DNA of 64,000 nt from Siphonodentalium dalli (Eukaryota > Mollusca > Scaphopoda > Gadilida > Siphonodentaliidae): the NCBI GenBank assembly GCA_032622095.1, contig CP136069.1, forward strand, positions 87,008,958 through 87,072,957, given 5' to 3'. The notes under the pieces are model-generated. The model saw nothing but the letters and a program-made list of their open reading frames with translations, was not told where the DNA came from and searched no databases. How positions within the stretch are numbered: the first letter of the stretch is position 1; each line of letters begins with the position of its first letter. This document shows positions 1 to 64,000 of this stretch, piece after piece. Position numbers and translations under genes: made by a program.

Positions 1-198
1 CAAGGTTAGTATTTCGTGCATAGTCTATGATAAATTCTCAATTAACAATACAGCTACACTTTTTATTAACTTTTATATTCCAAAGTGTGCCCCATGACTT
101 ATTACAAGGTCTTATAAATTTAATATGTGCGTACCCAATTAAGTTAGCTCTCTTAGTTACTAAGCTGCGTGTGATAATGGGGGATTTATCTTTTTCAT
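1..198. other. Sequence upstream of the first visible polymerase exon
   Basis: AT-rich, with no convincing gene. The polymerase frame is open from about position 178, after a TAA at 175-177, and has no ATG near its start. This suggests that the first visible exon begins at a splice acceptor here and that earlier exons lie left of the window. Confidence 0.4.
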
Positions 199-1268
199 GT
201 GGCCAACGTAGTAACCTCCCACCAGAACTTGTCTTTGGACGGATCGTTCAGGATTACAGTAGGTTCTATAAGAATACCTAGAGGCTCCGGCAAAAACGGT
301 ATACCGTTAGACAACGACCTATCAATTTTACGGAAAAGATCCATGGTATACATGAACAATAAGGACAAGGCATGTCTGTCAAGAGCTATAGTCGTTTGCA
401 TCGCCCGGTTATCCATAGTCAAAGAGGATTTAAAAAGAATGTATCCTGGTCAGTCCAACATCGACATATTCTTGAAACATGGCAAGGTATCAGCCTGTTA
501 TTACAAGGATATCACAAAGGGTTCCACAGCAAATGAACAGAGGGCGGCTGCATACAGCGTACTCTCAATATTAGGCCTATCTGCAAACGTTCCTGGTGAC
601 TTGGCTGACATCCCGAAATTTGAGGACTTCTTCGAGGTCAACATAATTCTGATAAGTGCTGCAACGGGGAACAAAGTTAGCAGAGCAAACAACAAGTACC
701 AGCGCAATATCTATCTTTACTATCAAGAACAGCAACACTTTACACCCATTGTATCCATCACCGGTTTCTTTCAAAAAGCTTTCTTTTGCCAACCCTGTCT
801 CAAGGCCTTCCAAAACCGAACTGACCATGTATGTGACAACTATTGTATAGTGTGCAAAACCAAAGGCTGTTTGTACACCGAAAACAACATGACCTGTTCC
901 AAATGCCACATGGCATGTCGCAGTGAAGAGTGTTTCCAGCGACACCTGCAGACGCCGAAAAACGACAAGTCTCAATGTGATTCATACTGGCGATGTACAC
1001 ATTGTACGAAGGTGATAAACATCAGACAAAGAGAAGAGAGTGAACACCACTGTGGTGAATTCAAATGTACATCGTGTCATCAGTGGTTAGTGGGCCACCA
1101 TAAATGCTTCATCAGACCGCCTACGCCTTGCGTCAAACCACACAAACTCATATATTTCGACTTTGAATCGACACAAGCGGAAATATTTTCTTGCGAAGCT
1201 GGTTACAAAATGGGCCCTCCTTGCAAGAAAACGTGTGATGAAAATCAAAGATGCAGCACTTGCAGAAG
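199..1268 (+). CDS. PolB exon (first visible): N-terminal domain, Cys-rich region and Exo I
   Basis: Encodes the N-terminal part, then a stretch with many CxxC and H/C pairs (about nt 800-1120) that looks like several zinc-binding knuckles, then the 3'-5' exonuclease motif I, DFES, at about 1159-1170. The frame starts without an ATG, so the true start is probably in an upstream exon. The donor is at 1269 (GTAAGC). Confidence 0.82.
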
Positions 1269-1351
1269 GTAAGCAAATAATTTTATACTTTATGATAAAT
1301 ACTCACATGCTTACCTCGTTTCAAACACTTACCTACATGTTTTAATTGCAG
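1269..1351 (+). other. PolB intron 1 (83 bp)
   Basis: GTAAGC donor at 1269 and a pyrimidine-rich acceptor ending TTGCAG at 1351. Removing it keeps the Cys-rich coding frame continuous. Its size is typical of the short introns in this gene. Confidence 0.8.
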
Positions 1352-1860
1352 GTGCATCGAGTGTAAACTACCTTACTGTGGCCTAAACAGACACATTCCC
1401 AATCTGGTGGTCACACAATCTAGTTGCGAGAAATGCGAAAACGACACCGTTGATGAACATTCAGTCTGCTCTAGCTGTGGTTCAAGATGCGCGGATTGCG
1501 CTCTGAGAGACAAAGAAGGTCAATTTAAAAAAAAACCCTGTTTGGACAAATCACAATGCGGTAAGAGGTAGTTTATCGCCTCTGGTGACAACACGCTCAT
1601 GGCTTTTGGATTGTGGCTGTTTACAGACGCCCACAAGGGGTTCACGGCTGTAAGCCACAATGGAAAAGCCTATGACAATATACTGCTGCTGGAATACCAG
1701 GTGTTCCAAGGAATACGTCCGACGGCTCTTATATATGCAGGGTCTAAGATCATGTACATGAAGACTCACCATGGCGTGCGTGTCATTGACAGCTTCAATT
1801 TCTTGGCCATGGGTCTCGGAGCATTGCCAGGTGCTTTCGACCTGAAAGAACTCAAAAAAG
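1352..1860 (+). CDS. PolB exon 2: second Cys-rich stretch and Exo II, with in-frame TAG
   Basis: More CxxC pairs (1352-1560), then the exonuclease II region with HNG followed by YDN at about 1654-1680, and a conserved IDS element near 1786. An in-frame TAG at 1569-1571 interrupts the exon. Coding similarity is good on both sides, so I read it as a point nonsense change and not an intron: the GTAAGA at 1561 has no usable acceptor nearby. Confidence 0.8.
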
Positions 1861-1950
1861 GTAAATAACCCTCTTTTATAGACCTCACTATAATCCCCCC
1901 CCCTAAAAAATGACACATGCCTAAAAATATTTTTGTTCTAACCCCTGCAG

Positions 1951-2201
1951 GTTACTTTCCCCACTACTTCAACACCAAAGAAAATGAAAACTACAGAGGT
2001 CCCTACCCCGAGCCCTCATACTACGGCGCTGATACCATGTCCACCGAAAAAAGAAAAAAGTTTCTCGAATGGCACGCTACCAAAGAGGGTGAAGTGTTCG
2101 ATTTTAAGAAGGAGCTGCTCGAATATTGTACTAGTGATGTTGACATCCTCCGCCAGGCCTGTACTAAATTTAGAGCGCTGTTTACACAGGTTACCGAGAA
2201 G
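1951..2201 (+). CDS. PolB exon 3: Exo III
   Basis: The upstream acceptor CCCTGCAG ends at 1950 and the donor GTCAGT starts at 2202. It carries the YC-x-x-D exonuclease III motif at about 2123-2140, followed by an RQAC element typical of Maverick polymerases. The preceding intron is 1861-1950 (90 bp). Confidence 0.82.
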
Positions 2202-2318
2202 GTCAGTATTTTCAACTCATAATTTTCTCATAAGTTTCAACTAGTCTATTATGTGATGCTCTAAGTCATATTTTTTTTTAGCTCCTTTTGACTAAAATTT
2301 ATACCATCTTATCCCCAG

Positions 2319-2760
2319 GTCGTGGATCCGTTCAAAGCAGTTACCATTAGCTCAGCTTGCATGGCGTCCTACAAAATGCTGTTTTTAGAGGAAACATATA
2401 CGATCAACCTAAAGAAAAAGGACGGAACGGTGACAGAAGACGTGCCTATGAAGAAACTAAATGGAAAATACCATGTATTTCATGAAGGAAAGTGGGTGGA
2501 GAAGGGTGTACTTATGGCTCTCGGTATGCAGTGCTCAGTCGAAAAATTTATCAGCACACCGATAGCCAAGGTACCATCAGCATCGTACAGAAACGCGGAC
2601 CAATACTCCATGGTGTCTATTCAGTGGCTGTCTTGGCTGGCCTACACCAAAAATATTGAAATAGAACACGCTCTGAACGGGGAGGAATACAAAATCCCCC
2701 ACTCGAAGTACAAAGTGGACGGGTTCTGCAGAGCTAGCAACACCGTTTACGAGTTCCACG
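2319..2760 (+). CDS. PolB exon 4, last exon before the giant intron
   Basis: Follows intron 3 (2202-2318, acceptor TCCCCAG). It encodes the link between exonuclease and polymerase domains and ends inside a conserved YEFHG element. The final glycine codon is split by the intron. The donor at 2761 is a strong GTAAGT. The frame resumes exactly with the CFYHACRKC segment at 24649, which shows that the two parts belong to one gene. Confidence 0.85.
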
Positions 2761-3494
2761 GTAAGTACACCCACACACACACACACATACATGTTTATGG
2801 TGTCAAACGCGGACATCTCTTGGAACCATCACAAATGAGGACCTCACAAAAAATGAGTGTATGTGATTTCGAGTGCTCAATTCGTCAAACGTTCACCTGA
2901 TAGATAATTCTTCTGTATATGGTTAATGGTTGTAACGAGATTTGTTCCATGTGTTCTGTGAGTACATAGTGGGGACACACCAGGTTCACACTCTGAACTG
3001 TACACGGAAATTAAACTGAGGACAACACACACAGAGTGTTCATATGAGATAAAACGAGGACGTGCAATACACACCGACAGAGGTATTCAACTGGGGACAG
3101 GGTTTATGTGTATGTATCACGATACCTAAATGGGCACAGATGAGATATGTATTCCCCGTGCATTTATATTGATAGCACACTCCGTTGAAATTCGTTGTAT
3201 CTTGTTAAAACATACTGATGGAATATATATCAGTACAATGATTAACTCTACACGACCAATGAACTATTTCATGGGACCCCAAATTGTTTATCAGTTTCAT
3301 TAACATAGTGCTTCATTTAGTATCGAGCCAGAGATTATGCATTGTATGTATTTTGAGAAATAAGCGAAGTGAAAGCTCAAAACATCTGCCGAGAAATACA
3401 ACCATCTGAAAACCCATTGAGAACTGTTAATGGTCCATTTGAACCATTCTGATGAGACCATTGGTTCTTATCAGAGATGCGGTTTTAAATTACT
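2761..3494. other. Left part of intron 4: short (CA)n and GGGGAC-rich sequence
   Basis: Starts with a short CA microsatellite (about 2768-2790). The GGGGAC/GAGGAC hexamer then recurs at about 2971, 3019, 3056 and 3092. It also recurs in satellite B and near the right end of the intron. No gene seen. Confidence 0.5.
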
Positions 3495-3614
3495 GTTTAT
3501 ATGTGAAAACCCCTTTAACGAAGATCAATTGGAGGGCAAGTCTGGAGCCAGCAGCCGCTGTAATCCCAGCTCCAATAGCGTATATTAAAGTTGTTGCAGT
3601 TAAAAAGCTCGTAG
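3495..3614 (+). pseudogene. 18S rRNA fragment (530-loop region)
   Basis: About 110 bases closely match the universally conserved small-subunit segment GCCAGCAGCCGC..GTAAT..CCAGCTCCAATAGCG and continue to TTAAAAAGCTCGTAG. A few substitutions in near-invariant positions (for example GCAGCCGCTGTAATCC) and its isolation show that it is not a functional gene. It abuts a 28S fragment directly, although these regions are far apart in a normal rDNA unit. Confidence 0.88.
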
Positions 3615-4307
3615 GGGCCGAATTTTGTTCCTCGCGGTCTCCGTTCGACGGCCGATCGTCGGCGGGATCGAGGACCGCACACCTTCGTGCCGGTCGTCTG
3701 TCTGCTGGAGGGAGTCACGACTGACCGGAAGCTCAGCTTTGCGGGCTGCCGGTCAAACGCTCTCTTCGGGTCTCTGGGCGGTGGGATCCCGAGCACGATG
3801 GCCGTATTGAAACACGTACCAAGGAGTGTCGCTAATCGCTAACCCGAAGGTGCAATGAAAGTGAAGGCCGCTCTCGGAGCGCTAGCCGAGGTGGGATATG
3901 CGTCTGCTTCGCAAGCTTCTTGGCGTACCACCGGTCAACCGCCGGTGTCGATCTCCTCGTTTTGGCGGGGCAGGCGAGGCCGAGCAAGAGCGAGCACGTT
4001 GGGACCCGAAATATGAAGATGAACTATGCGTGAGTAGGACGAAGCCAGAGGAAACTCTGGTGGAAGTCCGCAGCGATTCTGACGGGCAAATCGATCGTCA
4101 AACTTGGGTATAGAGGCGAAAGACTAATCGAACCGTTTAGTAGCTTGTTCCACCGAAGTTTCCCTCAGGATAGCTGCATGGCGCTCATACACGCAAGCAT
4201 GATTATCCAGTAAAGCGATTGATTAGAGGCATTTGGGACGGAACGTTCTAACCCTATTCTCAAACTTTAAATGGGCAAGAAGCCCGCCTCGCTCGAATCT
4301 TGAAGAT
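3615..4307 (+). pseudogene. 28S rRNA fragment, copy 1 (longest)
   Basis: Large-subunit rRNA segment including ACCCGAAATATGAAGATGAACTATG, GAGGAAACTCTGGTGGAAGT, GGGCGAAAGACTAATCGAAC and CTCAAACTTTAAATGGG, all strongly conserved eukaryotic 28S signatures. It keeps about 65 extra bases at its 5' side that the other six copies lack, and it is the only one joined to 18S sequence. Scattered substitutions make it non-functional. Confidence 0.88.
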
Positions 4308-4560
4308 GTTGTCTTTATGTGTGAAATCTATTTCATTAACAGTGTGTTTCCAATCGAGGACACACAAAACAGGTGCAAACACGACAACTGAGGACCTAAC
4401 TTTATAGTATGTGAATATATAAAATAGTTCTGAAAGTTGGACCATTTTCAAGAACGGTAAAGATTTTGACCGATTTGACGGCATGGGTGGGTGGCCCGCC
4501 CCTAATACCACCTAGAAACACACCGACCCCCCCCCCCCCCCCACCCATCCACGCTTAAGC
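4308..4560 (+). repeat. Satellite B unit followed by a partial satellite C unit
   Basis: Contains the TATGTGTGAAATCTATTTC block of satellite B and then the CGATTTGACGGCATGGGTGG block of satellite C. It ends in a C-rich tract at about 4525-4543. These are the same modules found in every later unit. Confidence 0.8.
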
Positions 4561-4646
4561 TATCGGAAGAACCTGTTCCCTGACAACCAGACGCAGTATT
4601 TAATCAGAGTAATTAGGCAATGAAAATGGAAGAGTTCATCATTGAT

Positions 4647-5005
4647 CTATCGGATTATCTTAACTGTAGCATCTGGCACTGTCGAAATTGGATGAAAACA
4701 TGTTATTATATCAAGCAGTCTGCGGAATGTATGTCAGGTTTACTGGTCAGAGTAATTGTTAGGTGTATGCCTGCTGTGTTTGGATATTTGATACCAGCTC
4801 TCTCATCATAGTTATGGCTTATGCATGCATGAAACTTATGCATGCATGACAGCCGGGGTCCCCACATATTTTCGACTGTGCACATCGGTTTTAATTTGAT
4901 GTATGGTTTTAATCAGACTGTTGTTTAGTGTATATTTTGTGGTTATTTCCCAGATGCAAATTACCCAATTTTGAAGGAAATTCCGTATAATTAGAATAGA
5001 TAGTG
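4647..5005 (+). repeat. Repeat E, copy 1
   Basis: A roughly 350-bp segment containing the palindromic ATGCATGCAT steps near 4820-4850. It recurs at 20965-21290, and its right end recurs again at about 21795-21884. No coding potential recognised. Confidence 0.8.
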
Positions 5006-5057
5006 GCTGTCGCTATATGTCCACATAATCACAATTCCTACCCGACAGCAAACCCAT

Positions 5058-5715
5058 TCACAATGGAGCTGCGCTGGTGCAGCATTAAATAGTGCCTCAT
5101 CCTTTTCATGAGAGGAGCTTTCATTAAACAATGCCTTATCCCTTTCACGACGGGAGCTTTGATGGTAGAGCATTAAATAGTACCTTATCCCATCCATGAC
5201 GGAGCTGTGCTGGTGCAGCATTAAACAGTGCCTCATCTCTTTCATGGCGGGAACTTTGCTGGTGAAGTATTAAACAGTGTATTATCCCTTTCATTGCGGT
5301 AGATGTGCTGGTGCAGCATTAAACAGTGCCGTATTCCCTTCATGGGGCATCTGTGCTGGTATAGCACTAAACAGTGCATTATCCCTTTTATGGCGGGAGC
5401 TTTGCTGGTGCAGTATTAAAAGTACCTTATACATTTATGGCCGAGCTGTGCTGGTGCAGCATTAAATTTTACCTTATCCTATTCAAGGTGGAGCTGTGCT
5501 GGCGCAGCGATACACAGTGCCTTATCCCTTCCATGACGAGAGCTGTGCTGGTGCAGCATTAAATAGTGTCTTATCCCTTTCATGAAGGTAGCTTTGCTTG
5601 TGCAACATTATAGCACCTTATCCTTTCATGACGGGAGCTTTGCTTGTTCAGCATTAAACAGTACCTTATCCCATTCATGACCGAGCTGTGCTGGTGCAGC
5701 AGTATATAGTATATC
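5058..5715 (+). repeat. Minisatellite D, about 12 units of roughly 50 bp
   Basis: Degenerate tandem repeat of a unit containing GCTGTGCTGGTGCAGCATTA and CCTTATCCCTTTCATG. Units differ by substitutions and small indels. There are no unique spacers, so it is a tandem minisatellite and not a CRISPR-like array. Confidence 0.85.
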
Positions 5716-5757
5716 GGTTAACCACCTCTATATATCATGGGGGTGGTACATAAGAAA

Positions 5758-6705
5758 TACACCATTTTCGAGAACGGTAAGGATTTCGACCGATTTGACG
5801 GCATGGGTAGGTGGCCCGCCCAAAATAATACCTAGAAACACCCCGAACCCCCACCCATCACCCCTGGGGGCTGCCACCCCGAGGGGGTGAAAATGTGGTA
5901 TGGACAATTTTCGAGAACGGGAAGGATTTCGACCGATTTGACGGCATGGGTAGGTGGCCCGCCTTAAATACTACCTAGAAACACCCCGACCCCCCACCCA
6001 TCACCCCCGGGGGTGCCATTCCGAGGGGGTGAAAATGGGGTATGGACGATTTTCAAGAACGGTAAAGATTTTGACCGATTTGACGGCATGGGTGGGTGGC
6101 CCACCCCTAATACCACCTAGAAACACACCGACCCCCCGACCATCTCCCGGGGGGGGGGGTGCCACCCCGAGGGGTGAAAATGGGGAATAAACCATTTTCG
6201 AGAACGGTAATGATTTCGGCCGATTTGACGGCATGGGTGAGTGGCCCGCCCTAATACCACCTAGAAACACACCGACCCCTCACACATCACCCCCGGTGGG
6301 TGCCACCCCGAGGGTGTGAAAATGGGGTATGAACCATTTTCGAGAACGGTAACGATTTCGACCGATTTGACGGCATGGGTCGTGGCCCGGCCCAAATGCT
6401 ACCAAAACACACCGACTCCCCACCCATTACCTCCGGGGGGGGGGGGTGCCACCCGAGGGGGTGAAAATGGGGTAAGGACCATTTTTGAGAACGGTAAGGA
6501 TTTCGACCGATTTGACGGCATGCGTGTGTGGCCCGCCCCAGATACCACCTAAAAACACCCCGACCCCCAACCCATCACCCCGGGGGCTGCCACCCCGAGA
6601 GGGTGAAAATGGGGTATGGACAATTTTCGAGAACGGTAAGGATTTCGACCGATTTGACGGCATGGGTGGGTGGCCCGCCCCAAATACTACCTAGAAACAC
6701 CCCGA
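5758..6705 (+). repeat. Satellite C array, about 7 units of about 143 bp
   Basis: Tandem GC-rich unit beginning CCATTTTCGAGAACGGTAAG and containing CGATTTGACGGCATGGGTGG and a C-run/G-run palindrome (CACCCCCGGGGGTG type). Units start near 5761, 5904, 6047, 6191, 6334, 6478 and 6620. The last unit is cut at the same point, CTAGAAACACCCCGA, where 28S copy 2 begins. Confidence 0.9.
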
Positions 6706-7330
6706 CCTTCGTGCCGGTCGTCTGTCTGTCGGAGGGAGTCACGACTGACCGGAAGCTCAGCTTTGCGGGCTGCCGGTCAACCGCTCTCTTCGGGTCTCTG
6801 GGCGGTGGGATCCCGAGCACGATGGCCGTATTGAAACACGTACCAAGGAGTGTCGCTAATCGCTAACCCGAAGGCGCAATGAAAGTGAAGGCCGCTCTCG
6901 GAGCGCTAGCCGAGGTGGGATCCGCGTCTGCTTCGCAAGCTTCTTGGCGTACCACCGGTCACCCGCCGGTGTCGATCTCCTCGTTTTGGTGGGGCAGGCG
7001 AGGCCGAGCAAGAGCGAGCACGTTTGGACCCGAAAGATGAAGATGAACTATGCGTGAGTAGGACGAAGCCAGAGGAAACTCTGGTGGAAGTCCGCAGCGA
7101 TTCTGACGGGCAAATCGATCGTCAAACTTGGGTATAGGGGCGAAAGACTAATCGAACCGTTTAGTAGCTTTTTCCACCGAAGTTTCCCTCAGGATAGCTG
7201 CATGGCGCTCATACACGCAAGCATGATTATTCAGTAAAGCGAATGATTAGAGGCATTTGGGACGGAACGTCCTAAACCTATTCTCAAACTTTAAATGGGT
7301 AAGAAGCCCGCGTCGCTCGAATCTTGAAGG
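6706..7330 (+). pseudogene. 28S rRNA fragment, copy 2
   Basis: Same 28S segment as copy 1, but starting at CCTTCGTGCCGG, directly after truncated satellite C. Substitutions and the absence of the rest of 28S make it non-functional. It opens the first canonical higher-order unit. Confidence 0.9.
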
Positions 7331-7458
7331 TCTTTATGTGTGAAATTTATTTCAGTAACAGTGTGTTTCCAATTGGACCTAACTTCATAGCTTTGAATAT
7401 ATAAAATAGTTCTGAAAGTTGAAATGTCCCCAGTTAAAGACACTTATGTCTTTATGTA

Positions 7459-8820
7459 TAGAAGAGACATTATCATGGGATTAATATAGAAGAGACATTA
7501 TCATGGGATTTGCATGTGGACACAATTCTAAAAATACTCTCTAGAAATTTAGGTGTCTTGAGAAAGGTCAGTGAATTTATACCCAGGGAAACTGTGAAGA
7601 CCCTCTATTCCGTACTCATTATTCCACATTTTACTTATTGTAATGCCATTGGTGCTCAACAACAAAAAAAACCTTAAAAAGATTGAGAACTTACAGGATA
7701 GATCTATTAGAACTCTGTCTTATAACAAAAGAAGCATACACGAAATTTGCAAGAACAATAATTTGCTACTGCTGTAGGACATTGGGAACATGCAATTAGT
7801 TAAAATTTTACATGAATTCCACAAAAATAAACTTCCAAAATCATTATCTGCCCTATTCACCAATATAGATGAAATTCATAACCACAATACAAGGTTCAAA
7901 GCAGAAGGAAACCTGTATTGTAAATACAAAATAACTACAAAAGCTAAGAAGCGATATCTACTAGAGCAAGGTGTCTCTGGAATCAACTGCCATGTGACTG
8001 TAAACTACGAATAGAAACTGACGAAACATATCCAAAATATCTTTAAAAGTTTTTCATTGACAAATATTTATCTGAAGCCTGATACTTCTTTCATAAATGA
8101 TCCATATTACCACAAGACTGATTTCCAGCAGTGAATAGATACTTGAACAGAGAGGGAAACTTTTATTCTTTCATGCTATAATTTTTTTAATGCATGCTTC
8201 AATCTACCCTCTCTAGCCAGGTGTCTCCACTGATGAAACTCAATTTTGATAATTTGTATTATTTAACTTAACATGAATTAATTTAAAGCTGAAAGTTGAA
8301 TGAAAACCAATCAAATATTATCTCCCAATTCTCCATGTAAACATTACAAACTATTAACACACATCACAAAAGCACCTTTTTCCTACCAAATATTGATTGA
8401 CAGTAGACTAAGATTGATAACACAGATTTCACTGACATGCCCCCACGGTCCATGTTGGCTGGCAAAGACCAGTGTGGATAATGGGTCCATGTTGGTAAAA
8501 CAGGTCACAGCAAGAGCCATGAAAGTAAATCAATATTTTACTCCATTGAAACAAGTGAGAAATGACTATATATTATGTTGACTCCCCCTTCCCACCCCAC
8601 TCCTGCCCCCACCCCAATATCCCCCATCCAGTCCCTTGCATTCATCTCAACTGCACCTCTCTTGTACATAAGCACTGCACCTCATGATATACGTTGATAA
8701 AATGTTATCTGAACATATTACCATAAAGGGCCGTGCCTCGAAAAGTTGTACTTTTGCAGGGTCCTGTTTTCACATTATTATTATTATGAAATTTGATATC
8801 AAATAAACTCTAAACTCTAT
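7459..8820 (+). mobile_element. 5'-truncated non-LTR retrotransposon 3' end, copy 1
   Basis: Encodes the last part of a reverse transcriptase (the thumb and post-RT region, with the recognisable LTYCNAIW segment) in two frames broken by a frameshift, followed by a 3' UTR and an ATT-repeat tail at about 8775-8790. The 5' edge has a duplicated motif of about 23 bp (AGAAGAGACATTATCATGGG). This copy has one extra deletion, near 7650. It is a fixed module of the satellite unit, not an independent insertion. Confidence 0.8.
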
Positions 8821-9330
8821 TATGTGTGAAATCTATTTCATTAACAGTGTGTTTCCAATTGAGGACACACACAACAGGTGCAAACACGACAACTGGGGAC
8901 CTAACTTTATAGTATTTGAATATATAAAATAGTTCTGAAAGTTGAAATGTCCCCAATTAAAGACACTTCTGTCTTTATGTGTGAAATCTATTTCAATAAC
9001 AGTGTGTTTCCAATCGAGGACACACAAAACAGGTGCAAACACGACAACTGAGGACCTAACTTTATAGTATGTGAATATATAAAATAGTTCTGAAAGTTGG
9101 ACCATTTTCAAGAACGGTAAAGATTTTGACCGATTTGACGGCATGGGTGGGTGGCCCGCCCCTAATACCACCTAGAAACACACCGACCCCTCCCACCCAT
9201 CCCACGGGAGGGATGCCATCCCGAGGGGGTGAAACTGGGGTAGGAACCATTTTCGAAAACGTTAAGGTTTTCGCACGATTTGACGGCATGGGTGGGTGGC
9301 CCGCCCCAAATACTACCTAGAAACACCCCG
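8821..9330 (+). repeat. Satellite B (2 units) then satellite C (2 units)
   Basis: Two B units of about 157 bp, then about 230 bp of C up to the fixed C/28S junction. The two-B arrangement makes this higher-order unit about 150 bp longer than those with one B unit. Confidence 0.85.
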
Positions 9331-9956
9331 ACCTTCGTGCCGGTCGTCTGTCTGTCGGAGGGAGTCACGACTGACCGGATGCTCAGCTTTGCGGGCTGCC
9401 GGTCAACCGCTCTCTTCGGGTCTCTGGGCGGTGGGATCCCGAGCACGATGGCCGTATTGAAACACGTACCAAGGAGTGTCGCTAATCGCTAACCCGAAGG
9501 CGCAATGAAAGTGAAGGCCGCTCTCGGAGCGCTAGCCGAGGTGGGATCCGCGTCTGCTTCGCAAGCTTCTTGGCGTACCACCGGTCACCCGCCGGTGTCG
9601 ATCTCCTCGTTTTGGTGGGGCAGACGAGGCCGAACAAGAGCGAGCACGTTTTGACCCGAAAGATGAAGATGAACTATGCGTGAGTAGGACGAAGCCAGAG
9701 GAAACTCTGGTGGAAGTCCGCAGCGATTCTGACGGGCAAATCGATCGTAAAACTTGGGTATAGGGGCGAAAGACTAATCGAACCGTTTAGTAGCATTTTC
9801 CACCGAGGTTTCCCTCAGGATAGCTGCATGGCGCTCATACACGCAAGCATGATTATTCAGTAAAGCGAATGATTAGAGGCATTTGGGACGGAACGTCCTA
9901 AACCTATTCTCAAACTTTAAATGGGTAAGAAGCCCGCCTCGCTCGAATCTTGAAGG
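9331..9956 (+). pseudogene. 28S rRNA fragment, copy 3
   Basis: Near-identical to copy 2, with the same 5' and 3' limits. It is a member of the higher-order array and non-functional. Confidence 0.9.
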
Positions 9957-10084
9957 TCTTTATGTGTGAAATTTATTTCAGTAACAGTGTGTTTCCAATT
10001 GGACCTAACTTCATAGCTTTGAATATATAAAATAGTTCTGAAAGTTGAAATGTCCCCAGTTAAAGACACTTATGTCTTTATGTA

Positions 10085-11446
10085 TAGAAGAGACATTATC
10101 ATGGGATTAATATAGAAGAGACATTATCATGGGATTTGCATGTGGACACAATTCTAAAAATACTCTCTAGAAATTTAGGTGTCTTGAGAAAGGTCAGTGA
10201 ATTTATACCCAGGGAAACTGTGAAGACCCTCTATTCCGTACTCATTATTCCACATCTTACTTATTGTAATGCCATTTGGTGCTCAACAACAAAAAAAACC
10301 TTAAAAAGATTGAGAACTTACAGGATAGATCTATTAGAACTCTGTCTTATAACAAAAGAAGCATACAAGAAATTTGCAAGAACAATAATTTGCTACTGCT
10401 GTAGGACATTGGGAACATGCAATTAGTTAAAATTTTACATGAATTCCACAAAAAGAAACTTCCAAAATCATTATCAGCCCTATTCACCAATATAGATGAA
10501 ATTCATAACCACAATACAAGGTTCAAAGCAGAAGGAAACCTGTATTGTAAATACAAAATAACTACAAAAGCTAAGAAGCGATATCTACTAGAGCAAGGTG
10601 TCTCTGGAATCAACTGCCATGTGACTGTAAACTACGAATAGAAACTGACGAAACATATCCAAAATATCTTTAAAAGTTTTTCATTGACAAATATTTATCT
10701 GAAGCCTGATACTTCTTTCATAAATGATCCATTTTACCACAAGACTGATTTCCAGCAGTGAATAGATACTTGAACAGAGAGGGAAACTTTTATTCTTTCA
10801 TGCTATCATTTTTTTAATGCATGCTTCAATCTACCCTCTCTAGCCAGGTGTCTCCACTGATGAAACTCAATTTTGATAATTTGTATTATTTAACTTAACA
10901 TGAATTAATTTAAAGCTGAAAGTTGAATGAAAACCAATCAAATATTATCTCCCAATTCTCCATGTAAACATTACAAACTATTAACACACATCACAAAAGC
11001 ACCTTTTTCCTACCAAATATTGATTGACAGTAGACTAAGATTGATAACACAGATTTCACTGACATGCCCCCACGGTCCATGTTGGCTGGCAAAGACCAGT
11101 GTGGATAATGGGTCCATGTTGGTAAAACAGGTCACAGCAAGAGCCATGAAAGTAAATCAATATTTTACTCCATTGAAACAAGTGAGAAATGACTATATAT
11201 TATGTTGACTCCCCCTTCCCACCCCACTCCTGCCCCCACCCCAATATCCCCCATCCAGTCCCTTGCATTCATCTCAACTGCACCTCTCTTGTACATAAGC
11301 ACTGCACCTCATGATATACGTTGATAAAATGTTATCTGACCATATTACCATAAAGGGCCGTGCCTCGAAAAGTTGTACTTTTGCAGGGTCCTGTTTTCAC
11401 ATTATTATTATTATGAAATTTGATATCAAATAAACTCTAAACTCTA
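10085..11446 (+). mobile_element. Truncated non-LTR 3' end, copy 2
   Basis: Same limits and the same internal frameshift as copy 1. RT remnant frames are at 10136-10426 and 10417-10641. Sharing of the frameshift between copies shows that the module was amplified after it had already decayed. Confidence 0.85.
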
Positions 11447-11808
11447 TTATGTGTGAAATCTATTTCATTAACAGTGTGTTTCCAATCGAGGACACACAAA
11501 ACAGGTGCAAACACGACAACTGAGGACCTAACTTTATAGTATGTGAATATATAAAATAGTTCTGAAAGTTGGACCATTTTCAAGAACGGTAAAGATTTTG
11601 ACCGATTTGACGGCATGGGTGGGTGGCCCGCCCCTAATACCACCTAGAAACACACCGACCCCCCCCCCCCCACCCATCCCACGGGAGGGATGCCATCCCG
11701 AGGGGGTGAAACTGGGGTAGGAACCATTTTCGAGAACGGTAAGGATTTCGCACGATTTGACGGCATGGGTGGGTGGCCCGCCCCAAATACTACCTAGAAA
11801 CACCCCGA
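11447..11808 (+). repeat. Satellite B (1 unit) then satellite C
   Basis: One B unit, then C units with a C-rich tract at about 11659-11672, ending at the fixed junction with the 28S fragment. Confidence 0.85.
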
Positions 11809-12433
11809 CCTTCGTGCCGGTCGTCTGTCTGTCGGAGGGAGTCACGACTGACCGGAAGCTCAGCTTTACGGGCTGCCGGTCAACCGCTCTCTTCGGGTCT
11901 CTGGGCGGTGGGATCCCGAGCACGATGGCCGTATTGAAACACGTACCAAGGAGTGTCGCTAATCGCTAACCCGAAGGCGCAATGAAAGTGAAGGCCGCTC
12001 TCGGAGCGCTAGCCGAGGTGGGATCCGCGTCTGCTTCGCAAGCTTCTTGGCGTACCACCGGTCACCCGCCGGTGTCGATCTCCTCGTTTTGGTGGGGCAG
12101 ACGAGGCCGAACAAGAGCGAGCACGTTTGGACCCGAAAGATGAAGATGAACTATGCGTGAGTAGGACGAAGCCAGAGGAAACTCTGGTGGAAGTCCGCAG
12201 CGATTCTGACGGGCAAATCGATCGTCAAACTTGGGTATAGGGGCGAAAGACTAATCGAACCGTTTAGTAGCTTTTTCCACCGAGGTTTCCCTCAGGATAG
12301 CTGCATGGCGCTCATACACGCAAGCATGATTATTCAGTAAAGCGAATGATTAGAGGCATTTGGGACGGAACGTCCTAAACCTATTCTCAAACTTTAAATG
12401 GGTAAGAAGCCCGCCTCGCTCGAATCTTGAAGG
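11809..12433 (+). pseudogene. 28S rRNA fragment, copy 4
   Basis: Same segment and limits as copies 2 and 3, with very few private changes. It is non-functional. Confidence 0.9.
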
Positions 12434-12561
12434 TCTTTATGTGTGAAATTTATTTCAGTAACAGTGTGTTTCCAATTGGACCTAACTTCATAGCTTTGAA
12501 TATATAAAATAGTTCTGAAAGTTGAAATGTCCCCAGTTAAAGACACTTATGTCTTTATGTA

Positions 12562-13924
12562 TAGAAGAGACATTATCATGGGATTAATATAGAAGAGACA
12601 TTATCATGGGATTTGCATGTGGACACAATTCTAAAAATACTCTCTAGAAATTTAGGTGTCTTGAGAAAGGTCAGTGAATTTATACCCAGGGAAACTGTGA
12701 AGACCCTCTATTCCGTACTCATTATTCCACATCTTACTTATTGTAATGCCATTTGGTGCTCAACAACAAAAAAAACCTTAAAAAGATTGAGAACTTACAG
12801 GATAGATCTATTAGAACTCTGTCTTATAACAAAAGAAGCATACACGAAATTTGCAAGAACAATAATTTGCTACTGCTGTAGGACATTGGGAACATGCAAT
12901 TAGTTAAAATTTTACATGAATTCCACAAAAAGAAACTTCCAAAATCATTATCTGCCCTATTCACCAATATAGATGAAATTCGTAACCACAATACAAGGTT
13001 CAAAGCAGAAGGAAACCTGTATTGTAAATACAAAATAACTACAAAAGCTAAGAAGCGATATCTACTAGAGCAAGGTGTCTCTGGAATCAACTGCCATGTG
13101 ACTGTAAACTACGAATAGAAACTGACGAAACATATCCAAAATATCTTTAAAAGTTTTTCATTGACAAATATTTATCTGAAGCCTGATACTTCTTTCATAA
13201 ATGATCCATATTACCACAAGACTGATTTCCAGCAGTGAATAGATACTTGAACAGAGAGTGAAACTTTTATTCTTTCATGCTATCATTTTTTTAATGCATG
13301 CTTCAATCTACCCTCTCTAGCCAGGTGTCTCCACTGATGAAACTCAATTTTGATAATTTGTATTATTTAACTTAACATGAATTAATTTAAAGCTGAAAGT
13401 TGAATGAAAACCAATCAAATATTATCTCCCAATTCTCCATGTAAACATTACAAACTATTAACACACATCACAAAAGCACCTTTTTCCTACCAAATATTGA
13501 TTGACAGTAGACTAAGATTGATAACACAGATTTCACTGACATGCCCACACGGTCCATGTTGGCTGGCAAAGACCAGTGTGGATAATGGGTCCATGTTGGT
13601 AAAACAGGTCACAGCAAGAGCCATGAAAGTAAATCAATATTTTACTCCATTGAAACAAGTGAGAAATGACTATATATTATGTTGACTCCCCCTTCCCACT
13701 CCACTCCTGCCCCCACCCCAATATCCCCCATCCAGTCCCTTGCATTCATCTCAACTGCACCTCTCTTGTACATAAGCACTGCACCTCATGATATACGTTG
13801 ATAAAATGTTATCTGACCATATTACCATAAAGGGCCGTGCCTCGAAAAGTTGTACTTTTGCAGGGTCCTGTTTTCACATTATTATTATTATGAAATTTGA
13901 TATCAAATAAACTCTAAACTCTAT
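12562..13924 (+). mobile_element. Truncated non-LTR 3' end, copy 3
   Basis: Same module. RT remnant frames are at 12613-12903 and 12894-13118, with a shared frameshift and an ATT tail near 13879. Confidence 0.85.
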
Positions 13925-14280
13925 TATGTGTGAAATCTATTTCATTAACAGTGTGTTTCCAATCGAGGACACACAAAACAGGTGCAAACACGACAACTGA
14001 GGACCTAACTTTATAGTATGTGAATATATAAAATAGTTCTGAAAGTTGGACCATTTTCAAGAACGGTAAAGATTTTGACCGATTTGACGGCATGGGTGGG
14101 TGGCCCGCCCCTAATACCACCTAGAAACACACCGACCCCCCCCACCCATCCCACGGGAGGGATGCCATCCCGAGGGGGTGAAACTGGGGTAGGAACCATT
14201 TTCGAGAACGGTAAGGATTTCGCACGATTTGACGGCATGGGTGGGTGGCCCGCCCCAAATACTACCTAGAAACACCCCGA
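13925..14280 (+). repeat. Satellite B (1 unit) then satellite C
   Basis: One B unit and about two C units before the fixed C/28S junction. Confidence 0.85.
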
Positions 14281-14906
14281 CCTTCGTGCCGGTCGTCTGT
14301 CTGTCGGAGGGAGTCACGACTGACCGGAAGCTCAGCTTTGCGGGCTGCCGGTCAACCGCTCTCTTCGGGTCTCTGGGCGGTGGGATCCCGAGCACGATGG
14401 CCGTATTGAAACACGTACCAAGGAGTGTCGCTAATCGCTAACCCGAAGGCGCAATGAAAGTGAAGGCCGCTCTCGGAGCGCTAGCCGAGGTGGGATCCGC
14501 GTCTGCTTCGCAAGCTTCTTGGCGTACCACCGGTCACCCGCCGGTGTCGATCTCCTCGTTTTGGTGGGGCAGACGAGGCCGAACAAGAGCGAGCACGTTT
14601 GGACCCGAAAGATGAAGATGAACTATGCGTGAGTAGGACGAAGCCAGAGGAAACTCTGGTGGAAGTCCGCAGCGATTCTGACGGGCAAATCGATCGTCAA
14701 ACTTGGGTATAGGGGCGAAAGACTAATCGAACCGTTTAGTAGCTTTTTCCACCGAGGTTTCCCTCAGGATAGCTGCATGGCGCTCATACACGCAAGCATG
14801 ATTATTCAGTAAAGCGAATGATTAGAGGCATTTGGGACGGAACGTCCTAAACCTATTCTCAAACTTTAAATGGGTAAGAAGCCCGCCTCGCTCGAATCTT
14901 GAAGGT
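14281..14906 (+). pseudogene. 28S rRNA fragment, copy 5
   Basis: Same segment and limits as copies 2-4. It is non-functional. Confidence 0.9.
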
Positions 14907-15032
14907 CTTTATGTGTGAAATTTATTTCAGTAACAGTGTGTTTCCAATTGGACCTAACTTCATAGCTTTGAATATATAAAATAGTTCTGAAAGTTGAAAT
15001 GTCCCCAGTTAAAGACACTTATGTCTTTATGT

Positions 15033-16397
15033 ATAGAAGAGACATTATCATGGGATTAATATAGAAGAGACATTATCATGGGATTTGCATGTGGACACAA
15101 TTCTAAAAATACTCTCTAGAAATTTAGGTGTCTTGAGAAAGGTCAGTGAATTTATACCCAGGGAAACTGTGAAGACCCTCTATTCCGTACTCATTATTCC
15201 ACATCTTACTTATTGTAATGCCATTTGGTGCTCAACAACAAAAAAAACCTTAAAAAGATTGAGAACTTACAGGATAGATCTATTAGAACTCTGTCTTATA
15301 ACAAAAGAAGCATACACGAAATTTGCAAGAACAATAATTTGCTACTGCTGTAGGACATTGGGAACATGCAATTAGTTAAAATTTTACATGAATTCCACAA
15401 AAAGAAACTTCCAAAATCATTATCTGCCCTATTCACCAATATAGATGAAATTCGTAACCACAATACAAGGTTCAAAGCAGAAGGAAACCTGTATTGTAAA
15501 TACAAAATAACTACAAAAGCTAAGAAGCGATATCTACTAGAGCAAGGTGTCTCTGGAATCAACTGCCATGTGACTGTAAACTACGAATAGAAACTGACGA
15601 AACATATCCAAAATATCTTTAAAAGTTTTTCATTGACAAATATTTATCTGAAGCCTGATACTTCTTTCATAAATGATCCATATTACCACAAGACTGATTT
15701 CCAGCAGTGAATAGATACTTGAACAGAGAGGGAAACTTTTATTCTTTCATGCTATCATTTTTTTAATGCATGCTTCAATCTACCCTCTCTAGCCAGGTGT
15801 CTCCACTGATGAAACTCAATTTTGATAATTTGTATTATTTAACTTAACATGAATTAATTTAAAGCTGAAAGTTGAATGAAAACCAATCAAATATTATCTC
15901 CCAATTCTCCATGTAAACATTACAAACTATTAACACACATCACAAAAGCACCTTTTTCCTACCAAATATTGATTGACAGTAGACTAAGATTGATAACACA
16001 GATTTCACTGACATGCCCACACGGTCCATGTTGGCTGGCAAAGACCAGTGTGGATAATGGGTCCATGTTGGTAAAACAGGTCACAGCAAGAGCCATGAAA
16101 GTAAATCAATATTTTACTCCATTGAAACAAGTGAGAAATGACTATATATTATGTTGACTCCCCCTTCCCACCCCACTCCTGCCCCCACCCCAATATCCCC
16201 CATCCAGTCCCTTGCATTCATCTCAACTGCACCTCTCTTGTACATAAGCACTGCACCTCATGATATACGTTGATAAAATGTTATCTGAACATATTACCAT
16301 AAAGGGCCGTGCCTCGAAAAGTTGTACTTTTGCAGGGTCCTGTTTTCACATTATTATTATTATGAAATTTGATATAAAATAAACTCTAAACTCTATT
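15033..16397 (+). mobile_element. Truncated non-LTR 3' end, copy 4
   Basis: Same module. RT remnant frames are at 15085-15375 and 15366-15590. Confidence 0.85.
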
Positions 16398-16910
16398 ATG
16401 TGTGAAATCTATTTCATTAACAGTGTGTTTCCAATTGAGGACACACACACAACAGGTGCAAACACGACAACTGGTGACCTAACTTTATAGTATTTGAATA
16501 TATAAAATAGTTCTGAAAGTTGAAATGTCCCCAATTAAAGACACTTCTGTCTTTATGTGTGAAATCTATTTCAATAACAGTGTGTTTCCAATCGAGGACA
16601 CACAAAACAGGTGCAAACACGACAACTGAGGACCTAACTTTATAGTATGTGAATATATAAAATAGTTCTGAAAGTTGGACCATTTTCAAGAACGGTAAAG
16701 ATTTTGACCGATTTGACGGCATGGGTGGGTGGCCCGCCCCTAATACCACCTAGAAACACACAGACCCCCCCCCACCCATCCCACGGGAGGGATGCCATCC
16801 CGAGGGGGTGAAACTGGGGTAGGAACCATTTTCGAGAACGGTAAGGATTTCGCACGATTTGACGGCATGGGTGGGTGGCCCGCCCCAAATACTACCTAGA
16901 AACACCCCGA
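16398..16910 (+). repeat. Satellite B (2 units) then satellite C
   Basis: Two B units (about 157 bp apart) and C units up to the fixed junction, matching the arrangement at 8821-9330. Confidence 0.85.
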
Positions 16911-17533
16911 CCTTCGTGCCGGTCGTCTTCTGTCGGAGGGAGTCACGACTGACCGGAAGCTCAGCTTTGCGGGCTGCCGGTCAACCGCTCTCTTCGGGTC
17001 TCTGGGCGGTGGGATCCCGAGCACGATGGCCGTATTGAAACACGTACCAAGGAGTGTTGCTAATCGCTAACCCGAAGGCGCAATGAAAGTGAAGGCCGCT
17101 CTCGGAGCGCTAGCCGAGGTGGGATCCGCGTCTGCTTCGCAAGCTTCTTGGCGTACCACCGGTCACCCGCCGGTGTCGATCTCCTCGTTTTGGTGGGGCA
17201 GGCGAGGCCGAACAAGAGCGAGCACGTTTGGACCCGAAAGATGAAGATGAACTATGCGTGAGTAGGACGAAGCCAGGGAAACTCTGGTGGAAGTCCGCAG
17301 CGATTCTGACGGGCAAATCGATCGTCAAACTTGGGTATAGGGGCGAAAGACTAATCGAACCGTTTAGTAGCTTTTTCCACCGAAGTTTCCCTCAGGATAG
17401 CTGCATGGCGCTCATACACGCAAGCATGATTATTCAGTAAAGCGAATGATTAGAGGCATTTGGGACGGAACGTCCTAAACCTATTCTCAAACTTTAAATG
17501 GGTAAGAAGCCCGCCTCGATCGAATCTTGAAGG
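16911..17533 (+). pseudogene. 28S rRNA fragment, copy 6
   Basis: Same segment with small deletions (near 16926 and 17275). It is non-functional. Confidence 0.9.
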
Positions 17534-17659
17534 TCTTTATGTGTGAAATTTATTTCAGTAACAGTGTTTCCAATTGGACCTAACTTCATAGCTTTGAATA
17601 TATAAAATAGTTCTGAAAGTTGAAATGTCCCCAGTTAAAGACACTTATGTCTTTATGTA

Positions 17660-19022
17660 TAGAAGAGACATTATCATGGGATTAATATAGAAGAGACATT
17701 ATCATGGGATTTGCATGTGGACACAATTCTAAAAATACTCTCTAGAAATTTAGGTGTCTTGAGAAAGGTCAGTGAATTTATACCCAGGGAAACTGTGAAG
17801 ACCCTCTATTCCGTACTCATTATTCCACATCTTACTTATTGTAATGCCATTTGGTGCTCAACAACAAAAAAAACCTTAAAAAGATTGAGAACTTACAGGA
17901 TAGATCTATTAGAACTCTGTCTTATAACAAAAGAAGCATACACGAAATTTGCAAGAACAATAATTTGCTACTGCTGTAGGACATTGGGAACATGCAATTA
18001 GTTAAAATTTTACATGAATTCCACAAAAAGAAACTTCCAAAATCATTATCTGCCCTATTCACCAATATAGATGAAATTCGTAACCACAATACAAGGTTCA
18101 AAGCAGAAGGAAACCTGTATTGTAAATACAAAATAACTACAAAAGCTAAGAAGCGATATCTACTAGAGCAAGGTGTCTCTGGAATCAACTGCCATGTGAC
18201 TGTAAACTACGAATAGAAACTGACGAAACATATCCAAAATATCTTTAAAAGTTTTTCATTGACAAATATTTATCTGAAGCCTGATACTTCTTTCATAAAT
18301 GATCCATATTACCACAAGACTGATTTCCAGCAGTGAATAGATACTTGAACAGAGAGGGAAACTTTTATTCTTTCATGCTATCATTTTTTTAATGCATGCT
18401 TCAATCTACCCTCTCTAGCCAGGTGTCTCCACTGATGAAACTCAATTTTGATAATTTGTATTATTTAACTTAACATGAATTAATTTAAAGCTGAAAGTTG
18501 AATGAAAACCAATCAAATATTATCTCCCAATTCTCCATGTAAACATTACAAACTATTAACACACATCACAAAAGCACCTTTTTCCTACCAAATATTGATT
18601 GACAGTAGACTAAGATTGATAACACAGATTTCACTGACATGCCCCCACGGTCCATGTTGGCTGGCAAAGACCAGTGTGGATAATGGGTCCATGCTGGTAA
18701 AACAGGCCACAACAAGAGCCATGAAAGTAAATCAATATTTTACTCCATTGAAACAAGTGAGAAATGACTATATATTATGTTGACTCCCCCTTCCCACCCA
18801 CCCCTGCCCCCACCCCCATATCCCCCATCCAGTCCCTTGCATTCATCTCAACTGCACCTCTCTTGTACATAAGCACTGCACCTCATGATATGCGTTGATA
18901 AAATGTTATCTGAACATATTACCATAAAGGGCCGTGCCTCGAAAAGTTGTACTTTTGCAGGGTCCTGTTTTCACATTATTATTATTATGAAATTTGATAT
19001 AAAATAAACTCTAAACTCTATT
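17660..19022 (+). mobile_element. Truncated non-LTR 3' end, copy 5
   Basis: Same module. RT remnant frames are at 17711-18001 and 17992-18216. This is the last copy; the following 28S copy 7 is not followed by a non-LTR module. Confidence 0.85.
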
Positions 19023-19806
19023 ATGTGTGAAATCTATTTCATTAACAGTGTGTTTCCAATTGAGGACACACACAACAGGTGCAAACACGACAACTGGGGA
19101 CCTAACTTTATAGTATTTGAATATATAAAATAGTTCTGAAAGTTGAAATGTCCCCAATTAAAGACACTTCTGTCTTTATGTGTGAAATCTATTTCAATAA
19201 CAGTGTGTTTCCAATCGAGGACACACAAAACAGGTGCAAACACGACAACTGAGGACCTAACTTTATAGTATGTGAATATATAAAATAGTTCTGAAAGTTG
19301 GACCATTTTCAAGAACGGTAAAGATTTTGACCGATTTGACGGCATGGGTGGGTGGCCCGCCCCTAATACCACCTAGAAACACACCGACCCCCCCCCCACC
19401 CATCCCACGGGAGGGATGCCATCCCGAGGGGGTGAAACTGGGGTAGGAACCATTTTCGAGAACGGTAAGGATTTCGCACGATTTGACGGCATGGGTGGTG
19501 GCCCGCCCCTAATACCATCTCGAAACACACCGACCCCCACCCATCACCCCGGGGGGGGGGGTGAAAATTGGTTATGGACCATTTTCGAGAACGGTAAGGA
19601 TTTCGACCGATTTGCTGGCATGGGTGGGTGGCCCGCCCCAAATACCACCTAGAAACACACCGACACCCTACCCATCACCCCCGGGGGCTGCCACCCTGAT
19701 GGGGTGAAAATGGGGTATGGACAATTTTCGAGAACAGTAAGGATTTCGACCGATTTGACGGCATGGGTGGGTGGCCCGCCCCAAATACTACCTAGAAACA
19801 CCCCGA
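19023..19806 (+). repeat. Satellite B (2 units) then expanded satellite C (about 4 units)
   Basis: Two B units followed by about four C units (starts near 19303, 19449, 19577 and 19719), more than the two seen in the earlier array units. This explains the longest spacing in the 28S series. Confidence 0.85.
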
Positions 19807-20432
19807 CCTTCGTGCCGGTCGTCTGTCTGCCGGAAGGAGTCACGACTGACCGGAAGCTCAGCTTTGCGGGCTGCCGGTCAACCGCTCTCTTCGGGTCTCT
19901 GGGCGGTGGGATCCCTAGCACGATGGCCGTATTGAAACACGTACCAACGAGTGTCGCTAATCGCTAACCCGAAGTCGCAATGAAAGTGAAGGCCACTCTC
20001 GGAGCGCTAGCCGAGGTGGGATATGCGTCTGCTTCGCAAGCTTCGTGGCGCACCACCGGTCACCCGCCGGTGTCGATCTCCTCGTTTTGGCGGGGCAGGC
20101 GAGGCCGAGCAAGAGCGAGCACGTTGGGACCCGAAAGATGAAATTGAACTATGCGTGAGTAGGACGAAGCCAGAGGAAACTCTGGTGGAAGTCCGCAGCG
20201 ATTCTGACGGGCAAATCGATCGTCAAACTTGGGTACAGGGGCGAAAGACTAATCGAACCGTTTAGTAGCTTGTTCCACCGAAGTTTCCCTCAGGATAGCT
20301 GCATGGCGCTCATACACGCAAGCATGATTATCAAGTAAAGCGAATGATTAGAGGCATTTGGGACGGAACGTCCTAAACCTATTCTCAAACTTTAAATGGG
20401 TAAGAAGCCCGCCTCGCTCGAATCTTGAAGGT
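19806..20432 (+). pseudogene. 28S rRNA fragment, copy 7
   Basis: Same segment, but with private changes that partly resemble copy 1 (for example GGATATGCG and TTGTTCCACCG). The two outermost copies may thus preserve an older version than the homogenised inner ones. Confidence 0.88.
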
Positions 20433-20960
20433 CCTGTCTTTATGTGTGAAATTTATTTCAGTAACAGTGTGTTTCCAATTGGACCTAAATTCATAGCTTT
20501 GAATATATAAAATAGTTATGAAAGTTGAAATGTCCCCAGATAAAGACACTTATGTCTTTATGTGTGAAATCTATTTCATTAACAGTGTGTTTCCAATTGA
20601 GGACACACACATCAGGTGCAAACACGACAACTGGTGACCTAACTTTATAGTATTTGAATATATAAAATAGTTCTGAAAGTTGAAATGTCCCCAGTTAAAG
20701 ACACTTCTGTCTTTATGTGTGAAATCTATTTCATTAACAGTGTTTCCAATTGAGGACACACACATCAGGTGCAAACACGACAACTGGGGACCTAACTTTA
20801 TAGTATTTGAATATATAATATAGTTCTGAAAGTTGAAATGTCCCCAGTTAAAGACACTTCTGTCTGTATGTGTGAAATCTATTTCCGTAACAGTGTGTTT
20901 CTAATCGGGGACACACACAACATGTGCAAACATGACAACTGGGGACCTAACTTTATATCT
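20433..20960 (+). repeat. Satellite B, about 4 tandem units
   Basis: Units begin with the TATGTGTGAAAT block at about 20440, 20559, 20715 and 20868. Each carries GGGGACCT/GTGACCT and ATGTCCCCAG elements. Confidence 0.85.
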
Positions 20961-20964
20961 TTTT

Positions 20965-21290
20965 ATCTTAACTGTAGCATCTGGCACTGTCGAAATTGGA
21001 TGAAAACATGTTATTATATCCATCAGTCTGCGGAATGTATGTCAGGTTTACGGGTCAGAGTAATTGTTAGGTGTATGCCTGCTGTTTTGGGATATTTGAT
21101 ACCAGCTCTCTCATCATAGTTATGGCTTATGCATGCATGAAAGCCGGGGTCCCCACATATTTTCGACTGTGCACATCGGTTTAATTTGATGTATGGTTTT
21201 AATTAGACTGTTGTTTAGTGTATATTTTGTGGTTATTCCCAGATGCAAATTACCCAATTTTGAAGGAAATTCCGTATAATTAGAATAGTT
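20965..21290 (+). repeat. Repeat E, copy 2
   Basis: Nearly the same sequence as 4647-5005, with a small deletion around the ATGCATGCAT step. Confidence 0.85.
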
Positions 21291-21690
21291 AGTTCTTTTC
21301 AAGAACGGTAAAGATTTTGACCGATTTGGCGGATTGGGTGGGTGGCCCGCCCCTAATGCCACATAGAAACACACCTACCCCCCCCCCCCCCCCCCACCCA
21401 TCACCCCGGGAGGTGCCACCCCGAGGGGGTGAAAATGGGGTATGAACCATTTTCGAGAACGGTAAGGATTTCGACCGATTTGACGGCATGGGTGGGTGGC
21501 CCGGCCCAAATACTACCAAAACACCCCGACTCCCCATCCATTACCTCCGGGGGTGCCACCCCGACGGTGTGAAAATGGGGTATGGACCATTTTCGAGAAC
21601 GGTAAGGATTTCGACCGATTTGACGGCATGGGTGGGTGGCCCGCCCCTAATACCACATACAAACACCCGGACCCCCCAACCATCACCCCC
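21291..21690 (+). repeat. Satellite C, about 3 units
   Basis: C units start near 21294, 21447 and 21586, with a long C tract at about 21379-21396. Confidence 0.85.
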
Positions 21691-24010
21691 GGTTTAGTGG
21701 CACTATATGCATGTGTGTCATGGAAACCCACTCAAGCGCGAACAGGGGTCGGATCACACAGAAGTGTCGCTATTAACCCTCAAAAACCCTTAGACTGTTG
21801 TTTAGTGTATATTTTGTGGTTATTCCCAGATGCAAATTACCCAATTTTGAAGGAAATTCCGTATAATTAGAATAGTTAGTTCTTTTCAAGAACGGTAAAG
21901 ATTTTGACCGATTTGGCGGCATGGGTGGGTGGCCCGCCCCAAATACCATCTAGAAACACCTCGACCCCCTACCCATCACCCCCCCCCCCCCCCCGGGGGC
22001 TGCCATCCCAAGGGGTGAAAATGGGGTATGGACAATTTTCGAGAACGGTAAGGATTTCGACCGATTTGACGGCATGGGTAGGTGGCCCGCCCCAAATACT
22101 ACCTAGAAACACCCCGACCCACCACCCATCACCCCCGGGGTGTACCACCCCGATGGGGTGAAAATGGGGTATGGACCATTTTCGAGAACGGTAAGGATTT
22201 CGACCGATTTGACGGCATGGGTGGGTGGCCCGCCCCTAATACCACCTACAAACACCCGGACCCCCCACCCATCACCCCCGGTTTAGTGGCACTATATGCA
22301 TGTGTGTCATGGAAACCCACTCAAGGCGAACAGGGGTCGGATCACACAGAAGTGTCGCTATTAACCCTCAAAATGCCGGCATCGGCGAATATGTTCGCCG
22401 CGAATGAAGCTAACAGCCCGGACCGCCCCTGTTGCGTATTGGGGTGATTTTAGTGCCCATATTTGTGTGTGGGTGTCGTCGAAACCCATATACACACGGA
22501 GGGTGGTCACGGCCAAACAGAGGTACCAATATTAACCCATTGACTTGCCGGATTCAGCCAGAATTACAAATGTGTGCGCCCAATAAAAAAAAGCTTACAG
22601 CCCGGACACCCGTTTCGCCCTCGTACAGCTAATAACTCCTCACATATATGTTACGGAACTACCCTTGACTACATTCACGAAGGAACAAGAGCGAATCACC
22701 CATCAAAGCCGGGCAATTAAACCCCAAAATTCCGCTGTCGCCAAATAAGTTTACCGCTAACGAAACTAACAACCCGGACCAGCCCTGATCGCACCTATTG
22801 CGTCTAGGGGTATTCTAGTGGCCATATCTGTGTGTGGGTGTCGTCGAAACCCATATACACACAGATGGTGGTCACGGCCAAACAGAAGTATCGGTATTAA
22901 CCACTAAACTTGCCAGATTCAGCCAGAATTACAAATGTGTGCCCCCAATAAAAAAAAAACTCACAACCCGGACCCGTAATGCCCTCGTATTTAGCCAAGG
23001 CAGTGACCTTTCCATCCATGTATGCCTTGCCCACGTAAGTTATGCCGTTTTAATGTTATCGCTCTTTGGAATAAAACGCGCGCCTTAGCGGCATTCAATT
23101 TCGCTCCAAGACAAACTGCAACGAATTTCCCCCCATACAGCCGAAACAACTGTCAGTAAATTCCCGTCTCGTTATAGCACCGGCCTGGGGATATTTTTTT
23201 CGGCATGTGATTACGCTCGAGATAAATAATTGAACCAAATCTAGCCTAAACACGCTGATATGCTTTCATGGTTTGCATCGCGTTAAAGGAACTGGCAGGC
23301 GGCCAGCTCTCTGGTCGACAGCGGAACGTAGGAGATTTCGGAATTCATTCGTCATCTTTGGTGACAAGCATGCATATATGATTCGGAGTCCATCTTAACA
23401 TGGTGGGTCAACTCTAGAACGGACCTCAACCAAATGTGTTGTCAAGTTGATGTGGGGGGTGGGGGCTTATATGACCTTGACCCTAAACAACCTTGACCTC
23501 TGCTGAACGACATTTCACTTAAAGGGCCATGTTGCTATATATGTATTTTGGGACTTTTGCCGGAACTACCCTCGACCACACTCACGGAGAAACAAGGGCT
23601 AATCGCCAACGAAAGCCGGGCATTTAACCCCCAAAATGCCATCATCGCCGAATACGTTTACCACCAACGAAGCTAAAACCACCACCCTTGTGGTGTCTAG
23701 TGTTGATTTTAGAGGGCCTATCTGTGCGCGGGTGTCAATGAAACACACATACGCACGGAGGGTGGTCATTCTCAAACAGAAGTGCCGATATTAACCCTAC
23801 ACTTGTCAGATTCAGCCAGAATTATAAAATTGAGTCCCCAATAAAAAACACTCACAACCCGGACCCCCGTATCACCCTCGTATTTCAAATAACTCCTTAC
23901 ACGCAGCGTGAACTATTTATTGTTGGGGTCATGACGTGACACGAAAGCCCCTCATGGCGAATCGCGATAACTTAAGGACGAATCACACCACCAAGGGATG
24001 TAAGTACATA
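21691..24010 (+). repeat. Mixed repeats: family F, partial E, satellite C
   Basis: Family F (GTGTGTGGGTGTCGTCGAAA, then AGATTCAGCCAGAATTA, then CCCAATAAAAAA) recurs near 22466-22620, 22832-22980 and 23726-23880. The shared 5' block (GGTTTAGTGGCACTATATGC) appears at 21691 and 22279. A partial repeat E lies at about 21795-21884 and about 3 satellite C units at 21885-22275. No genes seen. Confidence 0.7.
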
Positions 24011-24520
24011 TGTACACCCTGCACCAAAACATTTCCACACGCAGATCAACTATTTATTTTGGGGTGAGTGGTATACAACCACGGAACAACCACTGGAGTG
24101 ATTCCATTTGTTTTTATTAAACAGGTTGTACAAAGATACTATTATAATCGTTCAGTTGTTATTAAAGTTTTGAATCTTTGCAGGTATGTAATGTTACATT
24201 CATGTCATATCGAGGACATGGACACGTCTCGTATTTTCTTACATAATAACTGGGGACATGATACATTTGGTCCGTATTTCAAACGATAAACGGGAAATCT
24301 GTGTATAATGACGCAATGGCGGTGGTAAACTCTGGTTCAACTGGTAACGCATTATTGGGGACTTTACCTAGAAATGAAAAATACATAGTCAGAAGCCTTT
24401 CCAATGACTCCTAGACGAATTTCAATACGTTTTTATGAATGGAAACAAACGGGGACGTCCCCATTTGATGTGCGTCCCCAGTATGAAGGTTACATACGGA
24501 CGATTGTCCCCGTTTGCCAC
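24011..24520. other. Right part of intron 4, GGGGAC-rich
   Basis: No gene. The GGGGAC/GTCCCC hexamer occurs at about 24251, 24356, 24451-24463 (as the palindrome GGGGACGTCCCC), 24474 and 24507. This mirrors the left edge of the intron. Confidence 0.5.
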
Positions 24521-24529
24521 CATTCACCA

Positions 24530-24532
24530 GAG

Positions 24533-24565
<33 letters not shown>

Positions 24566-24615
24566 ACACACACACACACACACACCCACACCCACGCACG
24601 TGCACACGCACGCGC
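24530..24615 (+). repeat. (CA)n microsatellite
   Basis: Long CA/CACACA tract with interruptions, ending about 35 bp before the polymerase splice acceptor at 24648. A shorter CA tract sits just inside the donor side (about 2768-2790). Confidence 0.95.
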
Positions 24616-24648
24616 AGTCACTAATAAAATGTTTACATCTACTTGTAG

Positions 24649-24911
24649 GTTGCTTTTATCATGCCTGTAGAAAATGCTATCCCCAGGCTAGAGAATCTAC
24701 GAAACATCCTATCACGGGCCAGACGATGAACGAGCTATTCGCTCTGACGATCAAGAAGCGGAAATTCCTGGAAGCCGCGGGGTATAAGTACGTCTGTGTG
24801 TGGGAGCATGATTTTAAGAAAAAAATTTCAAAAAACACAGAGCTTCAGGAATTCGTCAATGGACTAGATATTCAACCCAGATTAAATGCCAGAGATAGTT
24901 TTTTCGGTGGT
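24649..24911 (+). CDS. PolB exon 5
   Basis: Resumes the frame with a Cys/His segment (CFYHACRKC) and runs to RDSFFGG, a conserved pre-motif-A element of Maverick polymerases. The donor is GTTAGT at 24912; the intron is 24912-24995. Confidence 0.85.
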
Positions 24912-24995
24912 TAGTACATCTTATTATTAAAAATAAATGATTTTATTTTAAGTCATATGGCTCGACAAATTAAAAATTATTGTTCTTTATTACAG

Positions 24996-25464
24996 GCCGG
25001 ACAAATGCTTGCAAGCTCAGTTACGATACTAAGCCGGGGGAATGCATAAAATACGTCGATTTTACGTCTCTGTATCCCATTATCAACAAGACGGGTCAGA
25101 TGCCATGCGGTCATCCAGAGATAATAACTAATGACTTTAAAGATATACGGGAATATTTCGGGATTGCATTGGTCAAAGACCTAGCTCCTCGTCGCTTGTA
25201 CCACGGCGTCCTACCCTACAGATCCGGAGGCAAACTAACTTTCCCGTTATGCGGAATATGCGCGGATGAACAGCGACAAGTTATGTGCGATCACACTGAT
25301 GACGAGAGGGTAATCATAGGAACATGGACCACACGCGAGATTAATATGGCTGTACAGCAAGGATATAGAGTGGTTAAGATTTACGAGGTTTATCATTTCC
25401 CCCAGACTACCAAATATGACACAGCGACTCGGACTGGAGGCCTTTTCGCCGGATACGTTGATAA
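24996..25464 (+). CDS. PolB exon 6: motif A
   Basis: Contains the polymerase A motif DFTSLYP at 25058-25078, a metal-binding aspartate region, followed by the Cys-containing finger/palm segment. The donor is GTAAGT at 25465; the intron is 25465-25554, with a duplicated CTTTTACAG acceptor-like sequence at 25510-25519 and 25545-25554. Confidence 0.88.
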
Positions 25465-25554
25465 GTAAGTTTTTAGTCTGAATAAGCATGCAACCTTCTA
25501 AACATCCTATCTTTTACAGTGTGTATTCTAAACCAGGGTACCTTTCTTTTACAG

Positions 25555-25731
25555 ATTCCTTAAGCTTAAGCAAGAAGCGAGTGGTTGGCCGAAATGGGTA
25601 AAGGACGAGGACGATAAGACAAACTATATAGAAGATTACGAGAAAGTGGAGGGCATAAAGTTGGATAGGTTCAATATAGAACATCAACCGGCATTGAGGG
25701 CAACATCAAAAATGATGCTCAATGTACTTTG
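25555..25731 (+). CDS. PolB exon 7: start of motif B
   Basis: Carries the K-x-x-x-N helix of motif B and ends at a tryptophan codon. The donor GTAAGT is at 25732. Confidence 0.83.
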
Positions 25732-25811
25732 GTAAGTAAATTTTCCTTTCAATGATATTACTCAATGTTTGTTATTCGACACATCTTCTGAACTTTGCCT
25801 ATATGTTATAG

Positions 25812-26095
25812 GGGGAAGTTTGGAGAACGTCTTAACCTTACACAGACTGACATCATACATGAATCTGAGCCGGATAAGTTCTTCAGAATTCTGTCTGACA
25901 CCAGGAAGAAAGTGAAGGACTTCCACATTATAAACGACAGCCACATACAGCTCTCCTACGTATACGATGAACATCTACAACCCGAAGACAACAGGACGAA
26001 CATCTTTATAGCAGCATTCACGACGTCATGGGCCCGTCTGAAGTTGTACGACCTACTGAACCATCTTGGGGAGAACGTCCTGTACTTCGATACAG
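25812..26095 (+). CDS. PolB exon 8: end of motif B and first half of motif C
   Basis: Begins GKFGER, completing motif B, and ends in YFDT just before the intron at 26096-26181. The catalytic second aspartate of the D-T-D motif is completed by the next exon. Confidence 0.86.
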
Positions 26096-26181
26096 GTAAG
26101 TTCGTTACTACAGACCACCCTCCTCCTCCTATGATGACCTAATGTGTGAATCCAAACTCAAAAGAACTTTCTCTTTTTTAG

Positions 26182-26650
26182 ATTCCGTCATTTACGTGCA
26201 AAGACCAGGTGGTCCGGATGTACGCTGCAACAACTACCTCGGGGACCTGACGGACGAGCTCAAAGGGGACACCATAACCCATTTTAGAAGCGCAGGCCCG
26301 AAAAACTACTCATACAAAACCTCGGGAGGCGACGAAGAGTGTAAGGTGCGAGGTTCAGCTTAAATTACATCAACGCTGAGACAGTTAACTTCGAGGCGAT
26401 GAATACCCTAATAGACAGAAAGAGAAAGGCGATGTTCGAAAATCCATCAAAGAATATGAAGATTGATAAAAAGAGGAAAGCCGCAGATGAGGCCGGAGGC
26501 CCCGATAAGGTGTTTATAGTCGAAAATAAAATATGCAGAGGCAGTGACCGTCCTATACTTTTCAACAGGCTTCAGAAAAAGGCGTATAGGGTGGTATATA
26601 CCAAGAGGGCCATTCTGAAGGACCTGGATACGTTGCCTTATGGCTACTAA
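26182..26650 (+). CDS. PolB exon 9: rest of motif C and C terminus, with frameshift
   Basis: Completes motif C (DSVIYV) and continues to a stop at 26648-26650. The frame ends early at a TAA at 26360-26362, while similarity continues in a second frame from about 26352. This is best explained by loss of one base near 26350. The downstream frame stays open for about 300 bases. Confidence 0.82.
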
Positions 26651-26651
26651 C

Positions 26652-26659
26652 TTTATAAG
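26652..26659 (+). promoter_or_regulatory. TATA-like box before the ATPase gene
   Basis: TTTATAAG lies 31-38 bases before the ATPase ATG at 26690, just after the polymerase stop. The placement fits a TATA box with a very short leader, but this is inference from sequence alone. Confidence 0.4.
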
Positions 26660-26689
26660 GGTCATTCAGTGTCATAAGAGAAATTAACT

Positions 26690-27340
26690 ATGTCTCTTAT
26701 AAAGTTCGAGTCAGATTCGAGTTTCGTTGTATGCGGTGCTACAAAGTCTGGAAAGACACACTGGACCTTCCGTTTCTTACAACTGCTACCGGACATGATA
26801 TCCGGAGAATACCCTCAGAAAATTTTGTACTGCTATGGCGTACACCAAACTCTATTCGATGAAATGGAACGCGTTATACCTGAAATAAAATTTCACAAAG
26901 GCTTACCATCAAAATTAGTTTTGGAAGAATTCGCAGATGGTACACCTGCCATGATAATTCTAGATGACCTGGCCCATAAGGTGCTAGACAATATTGACAT
27001 GGAATGTTTGTGGACTCAAGGATGTCACCATAAACATATAACTACGCTATTTCTGACTCAAAACTTATTTCAACAGGGACGTCACGCCCGTACCATAGCC
27101 TTAAACACGTCCTACACTGTGCTTCTAAAGAACGTTCGCGACGTGAACCAGGTCAAATATTTAGGGCAACAGTTATTTCCCGGAAAATCGAGTTTCTTGA
27201 GCGACAGCTATAAGGACTCCGTATTGGATCGCCAGTACAAATATTTGATACTGGATACTACGCCGAATGCCATACAGGATTTTCGTGTGAGGACAGACGT
27301 GTTTCCCGGGGAGTATCCTATTATCTACAAACCTTTATAA
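26690..27340 (+). CDS. Maverick packaging ATPase (FtsK/A32-like)
   Basis: A 216-residue P-loop ATPase of the type that Mavericks share with adintoviruses and NCLDV A32-like packaging motors, expected to drive DNA into virus-like particles. Walker A is GATKSGKT at residues 16-23, Walker B is IILDD at about residues 89-93, and a sensor-like LTQN lies at about 122-125. The frame is intact and has no introns, unlike the polymerase directly upstream. The start chosen is the ATG 40 bases after the polymerase stop, preceded by a TATA-like TTTATAAG. The stop is followed after 2 bases by the next gene. Confidence 0.9.
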   Translation: MSLIKFESDSSFVVCGATKSGKTHWTFRFLQLLPDMISGEYPQKILYCYGVHQTLFDEMERVIPEIKFHKGLPSKLVLEEFADGTPAMIILDDLAHKVLDNIDMECLWTQGCHHKHITTLFLTQNLFQQGRHARTIALNTSYTVLLKNVRDVNQVKYLGQQLFPGKSSFLSDSYKDSVLDRQYKYLILDTTPNAIQDFRVRTDVFPGEYPIIYKPL

Positions 27341-27342
27341 CG

Positions 27343-27651
27343 ATGAGCGATCTAGTGAAAAGAAACATCAATTTTCTGTTCATGATATCTTCAACTGGCA
27401 CGAAGAAACAACTGTCAGCAATTTTGAAGTACGCTACTTTCGACCAAGTAAAGAGTATCGCTGAAATTTGCTTGAACTTTTTATTCCAAGTGCTGACCAT
27501 TTCCAACATTGAGCTCCTAAAGCCCTACAGAGACGTATATAGAAAACTTTCGGATCCAAAAATAGGTTTAAAACGAAAAAAAAAACTGTTGATTCAACGA
27601 CCCGAAGCAGTTAGTGCTTTGCTGAAGAACGTTTCATTAAGAGACTTATGA
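27343..27651 (+). CDS. Small basic Maverick protein, 102 aa
   Basis: Intact 102-residue protein beginning 2 bases after the ATPase stop. It ends with a Lys-rich segment (LKRKKKLLIQR) that I recognise as similar to a recurrent small protein next to the capsid and ATPase genes of Maverick-like elements, where such proteins often end in a hydrophobic tail; here the tail is short. The role is unknown; a virion-associated or core role is a guess. It overlaps the next frame by 4 bases (ATGA). Confidence 0.6.
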   Translation: MSDLVKRNINFLFMISSTGTKKQLSAILKYATFDQVKSIAEICLNFLFQVLTISNIELLKPYRDVYRKLSDPKIGLKRKKKLLIQRPEAVSALLKNVSLRDL

Positions 27652-27833
27652 TGAAGTATCAACAGTTAGTTGATAGGTGCACTGACGCTAAAGAGACACC
27701 CGTGCAGGAATCAACGAGTTCTGGCTATGTTCCAAAGCCAGAAATAAGCAAGAATACTTCTGATGTTAATAAATCTCCACCGGGAATAAGACGGAAAATT
27801 TTAAAATATAAATGGTTGTCTGCCTACAAGTAG
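27648..27833 (+). CDS. Small hypothetical Maverick protein, 61 aa
   Basis: A 61-residue frame whose ATG overlaps the preceding stop (ATGA-type overlap), which supports it as a real linked gene. The N-terminal part is polar; the C terminus is basic with a KYKW element. No domain recognised. It is the last + strand gene before the convergent junction. Confidence 0.5.
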   Translation: MMKYQQLVDRCTDAKETPVQESTSSGYVPKPEISKNTSDVNKSPPGIRRKILKYKWLSAYK

Positions 27834-28169
27834 ACATTCTAGTATGACTTTTTATATATATATATATAAAACATATATAATTATATGATATCCTGTGTTT
27901 TTATACCTGTCCCAATGGAAAAGAATTAAAGTCTCGTATGTTACCCCTAAATATTGCTTGATGCAGTTGTATATTTATCAAAACAACCAAACTAATGGTT
28001 TTTCTTAAAGTCTTGATAAATATACTCTGACATGAGCATGATATTAGTAAAAACCCCTCAGCCATAAACGTGTTCATTGATGTATAAAACGTGAATGTCT
28101 TTACAAAATGTTTTATTTGGTACACAATAATTACAAATTATAAATATAGTTACACAAAATGATTATATT
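27834..28169. other. Convergent intergenic region of the Maverick
   Basis: About 336 bp between the 3' ends of the + and - strand gene blocks. AT-rich, with a (TA)n tract at about 27851-27872. An AATAAA on the - strand at about 28108-28113 could serve the capsid transcript. No gene seen. Confidence 0.6.
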
Positions 28170-29441
28170 TTAAACATGCGCGAACACGTTTCTGTCTTTG
28201 TCAATAGTAAGGTGTGCTGGAAATATTCCGTACAATAAGACTATTACAGTTTCTTCCAATGCTTTTGAGAATTTCATGTCCAGTTGAACCAGTCCTTTAT
28301 TAATGGCAGTGCCCATCTGTCCATCCGGTTCGATACAAAATACGGTGTATCCTTTTTCGAAATCTTGTCTGTCAATATCAACATTCGGGTATGCACGAAC
28401 CAAACTGCCATACGCCTCCAAATAATCCTTAGAATCGAAGTTCATACTCATCGGTTTGAACGGTACCGACCTACCATCAACGTTGAACGCTAATTGGCTG
28501 CAATTGTTCGCTTTAAAGTTGAATCCATTGAGTTTGTAGTCTCCACTAAAAGATTTCGCTGCTATCATGGTAATCAACACTCTTTGTGGAATGTCCCCCT
28601 GAAAAATGTCCGTCGTTGAAAATGTGTATGATCCTTCAGGTACAGAGAATGTTTTGATAGAAGATTTCTGGTAAGGGTATACGGCATCGTTCTTTGAAAG
28701 TTCCTTTTCAATCAATTTTCTCGATTCTTCAGTTTGCTTGACGAAACAAACTGCGTATTTCGCATCTAAAATCTTCACCTTGTACTCGGGGTTGGCTTCT
28801 GCGCTCATTAATGCGAATGAGTTCTTGTTGGGCGTTAAACTGATTCTAATAGGTACACCATTCAAAATATATCTGTCTTGTTGGCATAAATCATGCTGTA
28901 GTGCCCCCTGCAACGTAACATCAAAATTTTCGAAATTTTGCATCCGTTCATAAACACTCGCATTGCTGCCTTTCAAGCCGGGTGCATCCATGGCCTTGCT
29001 CTCATCCTTCACGAAAATCTGCTGGGATAAGGCATTTTCTTGATAATTAAAATCTGTGTTTAGTAATATGTCCAAGTACGCCTTGTAATGGTATACATTT
29101 CTGGTCACTCTGGTTTGTTGTAATTCTATATTCGCTGTATTGAATATAGAATGTAATGGTGCATTAATAACGCCAACATCGGGCCTGGTAATGCGCTCCG
29201 GGCTATTGTTTGTAGCGGGCACCGTGGTCATTTTAAGTTTGGTTCCATTACCATCAGTCAGAGAAAGCTTGAGCTTTAGTACGCTGTCTTTTAAACTAAT
29301 CAAGTCATTGGACGTTGCCGGAATGTAGAATTCTAACGGAGAGTTTTCCGAAATGTGCGTCACGGTATTGTATTCGATCCATTCTTTTTGGATGGTGCTA
29401 TTAAAACCATTCTTTAAACTAAACTGAGGTAAATTATCCAT
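28170..29441 (-). CDS. Maverick major capsid protein (double jelly-roll type), 423 aa
   Basis: Intact 423-residue protein. It resembles the large family of Maverick-associated capsid-type proteins often annotated in invertebrates as F54H12.2-like. Recognisable features are the N-terminal block with SLKDSVLKLKLSL, a middle region rich in beta-strand-like segments, and a conserved C terminus with HLTIDKDRNVF. Its position next to a basic protein and the integrase fits. In Mavericks this slot encodes the double jelly-roll capsid protein that would form the particle shell. The fold itself is inferred, not visible. The start ATG is 1 base after the upstream basic-protein stop, in an operon-like arrangement. 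Confidence 0.82.
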   Translation of the reverse strand: MDNLPQFSLKNGFNSTIQKEWIEYNTVTHISENSPLEFYIPATSNDLISLKDSVLKLKLSLTDGNGTKLKMTTVPATNNSPERITRPDVGVINAPLHSIFNTANIELQQTRVTRNVYHYKAYLDILLNTDFNYQENALSQQIFVKDESKAMDAPGLKGSNASVYERMQNFENFDVTLQGALQHDLCQQDRYILNGVPIRISLTPNKNSFALMSAEANPEYKVKILDAKYAVCFVKQTEESRKLIEKELSKNDAVYPYQKSSIKTFSVPEGSYTFSTTDIFQGDIPQRVLITMIAAKSFSGDYKLNGFNFKANNCSQLAFNVDGRSVPFKPMSMNFDSKDYLEAYGSLVRAYPNVDIDRQDFEKGYTVFCIEPDGQMGTAINKGLVQLDMKFSKALEETVIVLLYGIFPAHLTIDKDRNVFAHV

Positions 29442-29442
29442 A

Positions 29443-29787
29443 TTAGTCGAAGATATCAGGTTTTCTCAAAACGTTCTTTTGACGTTTCTTCACTGCGCCT
29501 GTCCTCTTCTGCCGTACGCTTATTCGATGTTTCTTCACTTTGCGCTTCTCTTTCAGCTTTCTTAGGGTCGTTTTCTTACACCTCCCTTTCAGTTTTCTTA
29601 GGACCGTTTTCTTGCGCTTCCCCCTCAGCTTTCTTAAGGTCGTTTTCTTTAGAGGATTTGTTTTTTTTCTGTTTATTAGTCTTCTCGCTTTCGCTTTCCT
29701 TATAATGTTTTCCACCTCAGATACCTCTGGTACCGTGGGTATGTACGTCCTTCGTTTCGCATCAAAATAATATCTAGTCCCCACCAT
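29443..29787 (-). CDS. Highly basic repeat protein, candidate DNA-condensing core protein, 114 aa
   Basis: Very Lys/Arg-rich. Residues 47-82 are three consecutive 12-residue repeats of the form KKT-x-LRKL-x-x-x-x (a 36-bp DNA repeat). This is followed by another basic tail and a short acidic end. Size, charge and position beside the capsid gene resemble the adenovirus-type core proteins described in Mavericks and adintoviruses, which bind packaged DNA; that role is inferred. It overlaps the upstream gene by 14 bases. Confidence 0.65.
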   Translation of the reverse strand: MVGTRYYFDAKRRTYIPTVPEVSEVENIIRKAKARRLINRKKTNPLKKTTLRKLRGKRKKTVLRKLKGRCKKTTLRKLKEKRKVKKHRISVRQKRTGAVKKRQKNVLRKPDIFD

Positions 29788-30160
29788 TTTCTATAAGCAA
29801 GGTGCAGTATACCTTATCAACTTTTAAGGGCTTCAAATTTTCATTTAGCAGATATATCCTTATAAAGTTTGAATATCCTTTCACAGGAACAGCCTCGTGT
29901 ACAGAAAAATCTTGGCTACTCTTACCGTATATAGCCCTCAGTATTTGTATCCTAGATACGTTTACGTTAGATTCCATACACAGGTTGCAGCAGACATATA
30001 TTACTTTGTTTCTAACTTTAGGTTGTATGGTTATCTGTTCCAGCTTTATGGTTGAGTGGCCATTAAATAGTATGTTGAGTGGAATGGGTGTAGTAAAGTC
30101 ACTGCCCTTGTTGTCTGGAAAAGTATCGCTGTAATTATCACTGCCTATATACAGTCTCAT
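29774..30160 (-). CDS. Small virion-protein candidate, 128 aa
   Basis: Intact 128-residue protein starting with YSDTFPDNKGSDFTTPIP, a motif type (FPDN followed by a Phe-Thr strand) that I associate with proteins next to the capsid gene in Maverick elements. It is shorter than the relatives I can recall. A minor capsid role is possible but unproven. It overlaps the integrase stop by 4 bases and the basic protein start by 14 bases, so it is clearly part of the same transcript block. Confidence 0.55.
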   Translation of the reverse strand: MRLYIGSDNYSDTFPDNKGSDFTTPIPLNILFNGHSTIKLEQITIQPKVRNKVIYVCCNLCMESNVNVSRIQILRAIYGKSSQDFSVHEAVPVKGYSNFIRIYLLNENLKPLKVDKVYCTLLIENGGD

Positions 30161-31230
30161 TCTTGATAGTTTATAACGGCCTCTTCGTTTATCCAGCTGT
30201 CATATTTAGATCCCCAGTTCAACCAGCGTACGAGTACCCTGTTCATTTTCCTTGTAAGTATTTTTTCTATTCTGTATATAGCGTCCGGATCTACTTTTAC
30301 AACTTGGAGTTCCTGTTCATAAAAGGAACCAGACACTTGTTCTTTGTTCCAGTCTATAATTTTGTAAACGTTTACTTCACCTCTTCTGTAACGCCTCGCT
30401 ATCTCGAAAATCTCACCCGTCCACTTTTTGTAGAACTCTTTGTCATACACCTCTTTGACGTGCGATATCCTTACTCTAGCGCCTACTTTGAACTTGTACC
30501 TTTTCAATTTTCTATTTGTTTCACGAAGAAGTATTTTTTGCTGGTAGCGTACTTCCGCTTCGTTGTCCTTATTGACTGCTGATGGTGTGTATCCTGTAGA
30601 TCTGTGTACGGTGTTATTGTAGCTTTGCACTATGTCGGGCAATACTCCGGAATATTCCTTCAAATTGTTGTGAACTAGGTATCGGTATATCTTCGTCTTC
30701 AAAGTCTTTATAACCCTCTCCGCGTAGTTCGCTTTGGTCTCATTTTCGGTAGAATAGTATTTTAAACCCTCTTCCTTCAAAAGTTTTTGAACCGGCCTGG
30801 AATTGAAGTCCGTTCCTTTATCCGTTCTCAACATACCGGGCCTACGCGTTTCCATACGAAAAACGTCCTTGAACGCTTCTGTTACGTGTTTGGCGTCATT
30901 CTTTAACAAGGTTCGACACCACGCGAACCTAGAGAACACGTCTATGATGACCAAGATGTATCGGTGTGGGCTGTCTGATGCCGCCATGTCCGCTAGGTCC
31001 GCATCCCAAATAGAATCCAAACCCTCGACGATCACTCTGCTTCTAGAAAACTTGCGTCTAGATGGTCTTACTAGAGAGTAAGTTTCTTGAGATGAAAACC
31101 AGTCCCGAATTTGTTTTCTGGTGACTTTACGGGAACCGTCATCTTTAATGGCTCTATAAAGCTTTTCCACCCCTCCAAAACTACCAGGTTTGCTAGGGTC
31201 ATAATAAAATGAACGTAGATACTCATCCAT
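30157..31230 (-). CDS. Maverick integrase (rve/DDE) with C-terminal chromodomain
   Basis: A 357-residue retroviral-type integrase expected to insert the element. The acidic triad is probably D78 (WDADL), D137 (RTDKG) and E171 (KANYAERV). The core has the usual YILVIIDVFSRFAW strand. The C-terminal 55 residues (YRIEKILTRK..VRWLNWGSKYDSW) form a chromodomain-like module, characteristic of Maverick c-integrases and thought to guide insertion to chromatin. The frame is intact. Its start overlaps the TBP-like gene by 8 bases. Confidence 0.92.
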   Translation of the reverse strand: MDEYLRSFYYDPSKPGSFGGVEKLYRAIKDDGSRKVTRKQIRDWFSSQETYSLVRPSRRKFSRSRVIVEGLDSIWDADLADMAASDSPHRYILVIIDVFSRFAWCRTLLKNDAKHVTEAFKDVFRMETRRPGMLRTDKGTDFNSRPVQKLLKEEGLKYYSTENETKANYAERVIKTLKTKIYRYLVHNNLKEYSGVLPDIVQSYNNTVHRSTGYTPSAVNKDNEAEVRYQQKILLRETNRKLKRYKFKVGARVRISHVKEVYDKEFYKKWTGEIFEIARRYRRGEVNVYKIIDWNKEQVSGSFYEQELQVVKVDPDAIYRIEKILTRKMNRVLVRWLNWGSKYDSWINEEAVINYQE

Positions 31231-31735
31231 CCGTGCAGCATTCCAGCTCCAATATCTTGGGTAATACTTCTCTATTCAGTTGACGCCTGCTTTTTATACC
31301 CGTTATTAATATAGTACCAGTTGCGTAGCATGTATAGTGGACTTTATTCTCATAGAGAGTGATACCCGAAAAAATTTCAGGGTTGTAATGACCGCCCATA
31401 TACTGTATAACAGCCTCGTGTGATATTTTACCGCATTTATGAACCGCCGACATCGTCACTATCTGGATGCTATGCAAATCCACTGCAAAACCCCTCTTTT
31501 GCACTATCCTAGCATATCTTCTTATTCTACGCATTGCTGGTTTGATGTCTGTCGCCGCTCCCATGCACATTATTTTACCCGTATTGTAAATCCAGCAACA
31601 GCCTCCTATAGATCTGTGCTTCCACATTAGAAAACCCCTCCTGCAAATAACGTCGCATAGGGTCTCTGCTAAGTTTTTGATGTTGATGGTGTGACCCAAG
31701 TGCGCTGAGCAAACGATGTTTGTTAAGCGAACCAT
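31223..31735 (-). CDS. TBP-like (TATA-binding protein) homologue carried by the Maverick, 170 aa
   Basis: A 170-residue protein that reads as two TBP repeats. Repeat 1 (about residues 3-82) has NIVCSAHLG, then TGKIMCMGA and ARIVQKRGF. Repeat 2 (about 88-165) has YNPEIFSG, then TGTILITG and PKIL. In TBP each half inserts two phenylalanines into the TATA element; the equivalent positions here are F35/Y50 and F122/Y137, so two of the four are tyrosine. The gene overlaps the integrase by 8 bases and so belongs to the element. It has a good TATA box of its own 36 bases upstream. Likely role: promoter recognition for the element's own genes. It is far too diverged to be a recent host pseudogene, and the frame is intact. 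Confidence 0.85.
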   Translation of the reverse strand: MVRLTNIVCSAHLGHTINIKNLAETLCDVICRRGFLMWKHRSIGGCCWIYNTGKIMCMGAATDIKPAMRRIRRYARIVQKRGFAVDLHSIQIVTMSAVHKCGKISHEAVIQYMGGHYNPEIFSGITLYENKVHYTCYATGTILITGIKSRRQLNREVLPKILELECCTDG

Positions 31736-31770
31736 GATCCGATAATAAACTTTGCTTGATATAATGTCTG

Positions 31771-31780
31771 CTTTTTATAG
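31771..31780 (-). promoter_or_regulatory. TATA box upstream of the TBP-like gene
   Basis: On the - strand the sequence reads CTATAAAAAG, a near-consensus TATA box, 36 bases before the ATG at 31735. The spacing implies a very short leader. Confidence 0.5.
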
Positions 31781-31791
31781 TATGGACGTGC

Positions 31792-32103
31792 CTACACGTT
31801 AATTGTGTGGTTGCCCTGTGAAAAATACCTTTCTGAAGTATGCAATAGACTCGTCCAAAGCCGCAGATATGCTGTGTGAGGTGCACTCGTTTCATTATAT
31901 GGCGAAACATTCGGAGGTAGCAATTCGTAATCTACAATGTCTGGAAGCACAGGCATTTTCATAAAAAATATCAAAGGCATTAAAGTAGTCGCCATTATCA
32001 ACGCCACACCTAGACATTTAATGAAACGTGGGTCAAGACGAATGTTTGCGTATGGTTCATTAACCACTGAAAGTCCACGTGTAAGAGTGACAACTTCCAT
32101 CAT
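31792..32103 (-). CDS. Small membrane-protein candidate, 103 aa
   Basis: A 103-residue frame directly upstream of the TBP-like gene (56-base gap). Residues about 28-48 form one hydrophobic segment that could span a membrane. The downstream part has two N-x-T sequons (NET and NHT). No family recognised. A TATA-like TATATTTAG lies about 12-20 bases before the ATG, possibly too close to act. It may be the outermost gene of the element, or not a gene at all. Confidence 0.4.
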   Translation of the reverse strand: MMEVVTLTRGLSVVNEPYANIRLDPRFIKCLGVALIMATTLMPLIFFMKMPVLPDIVDYELLPPNVSPYNETSAPHTAYLRLWTSLLHTSERYFSQGNHTINV

Positions 32104-32195
32104 AGCTATTTTCTAAATATACCGTGTGAAGCATTTACCTTATTACTTTTAGCTGAATCTGTCAGCCTCAGGAATGTAGCTGGCACCTTTATAAT

Positions 32196-33140
32196 AACGA
32201 TGCACCAATACCTTGACGTTGTCGGCGGTCTTTCAGTGCTTCATGTTCGGTGCCATTGGCGCTTTAGAGTTCTTATAGTTTTCAGAACCGTAAATTTGAA
32301 TCGGCAGACTTTGAGCGATTCATAAGACGGTGCCCTTGGCGATTTAAAGGTGTTATAGTTTCAGAACCGTAAATTTAAAGTCCTCATAGCTTCAAAATAT
32401 AAATTTGAATGTTCTTGGACGGTCTTTGAGTACTTTCATGATCACCGCCAAACGGTGCCATATAGAATTTATAAAACACACACCCACCGCTGCTTGTTTC
32501 TCAGTCTTTGAACATTTGCAGAGCGGTGCCATATAGCATTTATGAAACACACCCCACACCGCTCTTTGTTTCACAGTCTTTGAACACTTGCAGATCGGTG
32601 TCATTCTCTCCACAAAAAGCCTCTTGTACCAAAAAACCTTGGAAAATGTATATAGTACTTTGTTAGAATCGCTTTGGAACATTCTTGGACGGTCTTAGAG
32701 TAGTGTCAGGATGATGCCATGATTGGTGCCAATAGGTACCCCCTTTGATGTCCCTGAACCCTTTTTAAACGCTCTCATAGCTTCAAAACATAAATTTGAA
32801 TGTTCTTGGACGGTCTTTGAGTACTTTCATGATCACCGCCAAACGGTGCCAAATAGCATTTATAAAATACACACCCACCGCTGCTTGTTTCTCAGTCTTT
32901 GAACATTTGCAGATCGGTGCCATATAGCATTTATGAAACACACCCCACACCGCTCTTTGTTTCACAGTCTTTGAACACTTGCAGATCGGTGCCATTCTCT
33001 CCAAAAAAACCTCTGGTACCAACCAAACTTGGAACCGTATATAGTACTTTGTTAGAATCGCTTTGGAACATTCTCGGGCGGTCTTGGAGTAGTGTCAGGA
33101 TGATGCCATGATTGGTGCCAATAGGCACCCCTTTGATGTT
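32196..33140. repeat. Direct repeat block near the right end of the Maverick
   Basis: Two copies of a roughly 365-bp unit (about 32384-32750 and 32775-33140) share TTCTTGGACGGTCTTTGAG, CGGTGCCATATAGC and GGTGCCAATAGG blocks. Each copy holds an inner tandem of about 75 bp (CGGTGCCATATAGCATTTAT type). A degenerate short copy lies at 32200-32300. Reading frames inside mirror the repeat and are not convincing genes. It could be part of the terminal or subterminal region. Confidence 0.7.
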
Positions 33141-33610
33141 TACCAATTCCCCCCTCCACCCATAAGCTTTCATCATCATATACTATCAAGAGGACAAAAT
33201 TGGTAAAATTCCTGCATAATTTCCGGTGTCGGATATACACAGCGGTCTTGTAAAAACACCTGATGATATCCGCTTCCCAAACTAAAAACCGTCATTTACA
33301 CATGGAACCAAAAAGAGCGTTAAGTGTTAGCTTAGTCCTTATATGGTAGCAATAAAGAGCGTTTATTTCAGCTTTCAGCAAAATATTTACAACTGGAAAA
33401 TGGATGTAATCGCGGAGAGTATTTTTCAGAGCAAATGCAGCCGGTATATCAATAGTTCGTGTATTTGTCGACCTATTTGGTGATGTGGACCGATGTTCAA
33501 CCGAATTGCGGATTGATTGATTGAGGGTTTAACGTCGTTTTAGCCGCTATGCCATATCACGACCAAGAACATAATCAGGGATAAACAAGAGCATCGCTAG
33601 GGCGTGGCAA
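33141..33610. other. Region between the Maverick repeats and the 170-bp array
   Basis: No gene recognised. It probably contains the right boundary of the Maverick, which I cannot place without the left end. GATTGATTGATTGAGGGTTT at 33513-33532 marks the start of a different, non-coding repeat. Confidence 0.4.
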
Positions 33611-33611
33611 A

Positions 33612-35820
33612 ATACGCCCTTTAGCCATTTCGAATTGTACTATCGCAAAATAAGATAATACTTTGAGCTTACATTTAAAGAAAATCTGATATACCCCTAA
33701 TTTCAATGCCAAAATGTGGTCAAATTCTAAGTCGAAAAATGGCCATAACTCATGTAAAAATAATTAGACAGAACCTATATTCAAACTTGGCGTGTAGTTT
33801 TAGCTGGGAAATACACATACCAGCTTTGGTTCAGCTCAAATAATAAAAACTGGAGTTATCGGTCGGAAACCAAAATGTTATGAAATTGGTCAAATTCTAA
33901 GTTGAAAAATGGCTATAACTCATGTAAAAATAATTAGACAGAACCTATATTCAAACTTGGCGTGTAGTTTTAGCTGGGAAATACACATACCAACTTTGGT
34001 TCAGATAAAATAATCCAAACTGGAGTTACCGGTCGGAAACCAAAAATATTAACAGACGGTCAAATTCTAAGTCGAAAAAGGGCCGTAACTCATGTAAAAA
34101 TAATTGGACGGAACCCATATATCGAACTTGGCCTGTATCTTTAGCTGAGAAATACACATACCAACTTTGGTTCAAAATGAAGCACTGACTATTATGGCAA
34201 ATAAAGTTAATCCATTTTGGAAAAGCGTTATACAGCGTTATATCAGCACAGCCCCACAAGACATCCAATCCCAATCCATTTATTGGAATAAATATATAAA
34301 AATAGACAATCATATGCTCTTAAACACTAAATGGATAAAGCAGGGTGTATTTTTTATAAATGACTTGTTGAAAGATGATGGTGGACTCTTAGACTATCCA
34401 TCATTCTGTAGCACTTATAATTTACAAATTCCTTTCACACACTATCAAGGACTGTTGAATGCGATACCATCCCAATGGAGAGCATGTTTGAGAAATAGTG
34501 AGAAACTTGAATCAATTAAAAAAGTAAAAAAAAAATTCTCGGGAAATTTTGTAAGATTTTTTACCCAATTATTCTTAGACAATATGCTGAAACACCTTCC
34601 CACATACAAAAAAAATGGTCTAATAGACTTGGAATAGCTTTATGTGATTTGGATTGGAAACAAATATATAGGAACCCATATCATATCACAGATGATACTG
34701 GCCTGATAAGTTTTCAATACAAAATTAATCAAGACATACTGTATACAAATTCAAAATTATTCAATTGTAAACTGTCATAAACAGAATTATGCTCTTTTTG
34801 TGGGAACACGAAAGAAACAATTATACATCTCTTTTGGGATTGCCCCATTTCAAAATCAGTTCTACTTCAACTCCAACATAAGTTAAAAGAAAAGTGTGAT
34901 ATTACATTCGAATTAAAACCAGAGTATACTGTCCTAGGTATGCATGGAGATATACATCCCAATGATACCCTTGATATCTGTACAATGCTGTATAGAAAAT
35001 TTATTTACTCATGTAAGATGAGGGCTACCAACCCAACTATAAATGGACTTCTTGAATTTTTTAAATATTATAAAAGAATTGAAACTCTAAACACATATTC
35101 CTTGAATGATAGAAGTAAAAAATATGGGGAAAGATGGGAAGCTCTGGAAGCAATTCTTCGCAATTGAAAACAAGGCAATATCTACTTCTCAGTGAAGCTA
35201 TTACTCAAACATGCTCATAATATGGATTTAATAACTCCCCCCCACGACAGTTCAGAAATAAGTGATCATAAGTATCCACGTTTCACAAATACACTGATTA
35301 TTCACAAAAAAAATTATTACTTGTTTTATATTTTGTTACTTTATATTTACAAATTACATTTAATCATATATACATGTATGTTCATATATACCTAAAAATA
35401 TTTGAAAATGTTATACAATACTGAATAAGACTAATGTCACATGATGAAATTTAAAAAATGATCTGAATAAAAAAATATTAAAAAAAAAAAAAACTTTGGT
35501 TCAGATCAAATAATCCAAACTGGAGTTATCGGTCGGAAACCAAAAATGTTAACAGACGGTCAAATTCTAAGTCGAAAAAGGGCCGTAACTCATGTAAAAA
35601 TAATTGGACATAACCCATATTCGAACTTGGCCTGTATCTTTACCTGGGAAATACACATACCAACTTTGGTTCAGATCAAATAATCCAAACTGGAGTTATC
35701 GATCGGAAACCAAAAATGTTAACGGACGGACGGACGGACAGACAGACGGCAGACATACGGACGGACGGACGGACGGGCAGACTGATAACATAATACGACC
35801 TTTTTTCAAAAAGGGCGTAT
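33612..35820. mobile_element. Non-autonomous element made of a 170-bp tandem repeat, with short inverted ends
   Basis: An 11-bp inverted pair, ATACGCCCTTT at 33612-33622 and AAAGGGCGTAT at 35810-35820, brackets a tandem repeat with a 170-bp period. CAAATTCTAAGT starts at 33721, 33891, 34061 and, after the inserted retroelement, 35561. The right side ends in a (GGAC)n tract at about 35723-35775. The array is split by the L1-like insertion at 34175-35491. True element limits are uncertain. Confidence 0.6.
34163..35503 (+). mobile_element. 5'-truncated L1/Tx1-like non-LTR retrotransposon with target-site duplication
   Basis: The inserted body 34175-35491 ends in a poly(A) run and is flanked by a 12-bp direct repeat, AACTTTGGTTCA, at 34163-34174 and 35492-35503. 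It encodes the C-terminal part of an L1/Tx1-type reverse transcriptase, from NPFWK through an HYQG segment (to 34637), then in another frame a C-x-x-C..HLFW.C zinc-knuckle-like motif (about 34797-34845) and a further stretch to 35167. At least one frameshift and one stop (TAA at 34778-34780) make it dead. The 170-bp period is restored exactly when it is removed. Confidence 0.88.
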
Positions 35821-37050
35821 AAAAAGGATCGTAGCGAAGCAACTGTGTAGATTAAAACAATGCAATGACGAGCAATGTACAAATAAAAGCACCCAGGAGG
35901 AATGTTTCCACTTGGAGTCAGGAATATAAATTCAAGAACTGACTAGCTAGTGTGCCATCATAATATACAACGGATAAAAGTAGTGCAGGAATAGATAATA
36001 AATAGCAACACGAAATTTACAAGGGATTCACATCGAAATATGTAAAGTAGCTTTTAAAATTCGATTTTGCAGTGATACGGTAGGCCCGATTTATAATATT
36101 TGATGAATCGTGCATGCAAGCAGATGGTCGGGTTGGTGAGACATAATGTCATCCTTCACCCAACCGACAGCCTCGATCCACAAATAGCCTATACTGTTTC
36201 TTGTCTTTGAGAGTCAACCGTTTCTCTTCAATCATTTGGTCAAATTTTGAAAGCTCAAAGGTGTAGGCTACCGTACCTCACGTTTGAGTTGCTTTGGCGA
36301 TCTGTTTTTAGAAGCAACGGACGATTTCTCTTTTGGAACAATAGGATCAACTTGCATAGATGGTTCGGAGGAAAAGTCTCAACGGCAGAAGCTGTATCCA
36401 TAACCTGCGCTTCGGGTTCTGATTTTCTGAAACAGGAATAATATCAGGCGCCTCAACTTGTGTTGCGAGTGCTATACATGTAGGCATACTGACGAGTTTG
36501 GTTTGTACGGATCCGTGTCTGAGTGCTGGCATCAAGACACTTTTTTGTAGACACGATTGTGACATGTGGAATGCATGGTTGAGGACCAACTATTTTCTGA
36601 GCATCTATAGCCTATATGAATTCATAGTCCCAAATGGGACATGAACGATCCATTGTGCACAGTGCTCGTGAATTCCACGTAAAAAGTGCCCTAATAGTGA
36701 AAAATTGAAAGTAAGACTGGGAAAGGATGTGATGTGTCATGTTAAAATACAGAGCATGACCGGCATCGGCAGATCATGGGTTAATTTTTTTCTATGCATG
36801 ATGTGGTTATTGCGCATGCGCACAAAATATGCTTAGATATCCGGTTAATCCGAAAGTAAATTAGCGGCAAGTTTGAAAAGAAGGAGTTTTGGCTGCTTAC
36901 CTCTTTTAATTTGGCTGAGTAAGACAGGTAAGTGCATTCTTATATTTAAAAGTATCATAACATCCTATCCCCAGTGTTTTCCCGAGTTGGTATAAAAAAT
37001 TTCATTCATGATTTTGAGTTTAAATCGAATTGAAATTCGGTGAGAGTTAC
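35821..37050. other. Unassigned AT-rich region
   Basis: About 1.2 kb with no recognised gene, repeat or RNA. Short open frames (for example 36247-36441) show no known motif. Confidence 0.5.
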
Positions 37051-37057
37051 AAACACT

Positions 37058-37460
37058 GTAATTCCGTCACAAACGTTTTCCAATATTCTTTGCTACAAAT
37101 AATTGTTTGAAGGGAAAAATTAACAGTCTATGGAAACTGAGTACGTCTGAATATATATCAGAAGTTAATTTGTTGTTGTTACAACCACCAGGGACAATAA
37201 AATATCACATGCCAAAACTGTAGCTGTGGCCGTGACGGAATTACGCTGATTACTGTTTGAAAGTCATTTCAATAACACTCCTAACTATAATACATCCCAT
37301 TTCACCTCCCGTGAAGGAAAACCAACAGGCTATCGAAACTGATCGCGCTCCCTGTGTGGTCTTAGAAATAATATTTCTGTCATGATAATAGAAACATACA
37401 ACTATACGAAAACAAAATATCAAATGCCAAGAACTGGAAGTATGGTCGTGACGGAATTAC
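37058..37460. repeat. Three GTGACGGAATTAC motifs left of the PHD transposase
   Basis: Exact 13-mers at 37058-37070 (- orientation), 37233-37245 (+) and 37448-37460 (+). They belong to a set of 15 sites found only here, at 42.4-43.1 kb, at 46.4-46.7 kb and at 57.35 kb. Confidence 0.85.
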
Positions 37461-37504
37461 AGATTAGTGTGCGAAAGTTAATTTTTATATTTTCTGGGGG
37501 CCAT

Positions 37505-37790
37505 GCAGGGGGGGGGGGGGGGGGGGTTGAAATTTTGTTTGGGAACGGGTGGGACAAGATATCCTGGCAAGCGCCTAGGAAACAGAGTGCTGTCCAATTT
37601 TTGTTCGGGGGAGGGGGTGTTTAATTTTTGGGGGGAATTGGGTGGGGTAACATATCCTGGCAAGCGCCTATGAAACAGAGTGCTGTCCAATTTGTTTAGA
37701 TGTGGGGAGGGGTTGAATATAAATTTTTAGGGAGTGGGTGGGGCAAGATATCGTGGCAAGCGCCTAGGAAACACCCAAAATTAACTGGTA
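37505..37790. repeat. Poly(G) tract and a roughly 97-bp minisatellite
   Basis: A run of about 20 G starting near 37507, then three degenerate units sharing ATCCTGGCAAGCGCC (units near 37547, 37645 and 37740). No gene. Confidence 0.75.
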
Positions 37791-37857
37791 TTCATGATTC
37801 ACCCCCCAAAATTAACTGGTATTCAGGATTCAGGGGGAGGGAGTGATACCCTCACAT

Positions 37858-38333
37858 ATATATAGACAGGGGAGTCAATACAAATCGCCCGATTTGCCAT
37901 GGTCCCATCAAATGTTATATTGTAGCCAATCTACCCTTTCAATCGCTCTAAAACTGCAACGTACGTTCTACAAGAAAATGAACTTGTGCCAATGTGGTGC
38001 TCTAAACTTATTTTTATTACGAATGTGGGAGTTGGAAAGTGAAGACAATTTCACGAAATTATTCAGGACTCAATATTTTATCGTCTACCTTTCATAATGA
38101 AATATCCAGATAGACAATTAAAATATTGAGGAATAATTGCGTGAAATTGTCTTCACTTTCCAACTCCCACATTCGTAATAAAATAAGATAAAGCACCGTA
38201 AGTTGCATTAATTTCTTTGCCGGTCACCTCGTTGCAGTTTTAGAGCGATTGAAATGGTAGATTGGCTAAAATGTGACATTTGATGGGACCATGTATAATC
38301 CGGCGATTTGTATTGACTCCCTTGTCTATATAT
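37858..38333. mobile_element. Full-length foldback MITE (476 bp)
   Basis: Almost the whole segment is one imperfect palindrome. The left arm starts ATATATAGACA and contains GGAGTCAATACAAATCG and GGTCCCATCAAATG; the reverse complements are found in order at the right end. The centre is near 38095, and the inner arms share the CTTCACTTTCCAACTCCCAC block at both sides. Frames inside it are artefacts. Confidence 0.88.
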
Positions 38334-38779
38334 TATGCCGGAGCGTACACGCATTATCAGGGCCCAAACAGGGGTGTATATAGAGAAGACGGAGGGACAG
38401 CGGAGGGGCAGTGGAGCGCGTTGCAAGTCCATGTAATCCAACCGAAACTAGAGCTACAGACATTTTCCGGAGGGTCTCGATTCTTTTGGGATGGGGGAAG
38501 GGGCGTGCATGTCGAATTGCATGTTGTATCATTCGCACCAATTGAACAATACAAAATCAGCGCCCAATGAAACGTGTAGTATAACTTGGATAATTATATG
38601 CATATAAAGTAAGAGTTTGTCAGAAATGGAATCAGCATGTGGGAAGCAAGTCGACTTTACATGTCGCTTTAAATAATGAAACGTTTATACACTTTATAAA
38701 TGTTATATTGTTATTAGCTTAACTTGACGAAGTCACTCTAAGCTATTGCCATGGTGCGTTCTCTGGCGTCTGTGTGTCT

Positions 38780-39345
38780 GTGCATCTGTCCATAATTCCT
38801 TTAACACGGGCTAGAGCCCGCAGCATTGTTCCGATCATCTTGATTTCAGGCATGTACATTGACATGTAGATGGGAAAGAGTGATTTTAACTTCGGCCGGT
38901 CAAAAAACATGGCCGCCAGCAGCCATCTTGGATCCTTTAGTACGGGCTGCAGCGATGATCTGATCCTCATGAAATGTTTCATGTAGGTTGACATTGACAT
39001 GTAGATGGGAACGAGTGCTATTGAGGTCGCCCGGTTAAAAAATATGGCCGCCGGCAGCCATCTTGGATTTCCCCATTATTCTTCACTAAATCCTTTAGCA
39101 CATGGTTACAGCCTTGAGCATTTACTTGATCGTCATGAAATTTGTCATGATGTAGGTTGACATTGACATGTAGATGGGAATGAGTGCTTTTGATGTCGCC
39201 TGGCCAAAAAATATGGTCACCGGCAGCCATCTTGGATTTCATCATTATTCTTCACTAAGTCCTTTAGCACGGGCTACAGCTTGGAGCAGTGACCTGATCA
39301 TCATGAATTTTTTCATGTAGGTTGACCTTGACATGCAGACATTAT
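38780..39345. repeat. Degenerate tandem repeat (GACATGTAGATGGGA units)
   Basis: Four units share TTGACATGTAGATGGGA (or a variant), then ATGGCCGCCGGCAGCCATCT and TCCTTTAGCACGGGCT. Units begin near 38857, 38988, 39158 and 39321, and spacing varies between roughly 130 and 170 bp. No coding potential. Confidence 0.75.
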
Positions 39346-39520
39346 TTGTGTCTTCACCTTCACAATTTATGTATCGACTTTGCCACTCTTAGCATTTGCC
39401 AACTCCGTCGGGGAACATGTGATCAACTTACCTTTTATTAGTTTGCCAATTCGCTTGTATAGGCGGGTATTTCCTGAAGATTTACATCGCGCTTTATCTT
39501 GTTTTGCAGGTTTATTGCGA

Positions 39521-41594
39521 ATGGCGAAGACTGCACTGGAACGACAACGGGCACGCGATTTCACATGAAGTCAAATCTCCGGGAACTCAACAAAGTTAGA
39601 AAAAGAGATGTTGAGAGAAAAAAACGAGACAGATCACTCATGACTCCTGTTGAGCTTCGGACGTTACGCAGGAACACTAAACTTGCCGTTCAGAAGTTCC
39701 GAGCAAAACAGGATGAATATTCAGCTTCGCCAAATGCCGAGAGCTTTGTGCCATCACTGCAGCATTCCCAACAAATGCTTCACTGGGAAAAGCAAGAAGG
39801 AAAGTTTTAAAAGTATTCCCCAAGAGTCCGAGGAGGAAGATAGCCCTCGTTCGCACACTGGCCGCTAAAATGTTGGACGCTTACCTGGTACTGCCATCCA
39901 GTCTATCGTCTGCTACTAGTGAGGCAGATATTCAAAAGGTTATTGCATTCTATGAATGCGATACAATATCGTACCAACTTCCAGGGAAAGCTGACTATGT
40001 AACGATCCGTGACAAAGTGGGAAGCAAGCAACAAATGCAGAAGAGAGTTATGATGATGACCCTAATGGAGGCATTCCAAATCTTCAAACAGGATACTAGT
40101 AATCCAGATGTATCATTAAAGACATCAAAGTTTATATATTTGAGGCCCAAGTGGATTCGATGTACCAGTGATATGCCACACAACACGTGCATCTGCATTT
40201 ACCATGGTAATGTGATTCTGTTACTGGAAGCTCTGCACGCAAAATGCCCAGAAATTCCTATTTATTCAAGAGAAGAATTTGTGCAAGAGTGTGTTTGTTC
40301 TATGGAAAACGAGGAATGTATGTCCGGAAATTGCATTATCTGTGCCGACGGACAGTTGTTCCATGACGTATTTGAACGTCGAGAAAATATCGACTACACA
40401 AACAGCATTACATACAGTCAATGGATACAAGATAACAACAAAATCCTCAAGAAAACAGAACAAAATTGCACCATAGCAGTTGCGCTTAACGAACTGAAGT
40501 CACAACTACCTAATTTTTTATGGGACTGTTTTATTAAACAGAAGCAGTCAACTGCATATAAGGACGATAAATCCGATGTCCAAGACGCCGAAAGCAGCTC
40601 GTGTATCATACACGTTGATTTTGCTGAAAACTTCACCTGCTCGTGGCAAGACGAGGTACATTCGGCTCATTGGCACCAAAACCAGGTGACACTCTTCACA
40701 GTGATGATATACCACCGGGAGACATCAAAAGCGGTTGTAATTGCATCGGACATAAAATATCACGGTTGCTGCTTTCGTGTCCAAATGCCTCCAATTGATC
40801 AAATTCACCATGCAAACAGTAACTGACGTTCAATTTTGGAGCGACGGGCCAACCAGCAGTTTAAGAATAAATACATATTTGTACTGATTGATATTCTCCA
40901 AGTGAAATATGGATTGCGTATATCATGGAACTACACAGCCACAATCCACGACAAAGTGCCGAACGATGCACTTGGTGGTACTGTCAAACGGGTAGTATGG
41001 AGGAAGATAAACAGTAGAAAGGCTCTGGATTTCAATGCTAGGACTTTTGTAGATGCTTGTGAGGGAGCTGTAGCTGCTGATGTAATTCATTTGACAGAAG
41101 AAGATATATCTCAAAAGTGTGAGTCATTGGCAGTGGATAGGCACTGGGAGGGATTGAAAGGTTTCGAGGGCACCCTCAGTACACACTGGGTCAGTGCGGG
41201 AGTTAATGGCGTGATACAAACCAAATATTTTAAAAGTGCCTGTGATATGAGAGAACGTCACATCCAGTACACCGATAACAAATACCATGCACGTCATGAT
41301 ATTCGAGAAGAAATACACGTGACTGAAGGACCAACTGACAAGTCGGCTGTAGGAGGCACAAGCAAGCGGGTTCTGAGAAAGAAAAACGCTCGCAAAAGTG
41401 GCGCGATTGGGAAGCGGCTGCGGGTGTACAGTTGTCCAAAATGCACGTGGTCTTTTGGCGACGAATTAGATCCCAGAAACGCAGACGACTGGATACGCTG
41501 CTCTGCGTGTAAAAGGTGGTACCACTCAATCTGTGGTGAGGAATCTGGAATTATTGACGATGGAGAGGTCTTCGTTTGTTGTGACTGTGTTTAA
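39521..41594 (+). pseudogene. Decayed DDE-type transposase-like gene with C-terminal PHD-like finger
   Basis: An RNase-H/DDE-type transposase-like protein, here broken. In order: a short basic N-terminal region (about 39521-39720) with many Arg/Lys and an RDVERKKRDR helix; a long middle domain (from 39870) with HVDFAENFTCSW as the candidate first acidic site and FWSDGPTS (about 40834-40857) as the second; then GGTVKR and, at the end (41430-41594), a C-x-x-C..WIRC-x-x-C..WYH-x-x-C..CCDC finger of PHD type. The gene changes frame near 39557, around 39750-39860, near 40760 and near 40853; the last two compensate each other. I know this protein type only as uncharacterised proteins in invertebrates, and I do not assign a named superfamily. 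Confidence 0.7.
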
Positions 41595-42379
41595 AGGTGC
41601 AGACAGTGTTTAAGCGCAAATATCCGGTTTCCCAGTTTCATTTAAATGGTTTTGCGAGCCTAAAAATTAACAATATATAGACTGCCGTACACGTTTATGG
41701 AACTCGCTACGTAATATTTTATGCTGACTCGTTGGTACATTTTGGACGTTCACTTGGTATCGGAATACATTTAAACTATACTTAGTTTTTCATTACAATT
41801 GTTTGGGTGTTTGTTTCAAAGAAAAAAAAGGCATTGTGTTGTTTCTGAACTTTCTTCTTCTTGACACTTTTGTTCATGTGTCATTTCATGGTTAATGGTG
41901 TCTATTATTTTGTTCGCTATATAATGTTTATTATATATATGACTACCATCGTTCTCTTAAAATTCAAAAAAGTAAGACATGGACAACATAAACGGCAATT
42001 TGCGTAAAATGATATATACATACACGTATACATACAATTGACCAATCGTCGTCAGTCAACCTGACTGTCTACCCCATGTTATATAGTTAATGAAATTGTG
42101 CATGCAATTGCGATTACGATTCTTGATATTGTCAGAAATGATATAAGCAGTGTCGGTAAATGTAACGTTATGGTTACCTCGCACAGACGGAAGTGAACTT
42201 TGATATGAGCTCTCGGGTCTCCATCAATTTGATGAGTTTTAGATCAGTACGAATACTGGAAAATATGAATAAATAATGTTAGCGAAAATACCGTAAATTC
42301 AATTCAGTCAAATTCCGGCCCATCTAGGTATATATAGAACAATTAATGGCAACAAAGACCCTATCAGCTTCAGTGGGCC
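41595..42379. other. 3' flank of the PHD transposase, no gene seen
   Basis: AT-rich, no recognised features. Confidence 0.5.
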
Positions 42380-43135
42380 GTGACGGAATTACGAGGAATG
42401 GTAATTCCGTCACGATATGATTTGTAATTCCGTCACACGAGATATCATACGGTTTATGCAAATTTCAATTTTATATCTGACTACAAGTTCGGCCAATTTA
42501 CGCTTCACAGGTAGCCATTCAATAGATCCACGTCAAAGGTTGTATAATGATGAGATATTTTCGCACCAAATACAATGCAATCACAACTACCCTACAGCCA
42601 GGGCATTTTCATGTAATTCCGTCACACAGAATTGAGCCACCCTGAAATCTAACGAAACGTGGGTTTCCACGTAGGATAATAGCTTGATTATAAACTAACG
42701 TGTTCCCTCTCGTGCGTATGAATTCCAGCGTGACAGAATCACCAAATTTTACGGAATTTCACTTTTCTGTGGCCTATAAAATCTAAAATTATGACCAGTA
42801 GGGTACCCCTTAAAATAAAAAAACATTGTATATACCATACTAAGTTGTTTGATTATATACAATGCTATGCGTATTTAAGTATCATCTCACTCTGGGTCAA
42901 ATTGTGTCCGTGACGGAATCACCAAAAAAGTGCCATCAATATGAGGGTATAGGTCCGTACTATTGAAAAACCCTGCTCATTCAGCCAAGCTGACCTGGAA
43001 AAAGTTCTCAATTAGCGAAGTAGATACATTATACTTGCAGAAAAAAGCCGCATGATCACTCACTTGTGCGTATATTACTAGCTAACTCGGTTTGTTCGCC
43101 GTGACGGAATCACACAACGGGCGTGACGGAATCAC
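42380..43135. repeat. Cluster of eight GTGACGGAATYAC motifs right of the PHD transposase
   Basis: Sites at 42380-42392 (+), 42401-42413 (-), 42424-42436 (-), 42613-42625 (-), 42730-42742 (+, one mismatch), 42910-42922 (+), 43101-43113 (+) and 43123-43135 (+). The first two form a perfect 13-bp hairpin with an 8-base loop. The left four unmutated sites read AATTAC, the right ones AATCAC. Confidence 0.9.
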
Positions 43136-44585
43136 ATTCAAAAACTGGTAAAACTACACCGAGTTCAAAATGCTTAAATTACATGGAAATATTATTGTAA
43201 GAGAGATATATTGTTTTACCCAGTATTTGTAAGAATGCAGCCGATCCCCTCGAGTGGTATATGAAGTCTAAACTCATCCGATGGCATCGTGATCTACCAT
43301 GCCATTCAACCTTGTTGAAAAGAGTATATATAGACCCTATATATAAAAAAAAGATCTTGCACAACGGCTATGGATTATATTCTTTAGAAAGAACTTTCAA
43401 CAGTGTGGTTAAACTTTTTATTTTAGTCGACATACAGTTAATGGCCCAAACTAGTCATAGACATAGCTGACGTCAGATAATGAATTGCAGGCTAGACTCG
43501 CATACCCAACACCCGCAAAGTCAAAATCTCAAGAGATCATAACAAACTGTTCATTAAAACCATAAATCTAGAAGTCAGCAGGGGGGGGGGGGGGGGGGCA
43601 GGAAAAAAATCCCGGATACAAGGTGGAAATTTTGTATTTTTCAGTTTTGGGGACCCACCACCCCGGGAGCGTAAGTTTTTTCCATCCAGGTCTGGGACAC
43701 CCACCCGGGACTGTAATTTTTTTCCACCCAGGTCTGGGACACCCACCCCCAAAATTGATGAAAATATTGCAAATTATACTAAATAATGTGTTGTTGGCAG
43801 GGTAAGGGTCTCTCATTGTGTCTGCACCGGAACGGAGAGAACGCTGATCAAGTACACCCACAAAAAATAAATAAACAAAGCACATGGCTGAAAAATATAC
43901 CAACAGAACCAGTGACAAAACCTTTAAAAACCCAAATATCTATGGTTATAAAGGTAAAATACCCACTTTAACAGGATAGTTGTATCCCTTATTAGCAATA
44001 GGTTAAAATATGTGCATGTGTAAAGTAAAAACACCATCAATTTTATTAAATAAACACAGTTCCAATCCTCTCCATGTGGGAAATCACTGGTGAGCAATGA
44101 GGAGCTCCCCTTAAAATCATTCTAGGCGAGTGGCGAGTAGCTCTCCTACAAAATGTCAAAGCGAGTAGTATCCCAGCAGGATATGCCGAAGGCATGTCCC
44201 GAAGGCTTGAGGGTGGCAAGTAAGGGAGGGGTCAGGGGGGCCTTCCCCGGAAATTTTGAAAATTAGATGCTCTGAGATTGAATCTGGAGCCTTTTAATGC
44301 TCCAATCACTGTTCAAATGACGATTTTGTGTCAATAAGTGACAAAAATGCAATGTCACATTGCTAATAGTACACAAGCAAGTAAGTTGGTATATTTGAAA
44401 TAAAGTTATCTGATATATTACGCACATTTGAAGCATGTGTATTCTGAGTTATCGACAGTATTTTATTGAACCACGTGTCTCTCTGTTTGTTGTGCAGAAA
44501 TTGTATTGCCGATGTGAATTGTTCGATTTTGAATTAATTCCTCGATCTATTTTAGTAAATAGCGCATATAATAAAAAGAAAACCT
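43136..44585. other. Intervening region with poly(G) and a CCCAGACCTGG minisatellite
   Basis: A G-run at about 43580-43598 is followed by three degenerate copies of a unit containing CCAGGTCTGGGACACCCACC (about 43640-43750). The rest has no recognised feature. Confidence 0.6.
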
Positions 44586-44734
44586 TCGTGTTTTGAGTGA
44601 ATACCGGAATTATCTCATTCGTGGTCACAGTGACCTCATTCGTGGTCACAGTGAGGCCTTTAGGCCACGAGTGATGATTCCAGTATCTCACTGTGACCAC
44701 TCATGAGATACTTCCGGTATTCACTCAAAACACA
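44586..44734. mobile_element. Short foldback repeat (about 149 bp)
   Basis: Arms share GTTTTGAGTGAATACCGGAA at the left and its reverse complement at the right (44708-44733). Inner copies of GTGGTCACAGTGA recur on both sides. Confidence 0.8.
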
Positions 44735-45723
44735 CAGGTATCCTCTATGTATAATAAGTTTAAAAAGCCATGATAAACTATGAGAAAAGATGAGAATGGA
44801 TTTTTTTTTCATTTCAAGTTTTTCCTCGACCAAAGCCGGACCCACCCCTTGGTTTCAACTGTTAAAGGGAGAAATTATGGTCAAAAAATTAAAATATAGA
44901 GCCCCCCCCTCACTTGTATAAGGCTACAGCATGCACCACTATATGAATCTGATTGTTTAAATTCATTTTGAAGCTGTAATTTGTCTTAGAAATGATTTTG
45001 GAATAAAATTGCATGACATCAGAAAAAATCTGCATTCCGGGCTCGGGGACACCCACCCACCCGGTCCTTGTATCCTGTAATTTTGTCCGACCCCCCCCCC
45101 CCTGAAGTCAGTGTTTATTCATGCAGGTCGGCGTTTATGTTGATAGGTATACATATTCAGATGGCCTTTAGTTTAAGAGTAACTGTCAATTCATAAAACG
45201 TAATATATGGAGACGAGGCCAAATATATATATTTTTTTTTAGAAATGGACAGTATCGAGAATATTCTCTTATACACAGTCGTGTTATTGTGTCAAGAAAG
45301 TTTATTGTTGTTGAGAAATGGGCACATGCGAAAGACCATTAGCCGTTTGTGCCATCCCCGCTATATAGCAAATGATGGCGACGATACGGGTGGACTGTGA
45401 AGTAGTTCTATTGTAGACATGTATCTCACTTCCGCCAATTGTAATACATTTGGAACTCCCTCATCGTTTTTGCCGAACAGTCTATATTAGTTCCTGATAT
45501 ACACCTCTACTTCACCTCAATACTTTAATTTTCATGTTAACGTTGTTAAATAGTTAAAATTCAATTTGATCTATAATTATATACACACGAATAATTGATT
45601 TAAGAAATATCATCTTAATTTTCTTGTTAATTTGAAACAAATTTTCATCTTACCTTATAAACAAACATCAACGCAATCAAATTCATTGCAGTTAATTTGA
45701 AGTGAATTCATAAACTTTAAAGG
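44735..45723. other. No gene seen
   Basis: AT-rich. A C-run at about 45090-45102 follows GGGGACACCCACCCACCCGG, related to the minisatellite at 43.7 kb. Confidence 0.5.
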
Positions 45724-46090
45724 TACTCAATCCGGTCAGACGCTCTTAAAATACTATTTTTTTTGGCTTCCGGTGGTAGAAAATATTTGATTCCAGTCGA
45801 GGAACCCACACATCAAAGCTCAGAGTGATTAAATATCGATGTTTGAGACTTGCTGTTCCTATTGTTTGTGGACCAGATCTTTTCCAGGACTTGGTGCTCA
45901 AACGGACAAATTGCGGTTGTAAGATGGATAACTCGAAAATCAAGTGGTTACTATTAACAATAATAACCACTTGATTTTAGAGTTATCCATCTTACAACCA
46001 ATTTGTCCGTTTGAGCATCAAGTCCTGGAAAAGATCTGGTCCACAAGCGATAGAAACAGCACATTTAGGAGCGTCCGATAGGATTGAGTA
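45724..46090. mobile_element. Foldback MITE with TA-bounded inverted ends (367 bp)
   Basis: Starts TACTCAATCC and ends GGATTGAGTA. The inner arms (about 45868-45953 and 45962-46050) pair almost perfectly around a centre near 45958. The left arm carries about 100 extra bases. A TA target is suggested, as for Tc1/mariner-type MITEs. Confidence 0.85.
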
Positions 46091-46264
46091 CAACATATTA
46101 CGGCCACAAAAACGGTTTTGGTTCTCAGCTAGGTCCTGCCGCATTGAATAATAATATGCACAATGTTGGGCGTTTTTATTTTGATGTCTGCATAGTGTTA
46201 CCACATAAAAGTGTGTTTCAAATATTTTAGTATATTTCACCAATATAATTGGTATAAAATTCAA

Positions 46265-46318
46265 TAGCCCTGTGGGTTTCGTTCTCGACTGTCACGCTGG
46301 CGGCCAGGGTTCAATTCC
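46265..46318 (+). other. tRNA-like A and B boxes, possible SINE remnant
   Basis: TAGCCCTGTGGG (46265-46276) resembles an A box, and GGTTCAATTCC (46308-46318) resembles a B box, 31 bases apart with a paired T-arm (CCAGG/CCTGG). No acceptor stem closes it, so it is not a functional tRNA; a tRNA-derived SINE fragment is possible. Confidence 0.35.
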
Positions 46319-46463
46319 TGGCGTGAACTTTTTAATGAAATAAAGATTTTTTTAAATGTGTGTTATCTTATTTTTATTGAAGATATATTTGTATTCGTTT
46401 ATTAGCGAGGAATGCATGTGATTTATTCTACAATTAGGTAGATGGACAATGTTTTGTTAAATT

Positions 46464-46657
46464 GTGATTCCGTCACGTTTCTATGTGTGTGATTCCGTCA
46501 CGATGTAACAGCGTATTATAGTAAAATACGACATAATGGCAATGTTTTATGGAAATGAAATGATAAACTTTAGTTAGAAAATAGCTCAAATTTTTATTAT
46601 AAACCCTCAAGTGCGATTTGAGAACAACTTCGTTGACGAAATCCGTGACGGAATCAC
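46464..46657. repeat. Three GTGACGGAATCAC motifs left of the P-like element
   Basis: Sites at 46464-46476 (-), 46489-46501 (-) and 46645-46657 (+), continuing the 13-mer set. The next site is beyond the P-like element, at 57345. Confidence 0.88.
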
Positions 46658-46994
46658 CAAACAAGGAAATCGAAAATGAATAAATAGCGTGACGTTGTCG
46701 TGCTCTCCTGAGTTACTGTTGTAAAATTATTCAAAACAACCAATATGGTATTTGAGAAGAGTATGCACGCTATGTCACTACACCTCCTTTTTGGTGTATC
46801 CTTTTGGTTTTAGGTTGAAATAATAGTCACCAAATATTTGTACGAAACGCACTCGTTTGTTATCTCGATTGCAAAAATCCGAAAAAAATATTCACGATAT
46901 TGAAAATTACACAACGAACGAAAAATTGTGTTGCATAAAAAAGTATTTGAGTCACGTTAAAATTCTAGATATACTTGTCATTGTGATTGTAAAC

Positions 46995-47024
46995 CAGGGA
47001 ATATATACAACGGGAAGGTTCACT
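46995..47024. repeat. P-like element left terminal inverted repeat
   Basis: 30 bp, matching the reverse complement of 57157-57186 without mismatch. Flanked on the outside by TTGTAAAC. Confidence 0.92.
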
Positions 47025-47099
47025 CCGCGCATTTGTGGTAATCACCGGAAGTTGTCATGACGCCATTCTGGTAGGATTTCATGGGGAAATCCTGACCTA

Positions 47100-48440
47100 A
47101 TTCTCTATACGTTTGTTTACTTCCGTGTGTACTGCCGTGGGAAATCTGTCATGGATTTGACACAAAACTGTTTCTTAGAGTTAAACTGACAATGTTATTT
47201 ATTAAAAATGCCATCATTATTTGTGAATGATGTAAAACAAAGTTAAACGTTATAATAAATGAAGTATTATTGAAATGTGTAAGTACCGACTACCGTAGTA
47301 TTTAGAGTAGGCCTAGTAGTAGTAACTTTATTCACAACTTCGAATCTTGATTGATATTTAATCTGAAAGTTATTAAAAAAGGGAGAATAAACAACGTGAA
47401 ACGTCTGTAAGCTATAATTTTGTAGTTTTCATTTTAAATACAAGAGTGAGTTTGACCTTGAAATTGCCATATCATTATCAAACATGTCAATTGACACTTG
47501 AGCAACTTGAAAAAAACAAGAGAAACTTGAGTCATAAATTCCATATTAAACTGTTAAATTAAATTTAATTACATGTAAGTTACACATGTATTGATTGTAT
47601 TCATCACAATTTGTCAACTAATATCAGTAAAAATAATCATGTTTGTGCAACGTACATGACATGTACGGTGATTGTACCCACCTGAGTCATTGTCAATTAT
47701 GCTGAACTAATGATAAAATAATGAATAATCTAAATTATAATGTTGCCCTCAATTCTTATAATATAAATTACATGTAATTTTGCAGACAATTACAGGTTTA
47801 TCACTGTATGTCTGCATTGATTATTAATGCGCGCAAAAGTGGTAGACCTGTAACGACTAACGGTCCGTCTGTAAATCTATTTTATGGCTATAACTTATAG
47901 GCTGTATAGAGTTGTAATTCGTCAAAATAATTCCTCTGCAGACAAACATGCAATGATTGTGACACAGTGACTCATATTCCGTCGGTGTCATCATGGATGT
48001 GGTTGTGACAAAAAGGTATTTTACAAGTTAATACAATTTCTTTTGAATTGGGGTAATATCAGTACTACGTATATATTCACACAAATTCACTGTCTATAAT
48101 ATGTAGAAAAAGATTTTGTGTCCCATAAAAGCCAAACTGGTCATTGGGAGGTACATGTACTCATACATGTACAGAAAGATTTTTAAATTTTAATTCACTA
48201 ATAAATTAATATTATTATTAGCAGATTATATAAACGTTTTACTTTCAACAGCATTTGTTTCGTACAGTAAAAAAAATGTAAACTTCAGAAAATGGACAAT
48301 AAAACACAAAAAAGATAAAATAATGATAATGGGATGATCAAACGGAATGAATAATATTAAAATAAATTTATATCATGCTATTATCATATTGAATGCCTGA
48401 CCCCCCCCCCATTTTAGCCTTGTCAATGTCGAACACAACT
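47100..48440. other. P-like element 5' region, no gene seen
   Basis: AT-rich non-coding sequence before the THAP exon. It may contain the promoter and a first exon, but I see no convincing start codon for the transposase. Confidence 0.5.
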
Positions 48441-48455
48441 ATGGACTCGGGGGTA

Positions 48456-51400
48456 CAGAATGTGAAAACAAAAAAACAGAAAGTGAGGTGAAGAAAAAAA
48501 AGAAGACAAACACACAATGTTCAGCAATAAATTGCCAAAATTCAAGCAGTTCGGAGGAAAATATTTCACTCTTCCGTTTTCCAAAAGACGAGCATCGGTG
48601 AGTGATTTATTTCATCCAATTTTCCTTCAATCCGGTATAGAAAAGATGCCTGCTCCTTTTTATCAGATGCAGTAAAAGGTTAACAATTGAAACAATGATG
48701 AAAAAATATGTCTCTATACATTGCTTAAATAGTTGAAAATTCATTTAGATTCTTGAACACAGGGGTACCCAAATGGAGCAGGTATCTCTGTATATGCCTC
48801 CACAATACACATACATTAGTCCTATGTGTTTGGTCTTAAAGGCCCACTTAATTTTTTAATCACCAGATCACATTATACACAGCATATTCCATGTTATATA
48901 CCATTTGGAAGAGGAAGCTCCAAAACATTGTATTGTTTACTGATAGGGTTGAATAAACTGGGAACATGTTGTTTTTGTCTCCTGCATTTGATTTTTATCT
49001 GTACTGTGCTATAAACATTATCATACTCAATGGAAGGGGAATAACTCTATCTCTTAGTTTGAATTCTGAAGCATTCTGGGTTGAAGAGGGGGGAAGTCTT
49101 GGAATTAATCTCTATCACTTGGTAGACAGTCCCAGGGCACAGCTGCTTCGTGTTCTGGCGGAATATATATCTTTTTGGTTCCTCTTCCAAATGGTAGATA
49201 ATATGGAATAATGTTATCTGGGCATTCGAAAAGTAAGTGGGCCTTTAAAGAGTTAAGACCCATTTGCATCTATGGTATGACAAATAGTATTAAAGTATTA
49301 AATGTCAGTTACTAGCAGGGATGTGGCTACATGGTCTATGTTGGGGTAGGGGTTTACACATTTAAATTTCCAACTGCACCCCCACCTTTGAACCAGATCA
49401 ATCAATTCCCCCACTCCCACAGTTTGAACATTGCCAGATGTCAGATGTCCATTTTGAGCAAAAATATAAAAAATATTTTAATCAAAGTTTGGGGGAGACA
49501 CCCCCTCCCCCCACCAAAAAAGCCCCTCCTCTCATGTTGCCACACCCTGGCTACTACATATCACCATTCAAATTGTTTCATTTTTATAATATAAAATAGG
49601 TGCAAGTGGGTCTTAAACAATTCAGTCAAATTAGTCTTATATAATGTATAGTATTATGAAAATGAATTTCAGGTCTGCTTTATGGGTTCAGAATTCAAGG
49701 TTATTAAACCTAAAAGGTAAAAAGGCAAATGATCTGTACAATAGTTACCGAATTTGTTCAGTCCATTTCGAGAATATCATGTTCAACAACAGTCAGATGA
49801 GGAATTCTTTAAAACCAAATGCTGTACCTACAATATTTGATGTTCCAAATCCACCACCTACCCTAACACCGAAAAGAAAATTGCCAAAAAGAGTGGAGTC
49901 TCGCAGCCCCCCTCGAAAAAAACTAAATGTATGTCTATCTGCTGATGCAGTGAATTGTTCAACCAGTACTTCATGTACATCAAATCTTGCACCCAGTGTG
50001 AAGAATGAAGATACAGTAAACAACAACAACAACAACACAAATTCAAAACGATAATCAACAGGCAGCGGGTAGCCATTTGTAGGGAAAGGAAGAAGGTAGC
50101 CAAACTCAAGTCAGTATCTCCAGGTAAAAAGAAAAGGAATCAAATAATTGAAGCTGCTGTGAAAATACTTCCTCCATCAATGCAATAGTTTTTCCGCAGT
50201 TAGGCCATGATGTCGACCAGGCTTAAGCATGGACGAAGATGGACAGATGAGGATAAACCTTTGGCCTTATCCATCTACTACAGTAGCAAAAAGACCTACC
50301 GGCTACTGTCTCGATTATTTCTATTACCCTCTATTAGTTCAGTCAAAAGGTGGATTCGGTCCCTGACAACAGATGTAGGTTTCCATCCAGTTGTCATCGA
50401 CATACTCAAAGAGAAACTGAAGTCGTTTGGGACCAAAGATCGATGTTGTATTTTGAGTTTTGATGAAATGTCAATTAAGCAAGCACTTAAGTATAATAGT
50501 CGCACAGATTCAATCATCGGGCTGGAGGAGACCACAATTTTCAAAAGCTCGAAAATTGCAAAAAAGGCGCTTGTGTTCATTGTGAGAGGTATAACAGTAA
50601 AATGGAAGCAGCCTGTAGGGTATTGTTTTTACATCTGGTAGTTCAGATGCTGCACTTGTCAAATCCCTAGTGCATGAGATAATACCTAAATTGCAAGATG
50701 CTGGGTGTAACATAAAAGGTATTGTATGCGATCAGGGCTCAACCAACAGGTCCGCATATACAAAGCTTGGTGTTAGTGAAAAGACACCATTCATTTCAAT
50801 CAATGGTAAGAAAATATTCTGTTTCTATGACCCTCCACATCTTATTAAGAGTGCCCGCAACAACCTTATGAAATACCATTTTACACATGACAATAAAACT
50901 TTAAAATGGAAATATATTGATGATCTCTATCGGATGGATGCAAAACTCCCAATCCGGATGTGTCCGAAACTGACACCAAAACATCTTGCTATGAACAATT
51001 TCTCCAAGATGCGAGTCTACCTTGCAACACAAGTCTTGAGTCACTCAGTCGCTGCTGCTATCGTAACATATTCTAGTCTCGGTCAGCTGCCACCAGAAGC
51101 CATATACACAGCTAAATTCCTGGTTCGGTATGATCAGCTATTCGACAGCTTCAATTCTCGTCACCAGAAAGATCGGCTGAAACCACACAGAGGTGCAATA
51201 ACGTCCAATTCGATTCATGACAGTTTTCTACAAGAATGTGCTGGAGTGTTCCATGATTTGCAGCCTGTAAGCATATCAAAGGCTAAATTGCATTTTATCA
51301 AAGGCTAGCTTATTTCCATCAGTGCCCTGCGTGGCTTATGGAAAGAATTAGCAGAGAATGAGAATTTTAGTTTTCTTTTGACCAACCGCCTCAACCAGGA

Positions 51401-52048
51401 TTGTCTTGAGAACTTCTTTTCCTTAATTCACCAAGCAGGTATATGTAGAGACAATCCTAATGCTGAACAATTTGTCTCTGCCTACAAACAGTGCCTTGTC
51501 AATCTGATGTTAAAGAAACCAAAAGGCAGTAATTGCAAAGATGACACTGACATAATGCTTTCGTCTTTGAAGAGTCTCAGTTCTAAGGTAAAGGCTACTG
51601 AGAATGTTGATAAAGCAAATGATCATTCCTACATGTATGTAGCTGCAAACTCTCAACAGTCATCTCCAAATCAGATCTCTCCAATTATCCCCACATTCAT
51701 GATATTGTCTCAACACTACCTGAAAGGAATACATTAAACTATATAGCAGGGTATTTGCTAAAGAAACTAAATTTATCACATAAATGTCATCAATGTTCAT
51801 TTGGTAGTTTGGATTCAGAAGATGAAAATTTCAAATCAGAACAACACACATTGATATACTGGAAAGCTTTTTGTAACAATCAAGGTGATTTTGGAGGATT
51901 AAAAGTACCATCAGTTGCATTTGTTGGGTATGTGGAGAAACTAGAAAACTTATTCAGGACAAATTTTGCTTCCCTCGCACACCAGGACAAAATCAAAATG
52001 AGACTTTGTAGTCAAATGTTTAACCTGGGTTGTAATCTTCCAGTATGA
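48456..52048 (+). pseudogene. P-element-type transposase with THAP domain, decayed
   Basis: Exon 1 (to 48597) has the first THAP cysteine pair, CSAINC. An intron at 48598-49672 (GTGAGT..TTTCAG) leads to exon 2, with the THAP tryptophan, C-x-x-H (ICSVHF) and LKPNAVPTIF. The catalytic domain follows: LSFDEMSIK (about 50453-50479), VCDQGSTN (about 50725), YDPPHLIKSARNN, then TNRLNQDCLENFFS (about 51378-51420), which holds the expected acidic residue. The P family normally uses a GTP-binding insertion here too. Lesions: TAG at 50186-50188 and 50201-50203, TAG at 51306-51308, and frameshifts near 50050, 50627 and 51700. Both early TAGs fall where the relatives I recall carry glutamine, as CAG-to-TAG changes would give. 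It would have moved this element but is now inactive. Confidence 0.88.
48836..49248. mobile_element. TTAA-flanked MITE inside the P-like transposase intron
   Basis: TTAA at both ends (48836-48839 and 49245-49248), with perfect 11-bp inverted termini AGGCCCACTTA / TAAGTGGGCCT just inside. A longer inner arm around CCATTTGGAAGAGGAA is also inverted. The TTAA target suggests mobilisation by a piggyBac-type transposase. Confidence 0.85.
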
Positions 52049-53402
52049 CAGACAGCAGTAACATACATCATAAACTTATACACAACTCTCAGAATTCATG
52101 CCAACCTTCGATTTCAAAATCGTGAAATGAGCCAGGATAAACAAAATCTTAGGAAAGATAGGAAGGTCATCAAAGTTATGGGACTCTGAAATTTTAGCTG
52201 CAAATGTTTAATGAATATAACTGTTTTCTACTCTTTAAAGGTCAGCAGCGGGACATCTGTTATGCCTTAAGGGCAAAATTCTGGGGTATACACATACAAA
52301 ATTACTAACTTTCGGGTCGTTAACAGAAATTGCAAATGACTTTTACACATGTAAGTATGGTATGTGCACCTCACCTCATGACTTAAATAAGTTACTGACA
52401 ATAATTATATCTTCCCAAATTTATAAACAATTAATTGCACTTAAGCACGAATAATTATTAAAAGCGAATTTGTCCTCCTATATATAGTCACATACTAGTA
52501 AAGCCATATCATATGATAGAGTCCCTAGTTGCCAACATGTCATTGTTCTGCTTTTCAAAAAATGTAGGGAAATAATTCATGAACATGTTTATGAACATGT
52601 TTATGACAAGTCCTTAATGGAGAAATATACATCTCATTGTTTGTCACTAAATTGTCAGTTTCGAGATAGGCATGCAGATTTCCCCTGAATATTTATAGAT
52701 ATCCTATTTTAAAGTGACCTATAGTGTTGAAGTCTAAACTGTAACACACATATATTTATGACACATATGAGTCAGCAGGAATTGGAGAAACCAATGCAAT
52801 ACAAATAAGATGTGCACTTGTTCTAACTTCCAACATCAGTTAACATTTATGTTCCTGTGTTTGCTGGTCCTTTTGCCAAATTCAAAATAGCCAAAGCTGG
52901 ACTACCCCACTCCATATTCATCACGAATCGACGAAAATATTATTTAAGAAACGTGCTTGTTCTATCTTCCAACACCAGTGAAGTTCTTTTTTCATCTATT
53001 GTCTGATCAACACCTCCTGTGAACAGCAAATCAACCAAACCGGATAATGACATTGCATAATTAGCACTATGTCATACACGAAGATACATGTACATTAAAA
53101 TATAGATGTTTAGAAATTGTCCTAGAGAAGCGATATAAAAATACTAGGATAAGATACCCACAAATGCTCTTTATTGTTATATTTTAACAGTTCAGTATCA
53201 GAAAACAATAAATAGTTACAAGATGATAGATGTAAAATTATGTTATTTGAATAATCATTAGAGTGCTATACTACCGGTAGCATGATTATGATATATGGTA
53301 TATTAATTAGCATATTATTATTGGATAAATCTGAGCTATTACTTAGTCTTCAACATTAAAGATCACTTTAAATGGATCCTGTGGTTGGAGAGTCATTGAG
53401 CT
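52049..53402. other. P-like element 3' region, no gene seen
   Basis: AT-rich, no recognised gene. Confidence 0.5.
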
Positions 53403-53672
53403 TTAACCCTTCCATGACTGGAGTATTCAGAAATTCTGCCAAAACCCTATGCCAATGCATTCTCTTATATGCGAGTCTCCCATATGGAGACTCGTATATA
53501 TAAAAGAATACATTGGCCTCACAATATTCCCCTTGGCCTTCCTTGTACAGTAGGCCAGTACATTCTCTTATATGTGCAAGACTCCCTATGGTAGACTCAC
53601 ATATATAATACAATGCACTGGCACAGGATCTTTAATGCTGTAACAGTAAAGCTACAGTCATGAAGGGGTTAA
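53403..53672. mobile_element. TTAA-flanked MITE 1 of an adjacent pair (270 bp)
   Basis: TTAA at 53403-53406 and 53669-53672. The inverted ends are CCCTTCCATGACTGGAG on the left and the complement of CCCCTTCATGACTGTAG on the right. It contains two diverged copies of the 70-bp hairpin (about 53451-53518 and 53550-53632). It shares its right TTAA with the next MITE. Confidence 0.82.
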
Positions 53673-54067
53673 CCCTTTACTCAACAAACCGGCCAAAACC
53701 GGCCAAATAAAGCTTCAACAGCCTAAAATATCTTCGGTCTGTCTCAATAGAACCATACAAATATGGATATCATTGGAACCGGCTCCTTGATCACATTGTG
53801 ATAGTTACAGTTAGCCCTGTGCCAATGCATTCTCTTATATATGCGAGTCGACCATAGGTCGCCTCGCATATATAAGAGAATGCATTGGCCTAAAAAAAAT
53901 CTTTTTTTAACACTTTTTACCATTTTTTCTTACATTCATTAACAATTTTATAATTTTTAATGTGTTAAGCCAATGCATTCTCTTATATATGCGAGGCGAC
54001 CTATGGTCGACTCGCATATATAAGAGAATGCATTGGCACAGGGCCCTTCTGTTGGGTAAAGGGTTAA
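53669..54067. mobile_element. TTAA-flanked piggyBac-like MITE 2 (399 bp) with two near-perfect hairpins
   Basis: TTAA at 53669-53672 and 54064-54067. The terminal inverted repeat is CCCTTTACTCAAC on the left against CCCTTTACCCAAC on the right. Inside, two hairpins of about 70 bp (53821-53890 and 53969-54039) have arms of about 30 bp with CCAATGCATTCTCTTATATA, and the two hairpins are themselves inverted copies of each other. CCC termini with TTAA are typical of piggyBac. Confidence 0.88.
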
Positions 54068-56242
54068 AGTGGCTGGTCAAATCTGACACAAGCATGTGAA
54101 AATTAATCCTGAAGAAGCTAGTCCTTTGTCTGCTGTTGAACATTGTACATACTGATTTTTACTGTGTTATGTTTGTTGTTGTCTTTTTCATTCGCTTGAA
54201 ATTGGTTCTCTATTCAATTTTGTTTTGGTTTGAAGATGCTGTCCAATACTTCCGGATATTCTAGTACTGGTTTATTCCCATGACCACTTCAAATAGTTTT
54301 ACAATCAGAATCCAGCAATTTTGTCATTTAATTTATGAGGAATATTAAAAACAAATTTTTTAATTTGATAACATAACAGTTATTTTCACCCATGTGTAAG
54401 AAGGTGAGCATCTTCAACTTTAATTTGTTTATGTTAATTATTTTATCTGAGCACTGCATGAGTTCCATCTTGTATACCGGTACATCTTGAAAATAAACTG
54501 AAGTTAGATTACAATTTTCAAAGAGCTACATGTATGGTTTTCATTTTCCCTCTTGTTTCGTCTCAATTTGTGAACAGTAAACGGATGATTGGCCTAATTT
54601 TATCCATAATTTTTAATTTCTGTCTACGTACTTCAATATATTACTGATGTGATGAATCTGTCTCAGTCATAAAGTCATTCACACATTTTTAATGAAATTT
54701 GCCTGATCACTTCTATTGCACATTTTCATCAATACATTATCTCAATGAGTCCAAAAGTATAATGCTTGGCTATCAGTACTGGAGTTTATAGCACTTGTTG
54801 TTTGCTTGTTTTTTTGGCTTGAGATTGTTTCAGCTTTTCAGTACCAGCCAAGTTCCGGCTTCTATGTTGGGCATGTTACATAGGTCTGTTGACCAGCTAG
54901 CTGGTTCTAATTACGTGCGCTCGCGCAACAGTATGGCGATCAGACAGATTCGTAGGTTGGTGTCACACTCCACGACGTCACCAAAAACGACGTAAAACTT
55001 CGTGGCGTTCTGACATTTTAACTGTGCCGCGTTTTTGCTATGTTTATTTGATGTGTTGTTTTCGATTATTTGTTTGTCGCCGATATCGCCATTTGTCAGG
55101 ATTCCCTGTTTCTATATTTAAAACTGGCATGCTCGTAGTGAGCCTCGATTTCGATTTTTTCTCTCAGGTCAAAATACGTCAGAGTTATGACAAAAATAGA
55201 TCGACCTACATTTTCTCCATCAGAACTCTACATCAAATAGTCTATAGACTCCTTCATTTGGGTATTTTTACTTATAATTGGGAAGTTTTATCATTTTTGG
55301 TTCGTGCGAAGACCTCTTATTATCGTGCGGGAAAAGAGAGACATTCAAAACGCGATTTCGTAATTCGACGCAATAGGCTGAATAGCCTAACCTTCAGCCG
55401 AGTTCCGGGTCAAATACGACGAATGACGTAACACAAAACAAAACGCATTTGTTGACACAAACACCGTTTGAAGAGTTTATTATTACATAAAATGATCGTT
55501 ATTGATTAATTATTGATTAATTATTGATATTTATTGTTGCATATTGGCTGCTATCAATATTTACACAAATAGTATTAATTATTTCTTATAATTGCTCCTT
55601 TGGTCAACTTTGACTATCGGAAAATGAAAATCAAAATATGCTGCTGAAAAAAATATAATCGATATTAAAGTCTCATCCTTTCGGCAACATGGAATTGGTT
55701 TTAATTACTTAAATGATTAATATAGTAATTTGCCTTTTATCTGTGATGAAATGAGAAATGGTAATTGTCTTTTTTTGCTAACATTAAATTAAATGAAATA
55801 AATTAAGTAAAATACAGTGAAATTATTTTTTAAATTATTGTTTATTACATTTTTGCGCACGTTGGCATCTCTCTGAGTGCATTCTAGTTATTCAAGGTGA
55901 ATAGCTGTTGATTGAATCATCTGTTATTTAGTCTTTTGGGTTTATGTTACGAGGATTTTTTTATTGTTTAATTTGATTCTAATTCTCCTGATTTTTGAAT
56001 TCACTTCTCTTAATAAAATTATTCCCTATTAGTAAGTTTGTTGCATTTCTATTTATGAGTTCTTGATTAATTTAATTGTTATTAAATAACTTTTTATATA
56101 CATCCAATACAATAATAAAGTACACTATCAATTAAATTTTATAAGGGGTACTGTAATTGAATTTTCAGTTAAAGGGATACACGTAATTGATGCCAATTGG
56201 CCAGTTAATCAAACAAAGGGAGTCTCTCCACAGCGCATGAGC
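54068..56242. other. P-like element 3' region, no gene seen
   Basis: AT-rich. Open frames at 54795-54995 and 55024-55431 have no recognisable motif, and I do not call them genes. Confidence 0.5.
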
Positions 56243-56445
56243 AGTCCCTTGCTCTCAGGTGCCTAATAATCGTGATGGCCTAATTAAATAATAGTGATGG
56301 GTGGGCATTTGGGCTGAAATTTAGTGTTGGCAATTTCACTCTATGTCTCAATGCCAAATAATAGTGATTTTATTGGGAATTTTCTCCAAAATTAATAATC
56401 GTGCTGACACTATTATTAGGCATCTGAGACTGAGAGTAAAGGAAT
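56243..56445. mobile_element. Small MITE-like inverted repeat (about 200 bp)
   Basis: Left arm CTCTCAGGTGCCTAATAATC and right arm complement with TGCCTAATAATAGTG. Several ATAATCGTG/AATAGTG direct repeats lie between. The limits are approximate. Confidence 0.55.
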
Positions 56446-57156
56446 CATTTTGTCAACAATTTGTTTTTTATCGTCATAATTATGTAGGGTTGGCTGTTTT
56501 TTTATTTGTAGCCAAATTGTAGGGGCCTAGTATCATTTGGTTTTAGTACCAAATGAATTGGTTGTCTCAATATCAGCTTAAAAAAATATATTCATAAATA
56601 GAATGGATGGCAGAAGCCAGCACAAACTGTACTCACTCTATAATTAAATTTGTTTCAGGTAATCAGGATCTGTGTGCTAATGTTATTCACCCAGTGTGAC
56701 AGCACACTGGACTCAAATTCTCAATCGAATATTGTCACGTCGGAAGTCGTGGAGATGCTCCAGATTTGATGTGAGTACAATAAAATTGTTATTGTTAGAA
56801 TAAAACACGTACTTTTCTCAACCGACTACCTTTATTTAAAATAAAATAACACGTGTACTGCTGTATACTGCAACAGTGCGATGTACCGTTTGCCACGAAA
56901 ACTAGGAAGATAAACAACTGTCACCAAAGGCCAATATGGATCTGTTAAGATTTAAGATTGTACTATATGATAATCAAGTCAATGTTACTTACTTCTGGTT
57001 GTAATTTCGCTGGATATCTTTATTTTTTCGGAGATATCTCCTCCACAACATCTAGGAAGTGAATGATGCTGTTGTAACCAATGACGCCATTCGCTCTTCT
57101 ATCCTACCAGAATGGCGGATGCTGGCGACGTCATGCATTACGTTGAGCCAATAGGA
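56446..57156. other. P-like element right subterminal region
   Basis: No gene. Contains the right 17-bp inner inverted repeat at about 57102-57118. Confidence 0.6.
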
Positions 57157-57186
57157 AGTGAACCTTCCCGTTGTATATATTCCCTG
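57157..57186. repeat. P-like element right terminal inverted repeat
   Basis: Reverse complement of 46995-47024 over 30 bp. Followed by the TTGTAAAC duplication. Confidence 0.92.
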
Positions 57187-57194
57187 TTGTAAAC

Positions 57195-57650
57195 TCTCAT
57201 CTGTAGATTATTTTTTTTATTTTTTTTTGCGTTTAGGGCACTGTTTACGTGGAATTCATAGGGCCTATATACATCATTTGTAAGGTTTAGTAACATGTGA
57301 GCACACGTACGGATTGGCTAAACCTTCAGGGAACAAATTGTTGTGTAATTCCGTCACAGTGGAATTCATGTCATTTAAAACATTCAGAGTTTGAACATTT
57401 CTTCACTCGTTTAGGACGGGAAACGGATACGGGAAACGGATATGGATATCCCAAAACATTACCTAGCACAGGACAGGAAACTGATCCGTTTCCCACTTCA
57501 GAATGCACTTGTTATCAGCGAAGGATTCTTTTATAATTAAATGTTTTGCGCACATTAACATGTCAAAAATATAGGCCGATCGCTCAGTGAGAGGTCCAGG
57601 ACAATGTAACCCATTTTTGACGTCAGGTGGGGGTCGCGTGCCGTGATTCA
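57195..57650. other. Flank of the P-like element, with the last GTGACGGAATTAC motif
   Basis: GTAATTCCGTCAC at 57345-57357 (- orientation) continues the 13-mer set interrupted by the P-like element. A GGGAAACGGAT repeat occurs at about 57417-57443, with its inverse at 57485. No gene. Confidence 0.6.
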
Positions 57651-57664
57651 CGACGTCATTGTTC

Positions 57665-57825
57665 CAAAATGGCGTCGCCATTAAGCCGCAGACGCGTAGA
57701 TCGCTTTTTAATGTGGATGAAGCAATCAGTCGCATTACCACCGATTCGGACAGTTCTAGACTTTATCTCCGATTCAGAGTACGGTGGAACTGAGGACGAC
57801 TAGTGAGGATGATAGGGAGGATCAG
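57665..57825 (+). pseudogene. Probable N-terminal piece of a piggyBac-like transposase
   Basis: Short frames around 57690-57810 encode an Asp/Ser/Glu-rich segment (VDEAISRITTDSDSS, then FISDSEYGG in a shifted frame), like the acidic N termini of piggyBac-type transposases. It has the same orientation as the piggyBac remnant at 63.0-64.0 kb, with the - strand non-LTR element between them, so the two are probably one gene split by insertion. At least one frameshift is present. Confidence 0.45.
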
Positions 57826-58291
57826 AACAATATATATTTATATATACTTTTATTTCCTCCAAGTATAGGAGAGCCATACATTATGAATACAATTACATTG
57901 AGAATTGAACAGAAACATAGAACTTATACGGTGTTAGTATGAATTGAACAAGAGCTAGAAGCACGCACACACAAACATTCATACAGTGTTAGTATAGCTC
58001 TCACGCTCGATGATGTATGTGCCTATATATACATCAATATGCTTTACGAACACGATAGCAACAGCACAGTAATTATTTTGTAATATGCGGACATGTGGAT
58101 CCTGAAATCCTGTTTCCATTACCACCATAAGAACACATCGAGAGTATACTATGATCTATGAGTGATGCAGAAAATGATCTGTCTTATATTAGATAGCAAT
58201 ATTGCATCATTCCACGCGTGTGCTGGCGTGAGACAATTGTGACGTTTTCGCATGAGTTAGTTGTAGCCGAACAATTGTAGAAATAAAGTGG
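57826..58291 (-). other. 3' UTR of the non-LTR element
   Basis: Non-coding, following the RT stop. It ends in the A/T-rich stretch at about 57826-57855. No polyadenylation signal is assigned with confidence. Confidence 0.6.
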
Positions 58292-60517
58292 TCAATTGCA
58301 GCGTGCTATGTATTTTGTCCACAATTCGAATGAAGTTCGGACCATAAATACCGTTAGTTCATGTACACGTGTGTGGGAAACGATACATCTAATATCGGTT
58401 GATAAACAACCTAAGAATGCCATCGACTGCTCTTGAATAGGTAGAGAATCAATATGTATGAAAAACGGTACGCCAAACATATCAATGATATCGTACCATA
58501 CTTGTATTCTCTGATCGGACGTTGCAGAACATGCCAAAATAGCGTGTTCAACAATGTTGCTGAACGTAGTATTGCATAACTTACAATTGCCAGGTTCTGG
58601 AGAGGTGATTTTGGTCAACAGCTGGCCCACGAGTAGGAATTTATGCTTTTCACAGTTGATAATTCTACATGAGCGCCATAGTTGGGCTGGAAAAAGGCAG
58701 TTGTGACTTTTGTTGAATGCCGTCAATGGTTGGTCGCCTCTCAGGCGGTTTTCTAGCTCAATTTTGTTTTTATAGTTGATCTGCTGTGTAACAAGGGTTT
58801 TCCATTGACTTTTAGTTGGAAACTGACCATGTGAGGCATAGTCTACACTATACGATGTGAGATTGTATTCATTTGCCAATATATGTACGTCTGTTAAAAA
58901 TGAGGCAACGTTTGGTGTTTGGTTAGATGTTTGGTTCGATACAAGGTTGTCGTTCAAGCGTGCAATGAAAATGTCCTTTGCAGCTCTCCCGTCTGGAGTT
59001 CTACACAGATTGCCAAAGAAACAGAGTTTTCGCTTGTTTATAAAGGAAGCGAGAGAGCTTAAACCAAGTAAGCCTTGGACAACGTCAGTGCGAGCCCTAA
59101 ATGAAAACCCTTGGATACGTTTCAAACAGAATCTGTGCACACGTTCTAATGAAGTTATGTTAGTTTGAGATAAGCCGCACATGAGTTCCACCCCATATAA
59201 TCCCTTTGGTAATACGATTGATTTGTAGATTATTTGGCAGCTAAGAGGTGTGATACCACCTGCATACATCCCTGCATTGCTCAGCATAAGATAGACTGAG
59301 CGAATTTTCTTAATTGTATGATCAACGAATTGATTTATATGAGCATTTTTATGCAGGGGGATGCCCAAGTGAGTGACGCTTTCTGTTTCATATATTGGCT
59401 TCTCGTTTAATGTCCAAGTATTTTTTGTGCGAGATTTTGATGACGCGCCAGATTCGCTGAAAACGATCACCTTACAATTTTCCTGGTTATACTGGTACCG
59501 CCATTTTTGACTGAACTTTCCACAAATATCACATAGTAGTTGAAGGCCATTTGCGGTTAGAGATAATAGGGTCATATCGTCGGCCTGTGTTGGTGAAGCA
59601 CAATTGATGGAACCCAATCTCATCCCTAACTGTGAGTTCTCTAGTTCAGTTAATAAATCGTTTATAAATAGCATATACAATACAGGGGATAATATTACAC
59701 CTTGTCTTGTACCTTGGCTAATATCAAATGTTCTTGAGTTTGCATTGTTGAATCTGACGACGCATTTGAAACCATTAAGTAGAGTGTCAAACAATAGAAA
59801 TATCTTGCCGCAAAAAACACGATTATATAACTTGAATAGTAGTCCGTCTATCCACACTGTGTCGAAAGCTTTTCTGACATCAATGAAGCATGTGTATAAC
59901 GGACTGTGTAATTCACTGGTATATGTGAAACATTCGTTTAAAACAAATGATGAGTGAAGACAGCTGACTTCTTTCTGAAAGCCGTTTTGCAAAGGGTGAA
60001 CACGAATGAGCTCAGGTGTGTGTGTTTCTAGGCGCGTGAGTATAACTTTTTCCAAGACTTTATATAATACTGGGAGAAGAGTGATTGCTCTGTAGCTGTC
60101 GAACACCTTTTTCGGTTTTGCCCCACCTTTATATAAAGGGATTATCACGCCAATTTTTGCCTGGTGTGGGATGTGATTGAGTTCCATCATCATCGACAGC
60201 ATATATGCTACAGACGTAATGAGACTTTCGCCTCCATGAATAAAGTGTTCATATGAAAGTGAATCGTGACCTGGAGCTTTGCCTTTGCCGGCGTGTTTTA
60301 ATGCATTGTGCACTTCTTCTGGAGTTATTTCATAACATAATATGGCGTCAATTTCTTCTGAGCATTGTGTACTAATTATTTGTGAGACGGAATCAGTGAC
60401 ATATCTAAAGTGCTCGTGATCAAAATTTTCTGAGTCAAACTTGGAGTATAGAGATTCAAAGTAATCGGCCCATGCATTTATTACATCATCGGGCTCTCGC
60501 AGAGGATTACCATCCAC
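58292..60517 (-). CDS. Non-LTR retrotransposon reverse transcriptase, 741 aa frame
   Basis: Long open frame with the RT blocks in order: GKAPGHDSLSYEHF (block 1), GVIIPLYKGGAK, FQKEVSC, FIDVRKAFDTVW (with the first catalytic Asp), QGTRQGVILSPVLYMLFINDLL, and TQADDMTLLS (A-D-D in place of the usual Y-x-D-D). After the RT come thumb-like sequence and a C-x-x-C..H..C zinc-knuckle motif (CKLCNTTF..EHAILAC). It copies element RNA at nicked target DNA. The upstream endonuclease is in another frame; the two parts belong to one ORF2, joined across a frameshift near 60540. The frame is otherwise intact, so the insertion is fairly young. Confidence 0.93.
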   Translation of the reverse strand: MDGNPLREPDDVINAWADYFESLYSKFDSENFDHEHFRYVTDSVSQIISTQCSEEIDAILCYEITPEEVHNALKHAGKGKAPGHDSLSYEHFIHGGESLITSVAYMLSMMMELNHIPHQAKIGVIIPLYKGGAKPKKVFDSYRAITLLPVLYKVLEKVILTRLETHTPELIRVHPLQNGFQKEVSCLHSSFVLNECFTYTSELHSPLYTCFIDVRKAFDTVWIDGLLFKLYNRVFCGKIFLLFDTLLNGFKCVVRFNNANSRTFDISQGTRQGVILSPVLYMLFINDLLTELENSQLGMRLGSINCASPTQADDMTLLSLTANGLQLLCDICGKFSQKWRYQYNQENCKVIVFSESGASSKSRTKNTWTLNEKPIYETESVTHLGIPLHKNAHINQFVDHTIKKIRSVYLMLSNAGMYAGGITPLSCQIIYKSIVLPKGLYGVELMCGLSQTNITSLERVHRFCLKRIQGFSFRARTDVVQGLLGLSSLASFINKRKLCFFGNLCRTPDGRAAKDIFIARLNDNLVSNQTSNQTPNVASFLTDVHILANEYNLTSYSVDYASHGQFPTKSQWKTLVTQQINYKNKIELENRLRGDQPLTAFNKSHNCLFPAQLWRSCRIINCEKHKFLLVGQLLTKITSPEPGNCKLCNTTFSNIVEHAILACSATSDQRIQVWYDIIDMFGVPFFIHIDSLPIQEQSMAFLGCLSTDIRCIVSHTRVHELTVFMVRTSFELWTKYIARCN

Positions 60518-61731
60518 TTCGAAAAGATTATGTGAAGGGTCTTTCGTCGATTACGATTGCCATTGAAAGCCCTGAAGAAATTATCAATATTTGACTCTGC
60601 CATATGATCTACTCTATCGTCCATTTGTCTTAGAAAATTTTCATTAGCTTTTCTATGCTCACGTCGGAAAAGGCATTTTGCATCCTTGTAATTTTTGTAG
60701 TCAGGATGTGTGTTGTCATGTGGTTTACCGGAAATGATCCAAATATTGCGGTAGTGTTTCATAGCTTTGTGCAGCTGTTTTAGGTTATCATTCCAGTAAG
60801 GCTTTAAGTGTCGTTTAAATGATGTGACTGGGACAAACACTTCAGCTGCGTCAGTAACTGCATATATGACTTTGTTGTAGAATGCATTTAGGTCTTCCTT
60901 GGACGCAATTGAATGTGGTGGTAGACTGCCGCCTATTTGGGCCTGATATTGTATGATGTTCTCGCTTGCTGATTCAAATTTCCTCCAGTTAGGTTTTATT
61001 TGAGCGGATGTTAGGCTAGGGTCGTTGGCGCTTTCGCCGTATGATATGCTCATGACGATAGGGCGATGATTTGAGACATTAATTGGGGAGTCACCCAAGA
61101 CCTCAATTTTATATATTCTCGACTTGTCTTGTGTCGGTACAAGAATGTGGTCGATTATGCTACCTCCATTTCCATTGGGCGCAACAAATGTTTCGGATAA
61201 TCCCCTGCAAAGAGGGCTTGAATTTGCTGAGAAGAATTTGCTTTCATTCACAAATGTGGAGAATGACATGTTTCTGGCGTCTGATTTTTGAAGATTACCA
61301 TTGAAGTCTCCCATCAAGATCAAATGCCCCAACGAGGAGTAACTGCTTATTATATCTGAGAGAAATTTGATATAGTCTCTGTAAAATTCGACAGCGTAGT
61401 TGGTACATGGCATGTATACCTGAAAAATGTAGATATATACCCCCCGTCTGAGCCTAAACTGTATGCCACAAATGCGATCGTCGGACATGTCTAAAATTGT
61501 TATCTTGCTGTTATGCTCGGTTTTCCATAGAAGGGCGACACCTCCTTTGTATCTTCCGCGTTGCATAGGTACACGTTGAGTTGCATCACAAACTGCGTGA
61601 AAACGATAATTTGGATCAACTGATTCCAGAAAGTGAGCGTTATGTTCGTGGAGCCAGTGTTCTGATATCCCACATATATCGGTATTTTGAGTTGACAACA
61701 TATTACTGAGATAACTGCTGCTGGAGAGCAA
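60481..61731 (-). CDS. Non-LTR ORF2 N-terminal part: AP-type endonuclease
   Basis: Carries the exonuclease/endonuclease/phosphatase fold signatures: ICGISEHWL (E metal ligand), the long central YKGGVALLW segment, ILMGDFNGN (D/N ligands), SIIDHILV and SNHRPI (catalytic His). It nicks target DNA to prime reverse transcription. The frame runs past the junction and ends at 60481 out of phase with the RT frame, which starts at 60517 on the same strand. This shows a single frameshift in the copy. Confidence 0.92.
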   Translation of the reverse strand: MLSSSSYLSNMLSTQNTDICGISEHWLHEHNAHFLESVDPNYRFHAVCDATQRVPMQRGRYKGGVALLWKTEHNSKITILDMSDDRICGIQFRLRRGVYIYIFQVYMPCTNYAVEFYRDYIKFLSDIISSYSSLGHLILMGDFNGNLQKSDARNMSFSTFVNESKFFSANSSPLCRGLSETFVAPNGNGGSIIDHILVPTQDKSRIYKIEVLGDSPINVSNHRPIVMSISYGESANDPSLTSAQIKPNWRKFESASENIIQYQAQIGGSLPPHSIASKEDLNAFYNKVIYAVTDAAEVFVPVTSFKRHLKPYWNDNLKQLHKAMKHYRNIWIISGKPHDNTHPDYKNYKDAKCLFRREHRKANENFLRQMDDRVDHMAESNIDNFFRAFNGNRNRRKTLHIIFSKWMVILCESPMM

Positions 61732-61877
61732 CCCTGTACAATTCCACGTAACAACATTCAGAATGACCGCAAAAATTGGATTGACTTACAAACAAAATTA
61801 ATAGGAGCATGCGACCAAAGGTAGCTGAGAATATAGAGATATATATACCAAGTGCAATGAATAGTTGTGCCTATAAT

Positions 61878-62985
61878 TTACGTGCGTGTGTTGGTATCAT
61901 TGGAAATCCATTCTGTGCACGTGACTCCTTTTGGGAAGCAGTCAGGGCCTCTACAGTAGATACTATCTGAAACACCAACGTTAATTCGGGCGGATATTTG
62001 GCCATTGCTGCGAGATCTGAAAACATGAACAATTGTGAATTTAACATGTGCGTCGATCAAAAATTTGGCCAGAATGTGAGAGTTCATTGTTTCTGGTAGA
62101 TTGGAAACAAAGAGTCTAGTTGTCTTGATAGGATAGTCGTTGCGCCTGCGGTATATATCACGATTGTCATTGCGATTAATTGGCGAAGAACCGCTACGTC
62201 TCATTCCTGAACTCGTACCAGTTGGTCGGAAAGCACTGTTATGTTTGTCGTCAGACGGTCTGTCGCGCACGTTGAACCGGTCGTCACATTCATAATCACG
62301 ACTATAAGATGAGTACTGAATGTTTGTTGTGGTCTAGACGATCCCGTTTACCGCTATTTACATTTTGCCTGCGATCACGCATTTCATACCAATCATCGCG
62401 CTGGTAATCGTCATTGTCACGAGAGTCCCTGTCTGTGTATTTGTCGTCAACTCTGCCGTTATCTTGGTAGTTGTCTCGTGTGTGCTTATAGTTAGTTCGC
62501 TCGTCTCGCTCAATCGGATTACCGTTGTTATTTTGTGATGCCTCTGATGGTGCAGCATCGGATTCAGCAGCGATGTCATTTTGTTCAGCCTGATCGTCCG
62601 AACATGCAGTTATCCCAGACAGTGTATTCATTTTGTGCGAAAGCATCATCAACGGTATCTTTTATGTTGCTGCAGAATTGATTTAAGCGTTCGCACAATA
62701 GGTCGCCAAAATTTGTCAGCGCTTCCTTCAAGTCATCTAAATTAGTTTGACTTTGCGGTTCGGATTGGGCATTTTGTGTCGTTTTGTTGGTGAGTCGCTT
62801 TAAGTTGTCACTAAGTGTTCCGATAGAACCTGCATTCTTGTTGATAGCTTTGACCGCTGTTTTGGCTTGCTCTAGGGATGTTTCGATGTCGGCCTGTAGG
62901 TCCTTGATTCTCGAGCGACAGTTCGCAACACCGTCGCATTTCTCGTCAATATAACGCTGTAATTTATGTTCATTAGAATGTAAGG
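61878..62985 (-). pseudogene. Non-LTR ORF1, frameshifted
   Basis: Three consecutive frames on the - strand: about 62980-62640 (coiled-coil-like, with regularly spaced hydrophobics in DLQADIETSLEQAKTAVKAI), 62652-62302 (Asp/Arg/Asn-rich low complexity) and 62270-61878, where RLFVSNLPETMNSHILAKFL looks like an RRM-type strand-helix. This is the general plan of an RNA-binding ORF1 (coiled coil, linker, RRM). Shifts near 62640 and 62315 break it. No CCHC knuckle is seen. Confidence 0.7.
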
Positions 62986-64000
62986 CCTACACCCACTTCC
63001 CAATCAGCTACGCTGGATCCACCGACGGGTTTCAAGTGAAGCTGTCAGTTTGAAATCTCAAATGCATTATGAAGACGACACGAACGAGTTTGACTGGAAA
63101 GCGGAGCCCGCGAAGCCTGTTATTTTCCCTTTTAAAGGAACTGCCGATAACAAAACCAATCAACTTGATGTATACAAGTTTTTCATGGACATGGAAGATG
63201 GTGTGTTCGCCTTGATTTCAAAGGAAATAGATATGCTGACAATTTCTTGAAAAATAACCCAAACCTTCAATCTTTCACGGGTGGAACTCTACATCGCCGA
63301 CTGAGATGAAAATATTCTGGGGGTTGAAAATGCTGATGAACATAATTCAAAAGCCAACTCTAAAATCCTATTGGCCACTCGATACAAACACCTTGTTTTG
63401 GGAATGTAATGACACGGGATCGATTCTTGGTTATCATGAAGTTTCTGCACTTCTCTGATAATTCAAAAGCTGATGTGTCTGATCCCCTGACGAAAATACG
63501 AACAATACACGATACAATAACAAAGCGTTATACTGGTGTGTATACACCCGAACAACATGAATGTTGCCATAGATGAAACGATGGTTCGGTCGAGCAGCTA
63601 TGAAAACGTAAAATCCCCATAAGCCCATGCAACAAATAGAAGTGGTTTTACGTGGAAATACCAGGTGTACTTTGGAAAGCTGCCCCGTACACACACCAAA
63701 GTGGTCAAGAAGAACTTGGGAAAACTACTCGGTTGTTATGAGTATGATGAATGGAATTCTTGATCAAGGGTATCAAGTGACCATGGATAATTGGTACTGT
63801 ACTCAAGTCCGGAACTATTTATGGAGTTGCACAAGCGTGAGACTCACGCCATTGGCACTTGCAGGAAAAATCGCAAAAAACCTCCCGCAATTGACAGATG
63901 GACAAAAGGATTTTAATAAGCTGAGACATGGAGATATTCGCCACCGGGTGAGTGGGCCCCTTCTTTGGCACGACAAGCGACGGTAAACGTGGCAAAAGGA
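62986..64000 (+). pseudogene. Decayed piggyBac-like transposase, runs off the window
   Basis: Recognisable blocks in several frames: PFKGTADNKTNQLDVYKFF (about 63129-63185), the YTPEQ and MNVAIDETMV element (about 63540-63585, with an Asp expected in the catalytic triad), and SMMNGILDQGYQVTMDNWYCT (about 63740-63800, second Asp). The following LALAGKIAKNLPQL segment takes the place of the RNRK..P region. Many stops and frameshifts occur between 63250 and 63990. Family assignment rests on block order. The segment at 57665-57825 is probably its displaced N terminus. Confidence 0.75.

Follow-up and report, generated by a model that had tools for sequence, protein, structure and literature searches.

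The window analysed here, a 64,000-nt stretch of the Siphonodentalium dalli genome, contains on its minus strand, at nucleotides 31223 to 31735, an open reading frame of 170 amino acids which a preliminary description had read as a TATA-binding-protein (TBP) homologue with both repeats, carried by a Maverick/Polinton element. In a Pfam search, the frame matched PF00352 in two stretches at 59.5 bits (cut-off 22.9), and the predicted structure showed the saddle fold spanning the whole chain. When this model was ranked against other structures, cellular TBPs came at the top (TM 0.91), with viral models at TM 0.80 or less and named giant-virus proteins at 0.75 or less. The strong and significant profile and structure matches thus uphold the earlier identification. 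The frame corresponds to the TBP core alone, without an N-terminal extension, and, because it lacks some of the four phenylalanines and of the Asn/Val residues expected in the two repeats, its sequence reads as that of a divergent TBP homologue and not of a canonical TBP.

The end of the TBP frame overlaps by 8 nt the start of an integrase gene (30157 to 31230, minus strand; rve, 1.5e-11), as previously described; at the integrase C-terminus a Chromo match was weak (0.016, under the Pfam cut-off). The minus strand further encodes a conserved protein of about 130 amino acids, referred to as 'MRLY' (29774 to 30160), whose frame embeds the heptamer TATAAGG, a basic, Lys/Arg-rich protein of 114 amino acids (29443 to 29787), which by its composition may be core-protein-like, and a capsid-type protein of 423 amino acids (28170 to 29441). 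The latter, presumably a PY/F54H12.2-like protein with a capsid role, matched neither a Pfam family nor a PDB profile, and its frame is conserved at 402-423 amino acids across the element's relatives. On the plus strand lie a 102-amino-acid protein conserved in relatives (27343 to 27651) and a 216-amino-acid protein with the P-loop GATKSGKT (26690 to 27340), which matches that of locus L031 at 79%; it has no Pfam match, and is a putative packaging ATPase as read from the motif and the type of element. Here and below, L-numbers designate loci compared with the window copy, and the L029 and L046 types are other element types. A protein-primed polymerase is present in several pieces (24648 to 26647, plus strand; DNA_pol_B_2, 1.2e-10 for one piece), with its N-terminal part, detected by element match, at 1467 to 2774 (plus strand). 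Between them extends a stretch of about 21.9 kb without element matches (2775 to 24647), at whose borders the matches end and resume. Since the polymerase gene is split in this way, and fragmented, the window copy is old and its polymerase broken; in the TBP, integrase, capsid-type and ATPase genes the reading frame remains uninterrupted. The L029 relative gave a polymerase match of 1.7e-37 and an rve match of 7.2e-15, as well as a Peptidase_C5 match just under the cut-off (E 6e-4; 20.0 bits against 21.3); an adenain-like protease was not matched in the window element, in a weak test using the L029 protein as query.

At its left end the element runs beyond the window. The C-terminal part of a conserved element protein of 437-634 amino acids (208 to 1293, plus strand) starts left of the window edge (L050:7156), and tblastn located farther out an open, PC4-like gene of 170 amino acids (C9:87006167-87006679, minus strand) and an IAP-like gene (L050:6165-6971, minus strand). 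IAP-like genes, possibly apoptosis inhibitors, occur in several families (also L051:3321-3947, minus strand, and L035:2049-2684, plus strand); that of L035 comprises a BIR plus a RING by Pfam, those of L050 and L051 having been recognised by tblastn. The same elements encode, beside TBP, a double PC4-like factor. PC4 (PF02229) was matched in two stretches each in three relatives (55.3, 65.6 and 39.8 bits; cut-off 25), and the PC4 of the window element was identified by tblastn to these relatives, not by Pfam. A Foldseek comparison of the PC4 model with the PDB returned nothing at E <= 0.001 (best 1.4e-3, human PC4); the fold was assigned from VIA alignments, in which the predicted model resembles Pur-alpha repeats I-II. 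Among 31 PC4 matches, picked by eye from the best 150 of 1076, 15 had a listed TBP within 12.4 kb and 16 had no listed TBP near.

TBP loci were found at well over 200 distinct places of the same 2.23-Gb genome, a count obtained by comparing by hand two lists that overlap only in part (the best 150 of 600 candidates from the Pfam search and the best 150 of 424 from the protein search). Copies shared 65, 55, 48, 45, 44, 39, 40 and 41% identity with the window TBP protein. As many as 97 of 114 scored integrases (the best 114 of 3176 candidates) were preceded on their own strand by a TBP no more than 2.5 kb away, in agreement with the earlier view of TBP as an integral gene of Maverick-type elements, which proves to be recurrent as well. 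For this comparison, and for that with PC4, the TBP list consisted of 114 of the 150 protein-search matches, the last 36 (185-aa L029-type or so) having been dropped. The ATPases (the best 150 of 2932 candidates) were split into three groups by identity and listing order, and set against 150 protein-search and 149 of 150 Pfam TBP matches, a host exon being left out. A listed TBP lay within 15 kb of 44 of the 49 window-type ATPases, of 34 of the 41 L029-type ATPases, and of 1 of the 60 L046-type ATPases; this single case may reflect a neighbouring insertion. Loci L046 to L048 represent a third Maverick-like type, with a tandem PC4, an ATPase and, as read from the sequence, a deoxynucleoside-kinase-like gene.

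In the relatives, TBP is the first gene in from one element end, and in most of those compared the shared sequence stops some 430-500 or 760-845 nt before the TBP start codon, L017 and L026 deviating from these common stop points. Copies of two families end sharply with differing flanks, and therefore represent separate insertions. One such sharp terminus with unique flanks was seen in the element copies, and no inverted repeats were found in the element pieces compared. In the L029 family, TBP adjoins PC4 on the strand opposite to the integrase.

A profile search among 5.8 billion proteins gave 155 matches to the TBP profile. The roughly 60 proteins nearest to the query, with E values from 7e-60 down to 6.5e-26, come nearly all from metagenome contigs, and cellular TBPs start at about 4e-23 (Thunnus); the exception is P0051, a 305-aa protein of the plant Linum whose sequence resembles roughly two TBP cores, at 1.2e-38 and hence above part of the family. 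For phylogenetic analysis by FastTree, we used 60 metagenome and 26 cellular TBPs (from the best 120 of the 155), nine genome copies, including the near-copy pairs L029/L040 and L035/L043, and one archaeal TBP as outgroup; P0051 was kept out, and membership of the 69 family sequences was sorted beforehand. In this tree, built without giant-virus sequences, the 69 element and metagenome TBPs formed one clade (support 0.90) outside the 26 cellular TBPs, although long branches may have pulled the family outward; the window-type and L029-type TBPs sit in separate parts of the clade. Of the two origins that the preliminary description had proposed to tell apart by a tree, a host TBP/TRF or giant viruses, the tree addressed the former; the fold ranking, in which cellular TBPs stand above viral models, lends a giant-virus origin no support. 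A chance host fragment or a recent copy of the host TBP was rejected, as the family lies outside the 26 cellular TBPs and a canonical host exon lies elsewhere in the genome (L001, where the first-repeat exon alone was seen, with canonical residues).

The element TBP is under purifying selection, as indicated by comparison of window and L031 (pN 0.231; pS 0.776, saturated), L035 and L036 (dN 0.27; dS 0.82), and L029 and L040 (dN 0.034; dS 0.106); L035 and L043 (dN 0.007; dS 0) say little on selection because these copies are very recent. Element relatives come from Solemya symbiont bins, Mytilus and Mercenaria. Scans of IMG/VR free-virus contigs with TBP, capsid-type and integrase sequences returned no TBP or capsid-type relative, and the integrase scan one distant locus (L052; 27%). 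Only archaeal TBP matched in the prokaryote genomes scanned for TBP, and tblastn against the phage collection gave no match. On metagenome contigs, taken to be the same when of equal size, TBP co-occurred with PC4 6 times (background mean 1.8, maximum 6) and with integrase 3 times (0.8, maximum 3), a weak excess that is overall inside the background.

Alignment of the family with cellular TBPs pointed to changes concentrated on one face of the protein. The second-repeat Asn, present in 25 of 26 cellular TBPs, is replaced by Thr in 63 of the 69 family members, and the second-repeat Val, present in 26 of 26, by Ser in 65 of 69; the Asn and the Val of the first repeat each persist in 66 of 69. 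At the four intercalating positions, inferred earlier to read F, Y, F and Y, the window TBP has a gap, Y, F and Y, so that three of the four assignments stand and the first falls on a gap; T94 and S96 occupy its second-repeat Asn/Val positions. Throughout the window clade, three residues are absent at the first intercalating Phe and Tyr or His occurs at others, whereas the L029 type has all four Phe, and 45-55 of the 60 metagenome members carry Phe at any given one of these positions. The two TFIIB-contacting glutamates named in PMC7221094 are retained in 66 and 59 of the 69 members, and the basic positions of helix 2 are mostly retained; the window copy itself is without one of the two glutamates (N118). 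Given the Asn/Val and Phe changes, as against the kept glutamates and basic positions, the alignment indicates that the DNA-reading face of the family is changed while its host-docking face is largely kept.

We then considered the sequences upstream of the element genes. A canonical TATA box, TATAAAAA, lies 44 nt before the TBP start codon (31772 to 31779, minus strand), and exact TATAAA occurs at -36 to -44 before TBP in five of six families (window, L031, L033, L035 and L037), L036 carrying TATAAG instead. TATAAA is also found upstream of PC4, at -45 in the window element and at -56 in L037, while L051, the remaining one of three PC4 genes, showed neither box in the stretch examined. A different heptamer, TATAAGG, lies 36 nt before the ATPase start codon (26654 to 26660, plus strand) and, as the codons TTT ATA AGG of 'MRLY', 77 nt before the 114-aa gene (29858 to 29864, minus strand), the latter in 6/6 window-type families. 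It was present within 120 nt upstream of 15 of 22 ATPase, 102-aa, basic-protein, capsid-type and IAP genes, as against 0 of 12 TBP, PC4, 634-aa and membrane-protein genes (Fisher 1.4e-4); the seven genes without it include the window's own capsid-type gene. Its distance to the start codon ranges from 7 to 137 nt, and in three families the box of the 102-aa gene is 7-14 nt away from the start codon and overlaps or adjoins coding sequence. The L031 IAP gene has TATAAA, and the L035 ATPase has both boxes. Hence, in window-type families, the two boxes sort largely by gene class.

An enumeration of all heptamers preceding 34 genes ranked TATAAGG at the top, in 15 genes, against 8 for the best heptamer in 300 dinucleotide shuffles, and in window-type element sequence it had 38 occurrences, more than any other of the 210 permutations (mean 11.0, runner-up 36), the motif having been noticed first in the same data that served for these two tests. 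At 150 nt or less before a frame it was found 19 times (mean 1.1; the runner-up, which overlaps TATAAGG, 9). Within 'MRLY', 27 residues are invariant, four of them encoded by a single codon; three of these four make up the TATAAGG box (chance 0.0014). Between the six families, synonymous sites in the adjacent TBP gene have mostly reached saturation (L035 and L036, pS 0.50), and the sequences point to silent-site constraint at TTT ATA AGG in 6/6 related families. In a preset test of ATPase upstream stretches, TATAAGG was present in 5/5 of the window type versus 0/9 of the TBP-less type; the five comprise one new window-type family (L062 and L064, with the box at -83 and not -36) and three loci belonging to or resembling the L033 family (L063, L065 and L068), and the nine include L046, already seen before the test. 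When these upstreams and those compared earlier were grouped by eye into families, the exact box was found in 5 of 6 window-type versus 0 of 4-5 TBP-less families (hypergeometric P 0.013-0.024, calculated by hand), L036 having one mismatch. In the L029 family, no TATAAGG was found; TATAAGA/ATAAGAG stands at the homologous place of 'MRLY' (TTT ATA AGA in L030) and before the ATPase, TATAAGA being present in 2/2 L029-type ATPase upstreams. As candidate boxes of that family, TATAAGA and ATAAGAG were rejected for want of enrichment (rank 46 and 19 of 105 permutations).

We favour, with a probability of about 60%, the reading that the element TBP acts as the virus-encoded promoter-recognition factor of a Maverick lineage. 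Host TBP would act first, at the canonical TATA boxes of TBP and PC4, so that these two genes would be transcribed early; the element TBP would then bind TATAAGG, dock TFIIB and RNA polymerase II of the host and, with the element PC4 as cofactor, drive the ATPase, the capsid-side genes and some accessory genes, so that the elements would need no RNA polymerase of their own. DNA binding, timing and the role of PC4 in this two-step programme are what we infer; the TATA-like box before the other element genes may be one that element proteins evolved to read. The promoter-recognition role proposed at the outset thus gains indirect backing from the TATAAGG box, the putative binding site of the element TBP. 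More tentatively, and with the odds somewhat against it, the elements might employ an orthogonal core-promoter code, in which a viral TBP with a rebuilt DNA face and an unchanged docking face, a covalent PC4 dimer and a private box (TATAAGG, or TATAAGA in a second lineage) would shift host RNA polymerase II from the early genes to the late ones, box and TBP co-evolving between element lineages.

Other roles for the same genes have to be weighed against these observations. In baculoviruses, late transcription starts at TAAG, a motif that TATAAGG contains, and the heptamer could accordingly be an initiator or late signal for another factor, with TBP acting on canonical TATA boxes, for instance by boosting early genes or competing with host TBP. 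The varying distance of the box from the start codon and the L029 family, with a TBP and yet no TATAAGG, agree with such a signal, which we nevertheless consider rather unlikely: the heptamer keeps a TATAA core, it is absent from all nine TBP-less ATPase upstreams, and no RNA polymerase gene was noticed when the listed element frames were inspected. TBP might instead be a partner in integration, bending or marking target DNA and thereby steering insertion by the integrase towards promoters, much as the Ty3 integrase uses TFIIIB. The 8-nt overlap in the window and the position of TBP just upstream of 97 of the 114 integrases speak for it; against it stand the separation of the two genes on opposite strands in the L029 family and the lack of a tRNA gene in 29 loci searched (with short flanks and bacterial tRNA settings), and it would leave both the TATAAGG box and PC4 unexplained, making this role improbable. 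We give least weight to a function of the pair mainly in replication or packaging, which appears very unlikely. PC4 folds bind single-stranded DNA, a property also named in PDB titles, and the element PC4, with its likeness to Pur-alpha, could do so in protein-primed replication while TBP, close to the element end in two families, bends DNA at the ends. The L046 type, however, has PC4 and ATPase with a listed TBP near in 1/60, and therefore TBP is probably not needed for replication; nor would there then be a reason for the retained TFIIB-contact residues.

With Maverick/Polinton elements and adintoviruses, the present elements share a protein-primed PolB, an rve integrase with a weak chromodomain match, an ATPase and a capsid-type protein; the L029 type in addition gave the weak adenain-like protease match noted above. 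TBP and PC4 genes set them apart from the members described in the literature searched. The preliminary description knew of no TBP in Mavericks, and among the papers listed in our literature searches none was seen to report a TBP or PC4 gene for a Polinton; nor did those listed show a TATAAG late promoter for a Polinton or virophage. In PMC11071308, on double-jelly-roll viruses, neither 'TBP' nor 'transcription' occurs, and PMC10675990, PMC10132985, PMC11464507 and PMC12085832 concern, in the parts available, mirusvirus-like elements, mirusviruses or giant viruses. TBP genes of giant viruses and mirusviruses are reported in PMC7221094 and PMC10132985. According to PMC7221094, the adapter positions of viral TBPs are divergent, and several of the viruses encode a TFIIB themselves; the element family, by contrast, has the TFIIB positions mostly preserved, and a TFIIB was not noticed among the element genes.

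A functional parallel is ORF24 of KSHV, a viral TBP-like factor that works with the host's RNA polymerase II at late genes carrying the box TATTWAA and which, according to PMC12529657, needs an additional C-terminal domain and the partner ORF34, and has four Phe and both Asn. As for this gammaherpesvirus vTBP, a variant TATA box (TATAAGG) together with host RNA polymerase II is proposed here. The element protein, in comparison, is a bare 170-aa TBP core, is a clear sequence homologue of TBP and has PC4 as a candidate partner; it may by analogy work like ORF24, although it is not an ORF24-like member, because no additional domains surround the TBP core. From cellular TBPs (PF00352) it differs in having Thr/Ser for the second-repeat Asn/Val, in the window clade's gapped first Phe column and Phe-to-Tyr/His changes, in lacking an N-terminal extension and in being carried by an integrating element. 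TBPs encoded by viruses, and late genes with variant TATA boxes, have been described before; new, as far as the literature searched shows, is a TBP in an integrating animal Maverick, accompanied by PC4 and with most of its TFIIB surface preserved.

Mavericks are regarded as virus-like, and we know of no answer to how they time the expression of late (capsid) genes in an animal nucleus. The TBP/PC4 pair and its distinct box offer a concrete and cheap test of late-gene timing. If true, the proposed reading would constitute a natural case in which TBP and its DNA site change together with the TFIIB surface fixed, and would help to understand how core-promoter specificity evolves. With TBP-like frames numbering in the hundreds in a single genome, some of them might also interfere with the host or be used by it.

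Some arrangements of the copies deserve mention. Among 114 TBP loci, 11 neighbouring pairs lay within 20 kb (9 convergent, 1 divergent and 1 same-strand), for example C7:20590264(+)/20596193(-), C3:293380832(+)/293386717(-) and C6:118372411(+)/118379618(-); at the first of these (L034), TBP and integrase are present twice, inverted, 6 kb apart. Such paired inverted copies may have arisen when palindromic copy-back products of protein-primed replication were integrated. L029-type PC4-TBP units recur with a spacing of about 2.77-2.87 kb at C2:85771099, 85773866 and 85776637, and at C2:195210661 and 195213530 (L030), apparently as tandem duplications. One TBP match (C8:189091157-189091606) lies inside an open frame of 16,011 aa, probably an N stretch or an assembly artefact. 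Within the window itself, blocks of direct repeats with spacings of about 390 nt and 170 nt lie just past the TBP side of the element (32374-33134 and 33718-35790), and two plus-strand frames farther on (40836-41594 and 49644-50054) appear by eye PHD-finger-like and THAP-type-like, and are probably genes of other transposons.
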